Source: Theocolax elegans (Eukaryota > Arthropoda > Insecta > Hymenoptera > Cerocephalidae). From it: a stretch of DNA of 64,000 nucleotides. Every line of letters starts with the position of its first letter. The first letter of the stretch is position 1. The translations under genes and the position numbers were made by a program. The stretch lies in NCBI GenBank assembly GCA_026168455.1, contig CM047428.1, forward strand, positions 2,856,887-2,920,886. Direction: 5' to 3'. Positions 1-64,000 of this stretch are shown here, piece after piece. The notes under the pieces are model-generated. The model was not told where the DNA came from. It worked only from the letters and a program-made list of their open reading frames with translations, and did not search any database.

Positions 1-403
1 TACATTATTCACTCTAACATTTTATTCCATTTTTCGAGGAAAATACTTTACGCGATTTCATCGTGTTATAATATAGTTCAAAATGTTCAAGAGAATCTCT
101 TGATTACAGTTGCTATCACAGATTGAGAAATGGAAAAGAATTTTCACCAAGTAGTACGTACCTTCGTTAAAATCACTTTAAAAGAAAAAAAACGAAGAAG
201 CAACGAGCATCAAGAGGACGAATTTACGACCAGCGCCAAAATCTGTCTGATATAGAAGAGGCAAAAAAAAAACGAATGGCTAAGCACGTGGAGATTTTAG
301 TTGGATGGAAAAGAGGAGAGTATTACGAGCTACTGCCAGAGAGAAAGAGAGAAGAAATCGTTTCTGCTACTTAAGCGATCCTCTCGAGTCACGGTGTAAG
401 AGC
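1..403. other. Non-coding flank before the tandem duplication
   Basis: AT-rich sequence with short A-runs. No reading frame with coding character and no recognisable RNA. The only ORF here runs into the duplicated unit and has no support. Confidence 0.5.
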
Positions 404-2514
404 TTCGAGTTCTCAAGGTCTGTTTACTTTTATACGGTAGTGCAACAGTTGCCGGTCCTAGGTGAAAAACGAGACAAAAGAAGAGAGGAGTACCTTTTTT
501 TCTCGAGGTAATAACATATTATAAAACATATATTTACAGAATTTATTATCATAAGCACTATACGTTAATAAAAATTTGAAGAATATATTCATTAAGCATT
601 TGCAAAAAAAGAAGTGCAAATATAGAATAATTAAAGCAAATTCTAATAATATCTACTTACTTATAAAAATGAATTTATAAAATTTTTTCACATTTACAGA
701 TTACTGTAGTCAGTTTAATTTTAAAATACCTTTCGAAATAACTTGCAGTCAGAAGTATTTTTACCTATAGAATATGATCGGCCCTTTTTTTACGAAAACT
801 TTTTTACACACTGACTATGCAACTGATATCTCGCATATTGGTCAGTTCCATTCAGTAGATAAAGAACGATTGAAAAAAAAAATATTTTTGATGGTTCTCT
901 TTTAATGGCACTTTTTTGTCAGTAACGAATAGTGAAGCCAATTTATTTGTTACATGTATTATTTGAAAACGGTTCACGTATCTAGGATTTTCTAAATAAA
1001 ATAATAGTTTTAAAGTTTATTGCTTAAGCAATAATTTTGTACTGTAAAAAATGTTTCTTATTATTTCGTCTGACGTATCGTTGACATAAACTACTGAACA
1101 CGACATATACTATTGTACTACTTGTAAGAGTTATGTAATAAAATTCTGAAAAATTATAAATAAACAATTCATTTGTGATAAATGAGTTACAACGTAATAT
1201 TTCAACTGGAATGAATATTGTAACTTATTACTAAGTAGAATAATCAACATTGACAAAACGAATTTCGTTGAAATATTGGAAGAACCCGTTTTCAGCTACA
1301 TTTAATTGAATTTCTAAAATTTTGCAAATCGTTCTAGTTTAAATCTCAGTTACTGGGTTAGAATGTTCAAGAATTTATAACTTATCACGTACCATCTGTA
1401 ATTTTGAGTCGTTTAATAGAGCTTTACGACATGTAGAGTTTGCTTGTTAGTGCAAATATATCTAGGATAATGTCACTAATAACGATCGAACGAAAATTAG
1501 ATTAATCGTCGTGCGTTCGAATGAGTTTTACAATTTCTTAAATGAAAAGGTAATAATAATAGTAATAAGCGAGATAATATCATGTAGGGAGAGAGCGTAT
1601 AAATTGCACGTTGTAAATTATAACTGTTATACGAAAATGCGCATAATTAATGCGCACATCCCCGTTGAATAGCTCGCGAAACCACAACGCTCGCAAGTAC
1701 CCTATGCGCGTTTACCTTGTAGTAAGGTTCTAGCCTCGAGTACGGTGAAGGTGAGGGGAAACCGCAGGGGCGTAGTCCCCGGTACAATAAGCAAACTGAA
1801 TAGATCGATTACGCGGGTGGATACTGACGAATTCTACCGGGGCTGCAGACCCGATTAGACCGGTCGACTGCACCGCCGACCCTTGTAATTCGTCCGATTG
1901 TACCGGCAATTGCCACTCTTCGGTTCTCGAGGCACTGGGACCCTACGAATTCCGGAGGGGATACTTTACTCGGAACTTTTCCTCTTTCCGATCGAACGCG
2001 CGATGAATTGAGTCACGGTGTCGTTTCGGCTAGAAAACCGAATTATTACTTTTTATCCTTTTTTCTTCTCTTTTTCTTTCGTTCGCGAAGAAATCGATTC
2101 GTTTCAATCCGAATTCTATTGATGTATTATTTTATTAAAGTTGGCGTCGTTGAGGAAATTCCTTATACGTGCTGAAGTAATTAGCGAAAAAACAACAAAT
2201 ATAGAGGCAATTATTTATAAAGTTATAATTACTTAACATGTGATTGACTCGGCGGTAATCGTTCTAATTAACAAATTGCTTGTTTATCAAATGTTAGTAG
2301 TTACAACAACGTAAAATTATATCGAATTTCGGATTTTTACTTTTTAGATTTGGATCGATTTTAATTATGTACTACCTTTAAATATTTAACTGTGTCACGG
2401 GCGTCTCCGCGCGACTTAGGTGTATGAGAAGGATAGAGTGAGCGATAAGGTGTTTCGGCTAATGTAAGCGTTGCATTGCAGCGCGGACGTTAGCTCGATG
2501 GTCAGAGTACGAGA
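404..2514. repeat. 2.1 kb tandem duplication, unit A
   Basis: This 2111-bp unit is repeated head to tail immediately downstream. It starts at TTCGAGTTCTCAAGG and ends inside a tRNA-like sequence (5' half at about 2483-2514). It differs from unit B by many one- or two-base indels, clustered for example at 1140-1390, plus a few substitutions. The unit holds a more GC-rich stretch (about 1670-2000). No protein is convincing: short frames open in unit B are broken here. Confidence 0.9.
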
Positions 2515-4647
2515 TTCGAGTTCTCAAGGTCTGTTTACTTTTATACGGTAGTGCAACAGTTGCCGGTCCTAGGTGAAAAACGAGACAAAAGAAGAGAGGA
2601 GTACCTTTTTTTCTCGAGGTAATAACATATTATAAAACATATATTTACAGAATTTATTTATCATAAGCACTATACGTTAATAAAAATTTGAAGAATATAT
2701 TCATTAAGCATTTGCAAAAAAAGAAGTGCAAATATAGAATAATTAAAGCAAATTCTAATAATATCTACTTACTTATAAAAATGCATTTATAAAATTTTTT
2801 CACATTTACAGATTACTGTAGTCAGTTTAATTTTAAAATACCTTTCGAAATAACTTGCAGTCAGAAGTATTTTTACCTATAGAATATGATCGGCCCTTTT
2901 TTTACGAAAACTTTTTTACACACTGACTATGCAACTGATATCTCGCATATTGGTCAGTTCCATTCAGTAGATAAAGAACGATTGAAAAAAAAAATATTTT
3001 TGATGGTTCTCTTTTAATGGCACTTTTTTGTCAGTAACGAATAGTGAAGCCAATTTATTTGTTACATGTATTATTTGAAAACGGTTCACGTATATCTAGG
3101 ATTTTCTAAATAAAATAATAGTTTTACAGTTTATTGCTTAAGCAATAATTTTGTACAGTAAAAAATGTTTCTTATTATTTCGTCTGACGTATCGTTGACA
3201 TAAACTACTGAACACGACATATACTATTGTACTACTTGTAAGGGTTATGTAATAAAATTCCTGAAAACTTATTAAATAAACAATTTCATTTGTGATTCAA
3301 TGCAGTTACAACCGTAATATTTCAATCTGTGAATGAATATTGTAACTTTTATTACTAAGTTAGAATTAATCAACATTGACAAAACGAATTTCGTTGAAAT
3401 ATTGGAAGAACCCGTTTCCAACTACATTTAATTGAATTTCTAAAATTTGCAATCGTTCTAGTTAAATCTCAGTTACTGGGTTAGAATGTTCAAGAATTTA
3501 TAACTTATCACGGACCATCTGTAATTTTGAGTCGTTTAATAGAGCTTTACGACATGTAGAGTGTTGCTTGTTAGTGTCAATATATCTAGGATAATGTCAC
3601 TAATAACGATCGAACGAAAATTAGATAATCGTCGTGCGTTCGAACGAGTTTTACAATTCTTAAATGAAAAGGTAATAATAATAGTAATAAGCGAGATAAT
3701 ATCATGTAGGGAGAGAGCGTATAAATTGCACGTTGTAAATTATAACTGTTATACGAAAATGCGCATAATTAATGCGCACATCCCCGTTGAATAGCTCGCG
3801 AAACCACAACGCTCGCAAGTAACCCTATGCGCGTTTACCTTGTAGTAAGGTTCTAGCCTCGAGTTACGGTGAAGGTGAGGGGAAACCGCAGGGGCGTAGT
3901 CCCCGGTACAATAAGCAAACTGAATAGATCGATTACGCGGGTGGATACTGACGAATTCTACGGGGCTGCAGACCCGATAGACCGGTCGACTGCACCGCCG
4001 AACCCTTGTAATTCGTCCGATTGTACCGGCAATTGCCACTCTTCGGGTTCTCGAGGCACTGGGACCCTACGAATTCCGGAGGGGATACTTTACTCGGGAA
4101 CTTTTGCTCTTTCCGATCGAACGCTCGATTGAATTTGAGTCACTGGGTCGTTTCGGCTAGAAACCGAATTATCTTACTTTTTATCCTTTTTTCTTCTCTT
4201 TTTCTTTCGTTCGCGAAGAAATCGATTCGTTTCAATCCGAATTTCTATTGATGTATTATTTTATTAAATGTTTGGCGTCGTTGAGGAAATTCCTTACTAC
4301 GTGCTGAAGATAATTAGCGAAAAAACAACAAATATAGATGCAATTATTTATAAAGTTATAATTACTTAACATGTGATTGACTCGGCGGTAATCGTTCTAA
4401 TTAACAAATTGCTTGTTTATCAAATGTTAGTAGTTACAACAACGTAAAATTATATCGAATTTCGGATTTTTACTTTTTAGATTTGGATCGATTTTAATTA
4501 TGTACTACCTTTAAATATTTAACTGTGTCACGGGCGTCTCCGCGCGACTTAGGTGTATGAGAAGGATAGAGTGAGCGATAAGGTGTTTCGGCTAATGTAA
4601 GCGTTGCATTGCAGCGCGGACGTTAGCTCGATGGTCAGAGTACGAGA
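2515..4647. repeat. 2.1 kb tandem duplication, unit B
   Basis: Second copy of the preceding unit, about 2133 bp. Both unit boundaries share a short TTCG microhomology, so the duplication could have arisen by slippage or microhomology-mediated joining. At its right end the tRNA-like sequence continues intact into unique DNA (TTCGTAATCC), showing that the right boundary is the ancestral arrangement and the middle junction is the derived one. Confidence 0.9.
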
Positions 4648-4690
4648 TTCGTAATCCAAGGTCCGTGTGTTCGAATCCCGTCGTCCGCCT
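4617..4690 (+). tRNA. tRNA-like gene or tRNA pseudogene, possible CGT anticodon
   Basis: A 74-nt sequence with a perfect 7-bp acceptor stem (GCGGACG with CGTCCGC), a D-arm that pairs (GCTC with GAGT) and contains an A-box-like motif, and a B-box match GTTCGAATC. An oligo-T tract follows directly and would terminate RNA polymerase III. The anticodon loop would be TTCGTAA, giving CGT (Thr). The anticodon stem and the T stem pair poorly and the discriminator is C, so this is more likely a tRNA pseudogene or tRNA-derived element than a working tRNA. The first 32 nt also occur, truncated, at the end of unit A. Confidence 0.55.
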
Positions 4691-7140
4691 TTTTTCGCTC
4701 CTCGCCTTTTTAATCCGTTACAACTGATTTGTTACTAAATTAAGAGAAACACCACTTTTAATAAATTGTATTGAATTTAATTTGTTTATATATATAATGT
4801 ACTTTCTTATCGCTTGTCGGGATTAGAGTTTATTTTAAAAATTAACTAAAATATTCTATGACAATTCTATCGCCAGAAACTTACAGTTAAGTAACCTTAA
4901 CATGACATTCCCTTAATATTTCCTTTATTTTAACCTTTTAATTTATTAATGCAAATTAATGTTAATTCGATCCGTACAACAAAAATATTTATATTGTGAG
5001 TGTAATAATTTTATGTGTTTACGATTTGCATGTTCTTTGAAAATTTAATCGAATGTCTCGGAATTCTGATAAAGTAGCATCTACCAGATCATTTCTCCAG
5101 ATTCCACTACACGCTGGTAATATCCAAAAGATCAAGAATAAATTTTATTTACGTTTGACAACTAAAATATAAGAGTTTACTTTCACGTTTATTTTATAGT
5201 CGATTTAAATACTAGGAGGGTGCTGAGTAAATCTGTAAAAATGAGAATATTTTTCTCTGTGTTGCCAAGCGCAATAAGGCAATACACTCAGCCGTAAAAA
5301 CATATGCATTATCATTTAGATGACGTGTAATGTAAATATTTAATACATATGAAATGCAGGCTTAACTCATACCGGTTTGAGTTTTGCTGTCATCTGTGTA
5401 AAGAGCTATTGCGTTACCTTTTTATAAATTTTTTTTCACATTTTACGAGTACTTTCGTTTTCAAGTTTTACGTCGAATGGAAGAGATATTATGAGGGTTT
5501 TACCAGTCGTCGTTATTAATATTAAAATTTTTGTGTGCTATTCGGTATTGTCCATACTAATGTTTATTAAGTTTATAATATTCTTGATAAGCAGTTTACG
5601 CGATTCAAATTGTTAATGAGCATAAGTGCATTCGTTTTATAAATTTGTACGTTCGGAGAATTTTATTCGGATGGAAATTATATAGTTATTTTATTATTCG
5701 AGAAGAATCAGTGCTTTGGATTTAGCGAAAACGAATATTCATGGTATCGAAACGCAATAACCTTATACTTAATTGAATAACACTGACTCCTTCAACTGCG
5801 TCAATGATTTTAGCGAATTTCTTAGATGATACTTGAAATTGTAGATGTCCGAAGACTAGGACACATGTTTATAATTTCCGAACACTCGTAAACACGTATA
5901 TTCCCTATACGGTGTTTGAGAAGCGAACCTCTTTTAATTATTTTACCGCGCACTTCGTCAAACATTTTTCTAAATTTTACGAACAAATTAAAATATTTAA
6001 ATTACATTTATCAATTTTCTTTCTTTTTTTTCACATAACTTTATTCCCAAAATTTGAATGCATGCATATTTTTTTCACCAAAGTTTTATTTTCCGTTTTC
6101 GCTTTGCGTGTTTCATTTCTTTTTTTTTTCTTTATTAAATTACAGACAAATATTATATCTTTCAAAAATATTCATTTTACTTTGAACATTTTATAAAATT
6201 CACTTTATAAAATTGTTCCTTTGACACACGAATAATACACCTTATGGCAATGAAAAAATAATGACAAAATCGATAACAAATTTGTCGGTTTTAAATATAC
6301 ACGTACACTTTATTTCGTTTATAAATACATTATGTGTGCGTTTAATTTAACGATCTGCTCGTGCGTGTTGTGAAAAGAATTGGTAACAATTCAAGATTCG
6401 AAATGTGAAACGTTACAACGTAAGTATAATTCTTAATTACCGTGAATTCGCAACATATATTTTATAATAAACAACGATTTAATTATCAAGCGTCACGTAA
6501 AATTAAATTGTACAAATGCACCCGTTATACGAGAACATAAGATTGATTACGCAAGAAATAAACAACACTCGTAATTAAAAAAAAAGAAAAGGATGTTAAA
6601 TGCGCTTAGTAAGGAATAAAAAGGAAAGGTTGACGCAACCATTTTATCAATTAGTTTATCACGTCGTCAACATTCATCCGTAGATAAGATAATTTACAAT
6701 TCTACCCGAGAATCCATAACCAAGTTCGTAGGTAAAGCAGACGCAGACGTCCCCCCACCCTTTCGCGCCGACAGCTTGTTTGTCCGCTTCTTCGCGCGAG
6801 AATATACCATCTCTTCCCTCTGTCTGCATTAGCATTCTATAAACGAGCTTGGAATGTTAATTAAATTTCTCGGTGGACGGGAGTTCTGTTAGAGTTACGT
6901 AAAACCATCGGTTGCCGACTCGTCGAGGCTAATTGATACTTTATTTCTCGGTAACTATCCAACTATAGTATCGTCCTTCTCTCTTTCCTTTAATCCGCTA
7001 AAGGAATTCCATTGTATATTAATTATTATTAACATTTTCATTCCAACCCATTATTATCTCGAATATTTATTGTTTTTTTCTTTAACAATACAACTTATTT
7101 ACATAAACGATAATGGATTTCTTTTGTATATTGTAGAACA
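4691..7140. other. AT-rich non-coding DNA
   Basis: No gene, RNA or repeat recognised. The 94-residue frame near 5912 is Phe/Lys-rich translation of AT sequence without splice or homology support. A somewhat GC-richer patch lies at about 6720-6960. Confidence 0.5.
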
Positions 7141-7144
7141 TTGT

Positions 7145-7169
7145 TATATATATATATATATATATATAC
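7145..7169. repeat. (TA)n microsatellite
   Basis: Uninterrupted TA dinucleotide run. A (CA)n run follows at about 7452-7476. Confidence 0.9.
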
Positions 7170-7179
7170 GTAATTCGTA

Positions 7180-8646
7180 TAAATGTGCACATACATAACT
7201 AATTCGCGTAATTCAATAAATTTAAAGAGAAAAAGTATCTGGTAAAAATTTACCTTTTTTTCCACACACACCTTTCTCCTTCATCCTTTGAGTGAGAAGT
7301 TTACATTTGCTAGGCGAAGGTCGATTCGTGGTTGCATTAAACGCGTTTTACGAGTAGCACGTCAATGCGGCTCTCGAACGCATAGGGTTCGTAAGCACGT
7401 CAATCGTATAAAAGTTAAATGGCAGTGTGGAAGGCCAACTTTTACGCGTTAACCGATACACAAACACACACACACACATATATAGACTGGGTGTATTTCA
7501 TAAACAGAGAAGAATGTGAGATCGGCAGGGGATTCTTTGCAATATCGCATAAAGTCGCCCAGTAGAATTTACGCTTTTTGAACGAATCCTTTCTGTCCAT
7601 ATTTCTCTCCTTCTCCGTGTATCTCCCTCGGTTCTATCGAGTGTTTTTTTTTCACCTCTACATTCTACCGCGTTTTATGCGCCCTTACAACGTGAAAATG
7701 CATTTGTAATCCCGCTTGATTTCGTAGATGAAGCAGTGCACTTCCAGCCGTTTTTATTTTTAACACAGTTAACACCAGATAAAATATACTCGATCGCGGT
7801 GCCATTGTAAACTGTATCGACAACTGGTATATCTTTTTAATCCGTTAATCAATTTTCCACACTTTTATTCATCCTGACGCGAAGATCAATGCGTTAAAGT
7901 GTGTATATCGGTATATAAATCATCGCAAACTAAATGTTACTTTTTCCACAAAAAATTACGTTGAATTTATAATCGCGCGGTGTCTATAGATATTTATTAT
8001 TGAGAAAAGGGAACTGGTTTTAAATATGATATTTGGTGATAACATAAATAATTTAACTTTTTCTTAGCGGAATTCATTATGAATTTTTGTATTTTCTGAC
8101 ACATTACACTTTAGCTACATTACTCTATCTGAAGTGTATAGATGTTATCCTATAGTAGTCCAAAAATACGTATCAAATAACATTATTAATATTTTTAAGT
8201 ATTTATGTCATAATTTTATAGATTTTGTTTTTACATACTTCTCCCTCCCAAGGGAGATTGCGGGTAGATAATAGTTAGTATACAAATATTAATAAAAAAA
8301 TAAAAAAAATATACGTATAATTTGAATAAGTGAGTATATTTGTTAATTTATGACACATTTTCCCTGATAGAATTCGATAAAATTTAACAAACATTTTGTA
8401 CGTTTAAGAAAGCTATTGAAAAGTTTAAATTTGTTAGTAAAACTGCATAACCTAATAAATAATGTTATGATATTTTATGAGTTTTGTATTTCGCGGTCAT
8501 TGTCATATGTCTTTTCACCGTATTCTTTTTCATTTTATATGTGTTAGAGCTGTTCTCTTTCATTTATCAATTATTTTTTTTTTATTTTTCGTCGGTTTGT
8601 ATAAACTTAAAAAATTTTGACACATAAACATATATAAGCACTATAT
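7180..8646. other. AT-rich non-coding DNA
   Basis: No coding sequence seen. A GC-richer, CpG-containing patch lies at 7300-7720, but I cannot assign a function. Confidence 0.5.
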
Positions 8647-8660
8647 CACTGAGAAAAAAT
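8647..8660 (+). repeat. Isolated CACTGAGA-type transposon end
   Basis: CACTGAGAAAAAAT resembles the right terminus of the MITE at 24.4 kb and the ends of the CACTA element at 40 kb. I found no matching inverted partner nearby, so this is a solo end or a chance match. Confidence 0.3.
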
Positions 8661-8883
8661 CTGGTTGATTTACCTGATTTTTGCTGTTGAATACTTTCAA
8701 CTGATTTTTTTTTATTATTTTAACTGCGCGCTTACTATTATTTGGACAATCCAAATCAATCAAAGTAACAAATGTAAATTTATTGTTTCAAACATATTTT
8801 ATTTAATTATGAATGAAAAATATTTTTTTTGTTCCATTAAGAACAGTATTCTATTGTTGAAAACTGAATTTCATCCTAACTTA

Positions 8884-9155
8884 CAAGGAGAGTTTAACAT
8901 CTTTGGGAAACGCATCTTTACCAAATTCTATAGGATATCTTTCCTACTGTAAAAATATAAAGAAACCCAGATTTTTAGACTCTAACGTTTTTTTATGATA
9001 GATATAAGCAAATATCGAAATTTTCGTCAAAAAACCTTTGATTTGATCGCTTGTAACTCGAAAACAAATAAAGATAAATACTTAAACCTAAATTCAAAAG
9101 AAAGCCAAATCGAATATATTGGATTTAAAAAAAAGATGCTTAAATATTTTGATTT
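8884..9155 (+). repeat. Diverged copy of the 55-kb palindromic element arm
   Basis: It begins CAAGGAGAG. It then shows, in the same order, segments seen in the arm at 55005-55300: GGGAAACGCATCTTTACCAA, CTGTAAAAATATA, a TTGTAACTCGAAAAC block and GGATTTAAAAAAAAGATG. Only one arm is recognisable and divergence is high, so this is an old half-copy. The 63-residue frame inside it (8995-9186) has no other support. Confidence 0.65.
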
Positions 9156-9420
9156 AATTGACAGTATAATTGACGGCAATTTGTGACTTTTTTATATAAT
9201 TCATTGGTATGTTTATTAGAGAATAAGAAGCGTAAATAGATAAAATAGAAGCGAGTTTAGTGTACTATAAATTTATTTGGACTACATAATTCGATCGAAA
9301 TAATTGCGTATAAAATTCTTAATTCTGATTTGAAATTAACATATGAGACTTCTACTTTGAAGCGAATAAAATAAATTTTTGTGATTATACATGCTATTAT
9401 TTATATTATTAATTATTGCT

Positions 9421-12400
9421 AGTACGATTTGTATATATATATATATATAATATATATATATATATATTAAATACTTTACAATCTTTGTAGTTAATAGTCT
9501 TACCTTCAAAAACTGGTATAAGGACCTCAACCTTATATCTCTGTAGAAATGTTTCCATAACTCGCACAATTAAAGATCAAATATGCTCTTGGTTCTAATA
9601 GAAATTTTGATTTGAAAAATGTGTATTATACTCTACCTAACCTATGGGGTGTAACAGACGCCGCTGTGTACTATTATTATTACAGGTAACATATATATAT
9701 ATATATTATATATATATATATAATATATATATATATAATATATATATATATATAATATATATATATATAATATATATATATATATTAAATACTTACAATC
9801 TTTGTAGTTAATAGTCTTACTTCAAAGACCTCAACCTTATATCTCTGTAGAAATGTTTCCATAACTCGCACAATTAAAGATCAAATATGCTCTTGGTTCT
9901 AATAGAAATTTTGATTTGAAAAATGTGTATTATACTCTACCTAACCTATGGGGTGTAACAGGCGCCGCTGTGAAACGAAAATTCGTACTATAGAGGGACA
10001 AACTTCGCGCCGAATAGAAAGGTTGAAATACGTCTCGTATTCAGCACATCGTATTTACCGATAAAGATAACTTTCGTGCCAAATATTTTACAGTGTACGA
10101 ATTCTATTAATCGATGCGTCGATCATAACCTACGTTCTCGCACAAAAATATGTCTCAAACATCTTTAATGCCTCAGTTGCAGTTACTTTTATTTTGTGTA
10201 TTTTCAGTACATGTATACTACCAGTTAAAACATTTTTAATTTTTTTAATTTCTACCAGGGGTTGATATATAAAACTGAACGGAAAAAAAAGATTAAAGAT
10301 GTTGTAAGCCACGTGTCACCAAATAGTAAAACCTCCTTGAACAATTCCACTCGACAACTGGAACGCGTCATGAAGAATCTCCTAGTCGTACCCGTACAAA
10401 TGAAATCCGAGCCAATCCGGCTATTCTACCGTACTTGGTATTATAACGGAGCTCGGAGTCGCGAGCCTCGTACCTACTGAAGAAGATCCTGCGAAAAAGT
10501 TTGAATTATGGGCCCATAAAAAGTTTGCAAGCCCGGACGATTAAGTCACAGATAATATTGGTCGCTCGCCATTCATTATACGCGCTCGCACACACACACC
10601 CACACACACACACACACACACACATGTACATACCATTCTAGCATATACGTGCGTGACAACTTTACAAAGTATATGTACATGGGGTTGTACGTATAGAGAA
10701 GTATGACTAGAGCGTCCTCGATTTCGCCGAGATTCCGTAGCGATTCGGCTCGCCATTATTACGCATGTATGAGCTCAAGGTTTTTCCTTTGTGTATATAT
10801 ATATATATATATAATATATATATATATATTATATATATATATATATTATATATATATATATAATATATATATATATATTATATATATATATATAATATAT
10901 ATATATATATATTATATATATATATATAATATATATATATATAATATATATATATATATTATATATATATATATATATATTAATACTTTACAATCTTTGT
11001 AGTTAATAGTCTTACCTTCAAAAACTGGTATAAGGACCTCAACCTTATATCTCTGTAGAAATGTTTCCATAACTCGCTCAATTAAAGATCAAATATGCTC
11101 TTGGTTCTAATAGAAATTTTGATTTGAAAAATGTGTATTATACTCTACCTAAGCTATGGGGTGTAACAGGCGCCGCTGTGAAACGAAAATTCGTACTATA
11201 GAGGACAAACTTCACGCCGAATAGAAAGGTGAAATACGTCTCGTATTCAGCACATCGTATTTACCGATAAAGATAACTTTCGTGCCAAATATTTTACAGT
11301 GTACGAATTCTATTAATCGATGCGTCGATCATAACCTACGTTTCGCACAAAAATATGTCTCAAACATATTTTTAATGCCTCAGTTGCAGATACTTTTATT
11401 TTGTGTATTTTCAGTACATGTATACTACCAGTTAAAACATTTTTAATTTTTTTAATTTCTACCAGGGGTTGATATATAAACTGAACGGAAAAAAAAGATT
11501 AAAGATGTTGTAAGCCACGTGTCACCAAATAGTAAAACCTCCTTGAACAATCACTCGACAACTGGAACGCGTCATGAAGAATCTCCTAGTCGTACCCGTA
11601 CAAATGAAATCCGAGCCAATCCGGCTATTCTACCGTACTTGGTATTATACGGAGCTCGGAAGTCGCGAGCCTCGTACCTACTGAAGAAGATCCTGCGAAA
11701 AGTTTGAATTATGGGCCCATAAAAAGTTTGCAAGCCCGGACGATTAAGTCACAGATAAATATTGGTCGCTCGCCATTCATTATACGCGCTCGCACACACA
11801 CACACACATGTACATACCATTCTAGGCATATACGTGCGTGACCACTTTACAAAGTATATGTACATGGGGTTGTACGTATAGAGAAGTAATGACTAGAGCG
11901 TCCTCGATTTCGCCGAGATTCCGTAGCGATTCGGCTCGCCATTATTACGCATGTATGAGCTCAAGGTTTTTCCTTTGTGTATATATATATATATTATATA
12001 TATATATATATATATTAAATACTTTACAATCTTTGTAGTTAATAGTCTTACTTCAAAGACCTCAACCTTATATCTCTGTAGAAATGTTTCCATAACTCGC
12101 ACAATTAAAGATCAAATATGCTCTTGGTTCTAATAGAAATTTTGATTTGAAAAATGTGTATTATACTCTACCTAACCTATGGGGTGTAACAGGCGCCGCT
12201 GTGAAACGAAAATTCGTACTATAGAGGACAAACTTCACGCCGAATAGAAAGGTTGAAATACGTCTCGTATTCAGCACATCGTATTTACCGATAAAGATAA
12301 CTTTCGTGCCAAATATTTTACAGTGTACGAATTCTATTAATCGATGCGTCGATCATAACCTACGTTCTCGCACAAAAATATGTCTCAAACATTTTAATGC

Positions 12401-15400
12401 CTCAGTTGCAGATACTTTTATTTTGTGTATTTTCAGTACATGTATACTACCAGTTAAAACATTTTTAATTTTTTTAATTTCTACCAGGGGTTGATATATA
12501 AACTGAACGGAAAAAAAAGATTAAAGATGTTGTAAGCCACGTGTCACCAAATAGTAAAACCTCCTTGAACAATCACTCGACAACTGGAACGCGTCATGAA
12601 GAATCTCCTAGTCGTACCCGTACAAATGAAATCCGAGCCAATCCGGCTATTCTACCGTACTTGGTATTATACGGAGCTCGGAAGTCGCGAGCCTCGTACC
12701 TACTGAAGAAGATCCTGCGAAAAGTTTGAATTATGGGCCCATAAAAAGTTTGCAAGCCCGGACGATTAAGTCACAGATAATATATTGGTCGCTCGCCATT
12801 CATTATACGCGCTCGCACACACACACACACATGTACATACCATTCTAGGCATATACGTGCGTGACCACTTTACAAAGTATATGTACATGGGGTTGTACGT
12901 ATAGAGAAGTAATGACTAGAGCGTCCTCGATTTCGCCGAGATTCCGTAGCGATTCGGCTCGCCATTATTACGCATGTATGAGCTCAAGGTTTTTCCTTTG
13001 TGTATATATATATATATTATATATATATATATTAAATACTTACAATCTTTGTAGTTAATAGTCTTACTTCAAAGACCTCAACCTTATATCTCTGTAGAAA
13101 TGTTTCCATAACTCGCACAATTAAAGATCAAATATGCTCTTGGTTCTAATAGAAATTTTGATTTGAAAAATGTGTATTATACTCTACCTAACTATGGGGT
13201 GTAACAGGCGCCGCTGTGAAACGAAAATTCGTACTATAGAGGGACAAACTTCGCGCCGAATAGAAAGGTTGAAATACGTCTCGTATTCAGCACATCGTAT
13301 TTACCGATAAAGATAACTTTCGTGCCAAATATTTTACAGTGTACGAATTCTATTAATCGATGCGTCGATCATAACCTACGTTTCGCACAAAAATATGTCT
13401 CAAACATATTTTAATGCCTCAGTTGCAGATACTTTTATTTTGTGTATTTTCAGTACATGTATACTACCAGTTAAAACATTTTTAATTTTTTTAATTTCTA
13501 CCAGGGGTTGATATATAAACTGAACGGAAAAAAAAGATTAAAGATGTTGTAAGCCACGTGTCACCAAATAGTAAAACCTCCTTGAACAATCACTCGACAA
13601 CTGGAACGCGTCATGAAGAATCTCCTAGTCGTACCCGTACAAATGAAATCCGAGCCAATCCGGCTATTCTACCGTACTTGGTATTATACGGAGCTCGGAA
13701 GTCGCGAGCCTCGTACCTACTGAAGAAGATCCTGCGAAAAGTTTGAATTATGGGCCCATAAAAAGTTTGCAAGCCCGGACGATTAAGTCACAGATAAATA
13801 TTGGTCGCTCGCCATTCATTATACGCGCTCGCACACACACACACACATGTACATACCATTCTAGGCATATACGTGCGTGACCACTTTACAAAGTATATGT
13901 ACATGGGGTTGTACGTATAGAGAAGTAATGACTAGAGCGTCCTCGATTTCGCCGAGATTCCGTAGCGATTCGGCTCGCCATTATTACGCATGTATGAGCT
14001 CAAGGTTTTTCCTTTGTGTATATATATATATATATTAATACTTTACAATCTTTGTAGTTAATAGTCTTACCTTCAAAAACTGGTATAAGGACCTCAACCT
14101 TATATCTCTGTAGAAATGTTTCCATAACTCGCACAATTAAAGATCAAATATGCTCTTGGTTCTAATAGAAATTTTGATTTGAAAAATGTGTATTATACTC
14201 TACCTAAGCTATGGGGTGTAACAGGCGCCGCTGTGAAACGAAAATTCGTACTATAGAGGACAAACTTCACGCCGAATAGAAAGGTTGAAATACGTCTCGT
14301 ATTCAGCACATCGTATTTACCGATAAAGATAACTTTCGTGCCAAATATTTTACAGTGTACGAATTCTATTAATCGATGCGTCGATCATAACCTACGTTTC
14401 GCACAAAAATATGTCTCAAACATTTTAATGCCTCAGTTGCAGTTACTTTTATTTTGTGTATTTTCAGTACATGTATACTACCAGTTAAAACATTTTTAAT
14501 TTTTTTAATTTCTACCAGGGGTTGATATATAAACTGAACGGAAAAAAAAGATTAAAGATGTTGTAAGCCACGTGTCACCAAATAGTAAAACCTCCTTGAA
14601 CAATCACTCGACAACTGGAACGCGTCATGAAGAATCTCCTAGTCGTACCCGTACAAATGAAATCCGAGCCAATCCGGCTATTCTACCGTACTTGGTATTA
14701 TACGGAGCTCGGAAGTCGCGAGCCTCGTACCTACTGAAGAAGATCCTGCGAAAAGTTTGAATTATGGGCCCATAAAAAGTTTGCAAGCCCGGACGATTAA
14801 GTCACAGATAATATATTGGTCGCTCGCCATTCATTATACGCGCTCGCACACACACACACACATGTACATACCATTCTAGGCATATACGTGCGTGACCACT
14901 TTACAAAGTATATGTACATGGGGTTGTACGTATAGAGAAGTAATGACTAGAGCGTCCTCGATTTCGCCGAGATTCCGTAGCGATTCGGCTCGCCATTATT
15001 ACGCATGTATGAGCTCAAGGTTTTTCCTTTGTGTATATATATATATATTAATACTTTACAATCTTTGTAGTTAATAGTCTTACTTCAAAGACCTCAACCT
15101 TATATCTCTGTAGAAATGTTTCCATAACTCGCACAATTAAAGATCAAATATGCTCTTGGTTCTAATAGAAATTTTGATTTGAAAAATGTGTATTATACTC
15201 TACCTAACTATGGGGTGTAACAGGCGCCGCTGTGAAACGAAAATTCGTACTATAGAGGGACAAACTTCGCGCCGAATAGAAAGGTGAAATACGTCTCGTA
15301 TTCAGCACATCGTATTTACCGATAAAGATAACTTTCGTGCCAAATATTTTACAGTGTACGAATTCTATTAATCGATGCGTCGATCATAACCTACGTTTCG

Positions 15401-16098
15401 CACAAAAATATGTCTCAAACATTTTAATGCCTCAGTTGCAGTACTTTTATTTTGTGTATTTTCAGTACATGTATACTACCAGTTAAAACATTTTTAATTT
15501 TTTTAATTTCTACCAGGGGTTGATATATAAACTGAACGGAAAAAAAAGATTAAAGATGTTGTAAGCCACGTGTCACCAAATAGTAAAACCTCCTTGAACA
15601 ATCACTCGACAACTGGAACGCGTCATGAAGAATCTCCTAGTCGTACCCGTACAAATGAAATCCGAGCCAATCCGGCTATTCTACCGTACTTGGTATTATA
15701 CGGAGCTCGGAAGTCGCGAGCCTCGTACCTACTGAAGAAGATCCTGCGAAAAGTTTGAATTATGGGCCCATAAAAAGTTTGCAAGCCCGGACGATTAAGT
15801 CACAGATAATATATTGGTCGCTCGCCATTCATTATACGCGCTCGCACACACACACACACATGTACATACCATTCTAGGCATATACGTGCGTGACCACTTT
15901 ACAAAGTATATGTACATGGGGTTGTACGTATAGAGAAGTAATGACTAGAGCGTCCTCGATTTCGCCGAGATTCCGTAGCGATTCGGCTCGCCATTATTAC
16001 GCATGTATGAGCTCAAGGTTTTTCCTTTGTGTATATATATATATATAATATATATATATATATTATATATATATATATTATATATATATATATTATAT

Positions 16099-16133
<35 letters not shown>

Positions 16134-17158
16134 TAAATACTTTACAATCTTTGTAGTTAATAGTCTTACCTTCAAAAACTGGTATAAGGACCTCAACCTT
16201 ATATCTCTGTAGAAATGTTTCCATAACTCGCACAATTAAAGATCAAATATGCTCTTGGTTCTAATAGAAATTTTGATTTGAAAAATGTGTATTATACTCT
16301 ACCTAAGCTATGGGGTGTAACAGGCGCCGCTGTGAAACGAAAATTCGTACTATAGAGGGACAAACTTCGCGCCGAATAGAAAGGATGAAATACGTCTCGT
16401 ATTCAGCACATCGTATTTACCGATAAAGATAACTTTCGTGCCAAATATTTTACAGTGTACGAATTCTATTAATCGATGCGTCGATCATAACCTACGTTCT
16501 CGCACAAAAATATGTCTCAAACATATTTTTAATGCCTCAGTTGCAGATACTTTTATTTTGTGTATTTTCAGTACATGTATACTACCAGTTAAAACATTTT
16601 TAATTTTTTTTAATTTCTACCAGGGGTTGATATATAAACTGAACGGAAAAAAAAGATTAAAGATGTTGTAAGCCACGTGTCACCAAATAGTAAAACCTCC
16701 TTGAACAATCACTCGACAACTGGAACGCGTCATGAAGAATCTCCTAGTCGTACCCGTACAAATGAAATCCGAGCCAATCCGGCTATTCTACCGTACTTGG
16801 TATTATACGGAGCTCGGAAGTCGCGAGCCTCGTACCTACTGAAGAAGATCCTGCGAAAAGTTTGAATTATGGGCCCATAAAAAGTTTGCAAGCCCGGACG
16901 ATTAAGTCACAGATAATATATTGGTCGCTCGCCATTCATTATACGCGCTCGCACACACACACCCACACACACACCCACACACATGTACATACCATTCTAG
17001 GCATATACGTGCGTGACCACTTTACAAAGTATATGTACATGGGGTTGTACGTATAGAGAAGTAATGACTAGAGCGTCCTCGATTTCGCCGAGATTCCGTA
17101 GCGATTCGGCTCGCCATTATTACGCATGTATGAGCTCAAGGTTTTTCCTTTGTGTATA
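9421..17158. repeat. Satellite array of about 1.0 kb units
   Basis: A fixed landmark (GTGTCACCAAATAG) recurs at 10313, 11519, 12541, 13558, 14572, 15570 and 16677, giving spacings of 1206, 1022, 1017, 1014, 998 and 1107 bp. Each unit holds, in order: a (TA)n tract, a block from TACTTTACAATC to the CGCCGCTGTGAAACG segment, a block ending CTACCAGGGG, the landmark block, a (CA)n tract, and a block ending GTTTTTCCTTTGTG. Length differences come mostly from (TA)n, which reaches about 190 bp at 10794-10980. The array opens with a partial unit at 9471-9673 joined to a new (TA)n. Frames repeated in every unit simply reflect sequence identity and start with GTG; I do not regard them as genes. Confidence 0.95.
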
Positions 17159-17274
17159 TATATGTATATATGGATATGCGACGGTGGGAAATTATGGAGT
17201 GTACCGGAGAGCAAATGGAGTTGAAAAATGTAAAAAATTTTTATGCATTAGACTTGAGAGAGAGATGTAAAATG

Positions 17275-17286
17275 TGTGTGTGTGTG

Positions 17287-17316
<30 letters not shown>
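17275..17316. repeat. (GT)n-(GA)n compound microsatellite
   Basis: A GT run followed directly by a GA run, just outside the satellite array. Confidence 0.9.
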
Positions 17317-17320
<4 letters not shown>

Positions 17321-18461
17321 GAGAGGAGATAAAAGGGTATTTTTAAGATAAATGCGTCGACTTTTTGTTCTGTCGCGTTAATCTTAGGAAAGGTTCGTTG
17401 TTTTCCGGTTACGTCGGTTCTTTTTAATTGTATGCATACCCAGAAATTATGTCGGAAGGATTTTAAGGACTTTAGTTTTCATTTTTCGTCGTGATGTATA
17501 AATTTAGAAATATAAAAGAAAATGTGGCTATACTGGGAATTTGTATTTCTACCTATTTTATCGCGCGATTTTAAATACGTTTTCTAATATATTATACATT
17601 CCTTTTTCTCTCTCTGGCAGGGTTATATTTTTAAATGAATTTCCCAATTTTAATTAATATTATATACATATACATATATATTACATGTAGTCGGTTTACA
17701 ATCGTTCAAAAGCATTTGAAACTACAATGTTTAATCGCGCTTAATAACTCGACTCGTACCTCCGTATATTTTTAGTTCAATTAAATACATTTGATAACCG
17801 TTTCTCGTTTTCTCCTTCAATAATAAATGTTTGACCTCGCGATATTTGAATTTATCGATATAATTGCTTTTTCGATAGAAAAAAAGGTTCTATTTGATAT
17901 AATGAAGAATATTGCTTTTAATAATAACGTCAAATCAAAGAAAATTTATATACACCCTCCTAATCCAAAGTTTGAAAATGTAATATAATAATTCGGTGTA
18001 TTTCGTAGAGACAAATCAAATGAAAATAATGACCATTGGACAGTTATATACGTGGAGTGTCGAAATAAAGTAACAGGATAAATCTTGGAAAAAAAAGAAG
18101 TAAAGAAAAACTAAAAAAGCGAATGTCTTATAGAACGTGGGATATAAATTGAATATTGGTATAGGAGTTGAAAGCACGAGGGTTTACTTGGTATACTTAA
18201 AAAGAAAATAAAGTGTGTAAAGTGGAATAAAGTGTCATATCAAAACGGAAATTACCAAGGTATGAAGCCTAGGACGTAACTCGCTTACCGCGCATGCATC
18301 TCGAGCGTCCGTTAAACGTAAGGTCGAGATTGGAGGAAGAAGCAGGAACAACCGAGTCATATTTCAGGCCGACTTAAATCGTCGCACTTTAGGACGGCAA
18401 TTAAGACGAGGCACCCTCTTCTACCTCTAAAATACTCGGATGGCTCACTGCCGAGTCGAGG

Positions 18462-18464
<3 letters not shown>
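17317..18464. other. Non-coding DNA
   Basis: AT-rich at first, turning GC-richer with many CpG from about 18260. No coding exon or RNA identified. Confidence 0.45.

Positions 18465-18499
<35 letters not shown>
18465..18499. repeat. (CT)n microsatellite
   Basis: Uninterrupted CT run inside a GC-richer patch. Confidence 0.9.
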
Positions 18500-18502
<3 letters not shown>

Positions 18503-18892
18503 CTCCCGTGAGACGCGCGCGACCTTCTTCTCTCTTTCTCGCAATCTCGAGTCGTCCCGATTCTCACGTACCGAGTTATATCGGTCTCGCGGCTTTATTG
18601 CTTAGATTCGATTGGGCTCAGGTGTTGCTGCGGAGTTGCGTGACCACTTTTTTATCAACCTGTCTCTTCTCTCGACATATTTCCCGATCAGAATGAAGGC
18701 TCATCACCGTTCAACAAAGAATTCTTAATTATACATTGAATTTTCTCGAGGAATTTTTTTTATCGATATTGATTGACAAAAGTACGGTTGTTCATTGGCT
18801 GACAACGTTTCGGCGGCGATTTCATCCATCCTCCTTGGACATTACTATTTTGCTCAGGTATATTCGCTTAATAAGTTTTATTTTGGGTTGTC

Positions 18893-19035
18893 ACGTACAT
18901 CGACGCGACTAAGTGTGTGAGAAGGAGTCGGCTGACCGAAACAAAGTGCAGACGAATGCAAGCGATGTTGAGGCATCGTCGGACGTTAGTCTGGTGGTCA
19001 AGCCACGAGTTTCGGAATCCATCGGTGCGTTGCAA
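18893..19035 (+). repeat. Decayed relative of the tRNA-like module of the 2.1 kb repeat
   Basis: This stretch follows the same order as 4525-4660: GTCACG, a CGCGACTAAGTGTGTGAGAAGG segment (counterpart CGCGACTTAGGTGTATGAGAAGG), GCAAGCG, then CGGACGTTAGTCTGGTGGTCA (counterpart CGGACGTTAGCTCGATGGTCA). The B-box and acceptor 3' strand are gone. The similarity extends about 90 bp upstream of the tRNA-like part, so what is repeated is a larger unit than a tRNA. Confidence 0.65.
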
Positions 19036-22000
19036 TATATAGTTCCGGGTGTAACCTTATGCGTTCCTTCCCCGTATCCACCAAAGTTTTTTAGACGTAC
19101 TTTGGTATTTTTCTAGGAGTATTTTGGTTCCCTAGATTTACTTTTGTAAAAATATATAAGTTTCTATGAGTCCGCTATTTCGAATATTAAAATTCAAATA
19201 ACAAATTATTAATCAGAGATCTAAATAATCCTTGCATACAAATTTTTATAAACATTGACAACAGAAAACAGATGATTAAAAAAAATAATTTCACTGTAAT
19301 AATAATTAATAAAAATTATTAATAAACAAGTTTTGTATAACGAAACTTTCTCCGGATTAAAAGGTCAAAATACGTTTAGAAAACCTTGCAGGTGGACTCG
19401 TGGAACTAAAGCTTGCGCGCGACTATAATGTGAATTCCCGTCCTCTCTTCCGTTTTTTTTCGCTCGATTCTATCCTTTTTACACGTACCAGTGTATAATT
19501 TATTTCTTCTTATTTATTTGTATAATTATTTCTTTGCTTATTTGTTTATTTAGTTTTTAATTCATTGGTTTGTATATTGATCATGTTGGTTACGGATAAA
19601 GAGAAATGAACGCAGCAACAGGTAATTAACAATTATATATTTGTTCATCAATATTGATAAAAACTTCCTCATAAATAAAATAACTTGTGAAAATTTTAAT
19701 ATTTGCACTTAAGTCACGTATATAATATGTAACAAAATAATAAAACGTATAAAATAATAATTCACTTTTAGTATACATTTATCTAAATCGTGCACCTGAA
19801 ATCAAATAAAAATATTAAAATTCATGTATATATCTGCTATTAAATTCAAAGGAAAATCGAGGTAAGTAACTTATCGAATTTTGCTACAAATATAACTTGT
19901 AAGCTCGTGTAGTTTAAGGTACTCGAAACTAGTAAATTAATACCACTTTTCTTTCGTTTCAAGTGATCATCGTACAGTAATATCGTAACAACAGATATAA
20001 TCCACTATATTAATATTTAACTTTTTTGCGTTACCGCGCAACTAACGCCAAACTCATTCGATAAGAAAATGTAATGTACTAGAAATTTCATTTAAATGCG
20101 CCCGGCCCTAATAACTTTGAGATTAAAAAAAAACACAGTAAAAGTATCTAGTTATCTTATAAAACTCGACTACATGGGTTAGGTAGTTAAGTAGGAAACG
20201 AGAGACGATGAAATGTGCTACGTTCGGTACAAGAGCCCGCCGAGGTAAGGCGATTACAAGATTTTTCAAAGGAACAGAAAGGCATTACGGAAACGTGTCG
20301 CTTTCGCGCTTTAATGCCTACAAATTCCTCTGCGAAACATAAGTACAAGAAGAAAAATAAGTATTAAAATTTTAAACTTCAAAATTAATATATTGTTTCA
20401 ATTCAATTTTAAAATTTAATAAGTATGTAAATAGTAATTTCACCGGGGAACAAAAAAAATCTTATAATCTTTGTAAGTAATCTCCAACATTTTTTTAAAA
20501 TTTTTTTAAATCTTGTAACATTAGAATTTTTAAAGATCCAGTGGTGTCTTCGTTTTAAAAAATATGTTACACGCGCCCTAGAATATTTCTAAGAAACTTT
20601 GAATAATTATAATTAAAATTTAAACTTTATAAATTAAAATCTTATATTTTTATTGCACATTGTATTTATTGAAAGCTTTAATTAAAATTTTGTTAATTAA
20701 ATATCTACTTCTCAGTTCTTATGAAAAAAAATATATTTTTTAGATTTATATTTTTTTCGTAATATATACAATCTTTATAGCGTTCAACTAGATTTAAAAA
20801 AAAATCGTCTAGACGACTACTACATTTTTCCGTGGGATTATACGTTATACTCATTATTATTATTCGTCGTGACTGGAATAGCCTAAGAAACCCTTCTTAT
20901 ATTAAATTATAATCTTATCAATACTAAATCGTTTGTAAAATCGATGGGAAAACTGGTAACGTACAGTTACCAGAAAATACGACGCGACACCGTCCAGTAA
21001 TCCGAAGATTTCCTCATTAATAATCTGTACAACAAATATAGGCGAAAAAAGAAAAAAAAAAGTGATCAAAGCCTGCAAAGTCATTGGGCAAATGAGAACC
21101 CTGGGAACTGGGTCGATGAAAGTTCCAGCCGGGTACGAAAATGTCTCTAAAGATGACGATCCCGAAGCGCTTATTGCGAGTACAGAAATTACTCGTGATC
21201 ACCGTATATGAAATTGTATCACGTGGATGAATGCTAGGGTCCTTTTTCAAGCACGTCTGAGTTTTTCGATGGGATTGCTCACGGCGCTGTAGGTTGTTCG
21301 AAATCAATGAACTGTAAATATTGGAGCTACGGTTATCATTTTTATCGACTTTACCGGAACGCTATATTTTAATGAAGATACTTGCACGTACGATTCATCA
21401 TCCGACCTATAAGAATCGGTTAATTTAACAATTTCTACCAAAGTGAAAATATAGTGCAATTTTTTTTTCTTTTATTACATTTGGTATTCAAAAAATTTTA
21501 TTTAATTACCATAACTTTCTTGTCGACTAATATTTTCTATCGATTTATTTATATAAATGGAATATTATTTGATTTACTTAAACTTTCACGATCGATTACT
21601 ATTATTTCGCTCAATAGTCACAATAATACTTTGTCCGCCGACAAAAGTGCTTACTTTTCAACAAAGTTATAGGTCGATTTAAACGAAAGCAATATTATTC
21701 ATTGAAATAGCCAATAGAATGCAAATATTTAATAAACAGTTTCGTTGTAATACGTGTATACAAATTGAAACGTTCGAACAAACTAGAAACACAGTTTCAT
21801 TGTTAATCTTACGTTTCGATTGGCGCATTTACCAAGTTTTATTAAAAGTTCATTTATTTCGTCCCGATTATTCTAATAACTGCGGTAAATTTAATTTCGC
21901 TGCAATTTCGTATAATTTCCCTGTATCTCCTTCCTTCAAAGTGTTGAATCAAGTACAAATCAGGTGAAGTACAAAGCGCAGTTTCATCAAAGCGTTATTA

Positions 22001-24371
22001 AATATTTATATAAAATCCTTTCCGCTACTGTACGCACCGAATGCCCTCAATATTTCGCTGTATCGTCGTAGCAGCTTCGAAAATAAAAATCGCTACGTAT
22101 ATTTATGTGAAAAGAGTAAAAGATATACTGGGGGAGGGAGAAATTCTTAAAACGTCATAAAAGTAAAAAAGGTAGTTTTCAAAGTTTCTCTTTGACAGCG
22201 ACACTATAAAATTGTAGCTACGTGTACGTATACGTATATGTGTATATATATATGTACGTGCTAGTTTGGGAAATATAGTCTTCGTTACTGGAGAAAAAGG
22301 AAAAAGCTAACCAGTCATAAGCGCTCCGTAAATTTTTAAGTAGGAATTCACTCGAAAAGAATTCTTCGAGCAATATTTGGTTGTATTACGCCGATTGTTC
22401 GGTAATAGGTAGTAAAATTTTACAGGTATTTTTTTTTCTTCGACATTCATATTTTTCTTTTGCGCCCTTTTGATTAATTACGACGCTTTTCGTACATCGA
22501 GGTTGCTAAATACATAATACAATCCGCTACTCAACATTAATCGTATTTGCAAATGGGACAGGACAGATGTCGAGCTTTTTTCCTCCACTTACCGTTGTAG
22601 TTAACGTTTATATTCTCATTTTATATTCTTTTAATTTATTTTCTTTACATTTATGATTGACAGCGGTGTTAATAATGTATTCAGCTTACCGTCGTTGTAA
22701 TTTTACGCAACACATTTTGTTGCCGTTATTGAAGATTCGTTTAAAACGGTTAAGCGCAATGAAATAAATAATTCGTTTATAATATACGTACGACGAAAAA
22801 AATTAAACAAAATTACGTTAAAAAATTAATTGACAAAATATCAAATCTAATTTTAAATCCTTCTTCTTCCTTTTTTTTGTTCCTTCGTAAATTCGTGTAT
22901 TCCAGAGTTTTCCAGTTGGTACATAAAAACGAAATTCCGTCGATTCGAAAGTTTAAATTTGAAAAAAGCGACGCAGCGGAATAAAAAAAAATAAGCGAAG
23001 CTCAGAAGTAGCGGTTTTCGTGGTAAACATTTTATGTGGAGACAAAGTACAGAAACCATAGAAGATGAGAGAGTAAAAGAGAGATGCAACAAACCGAGGA
23101 CAAAAGGCATTCCAGCTGCATCGATGGAAGAAGGAAAAGTTCGAGGATGCGGTTTCATGCAAAGCGCACGGTGACAGATAAACGAAAAAAAAAAAAAAGA
23201 TACCTAAGCAAAGCAAGTGCCCCAAAAGTTCCATCGTGACAAGTAGTAATTTAAAATCGGAAGGGAAACTTGCGTATAACTCATCAAAGTGAACCGTATA
23301 CTGAGCTTTCAATATACAAAAAGAACGATGAAGAGCACTTTTCTTTAAATTTCCGCATACCGAATAACTGAAGAACCCTGGACTTTGAAGCCCCTTAAAA
23401 CAAACATCTTTTACTCTAGTTTTCGGACGGTGTCTCGTTACATCGTTGATAATAAAGTACCATTACTTTTTCCTTGTATATATATATACGTTAACGAATT
23501 TTCATGCATGACTTTTTCTTCGTGCAGCTGACCGTTCCATTACCTTTTTGCTTGTTTCTTTTTTGCAAGACCTTTTAACATACTACAATTTAGACTAAAT
23601 ATAAATCAAATAGAGGTTTGCGATACTTTTACTTTTGACCCGAATTATTTCTTTTATTTCGTTCATCTTCCGAGGAGATGCAAATTTTATTTTTGTCTGA
23701 CTGAACTACAGGAACGTTTCTACTAGACAATTATTACTTCAATCACTTTGACACAATTTTATTTCTATGTTTTTAAATATAATACATGAATTTTTTTGAA
23801 ATAAAAATTTGTACCAAATTCGTCATTAGTTGTGATATAATTTAATAACTTTTTTAAAATTTATAAATGACATCGAATGCTTGATTTTACATAATATATA
23901 AGACGTCTAAAGACATATACTTACAGAATTTTCATTTACAAATATAATAATTAAAGTTTGCTTGACTTTGCTTGGATGTAAATAAAGTGCAATCAATTAT
24001 TTTTCTTTGATATTCAGATATTGGCAACGATTTTGGTGAATGAAACGATCGCGAAAGAAAAGAAGGAAATCACTGCGAACAATGAAATGAAAGAGACAAT
24101 GCCGATGAAGCAAGTTTAACCTAGATTGCATACACCTGCACAATAAGAGACATATCTTAGTGTATACATTTTTCGCTCGAATACTCAAATGCTCGGAAAA
24201 TTTTTCACTTCTACTCCGCGAGAGCTTTTTTTTTCGTCGCGAAGTAAAAATCATTATACACTTTTAATAAAAAGAAAAATATATTATACGTTTTCTGTCA
24301 TTAAAACCAAATAACATTATTTTCATATTTTTGTTAATGAAATTAATTTTAAAGATACTCGATTTTACGTA
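19036..24371. other. Non-coding DNA
   Basis: No exon with codon structure, no RNA gene. Frames at 21017-21307 and 22853-23312 are overlapping low-complexity translations on the minus strand without splice support. The function of this stretch is unknown; it could be intronic or intergenic. Confidence 0.45.
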
Positions 24372-24597
24372 CATGGAGAGAAATTAAAAATTGAAAATTA
24401 CAAAATATTTTGCAAAAATTACTATAGTTTCTATTGAAATTTACAAAAGTTACAGTAAATATTACAAGAATTATAGTAAATTTTATTATAATCTACAGTA
24501 ATTTTTACTGGAAACTATAGTAATTTCCCTAATTTGTCAGTATGTGATTAATTTGCTAGACACTATTGTAATTTTTAATCTAAACTTTTTCTCAGTG
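24372..24597. mobile_element. CACTA-like MITE
   Basis: 226-bp foldback element. The left end CATGGAGAGAAATTAAAAAT aligns imperfectly with the reverse complement of the right end (CACTGAGAAAAAGTTTAGAT). An inner inverted pair, ATTACTATAGTTTC near 24418 and GAAACTATAGTAAT near 24510, forms the stem. TA flanks both ends (24370-24371 and 24598-24599), a 2-bp target duplication like the TG pair of the full CACTA element at 40 kb. Confidence 0.55.
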
Positions 24598-27500
24598 TAG
24601 ATTATTTAAAATTAAGATGCACATTTCATTTCTCTTATCCGTGTAATAAAAAAATGTTGCGTATATAGAGACAATGTAAATATAAATCGAACTAATACAA
24701 CTAATTCCCGTAATTGGAAGATTAGAAATTTAGATACAGATGGGATCGAAACTATTTTTAGGGAATAAAAATAAAACTAAACCGAGAGAAAGTAATTTTT
24801 ACAATAGCAGAGCACAATGACAAATGCGGATGGGTACATCAACCCTTGAGTTTTTGGCGCGTAACTGCTCATGCGTATATACTCGGCCGAGAATACGAAA
24901 GAACGAAAGGGAAAAAAGAGAGAGAGAGAGAGAGAGAGACGAGAGAATGACCACTTTAGGAGCTTTTAAGCCTAGCGTTAAGCTCGGATTTATTCCTGAC
25001 CTGTTTGCAGTGGAAAAACAATTGACCCCTTGGACGCCCTCATTTACAACGTATCCGCGTGTCCATTGCAACTCCGGGTATCGAACGTATCGTCCAATGC
25101 AAATTTCAAGGCGATAACGGCCTATTCCTTTCTTTTCTCTTTTTTTCTTTTTAAAGAGCAAAAATACCTGGGTTTAATCGTGTAATCCTGGGACTCGAGG
25201 ATTATTATTATACAGAAGGAAGTGTAGGGAGAGAGATAAATTGAAAGAATAAATAACAGAATAAAGGGAAGACCGGAACAGGTTTTATCGGTGACCCGAC
25301 AAAGTTCGTCGACAAAGGAAGATAAATTTTTTGAATTTTCCGGATTGCTTTTTAGTGTGTAATGACGGCGTACGTGTATAGAGAATAAGAACTCTTTATT
25401 TTTTTTTTGGACAAAAAGAGTATAGTCGACATTTTAATACGCGAAGAGCTTGTTGAAAATTCATTTATCCGAATGATGATGTTTGGAAATATACTTGGAA
25501 TGTAAGTTTAGTCGCTAATGCTATTCGTTGTTAGATAAAGATTATCCGAAAGCTCTCTTCTTTTTTTTAATTCTACTTAGCATACGATAATTTTACACGC
25601 GGCTATGTAAATGGAGATAGCTTAAAACCACTGTGTTTCCTTATGCATGAAAATCGTGTTGCGTAACTCTTCAAGATATTTTGAAGGCTATAATCGAACA
25701 TGACGTTATGGTAATGAGAAGGAAAATTCTTGTAATGTATATACCGATATATTGATTTATTCTTTCAACCGTTGTTTCACGTAAAATTTTACACAATTAT
25801 ATAGTTTATAAATACTGAAAAAATATCATCCATCTAGCGAAAAGTAACCATATATTTGTAGTACACTCGAGAGCGGATTTTATCTAATATGTTTTCGTAC
25901 ATACGGTACGTCGAAAAGTTGTTCGCGTTCGCGTTTGCGTATACGAGAAACATAAAATTCAATTGAGCATAATGCCGAGGTAACGAGATGAAAAAATTAT
26001 TCCCATACAAAAGAGAAGTCTGGCTTAACGAAAATACTTCGGGATGTGAAAAAAAGAAAAGGAAGTTGAAGCGTCGCCCCTGTCATTCAAGTTTTTCGAC
26101 GAGAAAGCGGACGCGCGGTCAGGAGGTGTGTCTTAAGAAGGTTAAGGAGAAAAAGTGGTAAAGAAGAATGAAGACGAGGAGACGCAGGAAACTAATTAGC
26201 ACGGTACTTCGCATGAAAAGATCGTCGTCGTTTCTCTGGTAGCCAGGTTGAATATACCTCTGAATAGCTCAAGCGTGATATCTTTGCATCCCTTTTCTCT
26301 CTCCCTCTCCCTCTCCCTCTCTCTCTCCCTCTCTTTTCATACCTGGAGAAAGTGGAAGAATAGGAAAACAAACAGAATCTTCGCTTAGCTTCCATCCTCA
26401 TGTTTCTGTTTCTGCATTCGGCTTTATCGCTTTACTTATTTTTTTGCCCCTCCCCTCCCCCAATCCTACCTTTCAAAATCGTAAAAGCTTTCATTGCGTT
26501 TTCTCAACTTTTGTATCACCCATTCTGAGTGTTGTTAATTGTGTTTAACAATGCTCGCCGCGCCCTGACCAAAGGATTGTTCAATTTAACTTCGTTAGGA
26601 CTCAAGATTCTTTTGTAAAATTTAATTGTCACTTCGTTCCAACGGATTCAATTTAAATAACAATTATTTCTGTTTTTCATCAACGAGAAGTACTGTTTAG
26701 TATATACACTTTATACCTTTTCTTTTTTTTTACTTTGCGCTGTACAATGAATTGCTTTTACAGACAAAGTTCGCCTTGTTAATTTTTTAATGTGACGTCA
26801 CGAAAACTAATTCGTTGTAAACATAGTGGGTAAGCAAGTGGATAGAAAGAGGGTAAGCTTAAAGACGCATTAACTTAATTTTAAACTCGCAAGGGAAATA
26901 AAAGTTAAACGGCTAAATCAAATAAATTTTACGACGTATACGTATGTTAAGAGACTCCATTAAGTAATTTTAAAAAATTATGTTTGGTACCTCTTGAATT
27001 TTACTCGACGCTCCCTCGGTACAATCGTAATGCCGAAAGTGTGCGGCGGACAGTAAATACAAAATTGAAGAGAAATTATAATTAAGATCAAGAGGTGATT
27101 TACGATGTGAGTGCTCATAAAGTTGCGCATTGACTAAAATTTCACTTAAACCTTCCGGGGGTGCCCTCCGTATATATATATAATAGCGGTTAGAAGAAAG
27201 AAGGTGATGAATTTACAAGAATAAGTTAAAAGCTGCTCGGGCTCGGAGAACCATAAAAGCTTTTTTATCGCGCTACTCGACCGAGAGAAAAAAGGAAGAA
27301 GTCAAAGGATCGAGAAAAGAGCCTCGTGGTAAAGAAATAGCAAGACATTTCTTTATTGTATCGTTCAATTTAATTATTATATATAAATATATATATACAT
27401 TAATTTTCGTATATATAATTAGGGGAGGCTGGGACATTTTTTAACTTTTTTTTTATTTATTTTTTGTCTTATCGTAAACGATATAATTTTCTACTTGCCA

Positions 27501-28106
27501 TGGCAAATTCAAGTACTTGCATCTAACTATTAAATCAAATTTTTTTATCCACGATATTTATCGATAGGACGATTTATTTCACGGTTGAAAGAAAGGCATT
27601 TTGTTCAAAATGCCCCAACCCTGGGGTACTATTGAACTTATTTGCGATTTATTTTTGTTTTCGATGCAAACATTACTATTTTACAATCTAAAAAAAATAA
27701 CGGAACTTCAAATCCATACTTTCTAGCAACTTGTAGAGTTTTTGTAGGCACCAAATTTATCAATATAACATTTCACTTTCACGCTAAAAAAAAATTACTT
27801 TTGTAAATCTTAACTTCTTCGTATGGAAAATTTGTACGTGTAATTTTAAATAGGGAAAAAATAATTGTTAAAGTTTCTCTGCTTGATGATAAATAACTTT
27901 GATTTTTAAATACAAAATTTACTAGTTATTAAGTAAAATGCAGTATTAAAATTACAATAAAATTTACATAAAATTTATAAAACAATAAACATTTTTATAA
28001 AAAGTAAATTTGTTGAAAGATATTATTTAATAATTTTGTACCGGGTTCATAAATTCTACTTGATCTTCTTTCAGAGATATCAATATATTAACATGCATTA
28101 CTTTTT
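24598..28106. other. Non-coding DNA with microsatellites
   Basis: Contains a (GA)n run at about 24918-24940 and a pyrimidine (TC/CCTC) tract at 26295-26335. A GC-richer patch at 24800-25110 is open in both directions but has no splice, homology or domain support. Confidence 0.45.
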
Positions 28107-28282
28107 GTAGATAAATTGTTTAACGATCTTCAGGGTTAGTGATTATTTCGTTAAATAAAATAAAGTTGTGCTTACGTTAAATACGTGCTGCAAAACTGGT
28201 AACTTTATTTATGTTATTCTGTTTATTAAAGTGTTTTATTTATCTAATCACTGACCCTCAAGAACGTTAAAAAATTATCTAC
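28107..28282. repeat. Small inverted repeat (foldback element)
   Basis: The arm 28107-28146 (GTAGATAAATTGTTTAACGA onwards, CAGGGTTAGTGATTA) is imperfectly complementary to 28236-28282 (TAATCACTGACCCTC onwards). Spacer about 90 bp. MITE-like, without a clear target duplication. Confidence 0.55.
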
Positions 28283-28937
28283 ATACACATAATGGAGGGT
28301 GTAAAAAATCAACTGCATTACTTTTTGTTTTTGTAATTACTCTTCTCTCCTTTTGAATGTTTTTGTTTAACAATATTTTTATAATCTTTTTAGATTTCGT
28401 TTCTTCTAGATTTGACACCCGATGAATATGCTATAAAATCACCGAGCACCCATTTAATTAACACGTTCAAATTTATCCTAGGGTTCGTGTTGAAAATTAC
28501 CCCAAAATATAAAAAAAACTTTAGATACACAGTGCACAGCAGTAAATTAGTATTTTTCAACGTAATGACGATCAAAAGAAGGCTAGTATGAATACTTACA
28601 ACACGCGTGATTTCCAGGTATATAGAAACTACAGCGCAATTATGCTTTTAAAAACTAAGAAGTACAAATAAAATAGGATGAGTTTTCATTTTGGCGGGTC
28701 TCGAGTAAACAAAAACAACCAATTCGGAATAGATCGTAACTATAGTGTGGTCGCAACCATCCTATTACGGCATACACATATTACGATATAAAAGAGCTAT
28801 ACAAAAAAAATTCAATCCATTTAAATTAATACTGTACTCAAAATAAATGAAATAGTAAATACCAACCACTTACCGTTAATAGCTAATTTAAAATAACGAA
28901 ATATTAATATACCTTATTTTTTTTTTTTTTTTTTTTT

Positions 28938-29168
28938 TAAATTGAATTTTGTTGGTCTTGCTGAGCTAACGTCTAACGACTCTAAGAACTCCAAGTTGCT
29001 CGCTCGAAAAGGCACGACAATTCGCCGCGTATCAATCCCGAGGACAACATTATGAAGGCCACAAGCCGCCAGACATAAACCAAAAGAAGAAGCAAATAAA
29101 TACTAAGTAATAAAATTGAAAATATTTTAATAAGAAAGAAAGAAATTTTAAGTCTATGTGTTTCGTCT
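28938..29168 (-). repeat. Inverted half-copy of the 29.4-kb MITE
   Basis: About 230 bp, the near-perfect reverse complement of 29459-29690. It runs from AATTGAATTTTGTTGG through GAGCTAACGTCTAACGAC to ACACATAG in reverse order. It lacks the outer 45 bp of the terminal inverted repeat, which is replaced by a poly-T run on its left. Confidence 0.85.
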
Positions 29169-29169
29169 T

Positions 29170-29212
29170 GGGACCGTCTGCCAGAACTCATCAGTGGGGC
29201 GCAGACGGTCCC
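29170..29212. other. Perfect 12-bp hairpin
   Basis: GGGACCGTCTGC (29170-29181) is exactly complementary to GCAGACGGTCCC (29201-29212) around a 19-nt loop. It sits directly at the inner edge of the inverted half-copy and is GC-rich in AT-rich surroundings. Role unknown. Confidence 0.7.
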
Positions 29213-29399
29213 TGCCCCAGACACACAAGACAGTATTATTGAATCAAAATAATGATAAACTTAAAATTTTGGTATCGTAAGAACGAATGAACGGAGCCTA
29301 TATAAGTACACATAAGATGGAAAATCTGATTGTGGATGGAAAAGTGCCCCCTAACATCAGAGTATGTACTATGGACATAATCTTAAACCAAAGTCCTGT

Positions 29400-29730
29400 T
29401 ATTATTAAAAATATAATTTTTTCTCGCCCAGGCAAAAGTTTTTAAATTGAATTTTGTTGACGAAACACATAGACTTAAAATTTCTTTCTTTCTTATTAAA
29501 ATATTTTCAATTTATTACTTAGTATTTATTTGCTTCTTCTTTTGGTTTATGTCTGGCGGCTTGTGGCCTTCATAATGTTATCCTCGGGATTGATACGCGG
29601 CGAATTGTCGTGCCTTTTCGAGCGAGCAACTTGGAGTTCTTAGAGTCGTTAGACGTTAGCTCAGCAAGACCAACAAAATTCAATTTAAAAACTTTTGCCT
29701 GGGCGAGAAAAAATTATATTTTTAATAATA
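29400..29730. mobile_element. MITE with 60-bp terminal inverted repeats
   Basis: A 331-bp element. Positions 29400-29459 (TATTATTAAAAATATAATTT onwards, TCTCGCCCAGGCAAAAG) are matched almost perfectly by the reverse complement of 29671-29730. No coding capacity; the short frame beginning near 29610 overlaps it by chance. A target duplication cannot be separated from the AT-rich ends, though TA or T is possible. Confidence 0.8.
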
Positions 29731-32700
29731 TACCTTATTGTTTAATTTGTTACTTACATTATATTACAGTCGGTGTGGTTAATCGAATACCAAAATATAT
29801 ATATATATTCGTGTAAATAATATGTTTATATTTTCATTTACGAGGGTTAATTTATGATTTATTCAATCGTAAAACTGCATTCGAGTGATAAGTATATAAG
29901 TACCCAGATATCGAGATTATGCGTCACTTATTCGTGCGTTCATTTTATGGCACAGTGCACGCATTTAATTTCCGTTCAGAACTTCCGTTATTTTACGACG
30001 CACAATCCGCGTGTCAATAATTAGTCGGATACACACCAGTTTCCACAAATGCCGGTGTTTCGGAGTCGAATGCGCACACGCAGAAGATGAAGTTTACACG
30101 ATAAAGTTGTTTAAACGTTGCTTCTTCACATTTTTTAATAGAAAAGGTTAATGTGAACACACGTAATTAGATATTTCTATTTATATACATAATAAAGTAG
30201 AGTATAGAGCTTTCAGACGGAAAGAATTACACGGTTCATGTATAGCTCTTAATCCATTTTTACGACGTAAGAAACTATATGAATTTTTATTTTATTTTTT
30301 TTTTTTCGAGATCAAGGGAGAACATTTTCAATCCCAAATCCTCTCAACTACTTGCCTTTGCCTTTTTTTTCTCCAGCTTTCTCGTGAACTACGTAACTCG
30401 GAACCCTTCGCCTCGTAATGATGGCTGTAAAGTATTTGGCTCGATCTTGTTCCGGCGATAAAAATGAATTTATCGCCGGGAGCGATGTATGCGTATCGTT
30501 TCGTACTGCTTTGCTGCGGCATATAGCAAAATACTGACCGATACGCGTAGTATACACGGACAAGTCTGTCTTTAAGATGGAAAGGCATAAACGGGGGTTA
30601 GCGTTTCCAATCGATAAATATTGCTTACTTTTTTGTTTAGATATATATAGAAAAATAGACCGGTTAATCAGCTGGAGTAGGGAAAAAAGAAAAGATAATA
30701 ATAATAATAAGTGAAGGGAAGCGAGAAAATGACAAAAAGAGATTAGATGAAACCGAAATGAAGAATGGGAAAAGGGTTTCGGAGGAGTTGAAATACATAG
30801 ATAGAGCAGTACATATGGCGAGTGGCCAATATTTGTCGACAAACTGAAAATTCGAATCAGTCATATGCGTCCTCACGGTTCGAGTGATACATTCTTCATT
30901 TATCGCACAACGTAATTTGATGACATTTGTAAAATTGATTACACAAGAAACCGTGACAGAAGTAATGAATGACGATTAAAATATATAACATATATTGCTT
31001 TTTATCAAAAATACACGTTCACTTTGCGAATTGTAATTTGAAATGCCACAGTTTGAATTGGACGCTTTTTTTCCATCAATATACCGTTTGAAGAAAATTC
31101 AACGATCAAATCGGGTATGTATCTATACAACTATTAGAAAGATTTTGGTCTAAAACCAGTGATGACTATTCGCTCTGCCTCAAATGAAAATCTTGCTACT
31201 CCTCTCTAATAAGAAGGAAAGTAACAACTCGCCGAAAGAATTCAAGTTTTTCTTTTCGAGGAGGAAAGTCAGTAGCTCATTCTCCGGCGAGAAACTGCAA
31301 CGTGTCTTGGGACACGACGCGAGAACCTTAGAAAAGCAACAAATGTCGTTGGCTCGCTCGCACTCGCTTGGTAACTGTGCAACCGTATCGTCACTGCTGA
31401 ACGAACAAGGAGCTCCCTTTAATTCAATTCAGCCCATTTCTGATTCCGGTGAGCGTGGCATCCTGAGCACAGACGCAAGCTCACAGAATTCGTGATTGCT
31501 CTCTCTCTCTCTCTCTCTACTTTCTTCATCCCCCTTTCTCTCTTTATATCTTTCTCACTTTGTCTTTCCATCTTCTTTTCTCTGCCTTTCTCACCTCGGT
31601 TTCCCTTTTCTCAGTAGCTTCTAAACTTAATTTTCTGTTTTGTCTTAATTTGTTTTTTTTCTTTCTTCCCACCCCTCTCTTTTTCTCTACTCTTCACTTT
31701 TCTAATCCACGATTTTCCTTGTTGTTTTACTTCTTTCATACTTACTTTGATTTATAACTCGTGCGGAGTAGAAATTAATTGCACTTTATTGTTAATCAGT
31801 TTCGGTATGAAAAATAATGATTTTACAACCATGAGAGATGCTAATAATACTACTCTTATTCATTTTTCATATTTAACTTGATTTTTTTTACGTAACAGTA
31901 CGCAGGAATACAAAAAGTAGTGAATGACTTTTTCCAATACTTTGATTTCCACCCAGAAAGCATTTCTACCCATGCACCTAGAAAATTCAGCAGAAAGTAG
32001 AGTGGAAAAAGTTTTCGTCATTTCAGAAACGAATGCTTTTGTAAATAACTAAATTCTTGTTATCAAAAATATGAATATACTTATATCCCACATATCATCA
32101 GAATTTAGAATATTTGTAAATAATCTAATAACGTTACGTTCTGTTTCTTTGTTGTGTAAATAACAGTTATCACTATTTGTTTACCCAATAAAACTAAAAT
32201 AAACAATAATTAATACATAAAATAATAATGAAATTAGAGATATAATAAGATAACGATAAAAACTCAAATATACATTTTATATTTTGAAACGAAACGAAAC
32301 GAAAGGATATTAGATTTTCAAACGATAAAGAGTTTTATAATAGTTTAAAAATTTTAATAATATTCCTATAGCTTTAAAAGTCGAGGAATGATCGCAAGTC
32401 ATCGCGAGGAAAAAAAAGTTTGGTCCATTTAAACGAGGAAAATGAAAAGCGAAATATAATACAGGGCCAAGGAAAAGAGAAAAGGGTGCGGTTTTTAAGT
32501 GCGACTCTCGAATCCAAGAATAAAGGAGTCTCCCACGCAACAGTCACGTAATGATGATGCTCAAGAATTTTCACCGGCGACTGCATCGACCGTAACCGAG
32601 ATTATGAGTCTGAACCTTTCGCTCTTCGGTGTCTTTAACGTTTGAAATCTGTAGTTAGTTTCCGTCTCGCGGCTTCTCTTCGACTGCTCTCTTTTTTCTT

Positions 32701-34425
32701 CGCTTTTTTTTTTGTTTCGGGCTGCATTGTTCCGTGACCACATTTTTTTCCCCTCAAGCTTCAGTATCCCCACGCGTCCTCGAAATTTTTCTTCTCGCTT
32801 TTCGCGGATTTCACGAGGCCTTCTTCGCCGTAAGATCGCGCCTGGAAACATTGTCGGTTGCTAAGTTCGTTAAAGAAAACTTGCCAAGTAGAAATTGTAC
32901 GAATGGCTGACTTTTTAGACGTAGGAGAATGAAAAAAAAAGCCAAGAACGTTTTTGTATCGAAACGAGGGAGAATAATTATGCAATGGTTTTTCAGGGTA
33001 GGACAGCTCAACGTGTTAATAATTAAATTTAACGACGTTCTCTTTCTAGTTAAGAATTTTGAAGGAGAGAAACAAATTCGAATAACGCAGTTTCATGTAT
33101 ACATTTACATATACACATAAACGTGGAAAAATATCTTGAGATAGTGACGTTACCGAGTATTCATTAAAATTCGATTAATTGCATTGGCTCAAAGCCAAAC
33201 GCTGGTTTGTCAAAAAAAAGTATTTGAACGTTTCAAGTATAGTCAAAGCAACTTCATTATCGGTTCTTTATTATCACCCGAATCAATTAGAAAAGTATAT
33301 TAATTATATAATAATTTTGAACTTTTTTAATAAAATGTACGAAAATGTAAAAATAAACGAAATTTCAAAGATTATTATACAGTTGAAGAAATGTCTTAAT
33401 TTAATATCCGTTATATAAGTGTAGGGGTCACTCGACGCTATTTATTCGGCAATAATTCCACCGAATCTCGGAGCACCGCCCACGCAATAATGATACGCGC
33501 GTGCATCGATCCTTTGTCCCGGTCTAGCAATAGCCTTGCTCGAGAACGCTAATATAGAGAGGGAGAGAGCGATAGATATATAGCGGTATACGTGGGCCAT
33601 TAGACCAACTCCCGAACGAAAGGCTAAATGAGGACGCACCGAGCGAATCTAATAGTCTGAAAACGCGCGAACGGCTGGTCTATTATGAACTCCGGTTCCA
33701 ACGCACTGATTATTATAATGTAGCTGTATACTTTATGCTATGATTCTCACTCTTATGACATTACCTTTTGCACATATCATTCATTTTGGTTAAATTATTA
33801 TTCTGTATTTTTTTTATTATTATTTACCTTACTTTAATAAAGATATACATATATATGTGGAATTAATGTTTTTTAAAGCACTAATTGAGTTACAAATAAA
33901 TAAGTATACGAAAAATTTATGCATTTATTTGTTTATTACCGATATATAGTTACAAAACACTATATAATTAATAAAATAATTGTATGGATACACTCATTCG
34001 CGCTCATTCTCATTCTGATATATCAACTCTAGCGCATTGGTAAATGAAAAAAGAGAAAAATTTCATAATTATCCTTGATTTTTGTCAGGCGGCCTTCCAG
34101 TTTCTTAACCAGCGGACTCATTAACTTTCAATGATCAACTACTTTTAACAAGCTGACGTTAGATTTTGCTCGATTTCACCACTGGTCGCCTGTTATTTAA
34201 ATTATCGGCGCATTGGGTTTTTTCAGATCATTACAATTTCGAAATTTTAATGAAAGGAATTGTTTCTTTTGCCGTATTACCGGCAATACATTTTTTTGTT
34301 TTCTTCAATGAATACTTTAAGTTATCAAATTTTGATAAAGTATCAACAATCTATACATAGAATGGTTACAGAGTTACAGGGATCTACACCTTTCAACATA
34401 AGAATTATGTTGGAAATATTGAAAT
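29731..34425. other. Non-coding DNA
   Basis: No supported exon. A (CT)n run lies at 31498-31520 followed by a pyrimidine-rich tract to about 31740. CpG-richer patches lie at 32560-32850 and 33430-33720. Frames at 30328-30842 and 31184-31495 overlap one another or low-complexity DNA and show no domain. Confidence 0.45.
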
Positions 34426-34740
34426 AAAAATCTGAACAAAATTCATATGGGTAGTTTAAAACAAAAGCCAGGACATGGCGTTTTGATTTTTTAAGAATAA
34501 ATAAATTTGTTAACAATAATTGAATAAATAATTTTCGGTCGGTAATTATTGGTCTAAAAATACATGAATTTTCAACGCAAAAATCATAATTAAATTAAAG
34601 ATTTAAAAATCTGAAAAAATTTGAGTATATTGTTTAAAACATACCTAAGGGCATGGCGTTCAGGATTTTTTCAAAAATTTATTCTCTTGTTTATAAAAAA
34701 ATATTAAAAATGACTAAAAATTTCTGAGTCCGACATCCCC
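34426..34740. mobile_element. Decayed TTAA-type element with an internal direct repeat
   Basis: Two diverged blocks, about 34426-34510 and 34606-34690, share AAATCTGAA, GTTTAAAACA and CATGGCGTT segments. The right end GACATCCCC followed by TTAA (34741-34744) matches the terminus type of the MITE at 41737. The left end is not resolved. Confidence 0.4.
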
Positions 34741-34767
34741 TTAAATAAAAATTGACTGCATAGCGCT

Positions 34768-35009
34768 TACAAAAATGTATTCTTATGATTAGAAGATTGT
34801 CGCGTCTCAAGTAGGGCTCAATAGGAAATCCACTCGATATTAAACGAGCCCTCTATAACCCAGAAAATTCAATTTTTATTAAGTACAGTGATATCTTGAT
34901 TTTAATAGAATCTACTTGGTAATAGCAAAATCGTCTAACATCGAGTGGATTTCCTTTTGAATTATATTTGAGACGAGAATCCGCTAATCACAAGAATACA
35001 TTTTTGTGA
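34768..35009. mobile_element. Foldback MITE-like element
   Basis: The arm 34768-34846 (TACAAAAATGTATTCTTATG onwards, GGAAATCCACTCGAT) is complementary to 34930-35009 (ATCGAGTGGATTTCC onwards, AAGAATACATTTTTGTGAG). The centre holds about 83 bp. No ORF. Confidence 0.7.
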
Positions 35010-35099
35010 GTGTATTAAACGAAAAATTGATAATGCCGGTACATTGGTATAAAATGGTTTTCATATATATAATTTTATAATTTCAAAAATTACCAATTC

Positions 35100-35290
35100 T
35101 TAAACTGGGTGCTGGATTTCAAACTAAAATATAAAGTCTTCCCAATAAATGCGAACCTAACCTCGAAAAGGTGCACATTGACTTGATATTTGTTGGTAAG
35201 GGATTGTTCTCAAATACACAATAATATTTTAATCTGAAAAGTCAGCACATAGTTAAATTATGGATAAATCAAAGATCCTCTTGCTTAATA
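35100..35290 (+). repeat. Diverged relative of the MITE inside the CACTA element
   Basis: Shares GAACCTAACCTC, GGTAAG, CAATAATATTTTAATCT and CAGCACA blocks, in that order, with 41920-42030. Both seem to be copies of one MITE family. Confidence 0.6.
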
Positions 35291-37660
35291 ATCAACAAAA
35301 ATTGAGACACATCCATAAAATAAATCAAATAGAAAACTTTTGAAACGTCTCAAAGTCGTATGAAATAATATTGAAAAATTTTGATGAAAAGAATATTTTT
35401 GTCATATTACTTACCAATCGAGAAGTTTGATAATGACAAATCAATGATATTAAAATCGCAAAGTAACTTTAACGTTACTCATTGTAAGTACTAACATTAT
35501 GAGAACGGTATACGAGGGTTATCGATCAAGCCATTTATATGCTAGTCGGTCAATAAGAAATTAAAGGTGATTTACAACAGTTTATTGATAGCCAATCGGA
35601 GTAACGAAACTAACGTTTTATATGATTCGAAGTGAAACTTTTCGCGAGACGTACAAGTTCTTGACAGATTATTATACGAAGTAGAGGGAAAAAACGAGAC
35701 TTTAGTTGAAGAATGAATGAATAAAAGAGAGACATTCGTTTACGAAGAAACAGCGTCTCTTTTTTTATTTTCTTAGTGCTCGTTTCGTCCACAAACTTGG
35801 TAGAGTAATCCTTTTTCTTCTATTGTACGCAAGAATGTTATAGATACATAAGTTAGAGTTCGGGATGAACATAAAAATTCTGCAATAGTTATGAAGCTCA
35901 TATTTTCCCCCTGTGTGATAAACATTTTTTTCTTCTTTGAAGATATTGCATAACACGATTGTAATGTCGACCATTCATAAAATAGATTACAAAAAAAAAT
36001 ATTTGGCAAAAAAGAAGTAAAAGGAAACACATTTTTGAAAGAAGAGGTAACGTTAAAAAAAATACATATGTACATAATTTACATATGTTCATATAAAACC
36101 GTATAGTTTTTTTTTTTTTTACATTAATGTTCCTTCTAAAGAATATTTGGTAAAACAATATTAATGGGACGTATATTTTGGACAGTAAAGGTAAGTAAAT
36201 GTGATAAAATATTGTGCAATTTAAATTAGTCTATATAAAACAATATAATTAATTTATTTATTCGATATAGAGCAGCATTCATGTATATTGTTTAAATTTG
36301 TTAATTCTTGAAGAAATTCATTTGTATGAAGCTTTGTTTTTTTTTATTATGCAGCTGGTGAAATGGTTACTTGAGAATTATATAAATTTAATTTAGGTCC
36401 CAAAGATGTATTATCGGGTGCCTTCTTTGGTAGTATATTTAGAGTAGTGTATGTACTTACCTATATGTACTTTATGTTTAAATTGATGAATTTGTCAAGT
36501 GAAAAACTCAGTGAACAAAGTCATAAATTGAAATATGTACATGAAGAGTGAATTATTAACTTCTATTTTAAATTACAATGTTAGTAATAACATGTAAACG
36601 TTAATGATTTCTTTTTTTTATTAATTAAATAAATTAAGAAAAATTAAGAAATAAGTAATTATAACATTTGAAAAGACAAATATATTTAAGTAATATAAAA
36701 TCAATATATTCTTAGAATTCGCGGACACAATAAATTCGTTATGTTTATTTAACGTTCAAGTCCAAATTTTTCAAGTTTAAGAACAAAGTTTTTTGTTTAA
36801 TTTTATTTAAAAATTTTAATTAAATTTTAATTTAAAATTTTAGAATAATTTGGACATATTGAAAACATGCTTTACAGGATTTAGATTATTTTAAAAATTT
36901 TATTTTTGTGTGTGGTAAATATTTTTTACTGTTTTATATTTTTTATATCAAATTATGTTATAAAAATATTAGTTTTTTTTAATAAATAAAATTTTATATT
37001 ATAATTCTTTTTTTTTATTCGATTTTTTGTGTTAAAAAATAAATAAAAAAAGAGAATTATTATAAATAAATATTTTTGTAAAAAAATAAAAAAAATTTGA
37101 AATTCAAATTGGGATACGGGACGCGGGTTACATAAAATGCGATATACATTATACTTATGTGTATATGATGGCGCTGATGGCACTATTTAAACGGACAATA
37201 TAAATATAACGGATAGTTACTATTAGTTTATTTATTTTATTGTGTACATAAAATTATGTATATACATTATGTATATATATGTTACGTATACACATAGTTT
37301 TTATATGATTTTCATGAAGTTTTACTGTATGATATTAGTTATTCTAATATAAAGTTAAGTGAGCATTACAAAATAGCAGAAGCTCTTGTTCAGTATTTGT
37401 CCAATGTTGGCAGTGTTCGAAAATAATAGAATAATAACTATTTTTGGATGGTAAATAATTTTTATTTATTATCTCGTGAATTTATTTATTGTATAAGATT
37501 TATATTTTATTTATTTTTGAAAATATTAAGTTGCCGTAAGTTGTCAATAACTATAAGTAATATTTATTTTTTTACACTTTATTTATGTTTTAAATTGTAG
37601 AATACTTTATAATTAAATTTAAAGATAATTTATACAAGATAATTATGAATTGTAGGAGTA
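35291..37660. other. AT-rich non-coding DNA
   Basis: No supported gene. Several overlapping minus-strand frames at 35765-36158 are low-complexity and mutually exclusive. Confidence 0.45.
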
Positions 37661-38890
37661 ACTCACGTAAAAAAAAATTATAAAGTTTTTATAAAAATTG
37701 TAAAAATGAATTGTATACAATTTGTATAAAAAATTGGTCTTATAAAAACTGTATAAAATTTTTATAAAAAAGATTGGCTTTTATAAAAAAAAATATTTTT
37801 ATTAAACTTTTAAATACATAACATACTTTAAATAGAAAAAGATAAATAAGAGTAATTAAGAACGTTCGAGACAAGTTATAAAATTTTAAAGTTATAAGAT
37901 TTTAAATAGATAAAGATAAATAAGAGTAATTAAGAACGTTCGAGACAAGTTATAAAATTCTCAAAATCGATAATATTTCATGCTGGTCGATTCACGCAAC
38001 ACATATATCTAGGTTAAAAGTACAACTTCCGCGATGAATTTAGTGGTAAACTGCTTGATTAAGTAAAGTACGACAAACGTTTCGTGCTGACAAAGCTCAC
38101 GGGAATAAGACATCAAACTGAAGTTGGTTAGATGTCAAACTGAAGTTGGCTTTTTTCTCTATCGTCAAGAAAAAGTGATCATCTTAAAGTTATTTTTTTC
38201 CAAACAAACCAACTTTAGTTTGACATCTAATCAACTTCAGTTTGATATCTTATTCTCCTGAGCTTCGTGCAGCGCGAAACGTTCGCCGTCGTATTTTACT
38301 TAATCAAGCAGTTTACCACTAAATTCGTTGCGGAAGTCGTACTTTTAACCTTCATAAATGCGGTGCGTGAATGGACCAGCGTGAAACATCATCACTTTTG
38401 AGAATTTGATAGTCATACTGGATGTGGAATATCGAGACCTGAAGATTCAACTCCAACTGCACTTTTGATCAGATAAGTCCTCCTTTCTTTAGGTTTTTAA
38501 AAACTTAGCTATTTAGTACATTTTTCGGTATCGATTAAATTACAAAAATAAATACTTTGTGTTTTTGTAATATTTTTGTTGCAGGTTAGTCGATTTTAAA
38601 AGGACCATCAACAGCTTTTCCGTGCGTAGAAGCGTCGGTACAAGTCACCAATCGCCACCACGAAAACTTATTCCAATCTATAAAATACAGTAAAAAAAAT
38701 TTTATAACTTGTCTCGAACGTTCTTAATTACTCTTATTTATCTTTTTCTATTTAAAGTATGTTATGTATTTAAAAGTTTAAAAAAAATATTTTTTTTTAT
38801 AAAAGCCAATCTTTTTTATAAAAATTGTATACAATTCATTTTATACAATTTTTATAAAAACTTTATAATTTTTTTTTACTTGGGAATTCA
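37661..38890. mobile_element. Large foldback element, about 1.2 kb
   Basis: The outer arms (about 37667-37890 and 38700-38882) and inner arms (about 37960-38150 and 38200-38420) are mutually complementary, so almost the whole element folds on itself. Matching blocks include AATTAAGAACGTTCGAGACA with its complement at about 38708, TTTAGTGGTAAACTGCTTGA with its complement at about 38305, and GACATCAAACTGAAGTTGG with its complement near 38235. The right arm carries about 270 bp (38415-38690) absent from the left. The left arm holds a direct duplication of the GTTCGAGACAAG block. No ORF; a non-autonomous DNA element is likely. Confidence 0.8.
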
Positions 38891-39504
38891 CTACTAGTCA
38901 ATTTTAATACAAGAGTAACAATGGTAGTGAGTCGAACAATAATGGTTCAATTCAACAATAACCACGAGCCTCTTGTTTTGTATTGGGATAGTTTTGGCGA
39001 TGTTTAATCTTTCTCAAGGTTGATCTGTTATACATTAACGGTTTGTGACATTTTATTATTACATTTTTTAATTTATTTTAAATTACATTAAGTTTGCATT
39101 TAATGTTGTATTTATTATTTTACTATTAAAGTTCTTATTATGTAATAATAAATACAATAATTTAAAGGAATGGCACTTATAATTATTAAGACCGAGAACA
39201 TATTCAGTGCAAATATATAAATTAAATAGATGTTAATTTTGAAATAAGCTTATAAAATTTATAATTTAAGCACAGTATAATTTTTATTTAACATATATAA
39301 CAATTGTTAAATTATGTAATTATGCAATATTAATTATATTGTTTTGCGAAGATCATTAAGATTTTCAATCCATTAACTGATGTTTAATGTGTTATCTTCT
39401 AACAACTTTTATTACTTAATGTGATATTTTTTACGTTTTTGAATATTTAGCTTTATTTTCTATTACAATAATAATAGGTATTTATTTTTATTTTATATTT
39501 ACAG
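38891..39504. other. AT-rich non-coding DNA
   Basis: Nothing recognised. It lies upstream of the LARP1-like fragment, and I found no further LARP1 exon in it. Confidence 0.45.
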
Positions 39505-40050
39505 AAGTAGTGCTGATACAAGTTCATACGAAGGTTTCTTAGCTAGTATAGTTACGGTGGTGCTCCGCAATCATTGCCAACGTTCGAACATCCTAGTCAT
39601 TCGTTTTTGAAAGAAAACGGTTTCACTCAACAAGTGTATCATAAATATCATTCACGTTGTTTAAAAGGTAAGATATTAAAAAATCTTGAATTTACTTTTT
39701 GTAACTAAGTTATAAATTCTTAATGTGATGATGATTGTTATAATATGTTTTTTTTCTTAGCTAAAGAAATCATGTTGATATTAATCATGTTGTTATATTC
39801 ATCATTCATAAAATTTACATAAAGTCATTCACTTTTATTTAGAATTCATGGAATCTCTTTTTATTTCAGAGCGTAAACAACTTGGTATAGAGAAGTTACA
39901 AGAGGTGAACACACTCTTCCAATTTTGGTCATTTTTCTTAAAGGAGAATTTCAATTGCACTATGTTAAGTGTCTGTTTTGATTTTATAATTACGGTATAG
40001 AACAAAAATTCAGACCACAACTTTATAAAGATTTTCAAGTGGAAACAGTG
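39505..40050 (+). pseudogene. LARP1: LARP1 fragment (DM15 region), two exons, broken
   Basis: Exon 39505-39667 encodes the peptide HPSHSFLKENGFTQQVYHKY near its end. A GTAAG donor, an intron of about 200 bp and a TTTCAG acceptor lead to exon 39870-40050, which encodes FQFWSFFLKENF and later RPQLYKDFQVETV. Order and spacing match the DM15 repeats of La-related protein 1, which bind the mRNA 5' cap and TOP motifs. The phase-1 intron joins a Lys-Glu-Arg-Lys junction correctly, so this is a DNA-level copy and not a retrocopy. Damage: a one-base shift near 39550, loss of about 20 codons after Cys-Thr-Met near 39963, and an in-frame TGA. The reading frame then stops exactly where the CACTA element starts. 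Upstream LARP1 exons (La and RRM domains) are not in this window. Confidence 0.85.
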
Positions 40051-40071
40051 CACTGAGAGAAGTAATTCTTT
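40051..40071 (+). repeat. CACTA left terminal inverted repeat
   Basis: CACTGAGAGAAGTAATTCTT. It pairs with 46439-46459 with one mismatch over about 20 bp. Confidence 0.9.
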
Positions 40072-40575
40072 AAGTTAAATACTCCGATTCATTTGAAAAA
40101 TTAAAAAAAGAAGTCTTTGAATCAAAGACACAAATATTTATTCCAAATACACTGTCGATAGTAACAAATAAACGTGTAAGTTGAATCAAATGTATTCACT
40201 TCTTTGTTTGAAATGCATATTTCTTCATAGTTAAGAAATCAGCTTTTAATTCTAATAAATCATTTTTTTGGATTAAGTACATTGATGTCCTTGCACCGAA
40301 TGATATTGTATTTATAGTTAACATGCATGTAGTTAATTGAAAAAATATATTTGTTTTGTATTAATTAACATCTAAATAATATATTCAAAAAAGTATTAAT
40401 CTACCGATCAGGTAAAACCAACGGGCATATCCACGTGTGCGCGACGCGCGTGTGCGCATGCGTAAGCAAGGTTAGCTTAGCGTGCCGGCGAATATCGGTA
40501 ATAAAGTATATTAAGAGCGCGTACCTCGTACATCAAAAATTGCTTTATGTGTCGTCCCATTATATCGGTTCCACC

Positions 40576-43461
40576 ATGGATGATTTATTAAAAGTGTGGG
40601 AATTACCAAACCTGATTGCAGTATTTAAAGGTAAGCAAAATTTGTATTTTATATATACATATATTATACGTGTACGTTTCTAACCTCACTTTTCTCACTA
40701 CTCCTTTATCATTAACGTTACACTTTTTATCACGAACCTTCTCCTTCCTGGTAGAAAATGCCATAGAAGACCTTCCAACTTTAGAGGAACTAATATTTCA
40801 TTGCCGCACTGATTTCGAGAATTTAATTCCACTACCTGGAGTTCGCATTAAGTTGCAAAATAAATTTAAACTTTATGTGTGTAGCATTTAATGTAGATGA
40901 GCTTAACTATTCTTAATCTAACAATTATTCAATTAATTATGTACATTTCAATTCATACGATGAATTGTTACTTTTGTAGCTCAAGAGTAGGGAAGAGAAG
41001 AAAATTGCAGAGAAAGAGATTACGACTCATTCAGATAGTACAACTTCTATAGAAATTCTATATCAGGAACCTTACAATTCTAGTTTTGAAGAATGTACTT
41101 TACCTGCAACGGTAGTAAATATTGAAGAAATCAATACCAGTGCTGAATTTGAAGTACAAGAGACAAATAAGCAACCGGAGCGAAAGAAACTGAAAATTTC
41201 AAAAGTGATTCAGTGCGATTTGGAAGAAATTTTAAAAGAACATCCACTGGGACAAAGTATTATTTTTTCTTATCGATATAAGCAATTTTTGGATGCACAA
41301 TGTCAATCCTATTTATGCGAAATAGTAGTTTTGCATGTCATAAAACTGTTCGGCTTGTAAGTATTAATATACACACATATAAAACATAATGTGTATAATT
41401 ATATGTAAAATAATCTTTTATATTATTTATTGACTTTTCAGGACAATTGCTAATGAAGATTTGGAAGAATTAGCAAATAAAATTTTACAACTATTTCCAA
41501 ACGAGTGCCTTCAAACATATTACGTATCACCTATAAAAAAGAAACACTCCGCTAACAACAAGTCTGAAAGGTCCAAAGGAAAGTTAGTAGATAAATATCG
41601 CAACACTTGTACCTTTATCAGAGAAGCAAATAATTTATTTGTTAACAGTAGCCAATTATTGACAGCTGATAACGTAAAAACAACACAAGACACCAAAGGT
41701 TAGTTTTTTATCTGTAAATATAATATACTTTTTTAACGGGGTGCCATAGTCAATATTTATCCTCGCTACCTTACCGACAATCGCGATTATTAGTAATAAA
41801 TTTGTAAATAAAACAGTATGTGAAAAAATAAGAGAAGAGGCGCCTTCGTTTATTAATAATCTAACTCTGTGCTGAATTTCAGATTAAAATTATATTGCGT
41901 TTTTGAGAAAAGTCTTACCAAAAATGTGAACCTAACCTCAACGAGGTGAAAAAATTTCATATTTTTGGTAAGACTTTTCTCGAAAACGCAATAATATTTT
42001 AATCTAAAATTCAGCACACAGTTAGATTGTCAATAAACGAAGGCGCCTCTTCTCTTATTTCTTCACATACTGTTCTATTTTTTTATTAATTAAACATCAA
42101 AAATTGAGTATGGAACCCCCTTAATGTAAATTATTGAAATAATGTATTATTAAAAATTACAGATCCTCTTCTAATCAGTAAAAATTGGTTGATTCATGAT
42201 AGGGATTCAGAAGATTTTGACAATCATTGGAATTCGACGTACGAATTACGACAAAACGATGCTGCAAATAAAGAAAATAAAACCGTTGCAAACATTTTTG
42301 AATCTTGGCCTGTTTTAAAGGAATTGGACGGATATAAACTGGTACTGAAAAACCAAAAATTAATTAATCATTATTAAATGTAATAGGTGCTGTAATATTA
42401 TTTTTATTTGTAGATTGAAAAAGATTTTTTTAAGAAGTTCTCGAATTGCAGTGATGATTTTGTAGTAAAATGGAATCAGGTGATTCAAAAACTTTTAGCA
42501 TTAGAAGAGTTTAAAAAAAAAATATTGACACCAGAGGATCGAGTGTTTGCTAATTTGTTAAATGGAGATACTGTCGAAGAGTTAGAAGAAGGTAAATTTG
42601 TGTTCAAGCAAATTGTTTTATTTTTTTTTCAAGTATAGTATATTATTTGTAATTATTACATTTATTCAACTTCAGATTGTAAAACGTTCATGCAATTACA
42701 ACTATTATCGACTTTATTACCTCCAAAATCAGGTAAAATCTGCACAAATTTGAATGCAGGCAAACGAAATAAGTATTGGAAGCCTACATCTGGCGATTCA
42801 AGAGAAGGATTAGTTCTTCATGTGAAAGTATGTAACAAATTTTAACTTACAAAAAACTATGAGTTTGTAATCTAGATATTTAAAACTATATTATATTATA
42901 AACGCTTAATAAGTGGAATACTAAGTTTATTTTAATTTATTTAATTTATAATTTATTCGCAACTAATTTAATTATTTTAATCAAACTTTTGATACTTATT
43001 TATTTCCTTAGATTTATTCAACAAAACTGTATATTGTATTGTATTGGGCTTCGGAACAAATCGATTAAATTAAAATTTGAAACTATATATTTTATTGTAA
43101 ATAAATGTTTTTTTTGCAGATACCTGGAGACATAGAAAATGCAGTAGAAGCAAAAGTAAAAAAGTTATATTCTTATAAACAATCGACTCAACCATTTGTC
43201 ATCGCTGTAGGTGAACATATATCGAACTTGAAGAATTTTTACGTGCGGGTGGATTCGATATCATATGAAGTTCCATCGCTTTTGAAAGCGCTCGACATTT
43301 TGTTTAAGTTATATATAACTTATAGCGTTTGTTACCCGATAGAGAGTAAGAGCGTTTGTTATTTTATTCAGTGGGGTTTATATGGCGTACAGACTAATGA
43401 AGATGAAAAAATACCTTTTGTCTATAACATATTAAACAAATTGAAAGTGTGTAATAGGTAG
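40576..43461 (+). CDS. SAM-domain protein, SAMD3-like, transposon-borne (8 exons)
   Basis: I can splice eight exons without a frame break: 40576-40630, 40755-40876, 40980-41356, 41442-41698, 42163-42341, 42414-42591, 42676-42827 and 43120-43461. All introns are GT..AG with matching phases, giving about 553 residues. Residues 1-59 resemble a sterile alpha motif domain (start MDDLLKVWELPNL, later FENLIPLPGVRIKL). The rest follows the pattern of the SAMD3-like family of fish and insects: LFPNECLQTYY, KGKLVDKYRN, FESWPVLKEL, STLLPPKSGK and QPFVIAVGEH in order. Biochemical role unknown. It ends 58 bp before the transposase gene, which suggests it is a component of the mobile element and perhaps a TnpA-like partner; that is inference. 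The start ATG has a good context (CCACCATGG). Intron 4 (41699-42162) holds a MITE. Confidence 0.85.
41737..42120. mobile_element. TTAA-flanked foldback MITE in intron 4
   Basis: TTAA occurs at both outer edges (41733-41736 and 42121-42124). Imperfect terminal repeats begin CGGGGTGCCATAGTCAAT on the left and, reverse-complemented, GGGGGTTCCATACTCAAT on the right. Long inner arms share GAGAAGAGGCGCCTTCGTTTA and its complement. TTAA target duplication is the signature of piggyBac-type transposases, so this is probably a piggyBac-mobilised non-autonomous element (inference). Confidence 0.75.
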
Positions 43462-43519
43462 CTAAATACGCTAAAAGTTTAGTATTTAATTTAATTGCTA
43501 GGAAAAATGTGTCAATAAG

Positions 43520-45946
43520 TTGATTGCAATGAAGTGTAAAATATGTAATGAAAAATCATTTTTCAATGTTAATGTTTTATTACGCCATTTAAAAGTTTTT
43601 CATTCCATGTTAAATAAGTATGTTTGCGTATATGATAATTGTCAACTGCAATTTAGTTCTATTTTTAAACTTAAGAAGCATACTCTTAATTGCAACGAAA
43701 AAGATGTGGATGTTAAAGAATATGTTACAAAAAATCTATCTCGTGTGGTTCCTGAAATAAAAACATCTAATTTAAACGCAATTACAATTAACCAAAATGT
43801 AAAAAGTATTTCGACCGTAGATAATACTTCATTTTCTACTGATGAGAATTCAATTGAATGTTTTATTATGGAATTTATTGCAAAACTTTATGCGAATAAT
43901 AGTATAACAAATTCAGTTATCAACGAAATTGTAATACATTTTGAAAAATTTACAGAATCATTAACTTATTCTTTGGAACAAAATTTAAAATCTAAAATTC
44001 CTGTCGAGTTTCATGCACATATTACTAACTCTTTGCGAATGGATTTTTTTTGCAAATTCTAGTTCCGAGTTCAAACGATTCCATTACTTTAAAAAAGAAA
44101 GATGCCTAATTGATCCAATTTCATTTAAAATTGGAGAAATGAGCGATAGTAAAAAAGTTGCGAATGGAATAATCCGTACTCAAAAAAAATGTTATGGTTA
44201 CATTGTGTCATTGCGTGTTGTTTTAAAACTTATTTTAGAACTGCCAAATGTCTTTATGGAGATAATTAAATTTATAAAATCTGAGATACAAACAGGTGAT
44301 ATTAAAATAGTTTCAAGCATCTTTAATAGTGAATTATGGCAAGAAATTGCGAAAGAATTCGGCAGTAAAATAGTTTTACCTATGTATCTTTATTACGACG
44401 ACTTTGAGATTAATAATCCGCTATCTACATCTGCGGGTGTTTACAAGATCGGTGGAATGTATTTTTCTATTGCCGCATTGCCTCCACGATTTTCGTCGTT
44501 ATTAGACAGTGTCTTTTTGCTTCAACTTATACATACAGAAGATCAGAAGCATTTTGGAAATACAAAATGTTTTAAAAACGTAATCGATGAATTAAGATTT
44601 TTATATTCAGAAGGAATAACTATTAACGTTAACAATAAAAACTACAAGATTTATTTTGTTGTAATTGGTATTTTAGGAGATAATTTAGGGGTGAACAGTC
44701 TTTTCGGCTACAATGAGAGTTTTATTAGTGAATATTACTGTAGATTCTGTCGTGCTTCTAAAACTGATGCTCAAAAACTCGGCGTAGAAATACATTCTCT
44801 TGTTAGAAATGTTAAAAATTATGATGAAGACTTGAATTCTCTTGATCATGGGGTAAAGTGTGAATCTATATTTAATGAATTGCCTCAATTTCATATTGCT
44901 GTAAACTGGACATGTGATTTAATGCATGATTTGTACTTGGGCGTATGTCGATATGACATGTCAGAAATTATTAATTATTTCATTAAAAAAAATATTTTAC
45001 TTTACGTCACTTAAATGATAGATTAAAATATTTTGATCATACCGAAATAGACAGAGGTAATAAAGTAGCTCCTATTAAAGAAAATCATCTTAAAAGTGGT
45101 TATTTAATTACAACAGCATCGCAAATGTCTGCCTTGATTACTTATTTTGGAATAATCATAGGGGATTTAATCCCTCACGATGATCTCGTATGGGAATTTT
45201 ATTCCATTCTTTACGATATTGTTGATCAAATTACTAGTTCATGTATTTCTGAGCAAGATCTAGTATATCTTTCAAGCCTTATAAAATCGCATAATGAACT
45301 TTTTATAGAATTATTTAAAAAACCTTTGAAGCCAAAGTACCACATACTAATTCACTACATCAGAAGCATTAGAACTATGGGTCCGCCTAAATACTATTCT
45401 TGTGAAAAGTACGAGTCATATCACAAAACTTTTAAAAATTATGCAAAACTTGTAAACTCTCGTATAAACATTCTCAGAACACTTGTTGTAAAGAATCAAC
45501 TAGCACTGGCATTTAGGTTTATGATGGGTCGAGGCTTAGAAAATACGACTGAATTTGGCCCAGTACTAAAGAATTTTATACCAGAAAAATATGGATTGAA
45601 AGCTAGCAATAACTCTGAAATGTATGAAGTATCTTATGCGAAAATTAACGGAACTGTCTATAAATTGTTAAACTCGATCTGTTTGGGTAATAATTCCGAA
45701 AATGATCCAATTATTGGAGTAATTTACAGTATCGTAAAAACAAATACAAATGAAATTTATTGCATATACAAGGAATGTAATACAATTGGATACGATAATA
45801 ATATGAAGGGATATTTAGTATCGTTACCGCGTCACTTGGATGTGCATAAATTTATTAAATTAAACATCTATGAATACGTAAGACCATTTAAGATCCACAT
45901 TAATGGAAAGGGTCAGTATGTATGTGCTAAACGAGATTTGTACTAA
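43520..45946 (+). pseudogene. Zinc-finger / Tnp2-like CACTA transposase with two frameshifts
   Basis: Three overlapping frames make one coding region of about 805 residues: 43520-44062, 44013-45014 and the frame ending at 45946. N-terminal zinc fingers: a C2H2 (CKIC, then RHLKVFH) and a second C..C..H..C type. The middle has LGDNLGVNSLFGYNESF followed by YYCRFC, then WTCDLMHDLYLGV. The C-terminal part has KYHILIHYIR and YESYHKTFKNYAKL. These blocks, in this order, are typical of animal CACTA/EnSpm (Tnp2-related) transposases; several conserved Asp and Glu are present, but I cannot assign the catalytic triad with certainty. Breaks: a T-run at 44043-44050 (one T too many) and an A-run at 44986-44993 (one A too few). 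Both are homopolymers, so mutation and consensus error are equally possible. AATAAA follows at about 45947. Confidence 0.8.
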
Positions 45947-46438
45947 TAAAGTTGTAATAAATTGAAAATTATGTGTTTTTTATTGTATACTTTATAAATA
46001 TATATGTACATATATTAATACTATTTATTACTATTATTTTGATAATCAATTTTTAATTCCAGTAGGTAATTATTTTAAAGGTTTCATTAACAAATTACTA
46101 GTTTAATTAATTAAGAGGTTTCATTTATGAGCTTTCACAAATTAATGAGATTCGAATATTTGTTACAATTCATTTGTGAGTAAGACGATAATTTTAATCT
46201 TAAAATTACGCAGTATTAACTGTTTAATAATAATTTGGTACCACTTGAACCCAAGTGCCCTAGTATTATTTAAAAGAATACTGCTTGTAAACAAACAATC
46301 CATGTCTTAAATATAAAGAAATATTCATTTTCAGTTAAGTCGCGCTACTTAAATAAATATTTCTTTGTCTCAAAGAAATATTCATTTGCCGTAATTCAAA
46401 TCCCTGTGTCTTTATATTAAATACACTGGATTTGAATC

Positions 46439-46459
46439 AAAGATTTACTTCTCTCAGTG
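46439..46459 (-). repeat. CACTA right terminal inverted repeat
   Basis: Reverse complement reads CACTGAGAGAAGTAAATCTT. TG (46460-46461) follows. Confidence 0.9.
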
Positions 46460-47911
46460 TGAAAAATTATAAAAGTGGTAAGTGCATTTATCTACATAAA
46501 ATATATATTCAGAATTTTTAGATAGAAATTGTATTTTACGGTACAAATAAAATTTATACTTTGAAATTGTTATATTAAAATATATTATTAAAAAATTTTA
46601 AGATAGATTACAATGTAATTATCTATTAACAGGTATATTATTTTATACATATATTATTTTTTTAGAAAGAAAAGTACGGCTTAAACATTTTTAGAGAAGG
46701 AGAAGGAGAGTATAAAACATTTGTTTAAATTGTCCTTTGTACATCAAAAGTATTGTAATGTAAGTTTTTATTATAGCATAAAAGAAAATAATTTTTTACT
46801 TTTTGTAAAATAATTGTAAAATAATTAATTTATTTTAAAGATGAGTATGAACGTGTAGTGCATTTAAATGATGAAGTCACATTAGTTGGGTACCTGAATT
46901 TCAAAAAAATACGCCTTCAAAACAAAAATGTTAGATAGGAATCATTTTTAGTAACAATAATAATAATTTCAATATTTTATTTTTCATTTTTTACATAAAT
47001 ATAAATAATTTTAGAATGGTGTACAAAATTTGACACTTCAAGAAAGACTGAAAAATTGGCGGTTAAGGCGTCACTTGACTATATTTCTGAAATAGTTGGA
47101 CCAGATTTACAAGATGGTAGCAATTTATCAGATGACGAAAATGATGAACCTTCGAAAATATTGTTTTGAGCGTTAAGTGTATTATAGAAAAAAGGTTTAT
47201 TATTTTAATACGAACATTTTGTTCATTAAAAGTTTTTCACTAAAAACAATACATTTCGTTTTATTGCGAAAAAACGTGTTTTTTGTGCTCTTTTCGTTAT
47301 TTTGACCGTTTTTCTATGTTTATCTTCGAAAATATTGTTTTGAGCGTTAAGTGTACAATAGGAAAAAGTTTTGTTATTTTGAGACGAACATTCGTCCGTA
47401 AAAAGTTTTTATGTAGGATTAATACATTTCAAGATAATGCTACAAAACCGTTTCTAAGGAATTAAAAATAATGCCATAACTTAAACTGTTTCAGTGCTAT
47501 ATATCTGAAAATAGGACTATTATCTAATTACATTATGACAAAGTTACCCTGTGAATTTCAGCTAAATCGGTAAAAAATTGACTGAGTTATCTTTGATACA
47601 TGATTACATACATACATACATCCATACATACATTTTAGGGAGGGCCTTAAATGAATTCTAATACACATAAATTTCTCTTACAAACTATTATCAGGTATAT
47701 TTTGACGCATCACACATTTCGCGATGATGAAAATATAAGGCTCTCCCGCGTAGCGGTCGTGCCTAAAAAGTACCATCTGCATGCGTTTCTCTTACTATTC
47801 ATTTGACACTAAATACGTTACACGATATAATTAAAATATTTTGGAGAACCAAAAAAATGTAGATCTTTACTTTATTTAATCAAAGAGCAAATTAAATTTA
47901 TAAAAAAAATA
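46460..47911. other. Mostly non-coding DNA after the CACTA element
   Basis: Two exon-like frames follow AG acceptors: 46842-46935 (DEYERVVHLNDEVTLVGYLN) and 47014-47169 (FDTSRKTEKLAVKASLDYIS onwards to a stop after an acidic stretch). I recognise neither. A diverged direct repeat (CTTCGAAAATATTGTTTTGA) occurs at 47152 and 47323. A (CATA)n run at 47606-47635, after an ACTGAGTTATC stretch, looks like the 3' tail of a non-LTR retroelement, with low certainty. Confidence 0.4.
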
Positions 47912-47956
47912 ATACCAACAGCACGCGGGGTTCCCAAGCGGTCACCCATCCAAGTA
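47912..47956 (-). rRNA. 5S rRNA 3' end, cut by the sequence gap
   Basis: Read on the minus strand, the last 45 bases before the gap are TACTTGGATGGGTGACCGCT followed by TGGGAACCCCGCGTGCTGTT. This is the 3' third of metazoan 5S rRNA, including the internal promoter end and the 3' strand of helix I. An oligo-T tract follows at 47902-47909, as expected for an RNA polymerase III terminator. Whether this is a functional gene, a pseudogene or a 5S-derived SINE head cannot be told because the rest lies in the gap. Confidence 0.85.
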
Positions 47957-48056
47957 NNNNNNNNNNNNNNNNNNNNNNNNNNNNNNNNNNNNNNNNNNNN
48001 NNNNNNNNNNNNNNNNNNNNNNNNNNNNNNNNNNNNNNNNNNNNNNNNNNNNNNNN
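47957..48056. other. Assembly gap (100 N)
   Basis: One hundred N, a conventional gap size. It interrupts a 5S rRNA sequence on its left and starts inside a minisatellite on its right, so a collapsed tandem repeat is plausible. Confidence 0.95.
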
Positions 48057-48260
48057 TTTTCAAAAATATAAAATTTTATTATTTCTCCAATGTATTGGCA
48101 ATGTATTGCCAATATTTCCAAAAATATTTAAATTTATAATTTTTCCAATGTATGGGTAGCAGATTTCCCATATTTCCAAAAATATTTAATTTTATAATTT
48201 ATTCAATATATGGACTGTATATTTCCGATTTTTCAAAAAGTATAAAACTTTTAATAATCG
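48057..48260. repeat. 58-bp minisatellite, about 3.5 units
   Basis: Units start with TTTCCAAAAATATTTAA-type sequence at about 48057, 48114, 48173 and 48231 and contain a TTCCAATGTAT-like block. It probably continues into the gap. Confidence 0.8.
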
Positions 48261-48659
48261 ATACACATATGGTGATTAGTAAATCGCTTAACAGACAAGA
48301 CGTAATAAAATGAACATAGATAATAGCTAAATGTATAATTAGACCGAAAAAACAGATTTTTAACAGATAGGTAAGTAAATACTGAGACACGTATCCACGC
48401 AAGTCAATTGATAGGCAGTCAAATATCCCAAAGAAGGAAAATAAATATAGATTTATATACCGAAAGATAAATACCTAACTAATTAATTAATTATATTTTT
48501 AAAAAACTAGAGAATGAGAAGGAGAAAATTTACAATTTAATTTAATTTTTTTTATTAACTTTTAAATAAAATGCTTTGTAATATATATAAATAACTCAAA
48601 CAAGTACATAATTTTTAAACATATAATTATAAATAACAACTTTCAATTTCTTAAATCTT
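48261..48659. other. AT-rich non-coding DNA
   Basis: No exon or RNA recognised. Confidence 0.5.
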
Positions 48660-50590
48660 AGGGTTTCTTAATGTTGCACACATCATATTGACGACAGTAG
48701 TAAATTCTGCTGGTTTCAGCTTTGTAGAACATTTTTTGTTAACGTAATCTAAAAATGTATTAATGTTAGATACTAAACTTTAATGCTGTGTTTATTAATT
48801 GGTATAAAATTGTTTTCTTTACATTCTACTGCGTTCATAATGTCCTCCGGAATGGCCTCATTCTCACTTTATGAAAATTCGTCCAAATGTATAAAAGACA
48901 ATTATAATGAACTTGAAGATGAGAAGGGTTTCATACTGGAATGCGTTGCTTTATTAACTTTAAGCAGAGATTTTACGAGTTTGGATGAAAGATTTAAATA
49001 TTGATCACATATACTGCTAACAAGGCATGCAAATAATGCTCGCAACAGTATTATAGTATTAGCAAACTTCCAAGAAGGTGTCAATATTCGCAAGTATTTT
49101 ATTCCAATCACACTTTTTAAATTGCAATCTATTAAATAAATATCTTTAATTCTTATTCCCATACTTTTTCTACTTATACAATAGTTTAAAATTTTTATTT
49201 AAAAGTAATTACGTAACTTATAACTTATATGCACTTATAAAGTTTCTTAAGTGTGTTCCTTTTGACGAATAAAAAATTTGGAACAAAAGTTATCTTTAAT
49301 TCTTACTCCCTTCTTTTTTCTACTTACACAATAGCTTAATTTTTTTTATTAAGAATTAACTAAGTAAATATCCGATAAAAGAAATTTCTGCAATAGAAAG
49401 TATTGAAATCAAAACACCTTCCAAGAAGGTGTCAATATTCGCAAGTATTTTATTCCAATCACACTTTTTAAATTGCAATCTATTAAATAAATATCTTTTT
49501 TTTATTTAAAAGTAATTACGTAGCTTATAACTTATATGCACTTATAAAGTTTCATAAGTGTGTTCCTTTTGACGAATAAAAAATTTGGAACAAAAGGGTC
49601 AGTAATAAAAAACAACTAGAAATTAAAGACTCATCATTTTCTACCTATTGTTATTTTAATTGGACATTTTATATATTTTTCCATATATATTTTTCCATAA
49701 GTAGTTTTTGCAATAGAAAGTATTGAAATCAAAGCGGTATAATCGACAAGTATTTTTTACCATACCATAAATTTGTATTCAAAATCTGATAAATCCTAAA
49801 AGAGAAATAAATGAATAAATAATTTTTTTTCCGTTTTAAAGTCTTTAGTTTAAAAATACTTACACTTAAATTTAATATTGTATCATATTTTTCCAACTTC
49901 CATTCCATTAGTGCATTATCTTGTTCAATTATTTGAATAAATGTTTCTTTTAATGTTAAAGTTTTAAAACATTCGAAAAAAGATTCTAAATGCTGCTTCA
50001 TATTAGTATTGTCAATATCATCAAAGCTATTTAAGTCAAATTTTACTTTAATAGGATTTTCTTTTGTTAAGTCATAAAATACATAAACAATTATGTTAAA
50101 GTAGATATTAGTTTCAAAATCTTTGCATTTCAGAAACGTTATAAAAGAAAAGTATAAGAATAATGCACATCCACAGAACAATTACAAACATCTTCCAAAT
50201 AAGATTTCAAATCATCATATTGTTTTTTTTGTTTGTGATACGTGTCTAAGTGTAACTTAAGATTTCTTACAAATATTATTGGAGTATTTACAATATTATC
50301 CAAAAAGGTGTTTCTTTAACTACTTGATGCAAATCTATGGCCAATGGAATATCCAAAACTCCAAATGTTCCCTTATTATTTTCATTAAAAATTTGAACAG
50401 TATATGTTTTTATATGTTCGTCATCATCATATATTGCAAACTGAAAAATACATTCATCCTTATTAAACTTAATGCAATGAATTCCATTATTACGTTTCTT
50501 AACATCTGAGTTTTGTTCGCTAGTTTTTATTTGTTCCATTTGTTCATTGTAATTAAGTTCCATTTCATTAAATATTCTATCTCTCTTCGG
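48660..50590 (-). pseudogene. Unrecognised multi-exon gene or gene remnant on the minus strand
   Basis: Coding-like blocks in transcript order: 50590-50300 (includes CIFQFAIYDDDEHIKTYTVQ and FGVLDIPLAIDLHQVVKETP), 50305-50170 (includes FVRNLKLHLDTYHKQKKQYD), 50130-49875 (includes YVFYDLTKENPIKVKFDLNS, ending at a GTAAGT donor), repeated exons at 49800-49068, and a last exon 48751-48660 after a TTTTTAG acceptor (includes KCSTKLKPAEFTTVVNMMCA, then stop). The first three blocks need one-base shifts at a five-T run near 50300 and near 50125. I do not recognise the protein with confidence. The two-part layout vaguely recalls tandem RWD kinetochore proteins such as CENP-O/Mcm21; treat that as a guess to test. 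Confidence 0.4.
49068..49737. repeat. Direct tandem repeat of about 350 bp carrying an exon
   Basis: 49068-49418 and 49419-49737 both run from TTCCAAGAAGGTGTCAATAT to a GCAATAGAAAGTATTGAAAT block, nearly identical apart from internal deletions. On the minus strand each contains the same exon-like frame (KYLRILTPSW). A third, more diverged version of the exon follows at 49736-49800 and has a stop. Confidence 0.8.
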
Positions 50591-50827
50591 ACTTTTTCCT
50601 TTTTATCGTTTATTTACTCATCTTATTAGTGAGATGCTATTTTTCTTTACACAGAAATACTTGTTTTATCTGTAACACTTTTTGCACGCTGTAATGTACA
50701 CGCAGGTTGACGTTTGACTTGATTATCTCTCACTTCACTCTATCTCTCTTTCTCTCCCGTGTAAGTAAATGTGATCCCCTGCACCTATGTGTTACGTGAC
50801 ATTTTTGATGAAGATACGGGAATGTCA

Positions 50828-50870
<43 letters not shown>

Positions 50871-51389
50871 AAAGACCCCCCGATTAATTTTAGAATTTGA
50901 AAATTTAGCAGCACTTAATAAAAAAAATATAACCACAAAATATGACAACTGCAACTGCTGCAAGTAAACTGAGCGTAACAGTAGCGCCTTCGCGCTGAAT
51001 TTTTCAGAGTCTGACACGAGTTTTTACATGTGTACGCGCTCTGTCCCGGGCTGGAAACTAATTCTATAGACATATATATATAAAAAGGGAAGAGACAATA
51101 AAACACGGAAATAGCAAAAATCGAGTTAAAGGAAATCAACAAGCAATTTCTTTCACTTGATTTTTCTCTAGTATGTGTCGATGAATTTACACAAAATTTA
51201 ATGTTGAGTGAAGATAATTAAATAGGGAATGTGGGGTTTGATCGATTATACATATATTATTAATGTAATAATCAAAATAATGAATACAAAATCTGAGGGG
51301 TTAAATTAGCTGTCTATAATGACTCTCGCGCTATACTTGCGTCAGGCGCTATCGCGCCTTTTGATAAAATAAAAAAAGACAAGTCAAAG
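50591..51389. other. Non-coding DNA with (TA)n at 50829-50868
   Basis: An uninterrupted TA run and AT-rich surroundings. No supported gene. Confidence 0.5.
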
Positions 51390-51754
51390 ATGGTAATAGA
51401 TAAATTAAATAGTTCAGAAGAAATGGAAAATGCAGATTTGAATTCAGAAAATGAAAAAAGTACAGCTATTTATAAGAATTCTCCATTTTATAAGAAGTAT
51501 TATAACATTTTAAAAATAGTAGAGTTCAAGGTAAAAGATGAACAAGAATTAATAAATGAAGTGGTACAAGAAGAAGAAAAAGAAGAAATAGTAAAAGGAT
51601 TTAATAAAAGCAAAAGGAATACCCACAAAAGCGACTTTGTTATTAAAATTACAAATAAATATTATTGTCCAGAATTTATGCATCATTTATTAATTCAATG
51701 GATGCCATATGTTGTTTTTGGAAGTGCATTAGATTTGGATTCAATTGATCCATA

Positions 51755-51767
51755 TATTTCTAGAGTT
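51755..51767 (+). repeat. Left 13-bp target duplication of the hammerhead element
   Basis: TATTTCTAGAGTT, repeated at 53130-53142. Removing the insert and one copy restores an open frame across the junction. Confidence 0.9.
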
Positions 51768-51896
51768 TATGTGTAATGTATATAATATCGGTCTCTCCGA
51801 ACTAAATGCTTTATTTTAGAATAAAGCAGGCCTATCGTACTCTTTGTCTACTATGGTTGGTGAAATTCCCAGAGCACGGCCTTTTAAAATAATTAA

Positions 51897-51965
51897 AGGC
51901 GTTTCGTCCTCGATCTCCAGCTTGGACTCCTCAGTAAGGAACTGGCGATCTTACCTTAGACGCCT
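51897..51965 (-). ncRNA. Hammerhead ribozyme, type III, copy 1
   Basis: Minus-strand order: AGGCGT (helix III), C (cleavage base of a GUC triplet), TAAGG..CCTTA (helix I, 7 bp if a bulged U and two A-U pairs are added), CTGAGGA (core, CUGANGA), GTCC..GGAC (helix II), GAAA (core), CGCCT (helix III). Every conserved core base is present. Helix III is the open end, hence type III. Predicted cleavage lies between plus-strand positions 51959 and 51958. Loop I (GATCGCCAG) and loop II (CTGGAGATC) can form 8 of 9 pairs. Confidence 0.9.
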
Positions 51966-52291
51966 GTCGCAAGATGAACCGCGACGCCAGCAAGATATTC
52001 TGCGGCTATATATATAGAAAAGAGACGACAATCTCTCCAACGAGTGTAGAGAGATAGTCGTCTCCATCTGGTGGTGGGAAAAACCACCAGCCAGAGTGCG
52101 ACGTATGAGACCGAGTCGCAAGTTATTTGAGATAAAATGAATTTATCGTTCGGTGATATGTATATGTGTAATGTATATAATATCGGTCTCTCCGAACTAA
52201 ATGCTTTATTTTAGAATAAAGCAGGCCTATCGTACTCTTTGTCCATTATGGCTGGTGAAATTCCCAGAGCACGGCCTTTTAAAATAATTAA

Positions 52292-52360
52292 AGGCGTTTC
52301 GTCCTCGATCTCCAGCTTGGACTCCTCAGTAAGGAACTGGCGATCTTACCTTAGACGCCT
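52292..52360 (-). ncRNA. Hammerhead ribozyme, type III, copy 2
   Basis: Identical in core, helices and both loops to copy 1. Predicted cleavage between 52354 and 52353, 395 nt from that of copy 1, so self-cleavage would release a 395-nt monomer. Confidence 0.9.
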
Positions 52361-52687
52361 GTCGCAAGATGAACCGCGACGCCAGCAAGATATTCTGCGG
52401 CTATATATATAGAAAAGAGACGACAATCTCTCCAACGAGTGTAGAGAGATAGTCGTCTCCATCTGGTGGTGGGAAAAACCACCAGCCAGAGTGCGACGTA
52501 TGAGACCGAGTCGCAAGTTATTTGAGATAAAATGAATTTATCGTTCGGTGATATGTATATGTGTAATGTATATAATATCGGTCTCTCCGAACTAAATGCT
52601 TTATTTTAGAATAAAGCAGGCCTATCGTACTCTTTGTCCATTATGGCTGGTGGAATTTCCCAGAGCACGGCCTTTTAAAATAATTAA

Positions 52688-52756
52688 AGGCATTTCGTCC
52701 TCGATCTCCAGCTTGGACTCCTCAGTAAGGAACTGGCGATCTTACCTTAGACGCCT
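52688..52756 (-). ncRNA. Hammerhead ribozyme, type III, copy 3
   Basis: Same as copies 1 and 2 except for one substitution in helix III (ATGCCT instead of ACGCCT on the minus strand). This turns a G-C pair into G-U and keeps the helix. Predicted cleavage between 52750 and 52749, 396 nt from copy 2. Confidence 0.88.
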
Positions 52757-53083
52757 GTCGCAAGATGAACCGCGACGCCAGCAAGATATTCTGCGGCTAT
52801 ATATATAGAAAAGAGACGACAATCTCTCCAACGAGTGTAGAGAGATAGTCGTCTCCATCTGGTGGTGGGAAAAACCACCAGCCAGAGTGCGACGTATTAG
52901 ACCGAGTCGCAAGTTATTTGAAATAAAATGAATTTATCGTTCGGTGATATGTATATGTGTAATGTACATAATATCGGTCTCTCCGAACTAAATGCTTTAT
53001 TTTAGAATAAAGCAGGCCTATCGTACTCTTTGTCCACTATGGCTGGTGGAATTTCCCAGAGCACGGCCTTTTAAAATAATTAA

Positions 53084-53129
53084 AGGCGTTTCGTCCTCGA
53101 TCTCCAGCTTGGACTCCTCAGTAAGGAAG
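53084..53129 (-). ncRNA. Hammerhead ribozyme, truncated copy 4
   Basis: Contains the 3' strand of helix I (TTCCTTA), CTGAGGA, helix II, GAAA and the 3' strand of helix III. It lacks the GUC and the 5' strands of helices I and III because the element ends here. It cannot cleave in cis. Confidence 0.85.
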
Positions 53130-53142
53130 TATTTCTAGAGTT
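53130..53142 (+). repeat. Right 13-bp target duplication of the hammerhead element
   Basis: TATTTCTAGAGTT, identical to 51755-51767. Confidence 0.9.
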
Positions 53143-54465
53143 AGTAATGCTTTTGAAGAGAGTCAACGTAAAGTAAATAAAAAAATACTTTTCAAGAAAC
53201 AAGTAACGTATCGATAGCAGACCGAGTTCGTCAACTGCAAACCGCACAAGAACATACAATAGCAGGTATTGAATTAAAAGCCGTAAAAAGAATTTGAAAA
53301 AGGAAGAGAAACCAAAATATCCTGAGACAGCTTCAAACCCATTTGTTGAAGAGGAGTGGAGAAAGAAAACTGTAAAGCGAAAGCTAGGACACGTAGATAC
53401 TCCAAAAATACAACAGTTGTATCAACAGTTTAGCGAAAATAAAATAAATAGTAAACATAAAAAGAATCACGAAAAATTAGAAGAAGTAGTAACAGTTGAG
53501 TCTTCTATTGCAACATATCAAAATGCCGATAATTTTAAAGAGATGGACGAAATCGAAATAAAAGAGGTATCAAGTGCAATAGATAATAAAGACATGGCAG
53601 AGGAAAAATGCATAAAAAATGAATTAATTAACGCAACCGTAAAGATAAGGGAAAGTAAAAGTGTTAGTACTAAGTTTAATGGTGTTGTCAATAATGTTGA
53701 ATATTATATGTAAAGCAAGTCTCCTTATATCGCTGTTGCTTGGTATAGCACAAAACAATGTGTAACAGTCAATACCTTTGAAGTAAGGGCTAAAGAATTT
53801 GCATCATTGAATCCAAACAGATGGGTTGATGGAGTAATAATAGACGCATTTTGCGCATTACAAGTGACTGAATGGAAAGACGTTACATATGTACCAACAG
53901 ATGACAGTAAAATAATATTAAGGACATTGGAGATTATTAGTTGTAAATATTGATGAAAAAACATTACTTTTGCTAGATCCATATGAATGTAACATAGATA
54001 AAGATCGTGTTGTCCAAGCATGGCTGAAATTTACGCAGTTCTGTGCAGCAGATTCCGCATTTAATAAATTAAAAGAGGTTGAATGGGAAATTAAGGATAT
54101 GGTAGAAAAACCATATCAACCAGAAAACGATGGACACAGTTGCAGAGTGTACATAATGTATTACTTAGAATGCCTTGGTAAACAAGAACATTTTAATTTC
54201 AATTTCGAAGGGGCCGTATACAGATCACAAATTGCACACGATTTATTGTCAAGATCTGAAAATATGGAAGGCAGATGCTTACATTGTTTTGCAGAAGCTG
54301 ATACGTTTACCGTAAACTGTAGTAATTGTAAAAGAAAAAGTCATAATAGTTGTATTTATAAGTCGGAAATAAATACAGATTCTGATGATTCTGAATACAC
54401 AGAAAAAATTAAGAAACGTAACTAAAGAATTTTTATGTAGATTATGCAAGAAATGGCAACAGTAA

Positions 54466-54838
54466 ATCAACTAAACTTGTAGGCCATCAACCAAAGTATG
54501 CAAGAAATACCAACAGTATGCCTGCTGAAATTAAATGGTATAAAAAGAATTAAAAAGCTCCAGGAAAACTGTAAATATAATGAATAAAAGCTTTTAACAG
54601 TTAATTAAAAAGTTGAAAGGATGTAAAAATTAACAATTCTTTCACTTTATTAATCGACTGTTAAAACCCACTTTCATCACGATATAAATTAGTATGATAA
54701 ACAAGATAAACCCTTGAGCAATAGTTTTTAGAATACAATCAGAAAAAGTATATACAAAAAAAGCGTGCCCTAGAGAAAAAGCTAAATAGTTCGAACACAG
54801 ACAGTATTAAAGGGCAACCAAGAAAGATCATTAATGCA
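54466..54838. other. Non-coding DNA after the protease pseudogene
   Basis: Repeated TATGCAAGAAAT and CCAACAGTA-like words; no gene. Confidence 0.4.
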
Positions 54839-55760
54839 GTGTACAAATGTATACATAAAACAAGATAATAAAGAAGGATACAAATTTATAAAGTGTGATG
54901 TATGTAGTGTACAAATGTATATACTAAACAATATAAGAAAGAAAAATACAAATTTAAAAATTGTGACGTATGTAGTGTACAAATGTATACACTAAACAAA
55001 CTAACAAGGAGAGCGTCAGGCCTGCGGGAAACGGATCTTTACCAAACTGTAGGACATGATTTCTACTATAAAAATATGCAGAAAGCTGAAGTTCCGTATG
55101 CCAATGCCATGTTTTACGGACTTTATAAGCAAAAAACAAAAAATTTCGCAAGAAATAGTCTTGACTTTGGTCACTTATAACTCATAAACAAAAAGAGATA
55201 TGCATTCAAACTTAAGTCCAGAAGAAAGCTGAGATCAAATAGATTGGATTTAAAAAAAAAGAAGTTCAAATAGTTTAATTTGGTTGAAAGTTATGGAAGA
55301 AAGAAGAATAAGAAGATAATTTAGCTTGAAAATCAACAGATTTTTTAATTCAAAATATTCGTCAAAAAATCGTTAAATTTCTATTTCTTTCATAACTTTC
55401 AACCAAATTAAACTATTTGAACTTCTTTTTTTTTAAATCCAATCTATTTGATCTCAGCTTTCTTCTGGACTTAAGTTTGAATGCATATCTCTTTTTGTTT
55501 CTGAGTTATAAGCGACCAAAGTCAAGACTATTTCTTGCGAAATTTTTCGTTTTTTGCTTATAAAGTCCGTAAAACATGGCATTGGCATACGGAACTTCAG
55601 CTTTCTGCATATTTTTATAGTAGAAATCATGTCCTAGAGTTTGGTAAAGATCCGTTTCCCGCAGGCCTGACGCTCTCCTTGTAAGAAAAAAGGATACACA
55701 GTAGCAAAATGTAACGTACGTATAGTGTAAAAATGTATACACAAATAACAAAAACAAATA
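54839..55760. repeat. About 68-bp minisatellite split by a palindromic element
   Basis: Units starting GTGTACAAATGTATA occur at 54839, 54907, 54975 and (GTGTAAAAATGTATA) 55725. The third unit is interrupted after AAACAAACTAA and resumes with TAAGAAAAAAGG, matching the uninterrupted AACAATATAAGAAAGAAA of the second unit. Confidence 0.8.
55005..55681. mobile_element. 677-bp palindromic element with TAA target duplication
   Basis: The arm from 55005 (CAAGGAGAGCGTCAGGCCTG onwards) to about 55300 is almost perfectly complementary to about 55390-55681, with roughly 90 bp between. TAA stands on both sides (55002-55004 and 55682-55684), and a neighbouring minisatellite unit shows the unoccupied site. 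A 3-bp TWA duplication is typical of PIF/Harbinger transposition. The two frames found on opposite strands are the same arm read twice. Confidence 0.82.
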
Positions 55761-56268
55761 TAAAGTCCATCCCAGTAAAAATAGTTAATAACAGTTAGGG
55801 AATCAAAAAAGTTGAAGTAATTCCAGAAATAATTTTAAAAAAGTAAGTATAAAAAAGAAATGGATCAGATTGACAAAATATAAATTAATTAAGATAATGA
55901 AAAAATAAAAAAACAAGAAAAGGTAAGAAAAATAAACTATTCAATCCTTAACAATTATAAATAAATACATCGTAGTAAAAAATCCAGATACTAGAGAAAA
56001 CAATATGAATCAATCTAACTATGATACAACGCGAATTGAAAATTGTCATACCTTTGTTGAATACAATAGAGTAGTACTCGTCTTAAGCCAATACATTATA
56101 AATTATTTATTTGCACAGGCATTTACCAATTACAGTATACATATTAAATCTACCGAATACGACTGCAATACCATTTAATATGTACACTGCAAAATTTGAC
56201 AGGTTGGAACACGATCTCATTTTATTTGCAACCCCGAAACTTTGTCGAAAGCTATACAATTATTATAC
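55761..56268. other. AT-rich non-coding DNA
   Basis: Nothing recognised. Confidence 0.5.
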
Positions 56269-56720
56269 TAGGTAAATCATGTACAAAAACACAAACTTTT
56301 TGTTCCCTGAAAAACGTATAATATGCAGCGAAAACAGCAAAAATCGTTCTACATTTTTTTATAACATTTTTTAACATAGCAAAAAGTAATCGACGTGTTT
56401 CGGGCTAAGGAAATCATTTACAAACTAGTAGCAATTTTTTAATATCTTATGATTATGTAAATGCACCGAAAACGGCTGAAACGTTTATTTACAGGTCCAT
56501 TGCAAAAAAAGTGGTACGGTAGAAATCGTTCTTAATTCTTTTGTATCCTTCTATACCTTAGAAAAGTACAATTGATGCTAGGTAAATCATTTCTGAACCC
56601 GTACGAATTTTTCGTTCCTCGAAAATTTTCCAGTAGCTTCGAAAACGACGGAATGTTTATATATAGACCCACTGCAATAAAACGGTACGATAGAAATCGT
56701 TTAAATTTTTTTTAACCTTC
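56269..56720. repeat. Diverged tandem repeat, three units of 135-175 bp
   Basis: Units begin CTAGGTAAATCATGT (56269), GCTAAGGAAATCATTT (56404) and GCTAGGTAAATCATTT (56579). Each contains a GCxxCGAAAAC block and AGAAATCGTT-like sequence. Old and strongly diverged. Confidence 0.6.
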
Positions 56721-57028
56721 TCTACCTTAGTAATATCTTAATTAATACCTTAGTTAATACCTTAGTACGAGTTTTTTGTACCTCATAAATGCGATTATTG
56801 TGTGTTCATTGGGCCCTGGGACTATATTAAGCTGTATATTTCGATTTTTGGCCTACAACAGTTTGTATTTAGTGCAAAATTAGCTTTTTTTTTATTTATA
56901 AAAAAAAATTTTTTTTTTCGTTTTTCGTTCGTTACGAACGATGTGAACTTCAGTATTATTGCCCGATTGTACAGGAATATATTTTATAAGAAGTTGCCGA
57001 AAAGTAATAGTTTTCAATATGTGATAAT

Positions 57029-57060
57029 TAAGGGGATGGGATACTCAATATTTAACGATC
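57029..57060 (+). repeat. Isolated TTAA/GGGG MITE terminus
   Basis: TTAA, GGGGATGGGATACTCAATAT: the same terminus type as the MITE at 41737 and the end near 34740. No partner end found nearby. Confidence 0.4.
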
Positions 57061-57281
57061 GAGTGAATAGAGATAAAAAAATTATTCTGGTTAAGTAAAT
57101 AAAGGGCATTTGAAAGAAATGTGATTCTTTGATGTCTGCTTCGAATGTTACGAATCTTGTAAATTTCCTTCCAATGCCATGTCCTGACGTAACAATATTT
57201 TTGTCTGAAATTTCACGCAGTAATAGATAATAGTCAAAGGAACGGCAATCATGTCTTTATTTTACCCAATTTGTTTTATTT

Positions 57282-58406
57282 TGTGACAAGGTGATTTAAC
57301 ACCTGTCACAAAAAGGTAAAAAGAAACAATAAAAAGGCATTAGCGTAGCCTTCCCCCTTATCAAAACTACCTACCCGGATACCGTACACACACGCATACC
57401 TACTATAAACTACTCAGTACCCTAACTACCATGAAAAACTCCACATCCCATCCCCGGTTCCCAGCAATCCAGCACCAGGACAAGCCAACGAAGAAGTAGC
57501 GAGCTGAATGATCTGGATCAGGTGCCAAACCTCAGGAGTGACAGCAGGCATCCTTGAAAGTCCATCGCCCACTGGAACCTCGTGCAGAATCCCTGTGAAG
57601 ATAATAATAAATGAGACAAAGCACATTATTACGGAAAAGGATAACTAGGAAGGAGAAGATAGGACAGTAACATAGGAAGAAAGAATTGTGAACAGGACTT
57701 GAGAGCATTAACCTTCCCCACTATAAATTAACTAAACAAGTAATAATAAACTCCTACGGCTTAGCGACTTACCTGCAGATATTCCTCGGGAGCTCCAGGT
57801 CAATCCCACGGCAGGTCAGCGTCGGAGAAGATCCACTACGTCGGCAGTAGTCCGTTGAATCATCTTCTTGTCAGCTGGAAGAGGACGGCCGATCGCACGG
57901 ACGAACTCTCGCCTCGTACCGATAGCAGCGCAAGACGCATCGCGCACGGACGAGACGAGCCGAGTGCCGACGGAGAACAGAGCTCCGTGAACTACGGTCG
58001 AGTGTGTGTGGTCACGGCGTAAAAACCTAAGAGATACTTGCGGATATCGGCATTTTTATTGAAAATCCTTGGGTGTGAGCAGAGCGTGGCAAGCGATAAG
58101 AACGTTATCAATCGGCTGCAGTTTCGAAAGGTGAGTGCGTATGGTGCACCCGCGTGTGTGTGCGCGTATTACTCCCCGCCATCTTAACGTTGACTCTCTC
58201 CCGCGTTTCCCCTCTTTCCCCTACACTACGCTAAGCGATTGCGTTAGAGATCAATTATTGCTAAACTAACAATCGACTGGTGCCCGAATTCGATTGTAAT
58301 TCAATTGTTGTTTTTGTTTTTTTAATAAATCCTTTAGTTACCTTTATAAGCTCCCCGCGTATTTATTTGATTAGTCCTGCACCCTGATCCCCAGTGCGGC
58401 GTGACA
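57282..58406 (-). mobile_element. Putative 3' LTR of the Gypsy element
   Basis: On the minus strand this segment starts TGTCACGCCGCACTGGGG and ends CACCTTGTCACA, i.e. TG..CA. It lies directly after the last ORF of the element, is 1125 bp long, and differs from its surroundings by higher GC and CpG. The 5' LTR, primer-binding site and target duplication lie outside the window, so the boundaries cannot be proved. The expected polypurine tract just inside the LTR is not obvious; a purine-rich tract occurs instead at about 58190-58225. Confidence 0.45.
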
Positions 58407-58418
58407 AATAAACTAATT

Positions 58419-58880
58419 CTATATTTTAGGTAAAGTGCGTACATTGCTATTATAATTACAAATGTATGTATACTTCCGTGTGGCGGGATTGTATACGGGG
58501 TGGGAAATGGTAGGAAGAGGTGGTACGGGGAAAGGATTTGGGGACATGGTGAGAGGGGGAAAGAATTGTCCTGGTGGCGGTGTCTGAGGTCGTCTCATGA
58601 CCGGAGTATCCACTGCCGCCATCTGGGAGACTTCCTCTCTCCTCTCTATCTTGGCCATGGTGGCTTTGAAGCGAGGGTCTTCGCACAGATGGCGACCGCC
58701 GCGGTTACATCCTCGGGTACCCGGGCATCCTCGACTCGGTGCCTCCTTCATTGCCATCCTGGCCATTGCCTCCGCCAATTCCCCATTCCCTAGCTTGGGC
58801 ATTTCCATTGGGCGAGACGCGAATCTTCCACGTCCTCGTCCTCGCTGCCGGGCCGATGCCGTCTCTCCAGCTCGTTCCAT
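58419..58880 (-). CDS. Third ORF of the Gypsy element, unknown function
   Basis: 153 codons, starting 77 bp after the integrase stop and ending 12 bp before the putative LTR. The N-terminus is Arg/Gly-rich (RQRGRGRGRF), the middle has LCEDPRFKATMAKIERREE, and the C-terminal half is Pro-rich (PPPGQFFPPLTMSPNPFPVP). No signal peptide or membrane segment, so it is not an envelope protein. The RGG-like start suggests nucleic-acid binding, which is inference. Codon use is GC-rich compared with the pol region. Confidence 0.55.
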   Translation of the reverse strand: MERAGETASARQRGRGRGRFASRPMEMPKLGNGELAEAMARMAMKEAPSRGCPGTRGCNRGGRHLCEDPRFKATMAKIERREEVSQMAAVDTPVMRRPQTPPPGQFFPPLTMSPNPFPVPPLPTISHPVYNPATRKYTYICNYNSNVRTLPKI

Positions 58881-58956
58881 CTAAAGCATTCCTTACCTTT
58901 TGTTTTCATTTATCTTTCCTTCTCCCCTTTTTTTTCATTACCTCCTGGATTGCTTT

Positions 58957-60282
58957 TTATGTCCGCGACCTTAATTTCATTCGTGGGGAGTTTCCAATAC
59001 TTATGTTTGTTTGGGGTTTCATTTTCCTTGGTCTACCTCTATTGCGTTTTGGAATTTCGGGGATCGGATTTACTGGGGATCGTGATCCTTTTCTGTTGGG
59101 TATGGGTTTCTCAGGGGTACGGTTTTTAAATTGATTAGGGTAACGGGGAGGAACATATCGTTTTAAGTCATTTACAAACACTTTTGTCTGCCGTTTTGTA
59201 TCCTCTTCCTCGACCAAGTAAACTACTGGAGATAAAACTTTTACTATTTTTGCGGAGCCTATGAACTTTGGTGCGTGCTTTGCAGCAAAGTTATTATCCG
59301 CAGAGGACAAAACATGGTTCCGTTTGCAGACTAAATCTCCCACTTGGAAGGTTATTTCTCTCCTTCCTTTATTATAATATTTGGCATGTTTATCGTTTGC
59401 TTTGTCGATGTGCCTTTTTACTAAGTCATAGATTATGGGTAATCTTTTTACTCTATTTGACCATGTTTCAGTATCTGGTTGGGGAATTAGAGATGGGGAC
59501 TCTATGTGTTTTCTTAGTAAAGCTACCGGGGTGGGATTTCTACCGAAATTTAGGAAAGCTGGGGAATATTTGGTGGATGAGTGGACTACGCTATTAAGAG
59601 CAAAACAAAATTCTCCTAGGTGCTTATCCCATTCCCTGTGGTCCTGATCTAGATAGCTATTTATCATGGGCTTTATATTCCTGTTCACGCATTCTACTGG
59701 GTTAGCCTGGGCATGATACGGGGGAATTGTTGACTGAATTACTCCGTATTCCGTTAACCTTTCCGTGATCAATTTGTTTGAAAATTCCATTCCATTGTCA
59801 GTAATAAGGTATTTTGGGCATCCCCATCGGTTGATTACTAGCTCATCAAAAGCTGTTAATACATTTTTCGCGTCCGCTTTCCGTAAAGGTTTCATTTCTA
59901 TGTATCTGGTGAATAAATCCTCGAATACTATTATATATTTGTATCCTAACTTGGATGGTGGTTTTGGACCCATTATGTCCGCTGCTACCACAGTCCATGG
60001 CCCTTCAATGTTTCTTCCCTCCATGATACCTGCTAGGGGTTGCTGGGATGATTTGTGGGCTTGACACTTCTGACAGGCTTTTACAAATTTGCAGGTGTCG
60101 TAATAGATACCGGGCCAATAATAGTATGTTGCTACCCTTGCGTATGTCTTGTCCATTCCCAGATGACCAAATTGTGGGGAGTAATGTGCTTCAAATAGGG
60201 CTTTGGGTCGGTCTTTATTGGGGAGTATGAGCTTCCACACGTCCAAATCGGGGATTAGGGCGGTGTGCATATAAATAGCCAT
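58957..60282 (-). CDS. Gypsy integrase region, open
   Basis: 441 codons. Zinc-binding HHCC domain near residues 30-75 (HYSPQFGHLG, then CKFVKACQKC). Catalytic core with the three acidic residues in AADIMGP, LITDNGMEF and ANPVECVNR. After the core there is a GPY/F-like module (KFIGSAKIVKVLSPVVYLVE) and a basic tail with an AT-hook-like RGRPRK. It inserts the element's cDNA into chromosomal DNA. The frame opens within the pol polyprotein, so the first Met is probably not a true start; the junction with RNase H has a stop and a frame change at 60283-60302. Confidence 0.88.
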   Translation of the reverse strand: MAIYMHTALIPDLDVWKLILPNKDRPKALFEAHYSPQFGHLGMDKTYARVATYYYWPGIYYDTCKFVKACQKCQAHKSSQQPLAGIMEGRNIEGPWTVVAADIMGPKPPSKLGYKYIIVFEDLFTRYIEMKPLRKADAKNVLTAFDELVINRWGCPKYLITDNGMEFSNKLITERLTEYGVIQSTIPPYHAQANPVECVNRNIKPMINSYLDQDHREWDKHLGEFCFALNSVVHSSTKYSPAFLNFGRNPTPVALLRKHIESPSLIPQPDTETWSNRVKRLPIIYDLVKRHIDKANDKHAKYYNKGRREITFQVGDLVCKRNHVLSSADNNFAAKHAPKFIGSAKIVKVLSPVVYLVEEEDTKRQTKVFVNDLKRYVPPRYPNQFKNRTPEKPIPNRKGSRSPVNPIPEIPKRNRGRPRKMKPQTNISIGNSPRMKLRSRT

Positions 60283-60301
60283 TTTCTATTTTTAAATCTG
60301 G

Positions 60302-60721
60302 TTATTTTTTCGGGGATCTTATAACCGCGGCCATTCGCTTTTGATATTCCGGATCATCCAAGTCCAATGGTCCTACTGCTATTACTGCTTCTTGATTCTC
60401 ATAAGCTCTTGATAAGACGTCCGGTACTTTGTGCAATGCGCCTTTTCTATGAACAAATTTAATATTATAGTTTTGTAGTACCGTGTTCCATCGAGCTAGT
60501 CTGCCAGTAGGATCCTTAATGTTCTTCAGCCATAACAGACTATGGTGATCGGTTATGACGGTGAATTCCTCACCCTGAAGATAACCTCGTAAACGGTCCA
60601 CTGCCCAAAGGACTGCCAAGCACTCTTTTTCAGTTACTGTATAGTTCCTTTCTGCTTTCGTCAGTGACCGACTAACGTAATAAATGGGGTGCTCCTCTCC
60701 GTTAATTTTCTGAGTCAGCAC
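60302..60721 (-). CDS. Gypsy RNase H region
   Basis: 139 codons, including YYVSRSLTKAERNYTVTEKE, ECLAVLWAVDRLRGYL and TDHHSLLWL. These are the classic Ty3/Gypsy RNase H signatures; it degrades the RNA strand during cDNA synthesis. The preceding frame (60734 onward) is the same reading frame, separated only by an in-frame TAG at 60731-60733 within the first RNase H motif after TDAND. Confidence 0.87.
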   Translation of the reverse strand: MLTQKINGEEHPIYYVSRSLTKAERNYTVTEKECLAVLWAVDRLRGYLQGEEFTVITDHHSLLWLKNIKDPTGRLARWNTVLQNYNIKFVHRKGALHKVPDVLSRAYENQEAVIAVGPLDLDDPEYQKRMAAVIRSPKK

Positions 60722-60733
60722 TCCCGCTATAGC

Positions 60734-61550
60734 CTAATCGTTCGCGTCCGTTTGCAGGGTAAAGGGCAGGGATAGATCCGGTCGGGCTAATACGGGGGCC
60801 TGGGTTAGGGCAAGTTTTAGCTTTTCAAAAGCTTCCTGTTGTTCGGCTTTCCAGTGCCATCTCACGTCCTTGCGAGTTAAGTAATTTAGCGGTACTTTGT
60901 ACTCAGCTAATCTATCAATAAATCTGGAATACCAGCCAATCATCCCTGTAAACCGACGTAATTGCTTCAAGTTAGTTGCGGCTGGATATTCCAGTAATGG
61001 TTTAATTTTGTCACTATTAGTTTTTAAACCATCCTCGTTTACTATGTAACCCAAATATGTTACTTCAGAGAAGCAGAACTCCGATTTCTCCCGATTTATC
61101 TGTAAGTTTGCTTTTCGTAGCGCTGTAAGGACTATTCTAATCCACTGTATGTGTTCCTCGAATGTCTTGGCCGTGATGATTATGTCATCTAAATAGGCAA
61201 AGACATGAGGTTCCCATTCTGGCTTAATTAATTTATCCATTATTTGCTGGAACGTGGCGGGGGCATTTGTCAATCCATAGGGGACTTTTAAACTAAAATA
61301 GACCGCGACCGGGAACCGCAAACGCCGTTATCTCTCGACTTTCGGGGGCAAGGAGGACTTGATGGTAGACTTGCGAAAGATCGAGTTTGGTTATGTATCT
61401 ACTTTTCCTAAGCTGATCCAGTATGTCATCCATAGTCCGTAATGGATAAGCATACTTTTTAGTTACTGCATTGACTTGTCGATAGTCAATGCAGAACCTG
61501 TATTTCCCGTTTGCCTTGGGTACTATAACCGGACAGCTACACCAAGGACT
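60734..61550 (-). pseudogene. Gypsy reverse transcriptase region, frame broken
   Basis: The part 60734-61321 is open and holds YGLTNAPATFQQIMD and the active-site motif FAYLDDIIIT, followed by thumb/connection sequence to the RNase H start. The N-terminal fingers lie at 61330-61550 in another frame, with YRFCIDYRQVN and TKLDLSQVYHQV. A small indel near 61320 separates the two. Copies RNA into DNA when intact; this copy could not make a full polymerase without frameshifting. Confidence 0.87.
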
Positions 61551-61833
61551 ATCCGATTCCGCTGCCGAATAGGTTTGTTATCTATTAACTCCAATTTGTG
61601 TTCCGTTATATTGGTTACTCCTAATGTTTTCGGGGTGGGGGGAACTAATTCATCCAACAGTTTGTTGAATTGTTGGACTTGTTCTGGGGTTGCTCTAACT
61701 AGTCCATCGATACTAGCTATCGCGGGGAAGCAGCGCCATAAGGGTAGAATTGGTGAATTATCCCTTTAATTGTCCAGCAAGTATCATTCCTAAAATCTAC
61801 CTTAATATTAGTCTTCCTTTTAAAATCCATTCC

Positions 61834-62090
61834 CTAAATACAATCATAATGTAACCCATCAGAAACCTCAAAGGGCATTGTGATTTCTTCCTCGTCCAGT
61901 TTAACTTTAATCTCTACTATCCCTTGTATTGGAACCTGTGTCCCATCTGCAACCTTAACACTTGTGCACCTTGATGGTCGTAATTTGCTTCCCAATATTC
62001 CACTCATTCCCTTTCCAATGAATAAGTGAACTGAACCACTATCCAATAAAGCTACCAATAGTCTACCGTTTAATTCTAAGTTAAAAAATA
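61834..62090 (-). pseudogene. Gypsy aspartic protease region
   Basis: Contains the active-site motif ALLDSGSVHLFI (D-S-G) near its start and a GIVEIKVKLDEEE stretch. The frame stops at 61834, before the reverse transcriptase, and the 61560-61830 linker has stops. It would cleave the Gag-Pol polyprotein if complete. Confidence 0.7.
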
Positions 62091-62214
62091 GTCTGGGAGC
62101 AACTCCGGGGGTTTTTTTGTATCAGGGATTGGGGTTTATGGGATTTTTCTGTATGGGGCCCTTTCGGGGCAAATGTTGAGGGCAAATGTCTATTTCCTCT
62201 GATTGAAGTTTCCC

Positions 62215-63380
62215 TGATTATCGTAGCATTTTTCGCAGTATTTACTGCTTACTCCTGTTTGGCCACAACCAAAACATTTTCTTGGTTCTGGGCAATCTGC
62301 TACCCAATGTCCCATTTTTCCACATCTGAAACAGGGTTCTTTTACTTTATCTCTGGGACTTGTGTTTTTTGCCCTTCGTTAGTATTCCTGGTTTGGGTTG
62401 AAGTTTCCTCTATATGGTGGGGATTGTGGTTTTTTCAGATAACCTTGTTCTCCTTCCGAGGTTCTAGGTGTCCAATTTTGGTTTTTGTAACCGCGACCGT
62501 AATTTCTCTGGGGAATAGTTTCTTTTTCCATCTTTCTATTGTCCGCATCCGATCTATAATTAGGAGTTGAGCTTGGGTAGGTTTTTCTTTTGGTTTTGGG
62601 GCTGGGAGGGGGTGTGGATAATTTCTGGGCATAGGTGGGTTTTTCCTGGGGTTTTTGTGGGATAGATAGTATTGTTGCCAATTTCTTAGATTTCTGTTCC
62701 TGTTCTACATATGAGTACTTTGACAGACCGTAGTTTTGTAATGTTGGCGGGGGTTTATATGCTTCATCCTTTTTCCCTAATTTTTGTAGTTCAGTGAATG
62801 AACAGAAATCGCGTCTCTCAATACGTTGTCTATAAATTGGATGCATATTCCTATATGCTCTGTCCAATTGTTCCTGTATAGATATTGTGGGTTTTACTTG
62901 ATCCAAGAGTCCACGCAACTTAGTTAGGAAAGTGGATATATCTTCCTTTGGTCCTTGTGTGCGCAATTCAATTGTCTGTCTAATGTGGGATTGTGTGTCT
63001 TCCACACCATACTGCAGACGAAGGGCTTCCGCAAAGTCCTCAAAATATTCCAATATTTTTTTTCTCTGCGAAACCACTTCCATGCTCGTCGTCTAAAATT
63101 GATGGCATTGCCTTCATTATTTCGTCTAGGCTAAAACCATGTGCCTCCATGCAATACTCCAGATTCCTTAGAAAGATGTCCGGTTCGTTCTTTTTGGATC
63201 CTTTAAATTGAATGTGCCATCTAGAAAGAATATCTACTGTGTGTTTTTCCCTCATAAACGTTACATTCTCAAAACTTGCTTGGGAGTAGCTGCCAAAGGG
63301 GATTTGTGATGGTGTGTGATGTTGCGGGTTTATATAGGGATTGCGGGGATGAGGGTAATTAGGAATTTCGTAGGTTTAAT
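62215..63380 (-). pseudogene. Gypsy gag region (capsid and zinc knuckle), broken
   Basis: The segment 63380-63085 holds the capsid start (RWHIQFKGSKKNEPDIFLRN). A frame change near 63080 leads into 62379-63083 (FAEALRLQYG, ELRTQGPKEDISTFLTKLRG), followed by a Pro- and basic-rich linker. An in-frame TAA at 62379 is followed in the same frame by the zinc knuckle CFRCGKMGHWVADC (C-x2-C-x4-H-x4-C) and a second, degenerate CFGCGQTG..YC. Gag packages the element RNA. Both breaks would prevent a full Gag. Confidence 0.82.
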
Positions 63381-63405
63381 TTGTTATATAACTGGGGTCT
63401 GGAAC

Positions 63406-64000
63406 TTATCTGTGGGTTGGTTGTCGTGTTCTCTCTTGTTCACTATTTAGTCTTCCGTCTTGTTCCTGTATCCTTGGCTCGTTTTCCCATCGAACCGTCC
63501 TTGTATGGTTTGAGTTATCAACCGGGTTCCTTTGTCTGTTTGTTATATTCCCACTTTCCTGTTCATTTGGTTGCTGGGTTACTAGTCTGAATGCCAAAGG
63601 TTGCACCGTACAGCTTGATATCGGTACAAATGTGGTTGAGGTGCACGTTCCCAATCGATCTCTTGGATTTATAAACGGGTTATTTGACCGTTGTTCTCCT
63701 GTTGTATAGGATGTTGCCATTGTCTGTATCGGATAATACGACGTTGAATTTATCCCAAGTGTTGTACTTGATACGTTTGGCATCGTAACTTGTAATTCCG
63801 GAGCTACCGAATCTGTCAGGTCCATTGGAGAGGGAATATCATTTCTTAAAATGGGACTTAATTGGTAACGGGTAGATTGGGCTTGGGGTCTATGTGAAAG
63901 GGTTTGGGATTCAAGGTTAATTAATCTAATACGATCTATTAGATTTTGCCGCGTCCTAAGTTCCGGGATCTCTTCCTCTAAAGAGTTCCTGCTACTATTT
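63406..64000 (-). CDS. N-terminal gag-side frame, runs off the window
   Basis: A Thr/Ser/Gln/Asn-rich, low-complexity frame upstream of the capsid region, open to the window edge. The Met at 63825 is internal because the frame continues past it. It is joined to the capsid frame only through a small frame change around 63380-63405. Such polar N-terminal extensions are common in insect Gypsy Gag; the true start lies beyond the window. Confidence 0.6.
   Translation of the reverse strand, partial: NSSRNSLEEEIPELRTRQNLIDRIRLINLESQTLSHRPQAQSTRYQLSPILRNDIPSPMDLTDSVAPELQVTMPNVSSTTLGINSTSYYPIQTMATSYTTGEQRSNNPFINPRDRLGTCTSTTFVPISSCTVQPLAFRLVTQQPNEQESGNITNRQRNPVDNSNHTRTVRWENEPRIQEQDGRLNSEQERTRQPTHR

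Follow-up and report, generated by a model that had tools for sequence, protein, structure and literature searches.

A tandem array of 395-bp units in the genome of Theocolax elegans is best read as one insertion of a non-autonomous, non-coding retrozyme. An RNA circle of this element would be reverse-transcribed by the enzymes of Penelope-like elements (PLEs) from both sides of a staggered cut in the target DNA, a reading to which we give a probability of about 0.78. The array carries type III hammerhead ribozymes and lies in the window, the stretch of 64,000 nucleotides that was analysed. The edges, flanks and unit sequences of its copies elsewhere in the genome, together with those of an unrelated family and of resident PLEs, form the basis of this reading.

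The array and its insertion site

Tandem Repeats Finder reports a period of 395, 3.4 copies and 98% matches at 51768-53128. The 395-bp unit has a GC content of 43%, and an LTR arrangement is absent. No reading frame of at least 100 amino acids lies wholly inside 51768-53129, and two overlap the edges of the array. The insertion is bordered by two identical 13-bp copies of a target-site duplication (TSD; Table 1); when the array and one TSD copy are left out, the frame of 51297-51767 continues past 53143 for 24 codons to a stop. Neither this TSD nor the complementarity of hammerhead loops 1 and 2 is mentioned in the first-pass annotation of the window.

The host site of the array is probably another transposon, because a Ulp1-protease open reading frame (ORF; Pfam C48) lies near it and the relatives of one neighbouring ORF that was searched are proteins without names from Cotesia wasps, a beetle and an ant. 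Among 17 matches to one transposon protein, the five with names are three Cotesia, one ant and one beetle, Agrilus. The insect-like origin that had been proposed for this DNA agrees with such searches, in which the listed transposon-protein relatives with organism names are Hymenoptera and one beetle per list. These relatives point to a hymenopteran host, probably a parasitoid wasp, with the caveat that transposons may pass from one species to another.

Table 1. Positions of the retrozyme insertion, its ribozymes and its flanking features in the window
Feature	Position	Strand	Remarks
Left part of transposon ORF split by the array	51297..51767	+	Reading frame
Left TSD copy	51755..51767		13 bp, TATTTCTAGAGTT
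Retrozyme insertion	51768..53129	minus (RNA sense)	3.45 tandem copies, 395-396 bp unit, single orientation
RNA-3'-side insertion edge, putative start site A	51768..51770	minus	Phase ~191
Complete type III hammerhead	51897..51965	minus	Predicted cleavage 3' of 51959 (51959/51958); Rfam 51896-51966
Putative start site B, middle unit	52119..52129	minus	Phase ~230, CAAATA↓AC; not an edge here
Site A equivalent inside middle unit	~52163	minus	
Complete type III hammerhead	52292..52360	minus	Predicted cleavage 3' of 52354; Rfam 52291-52361
Loop 2, middle hammerhead	52305..52318	minus	AAGCUGGAGAUCGA
Loop 1, middle hammerhead	52335..52348	minus	UAAGAUCGCCAGUU, complementary to loop 2
Complete type III hammerhead	52688..52756	minus	One helix III G-U pair; predicted cleavage 3' of 52750
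Truncated hammerhead, 5' edge of insertion	53084..53129	minus	Motif scan
Right TSD copy	53130..53142		13 bp, same TATTTCTAGAGTT

Hammerhead ribozymes of the array

A motif scan of the whole window on both strands found four CUGANGA...GAAA cores with a helix II of at least 4 bp, starting at 51934, 52329, 52725 and 53121, all on the minus strand of the array. The first-pass annotation had described three complete hammerheads with all core bases and a truncated one, in tandem on this strand, and the scan upholds that description over 3.45 copies. No plus-strand ribozyme of the array was found, either by the motif scan of both strands or with Rfam. The three complete copies read AGGCGUC↓UAAGG...CCUUA-CUGAGGA-GUCC...GGAC-GAAA-(C or U)GCCU, where the arrow marks cleavage; UGCCU replaces CGCCU in one copy, and the third complete copy has a G-U wobble in helix III (GAAAUGCC). 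The fourth copy is without the 5' strand of helix III, the cleavage site, the 5' strand of helix I and most of loop 1, inside which it ends at the insertion boundary.

These hammerheads are of type III, with helix III open and helices I and II closed by loops. CUGANGA, GAAA, an NUH triplet, three helices and an open helix III are present in all three complete copies. The topology had been read in the same way before, and both the sequence and the Rfam model Hammerhead_3 (RF00008) confirm it; two of the three complete copies score 36.5 bits with this model, with an E value of 8.7e-6 over the 1.7 kb searched. These matches stay under the gathering score of 48.5, so a whole-window scan at the gathering threshold missed the hammerheads. 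The third complete copy and the truncated copy were unreported by Rfam at E<=10. Both loops are longer in the array than in the RF00008 model. Rfam matches to ar7, FTX_1, Tombus_5 and mir-551 score far under gathering and are taken to be due to chance. Judging from the intact motif, the three complete hammerheads are predicted to be self-cleaving.

Copies across the genome

The T. elegans genome that was analysed comprises 658 Mb in 1277 contigs. With one unit as the query, at least 177 matches were found in it (40 of 1973 candidates scored). The matches listed, grouped by eye, form 39 loci with 41 analysed insertions (L160 holds three), spread over contigs C1-C7 and two small contigs. A second query, comprising phases 109-226 of the unit, gave 46 matches that include 20 further loci, bringing the total to at least 59; all such copy counts are lower bounds. 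The insertions are 90-100% identical to the window unit, and the 41 range in length from 1.0 to 9.0 units, the longest uninterrupted segment being 1949 bp. Two of them, L160b and L160c, seem to have arisen from a single insertion by segmental copying; they and L163, treated as another segmental copy, were kept among the 41 for the counts of edges and TSDs.

Insertion geometry

Phases of the unit are numbered from the first base 3' of the predicted cleavage site. Head-to-head inverted arrays account for 28 of the 41 insertions, with the left arm antisense, the right arm sense and the RNA-3' sides outward. The window insertion is one of the 13 with a single orientation, and its RNA-3' side ends in site A, at phase 191. 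Outer edges of the RNA-3' type (n=69) fall mainly at two sites about 38 nt apart: 37 lie in A (phases 183-201) and 30 in B (phases 220-238), while the remaining two are at phases 60 and 73. A and B are 19-nt windows that were chosen after the edges were seen, and together they cover 9.6% of the unit. Edges of the 5' type (n=13) are scattered from phase 18 to phase 389.

In most inverted insertions the two sites occur one per end. Site A is on the left and B on the right in 15 of the inverted insertions, the reverse holds in 11, and in the other two A is combined with an edge elsewhere; A+A or B+B pairs occur in none of the 28. When L160b and L160c are counted once, 25 of 25 are A+B, which has a chance of 2e-8 if edges are independent. 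A comparison of arm lengths found no difference between A-arms and B-arms (p=0.33).

TSD-like matches of at least 10 bp, most commonly 13 bp, flank 29 of the 41 insertions, compared with 15 of 1640 mismatched flank pairs, and 12 of the 41 have no such match. The TSDs have an AT content of 0.87, against 0.68 in the flanks. Three hold-out loci were also inspected. The first has A/B edges at 185/230 and a TSD-like match, and the second, which lacks a TSD, ends at 227 and at 172, the latter outside A; the third has its right edge at 228, its left side being outside the stretch examined.

Several other routes to this structure can be set aside, at least for most insertions. Fold-back (snap-back) of the inverted arms is ruled out for most insertions by the phase gap between the arms, which is at least 51 nt at 24 of the 28 head-to-head junctions; at the other four the arms lie within 7-16 nt of phase, and each of these junctions could be a fold-back. 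Similarly, reverse transcription of a linear cleaved monomer is ruled out for most, because it could not give segments that cross the cleavage site, and among the 67 outermost segments whose edge lies in A or B, 60 extend beyond that site (seven do not). Mobilisation by a transposase is unsupported, because the edges follow RNA polarity.

A second, unrelated family

A search of the genome with RF00008 gave 16 matches, none of them over the gathering score, and at 15 of these 16 loci, some of which overlap, a motif parser recognised type III hammerheads, L205 being the exception. A second family was identified in this way, with a unit of 514 bp and no significant similarity to the 395-bp unit. 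Its hammerhead reads GUGUC↓UGGGGC AGGGACCGUCUGC GCCCCA CUGAUGA GUU CUGGCAGACGGUCCCAA GAC GAAA CACA.

Six inverted insertions of this family have both edges (L191, L195, L196, L197, L201 and L203). An edge at 329-335 is paired with one at 287-296 in five of the six and with one at 280 in the sixth, the two sites being about 37 nt apart, and TSD-like matches of 11-15 bp flank all six. Loci with one edge, one orientation or a cut array are excluded from the six, as is L192, which duplicates L191 in tandem but has a chimeric left side, ends at 291/293 and no TSD; L194/L195 and L197/L198 each represent one insertion. The two-site edge pattern thus holds for an unrelated family.

Penelope-like elements of the same genome

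A search for GIY-YIG domains gave at least 150 matches over the cut-off (150 of 1713 candidates scored), and 21 of the matches listed lie in open frames of at least 500 aa; not every GIY-YIG gene need belong to a PLE. Two PLE types, L216 (with L218) and L217, have 837-aa ORFs, counted from a chosen methionine, with RVT_1 and GIY-YIG domains. Relatives of one PLE protein, among the best 120 of 627 matches, of which few are named, come from Leptopilina, Trichogramma, ants and one beetle, Cylas.

Three PLE insertions were examined for geometry, and all are head-to-head. Those of L216/L218 and L217 are inverted in this way, with partial tandem copies of L217 in each arm at 99.9% identity; their edges are about 25-28 nt apart, they share a common right edge immediately after GGGUGCUAAUUCUCAUA, and they have TSD-like matches of 13 and 15 bp. 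In the third, which belongs to another PLE type (L214/L215), about 45 nt separate the edges, and the TSD-like match is 11 bp long. A CUGAUGA...GAAA motif in L216 and L217, unreported by Rfam at E<=5, is read as a minimal type I hammerhead, the form that PLE hammerheads take in the available parts of the literature (PMC11167929, PMC3846280).

A comparison of 12 GIY-YIG loci with either retrozyme unit gave no match. The query with phases 109-226 of the unit, for which 40 candidates in the genome were scored, brought up no PLE with the start-site sequence, the places listed being all retrozyme-like.

Studies of PLEs elsewhere describe comparable events. When purified, a lizard PLE cuts AT-rich DNA on both strands and extends both, and it initiates reverse transcription at two neighbouring internal positions of its RNA, between which lies the genomic 'tail' of 30-40 bp; in vitro, no difference in start site was observed between the strands (PMC11167929). 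For bdelloid PLEs, the available part of the source describes head-to-head pLTRs, a 31-bp tail that is optional at one inverted pLTR, and TSDs of 8-10 bp (PMC3846280). The one-site-per-end pattern is absent from the parts of the PLE literature examined.

A probable single template per insertion

Units of the 395-bp family differ on average by 1.27% within the same arm, by 1.40% between opposite arms and by 3.55% between insertions, with cross pairs among L160a/b/c and between L162 and L163 left out. Diagnostic sites give the same picture. Eleven columns have two or more states that are each fixed in four insertions or more; in these, 337 of 351 insertion-by-site cells are homogeneous, as are 230 of the 239 in which both arms are covered; about 209 mixed cells are expected if units were drawn independently from a pool, and picking columns in this manner favours homogeneity somewhat. 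Three segmental copies (L160b, L160c and L163) were dropped from this count. These data support the view that all units of one insertion derive from one RNA sequence, for which a closed circle of one monomer would be the simplest template. Gene conversion could contribute part of the homogeneity within insertions.

A uniform multimeric transcript would also serve as the template, and the reading that survives best beside the circle is that the RNA copied was a long multimer transcribed from a single genomic array, with the ribozyme dispensable for insertion. We regard this as unlikely, though deserving of serious attention. Insertion may not require a circle, because PLE insertion in vitro took mainly unprocessed RNA as its substrate and was unaffected by hammerhead mutations (PMC11167929). 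Constraint on the hammerhead is likewise not significant here: with the same three segmental copies excluded, the share of template-level variants that fall in the core (1 of 32) is not significantly lower than that of post-insertion variants (32 of 313; p=0.34). However, the mean divergence among the units of an array is 1.3%, and an old array would therefore yield transcripts in which unit variants are mixed, which runs counter to the homogeneity of the diagnostic cells. The core bases and type III helices are, moreover, common to two otherwise unrelated families.

Complementary hammerhead loops

The commonest hammerhead of the 395-bp family, represented by 61 identical copies out of 112, pairs loop 1 (GAUCUCCAGUU) with loop 2 (AGCUGGAGAUC) over 11 positions. 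Relative to it, the window copies have one mismatch in this pairing, and the two loops of the 514-bp family pair at twelve positions. The loop duplex energies are -18.1 kcal/mol for the commonest hammerhead, -13.7 for the window copies and -26.5 for the 514-bp family, and were matched by 0, 5 and 0, respectively, of 5000 shuffles of loop 2. Loop 2 shuffling served as the control; of 120 phage stretches, only three distinct loop pairs parsed as type III. According to the available part of one survey, about 40% of hammerheads are predicted to form a loop 1-loop 2 pseudoknot, with faster cleavage where tested (PMC3088659), and similar loop pairing marks the type III hammerheads of hepatitis delta virus (HDV)-like agents in the available part of another (PMC7936874).

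Folded on its own, the commonest motif reaches its energy minimum, -28.3 kcal/mol, as a nested rod in which helix III is combined with the loop 1-loop 2 helix, compared with -12.9 kcal/mol for the hammerhead secondary structure without tertiary pairing. The pairing of the loops is therefore a possible fold switch, since the loop-paired rod is the lower in energy. The whole monomer RNA is highly self-paired (-134.2 kcal/mol, z -7.8). A fuller model, which we consider conceivable but with the odds somewhat against it, is that two target-primed reverse transcriptions copy one circle at once, from A at one end and B at the other, and that the loop pairing of 11-12 nt is a switch by which the multimer would cut and the circle would stay closed.

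Proposed mechanism and remaining alternatives

The cycle would begin with transcription of a tandem array. As the intact ribozyme and studied relatives suggest, hammerheads would cut the transcript to 395-nt monomers, and a host ligase would close these into circles. A GIY-YIG PLE protein, of which the genome has copies with open ORFs, would then bind the circle and cut AT-rich DNA with a stagger of about 13 bp; the TSDs are observed, and the enzyme is the presumed part of this step. Both DNA ends would prime reverse transcription inside the RNA, at site A (about phase 191) and site B (about 230), where the edges are found. Each transcriptase would round the circle, often for more than one lap, as arms that run past the cleavage site or exceed one lap attest. 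Finally, the two cDNAs would be joined, mostly at unrelated phases, to leave the head-to-head inverted array between TSDs that is seen in the genome. Priming by one end alone would give an array in a single orientation, such as that at 51768-53129.

Inverted arms between TSDs also result from twin priming, which a LINE-type retrotransposon might have carried out on a multimeric transcript in linear form, and TSDs of 13-15 bp fall in the LINE range. This reading is nevertheless improbable, as the edges lie at two sites inside the unit and not at a poly(A) end, A and B are paired in 26 of the 28 inverted insertions, and the same geometry is present in three PLE insertions of the genome. Internal starts at two adjacent sites are, in addition, a described feature of PLEs (PMC11167929).

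The arrays might instead stem from an infectious agent that replicates as RNA, viroid-like or HDV-like, and that host PLE enzymes occasionally captured and integrated. The strong self-pairing of the RNA would suit such an agent, but the toad and termite agents have one hammerhead per strand and none was found on the plus strand here, the many insertions are 90-100% identical to the window unit, and two unrelated families share the two-site pattern. Neither core pattern was matched in IMG/VR, which may omit records near this genome, and that of the 395-bp family had no match in prokaryote contigs. We judge this origin a little less credible still than twin priming.

Satellite DNA formed by unequal crossing-over or replication slippage, with the hammerhead as an inherited relic, would explain tandem arrays of 1 to 9 units and has precedents in the hammerhead satellite DNAs of newts, schistosomes and cave crickets (available parts of PMC6155905 and PMC2837043), but it is very improbable given loci dispersed on at least seven large contigs, TSDs at 29 of 41 insertions, outer edges at two preferred phases, head-to-head arms and unit variation partitioned by insertion.

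Relation to known elements

The retrozyme reading places these families beside several known systems, described here from the available parts of the sources cited. Metazoan retrozymes have been defined with type I hammerheads, and PLEs have been proposed as their movers because both have hammerheads and tandem copies and because they co-occur (Cervera and de la Pena 2020, PMC7229834). Like the non-LTR retrozymes of metazoans, the 395-bp element of T. elegans has low-GC tandem units (GC under 50%) in the range of 150-450 bp, with one hammerhead each and no LTR, and it shares with metazoan retrozymes dispersed copies, TSDs longer than 4 bp and highly self-paired RNA (PMC7229834). The differences are that the 395- and 514-bp families have type III hammerheads, and that the link to PLEs comes here from the geometry of 41 insertions rather than from hammerheads and co-occurrence (PMC7229834). 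With the LTR retrozymes of plants the 395-bp element shares a type III hammerhead, a non-autonomous nature and a proposed circRNA intermediate; it is unlike them in having no LTRs, a TSD of 13 bp instead of 4 bp, a unit of 395 bp instead of about 700 bp and a GC content of 43% instead of more than 55% (PMC7229834).

Type III hammerheads with loop 1-loop 2 pairing are also shared with the HDV-like agents of toad and termite and with genomic hammerheads of termites and dipterans (PMC7936874). The HDV-like loop consensus is GCCR/YGGC, against which the window copies read GCCA (loop 1) and CUGG (loop 2). Unlike that of the window copies, helix I of the HDV-like, termite and dipteran hammerheads contains an internal loop and an additional hairpin; both strands of the toad and termite agents bear hammerheads, and these agents have an ORF for a delta antigen, whereas hammerheads were found on the minus strand only in the window, and the genomic hammerheads of termites are isolated motifs, in contrast to the tandem array described here (PMC7936874).

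The resemblance to PLEs lies in tandem and head-to-head inverted insertions, TSDs and AT-rich targets, and in two internal start sites of reverse transcription bounding a tail of 30-40 nt (PMC11167929, PMC3846280). Unlike an autonomous PLE, the element contains no ORF with reverse transcriptase and GIY-YIG domains; PLE ORFs are found elsewhere in the genome.

The first-pass annotation was right to see a multimeric type III element in an insect genome, and right that it departs from the type I retrozymes usual in animals. Its further suggestion that such an element is unusual and may be undescribed was too strong in this form, since type III hammerheads of insects are already in print: those of termites and dipterans have been published (available part of PMC7936874), and insect 'elements with type III HHRs' are mentioned in the literature. 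More informative than what the first-pass annotation covered is that the array is a TSD-flanked insertion, one of at least 59 loci, in a family that inserts with a PLE-like geometry. In a structure-based search reported in the available part of a 2021 paper, the atypical type III architecture was not found in hymenopterans, hemipterans and a cockroach. In the part of the literature searched, neither type III retrozymes of insects or Hymenoptera nor a PLE-type edge signature in retrozymes was recognised. No report of TSD-flanked type III retrozymes with a PLE signature was met there.

Implications

The mover and the template of animal retrozymes have so far been open, with PLEs as candidates through shared hammerheads and co-occurrence. 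The insertions described here bear readable traces of two favoured putative start sites, with one for each DNA end, of copying that frequently exceeded a single lap, and of one template each. The same geometry in three PLE insertions and in an unrelated retrozyme family makes the idea of PLE-driven mobility directly testable. The data also indicate that retrozymes of an insect employ type III hammerheads, so that the type of ribozyme would not separate plant from animal retrozymes.

Other mobile elements and repeats

The transposons and tandem repeats of the window are listed in the table below. The coding region of the Ty3/gypsy-like element is split over several frames, and its upstream frames had no Pfam match. 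Within the decayed transposon-like region, the ORF at 43989-45011 has relatives in Cotesia, one ant and the beetle Agrilus.

Transposons and tandem repeats in the window
Feature	Position	Strand	Details
Ty3/gypsy-like retrotransposon ORFs	58957-63375	minus	Pfam: RVT_1, RNase H, integrase
Transposon-like region, decayed	43502-45946 and 53922-54425		Ulp1-type protease ORF
Tandem repeat	48057-48243		58 bp, 3.2 copies
Tandem repeat	54834-54999		68 bp, 2.4 copies

Elsewhere in the T. elegans genome, Penelope-like elements (loci L216/L218, L217 and L214/L215) lie head-to-head and are near-identical, with long open frames; reverse transcriptase and GIY-YIG domains were shown for L216 and L217. GIY-YIG gave 150 matches among scored candidates in this genome. 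In IMG/VR, the viral contigs L023 and L051 each gave five matches, and L054 three, to a hammerhead-like pattern whose helix II reads GUCC...GGAC.

A second retrozyme family

The genome carries a 514-bp retrozyme family (L190-L205) that also has type III hammerheads and is unrelated to the 395-bp family. Loops 1 and 2 of its hammerhead are complementary over 12 nt, and inverted arrays occur in both families. At one locus, L192, the L191 insertion is duplicated in tandem over 2 kb. On the left side of this duplicate, at 1220-1282, about 45 nt resembling the 395-bp family (84% identity) are joined to 514-bp family sequence, and this stretch maps near site A, an inferred reverse-transcription start of the 395-bp unit. 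The joint may have formed when reverse transcription changed templates, from one retrozyme RNA to another.
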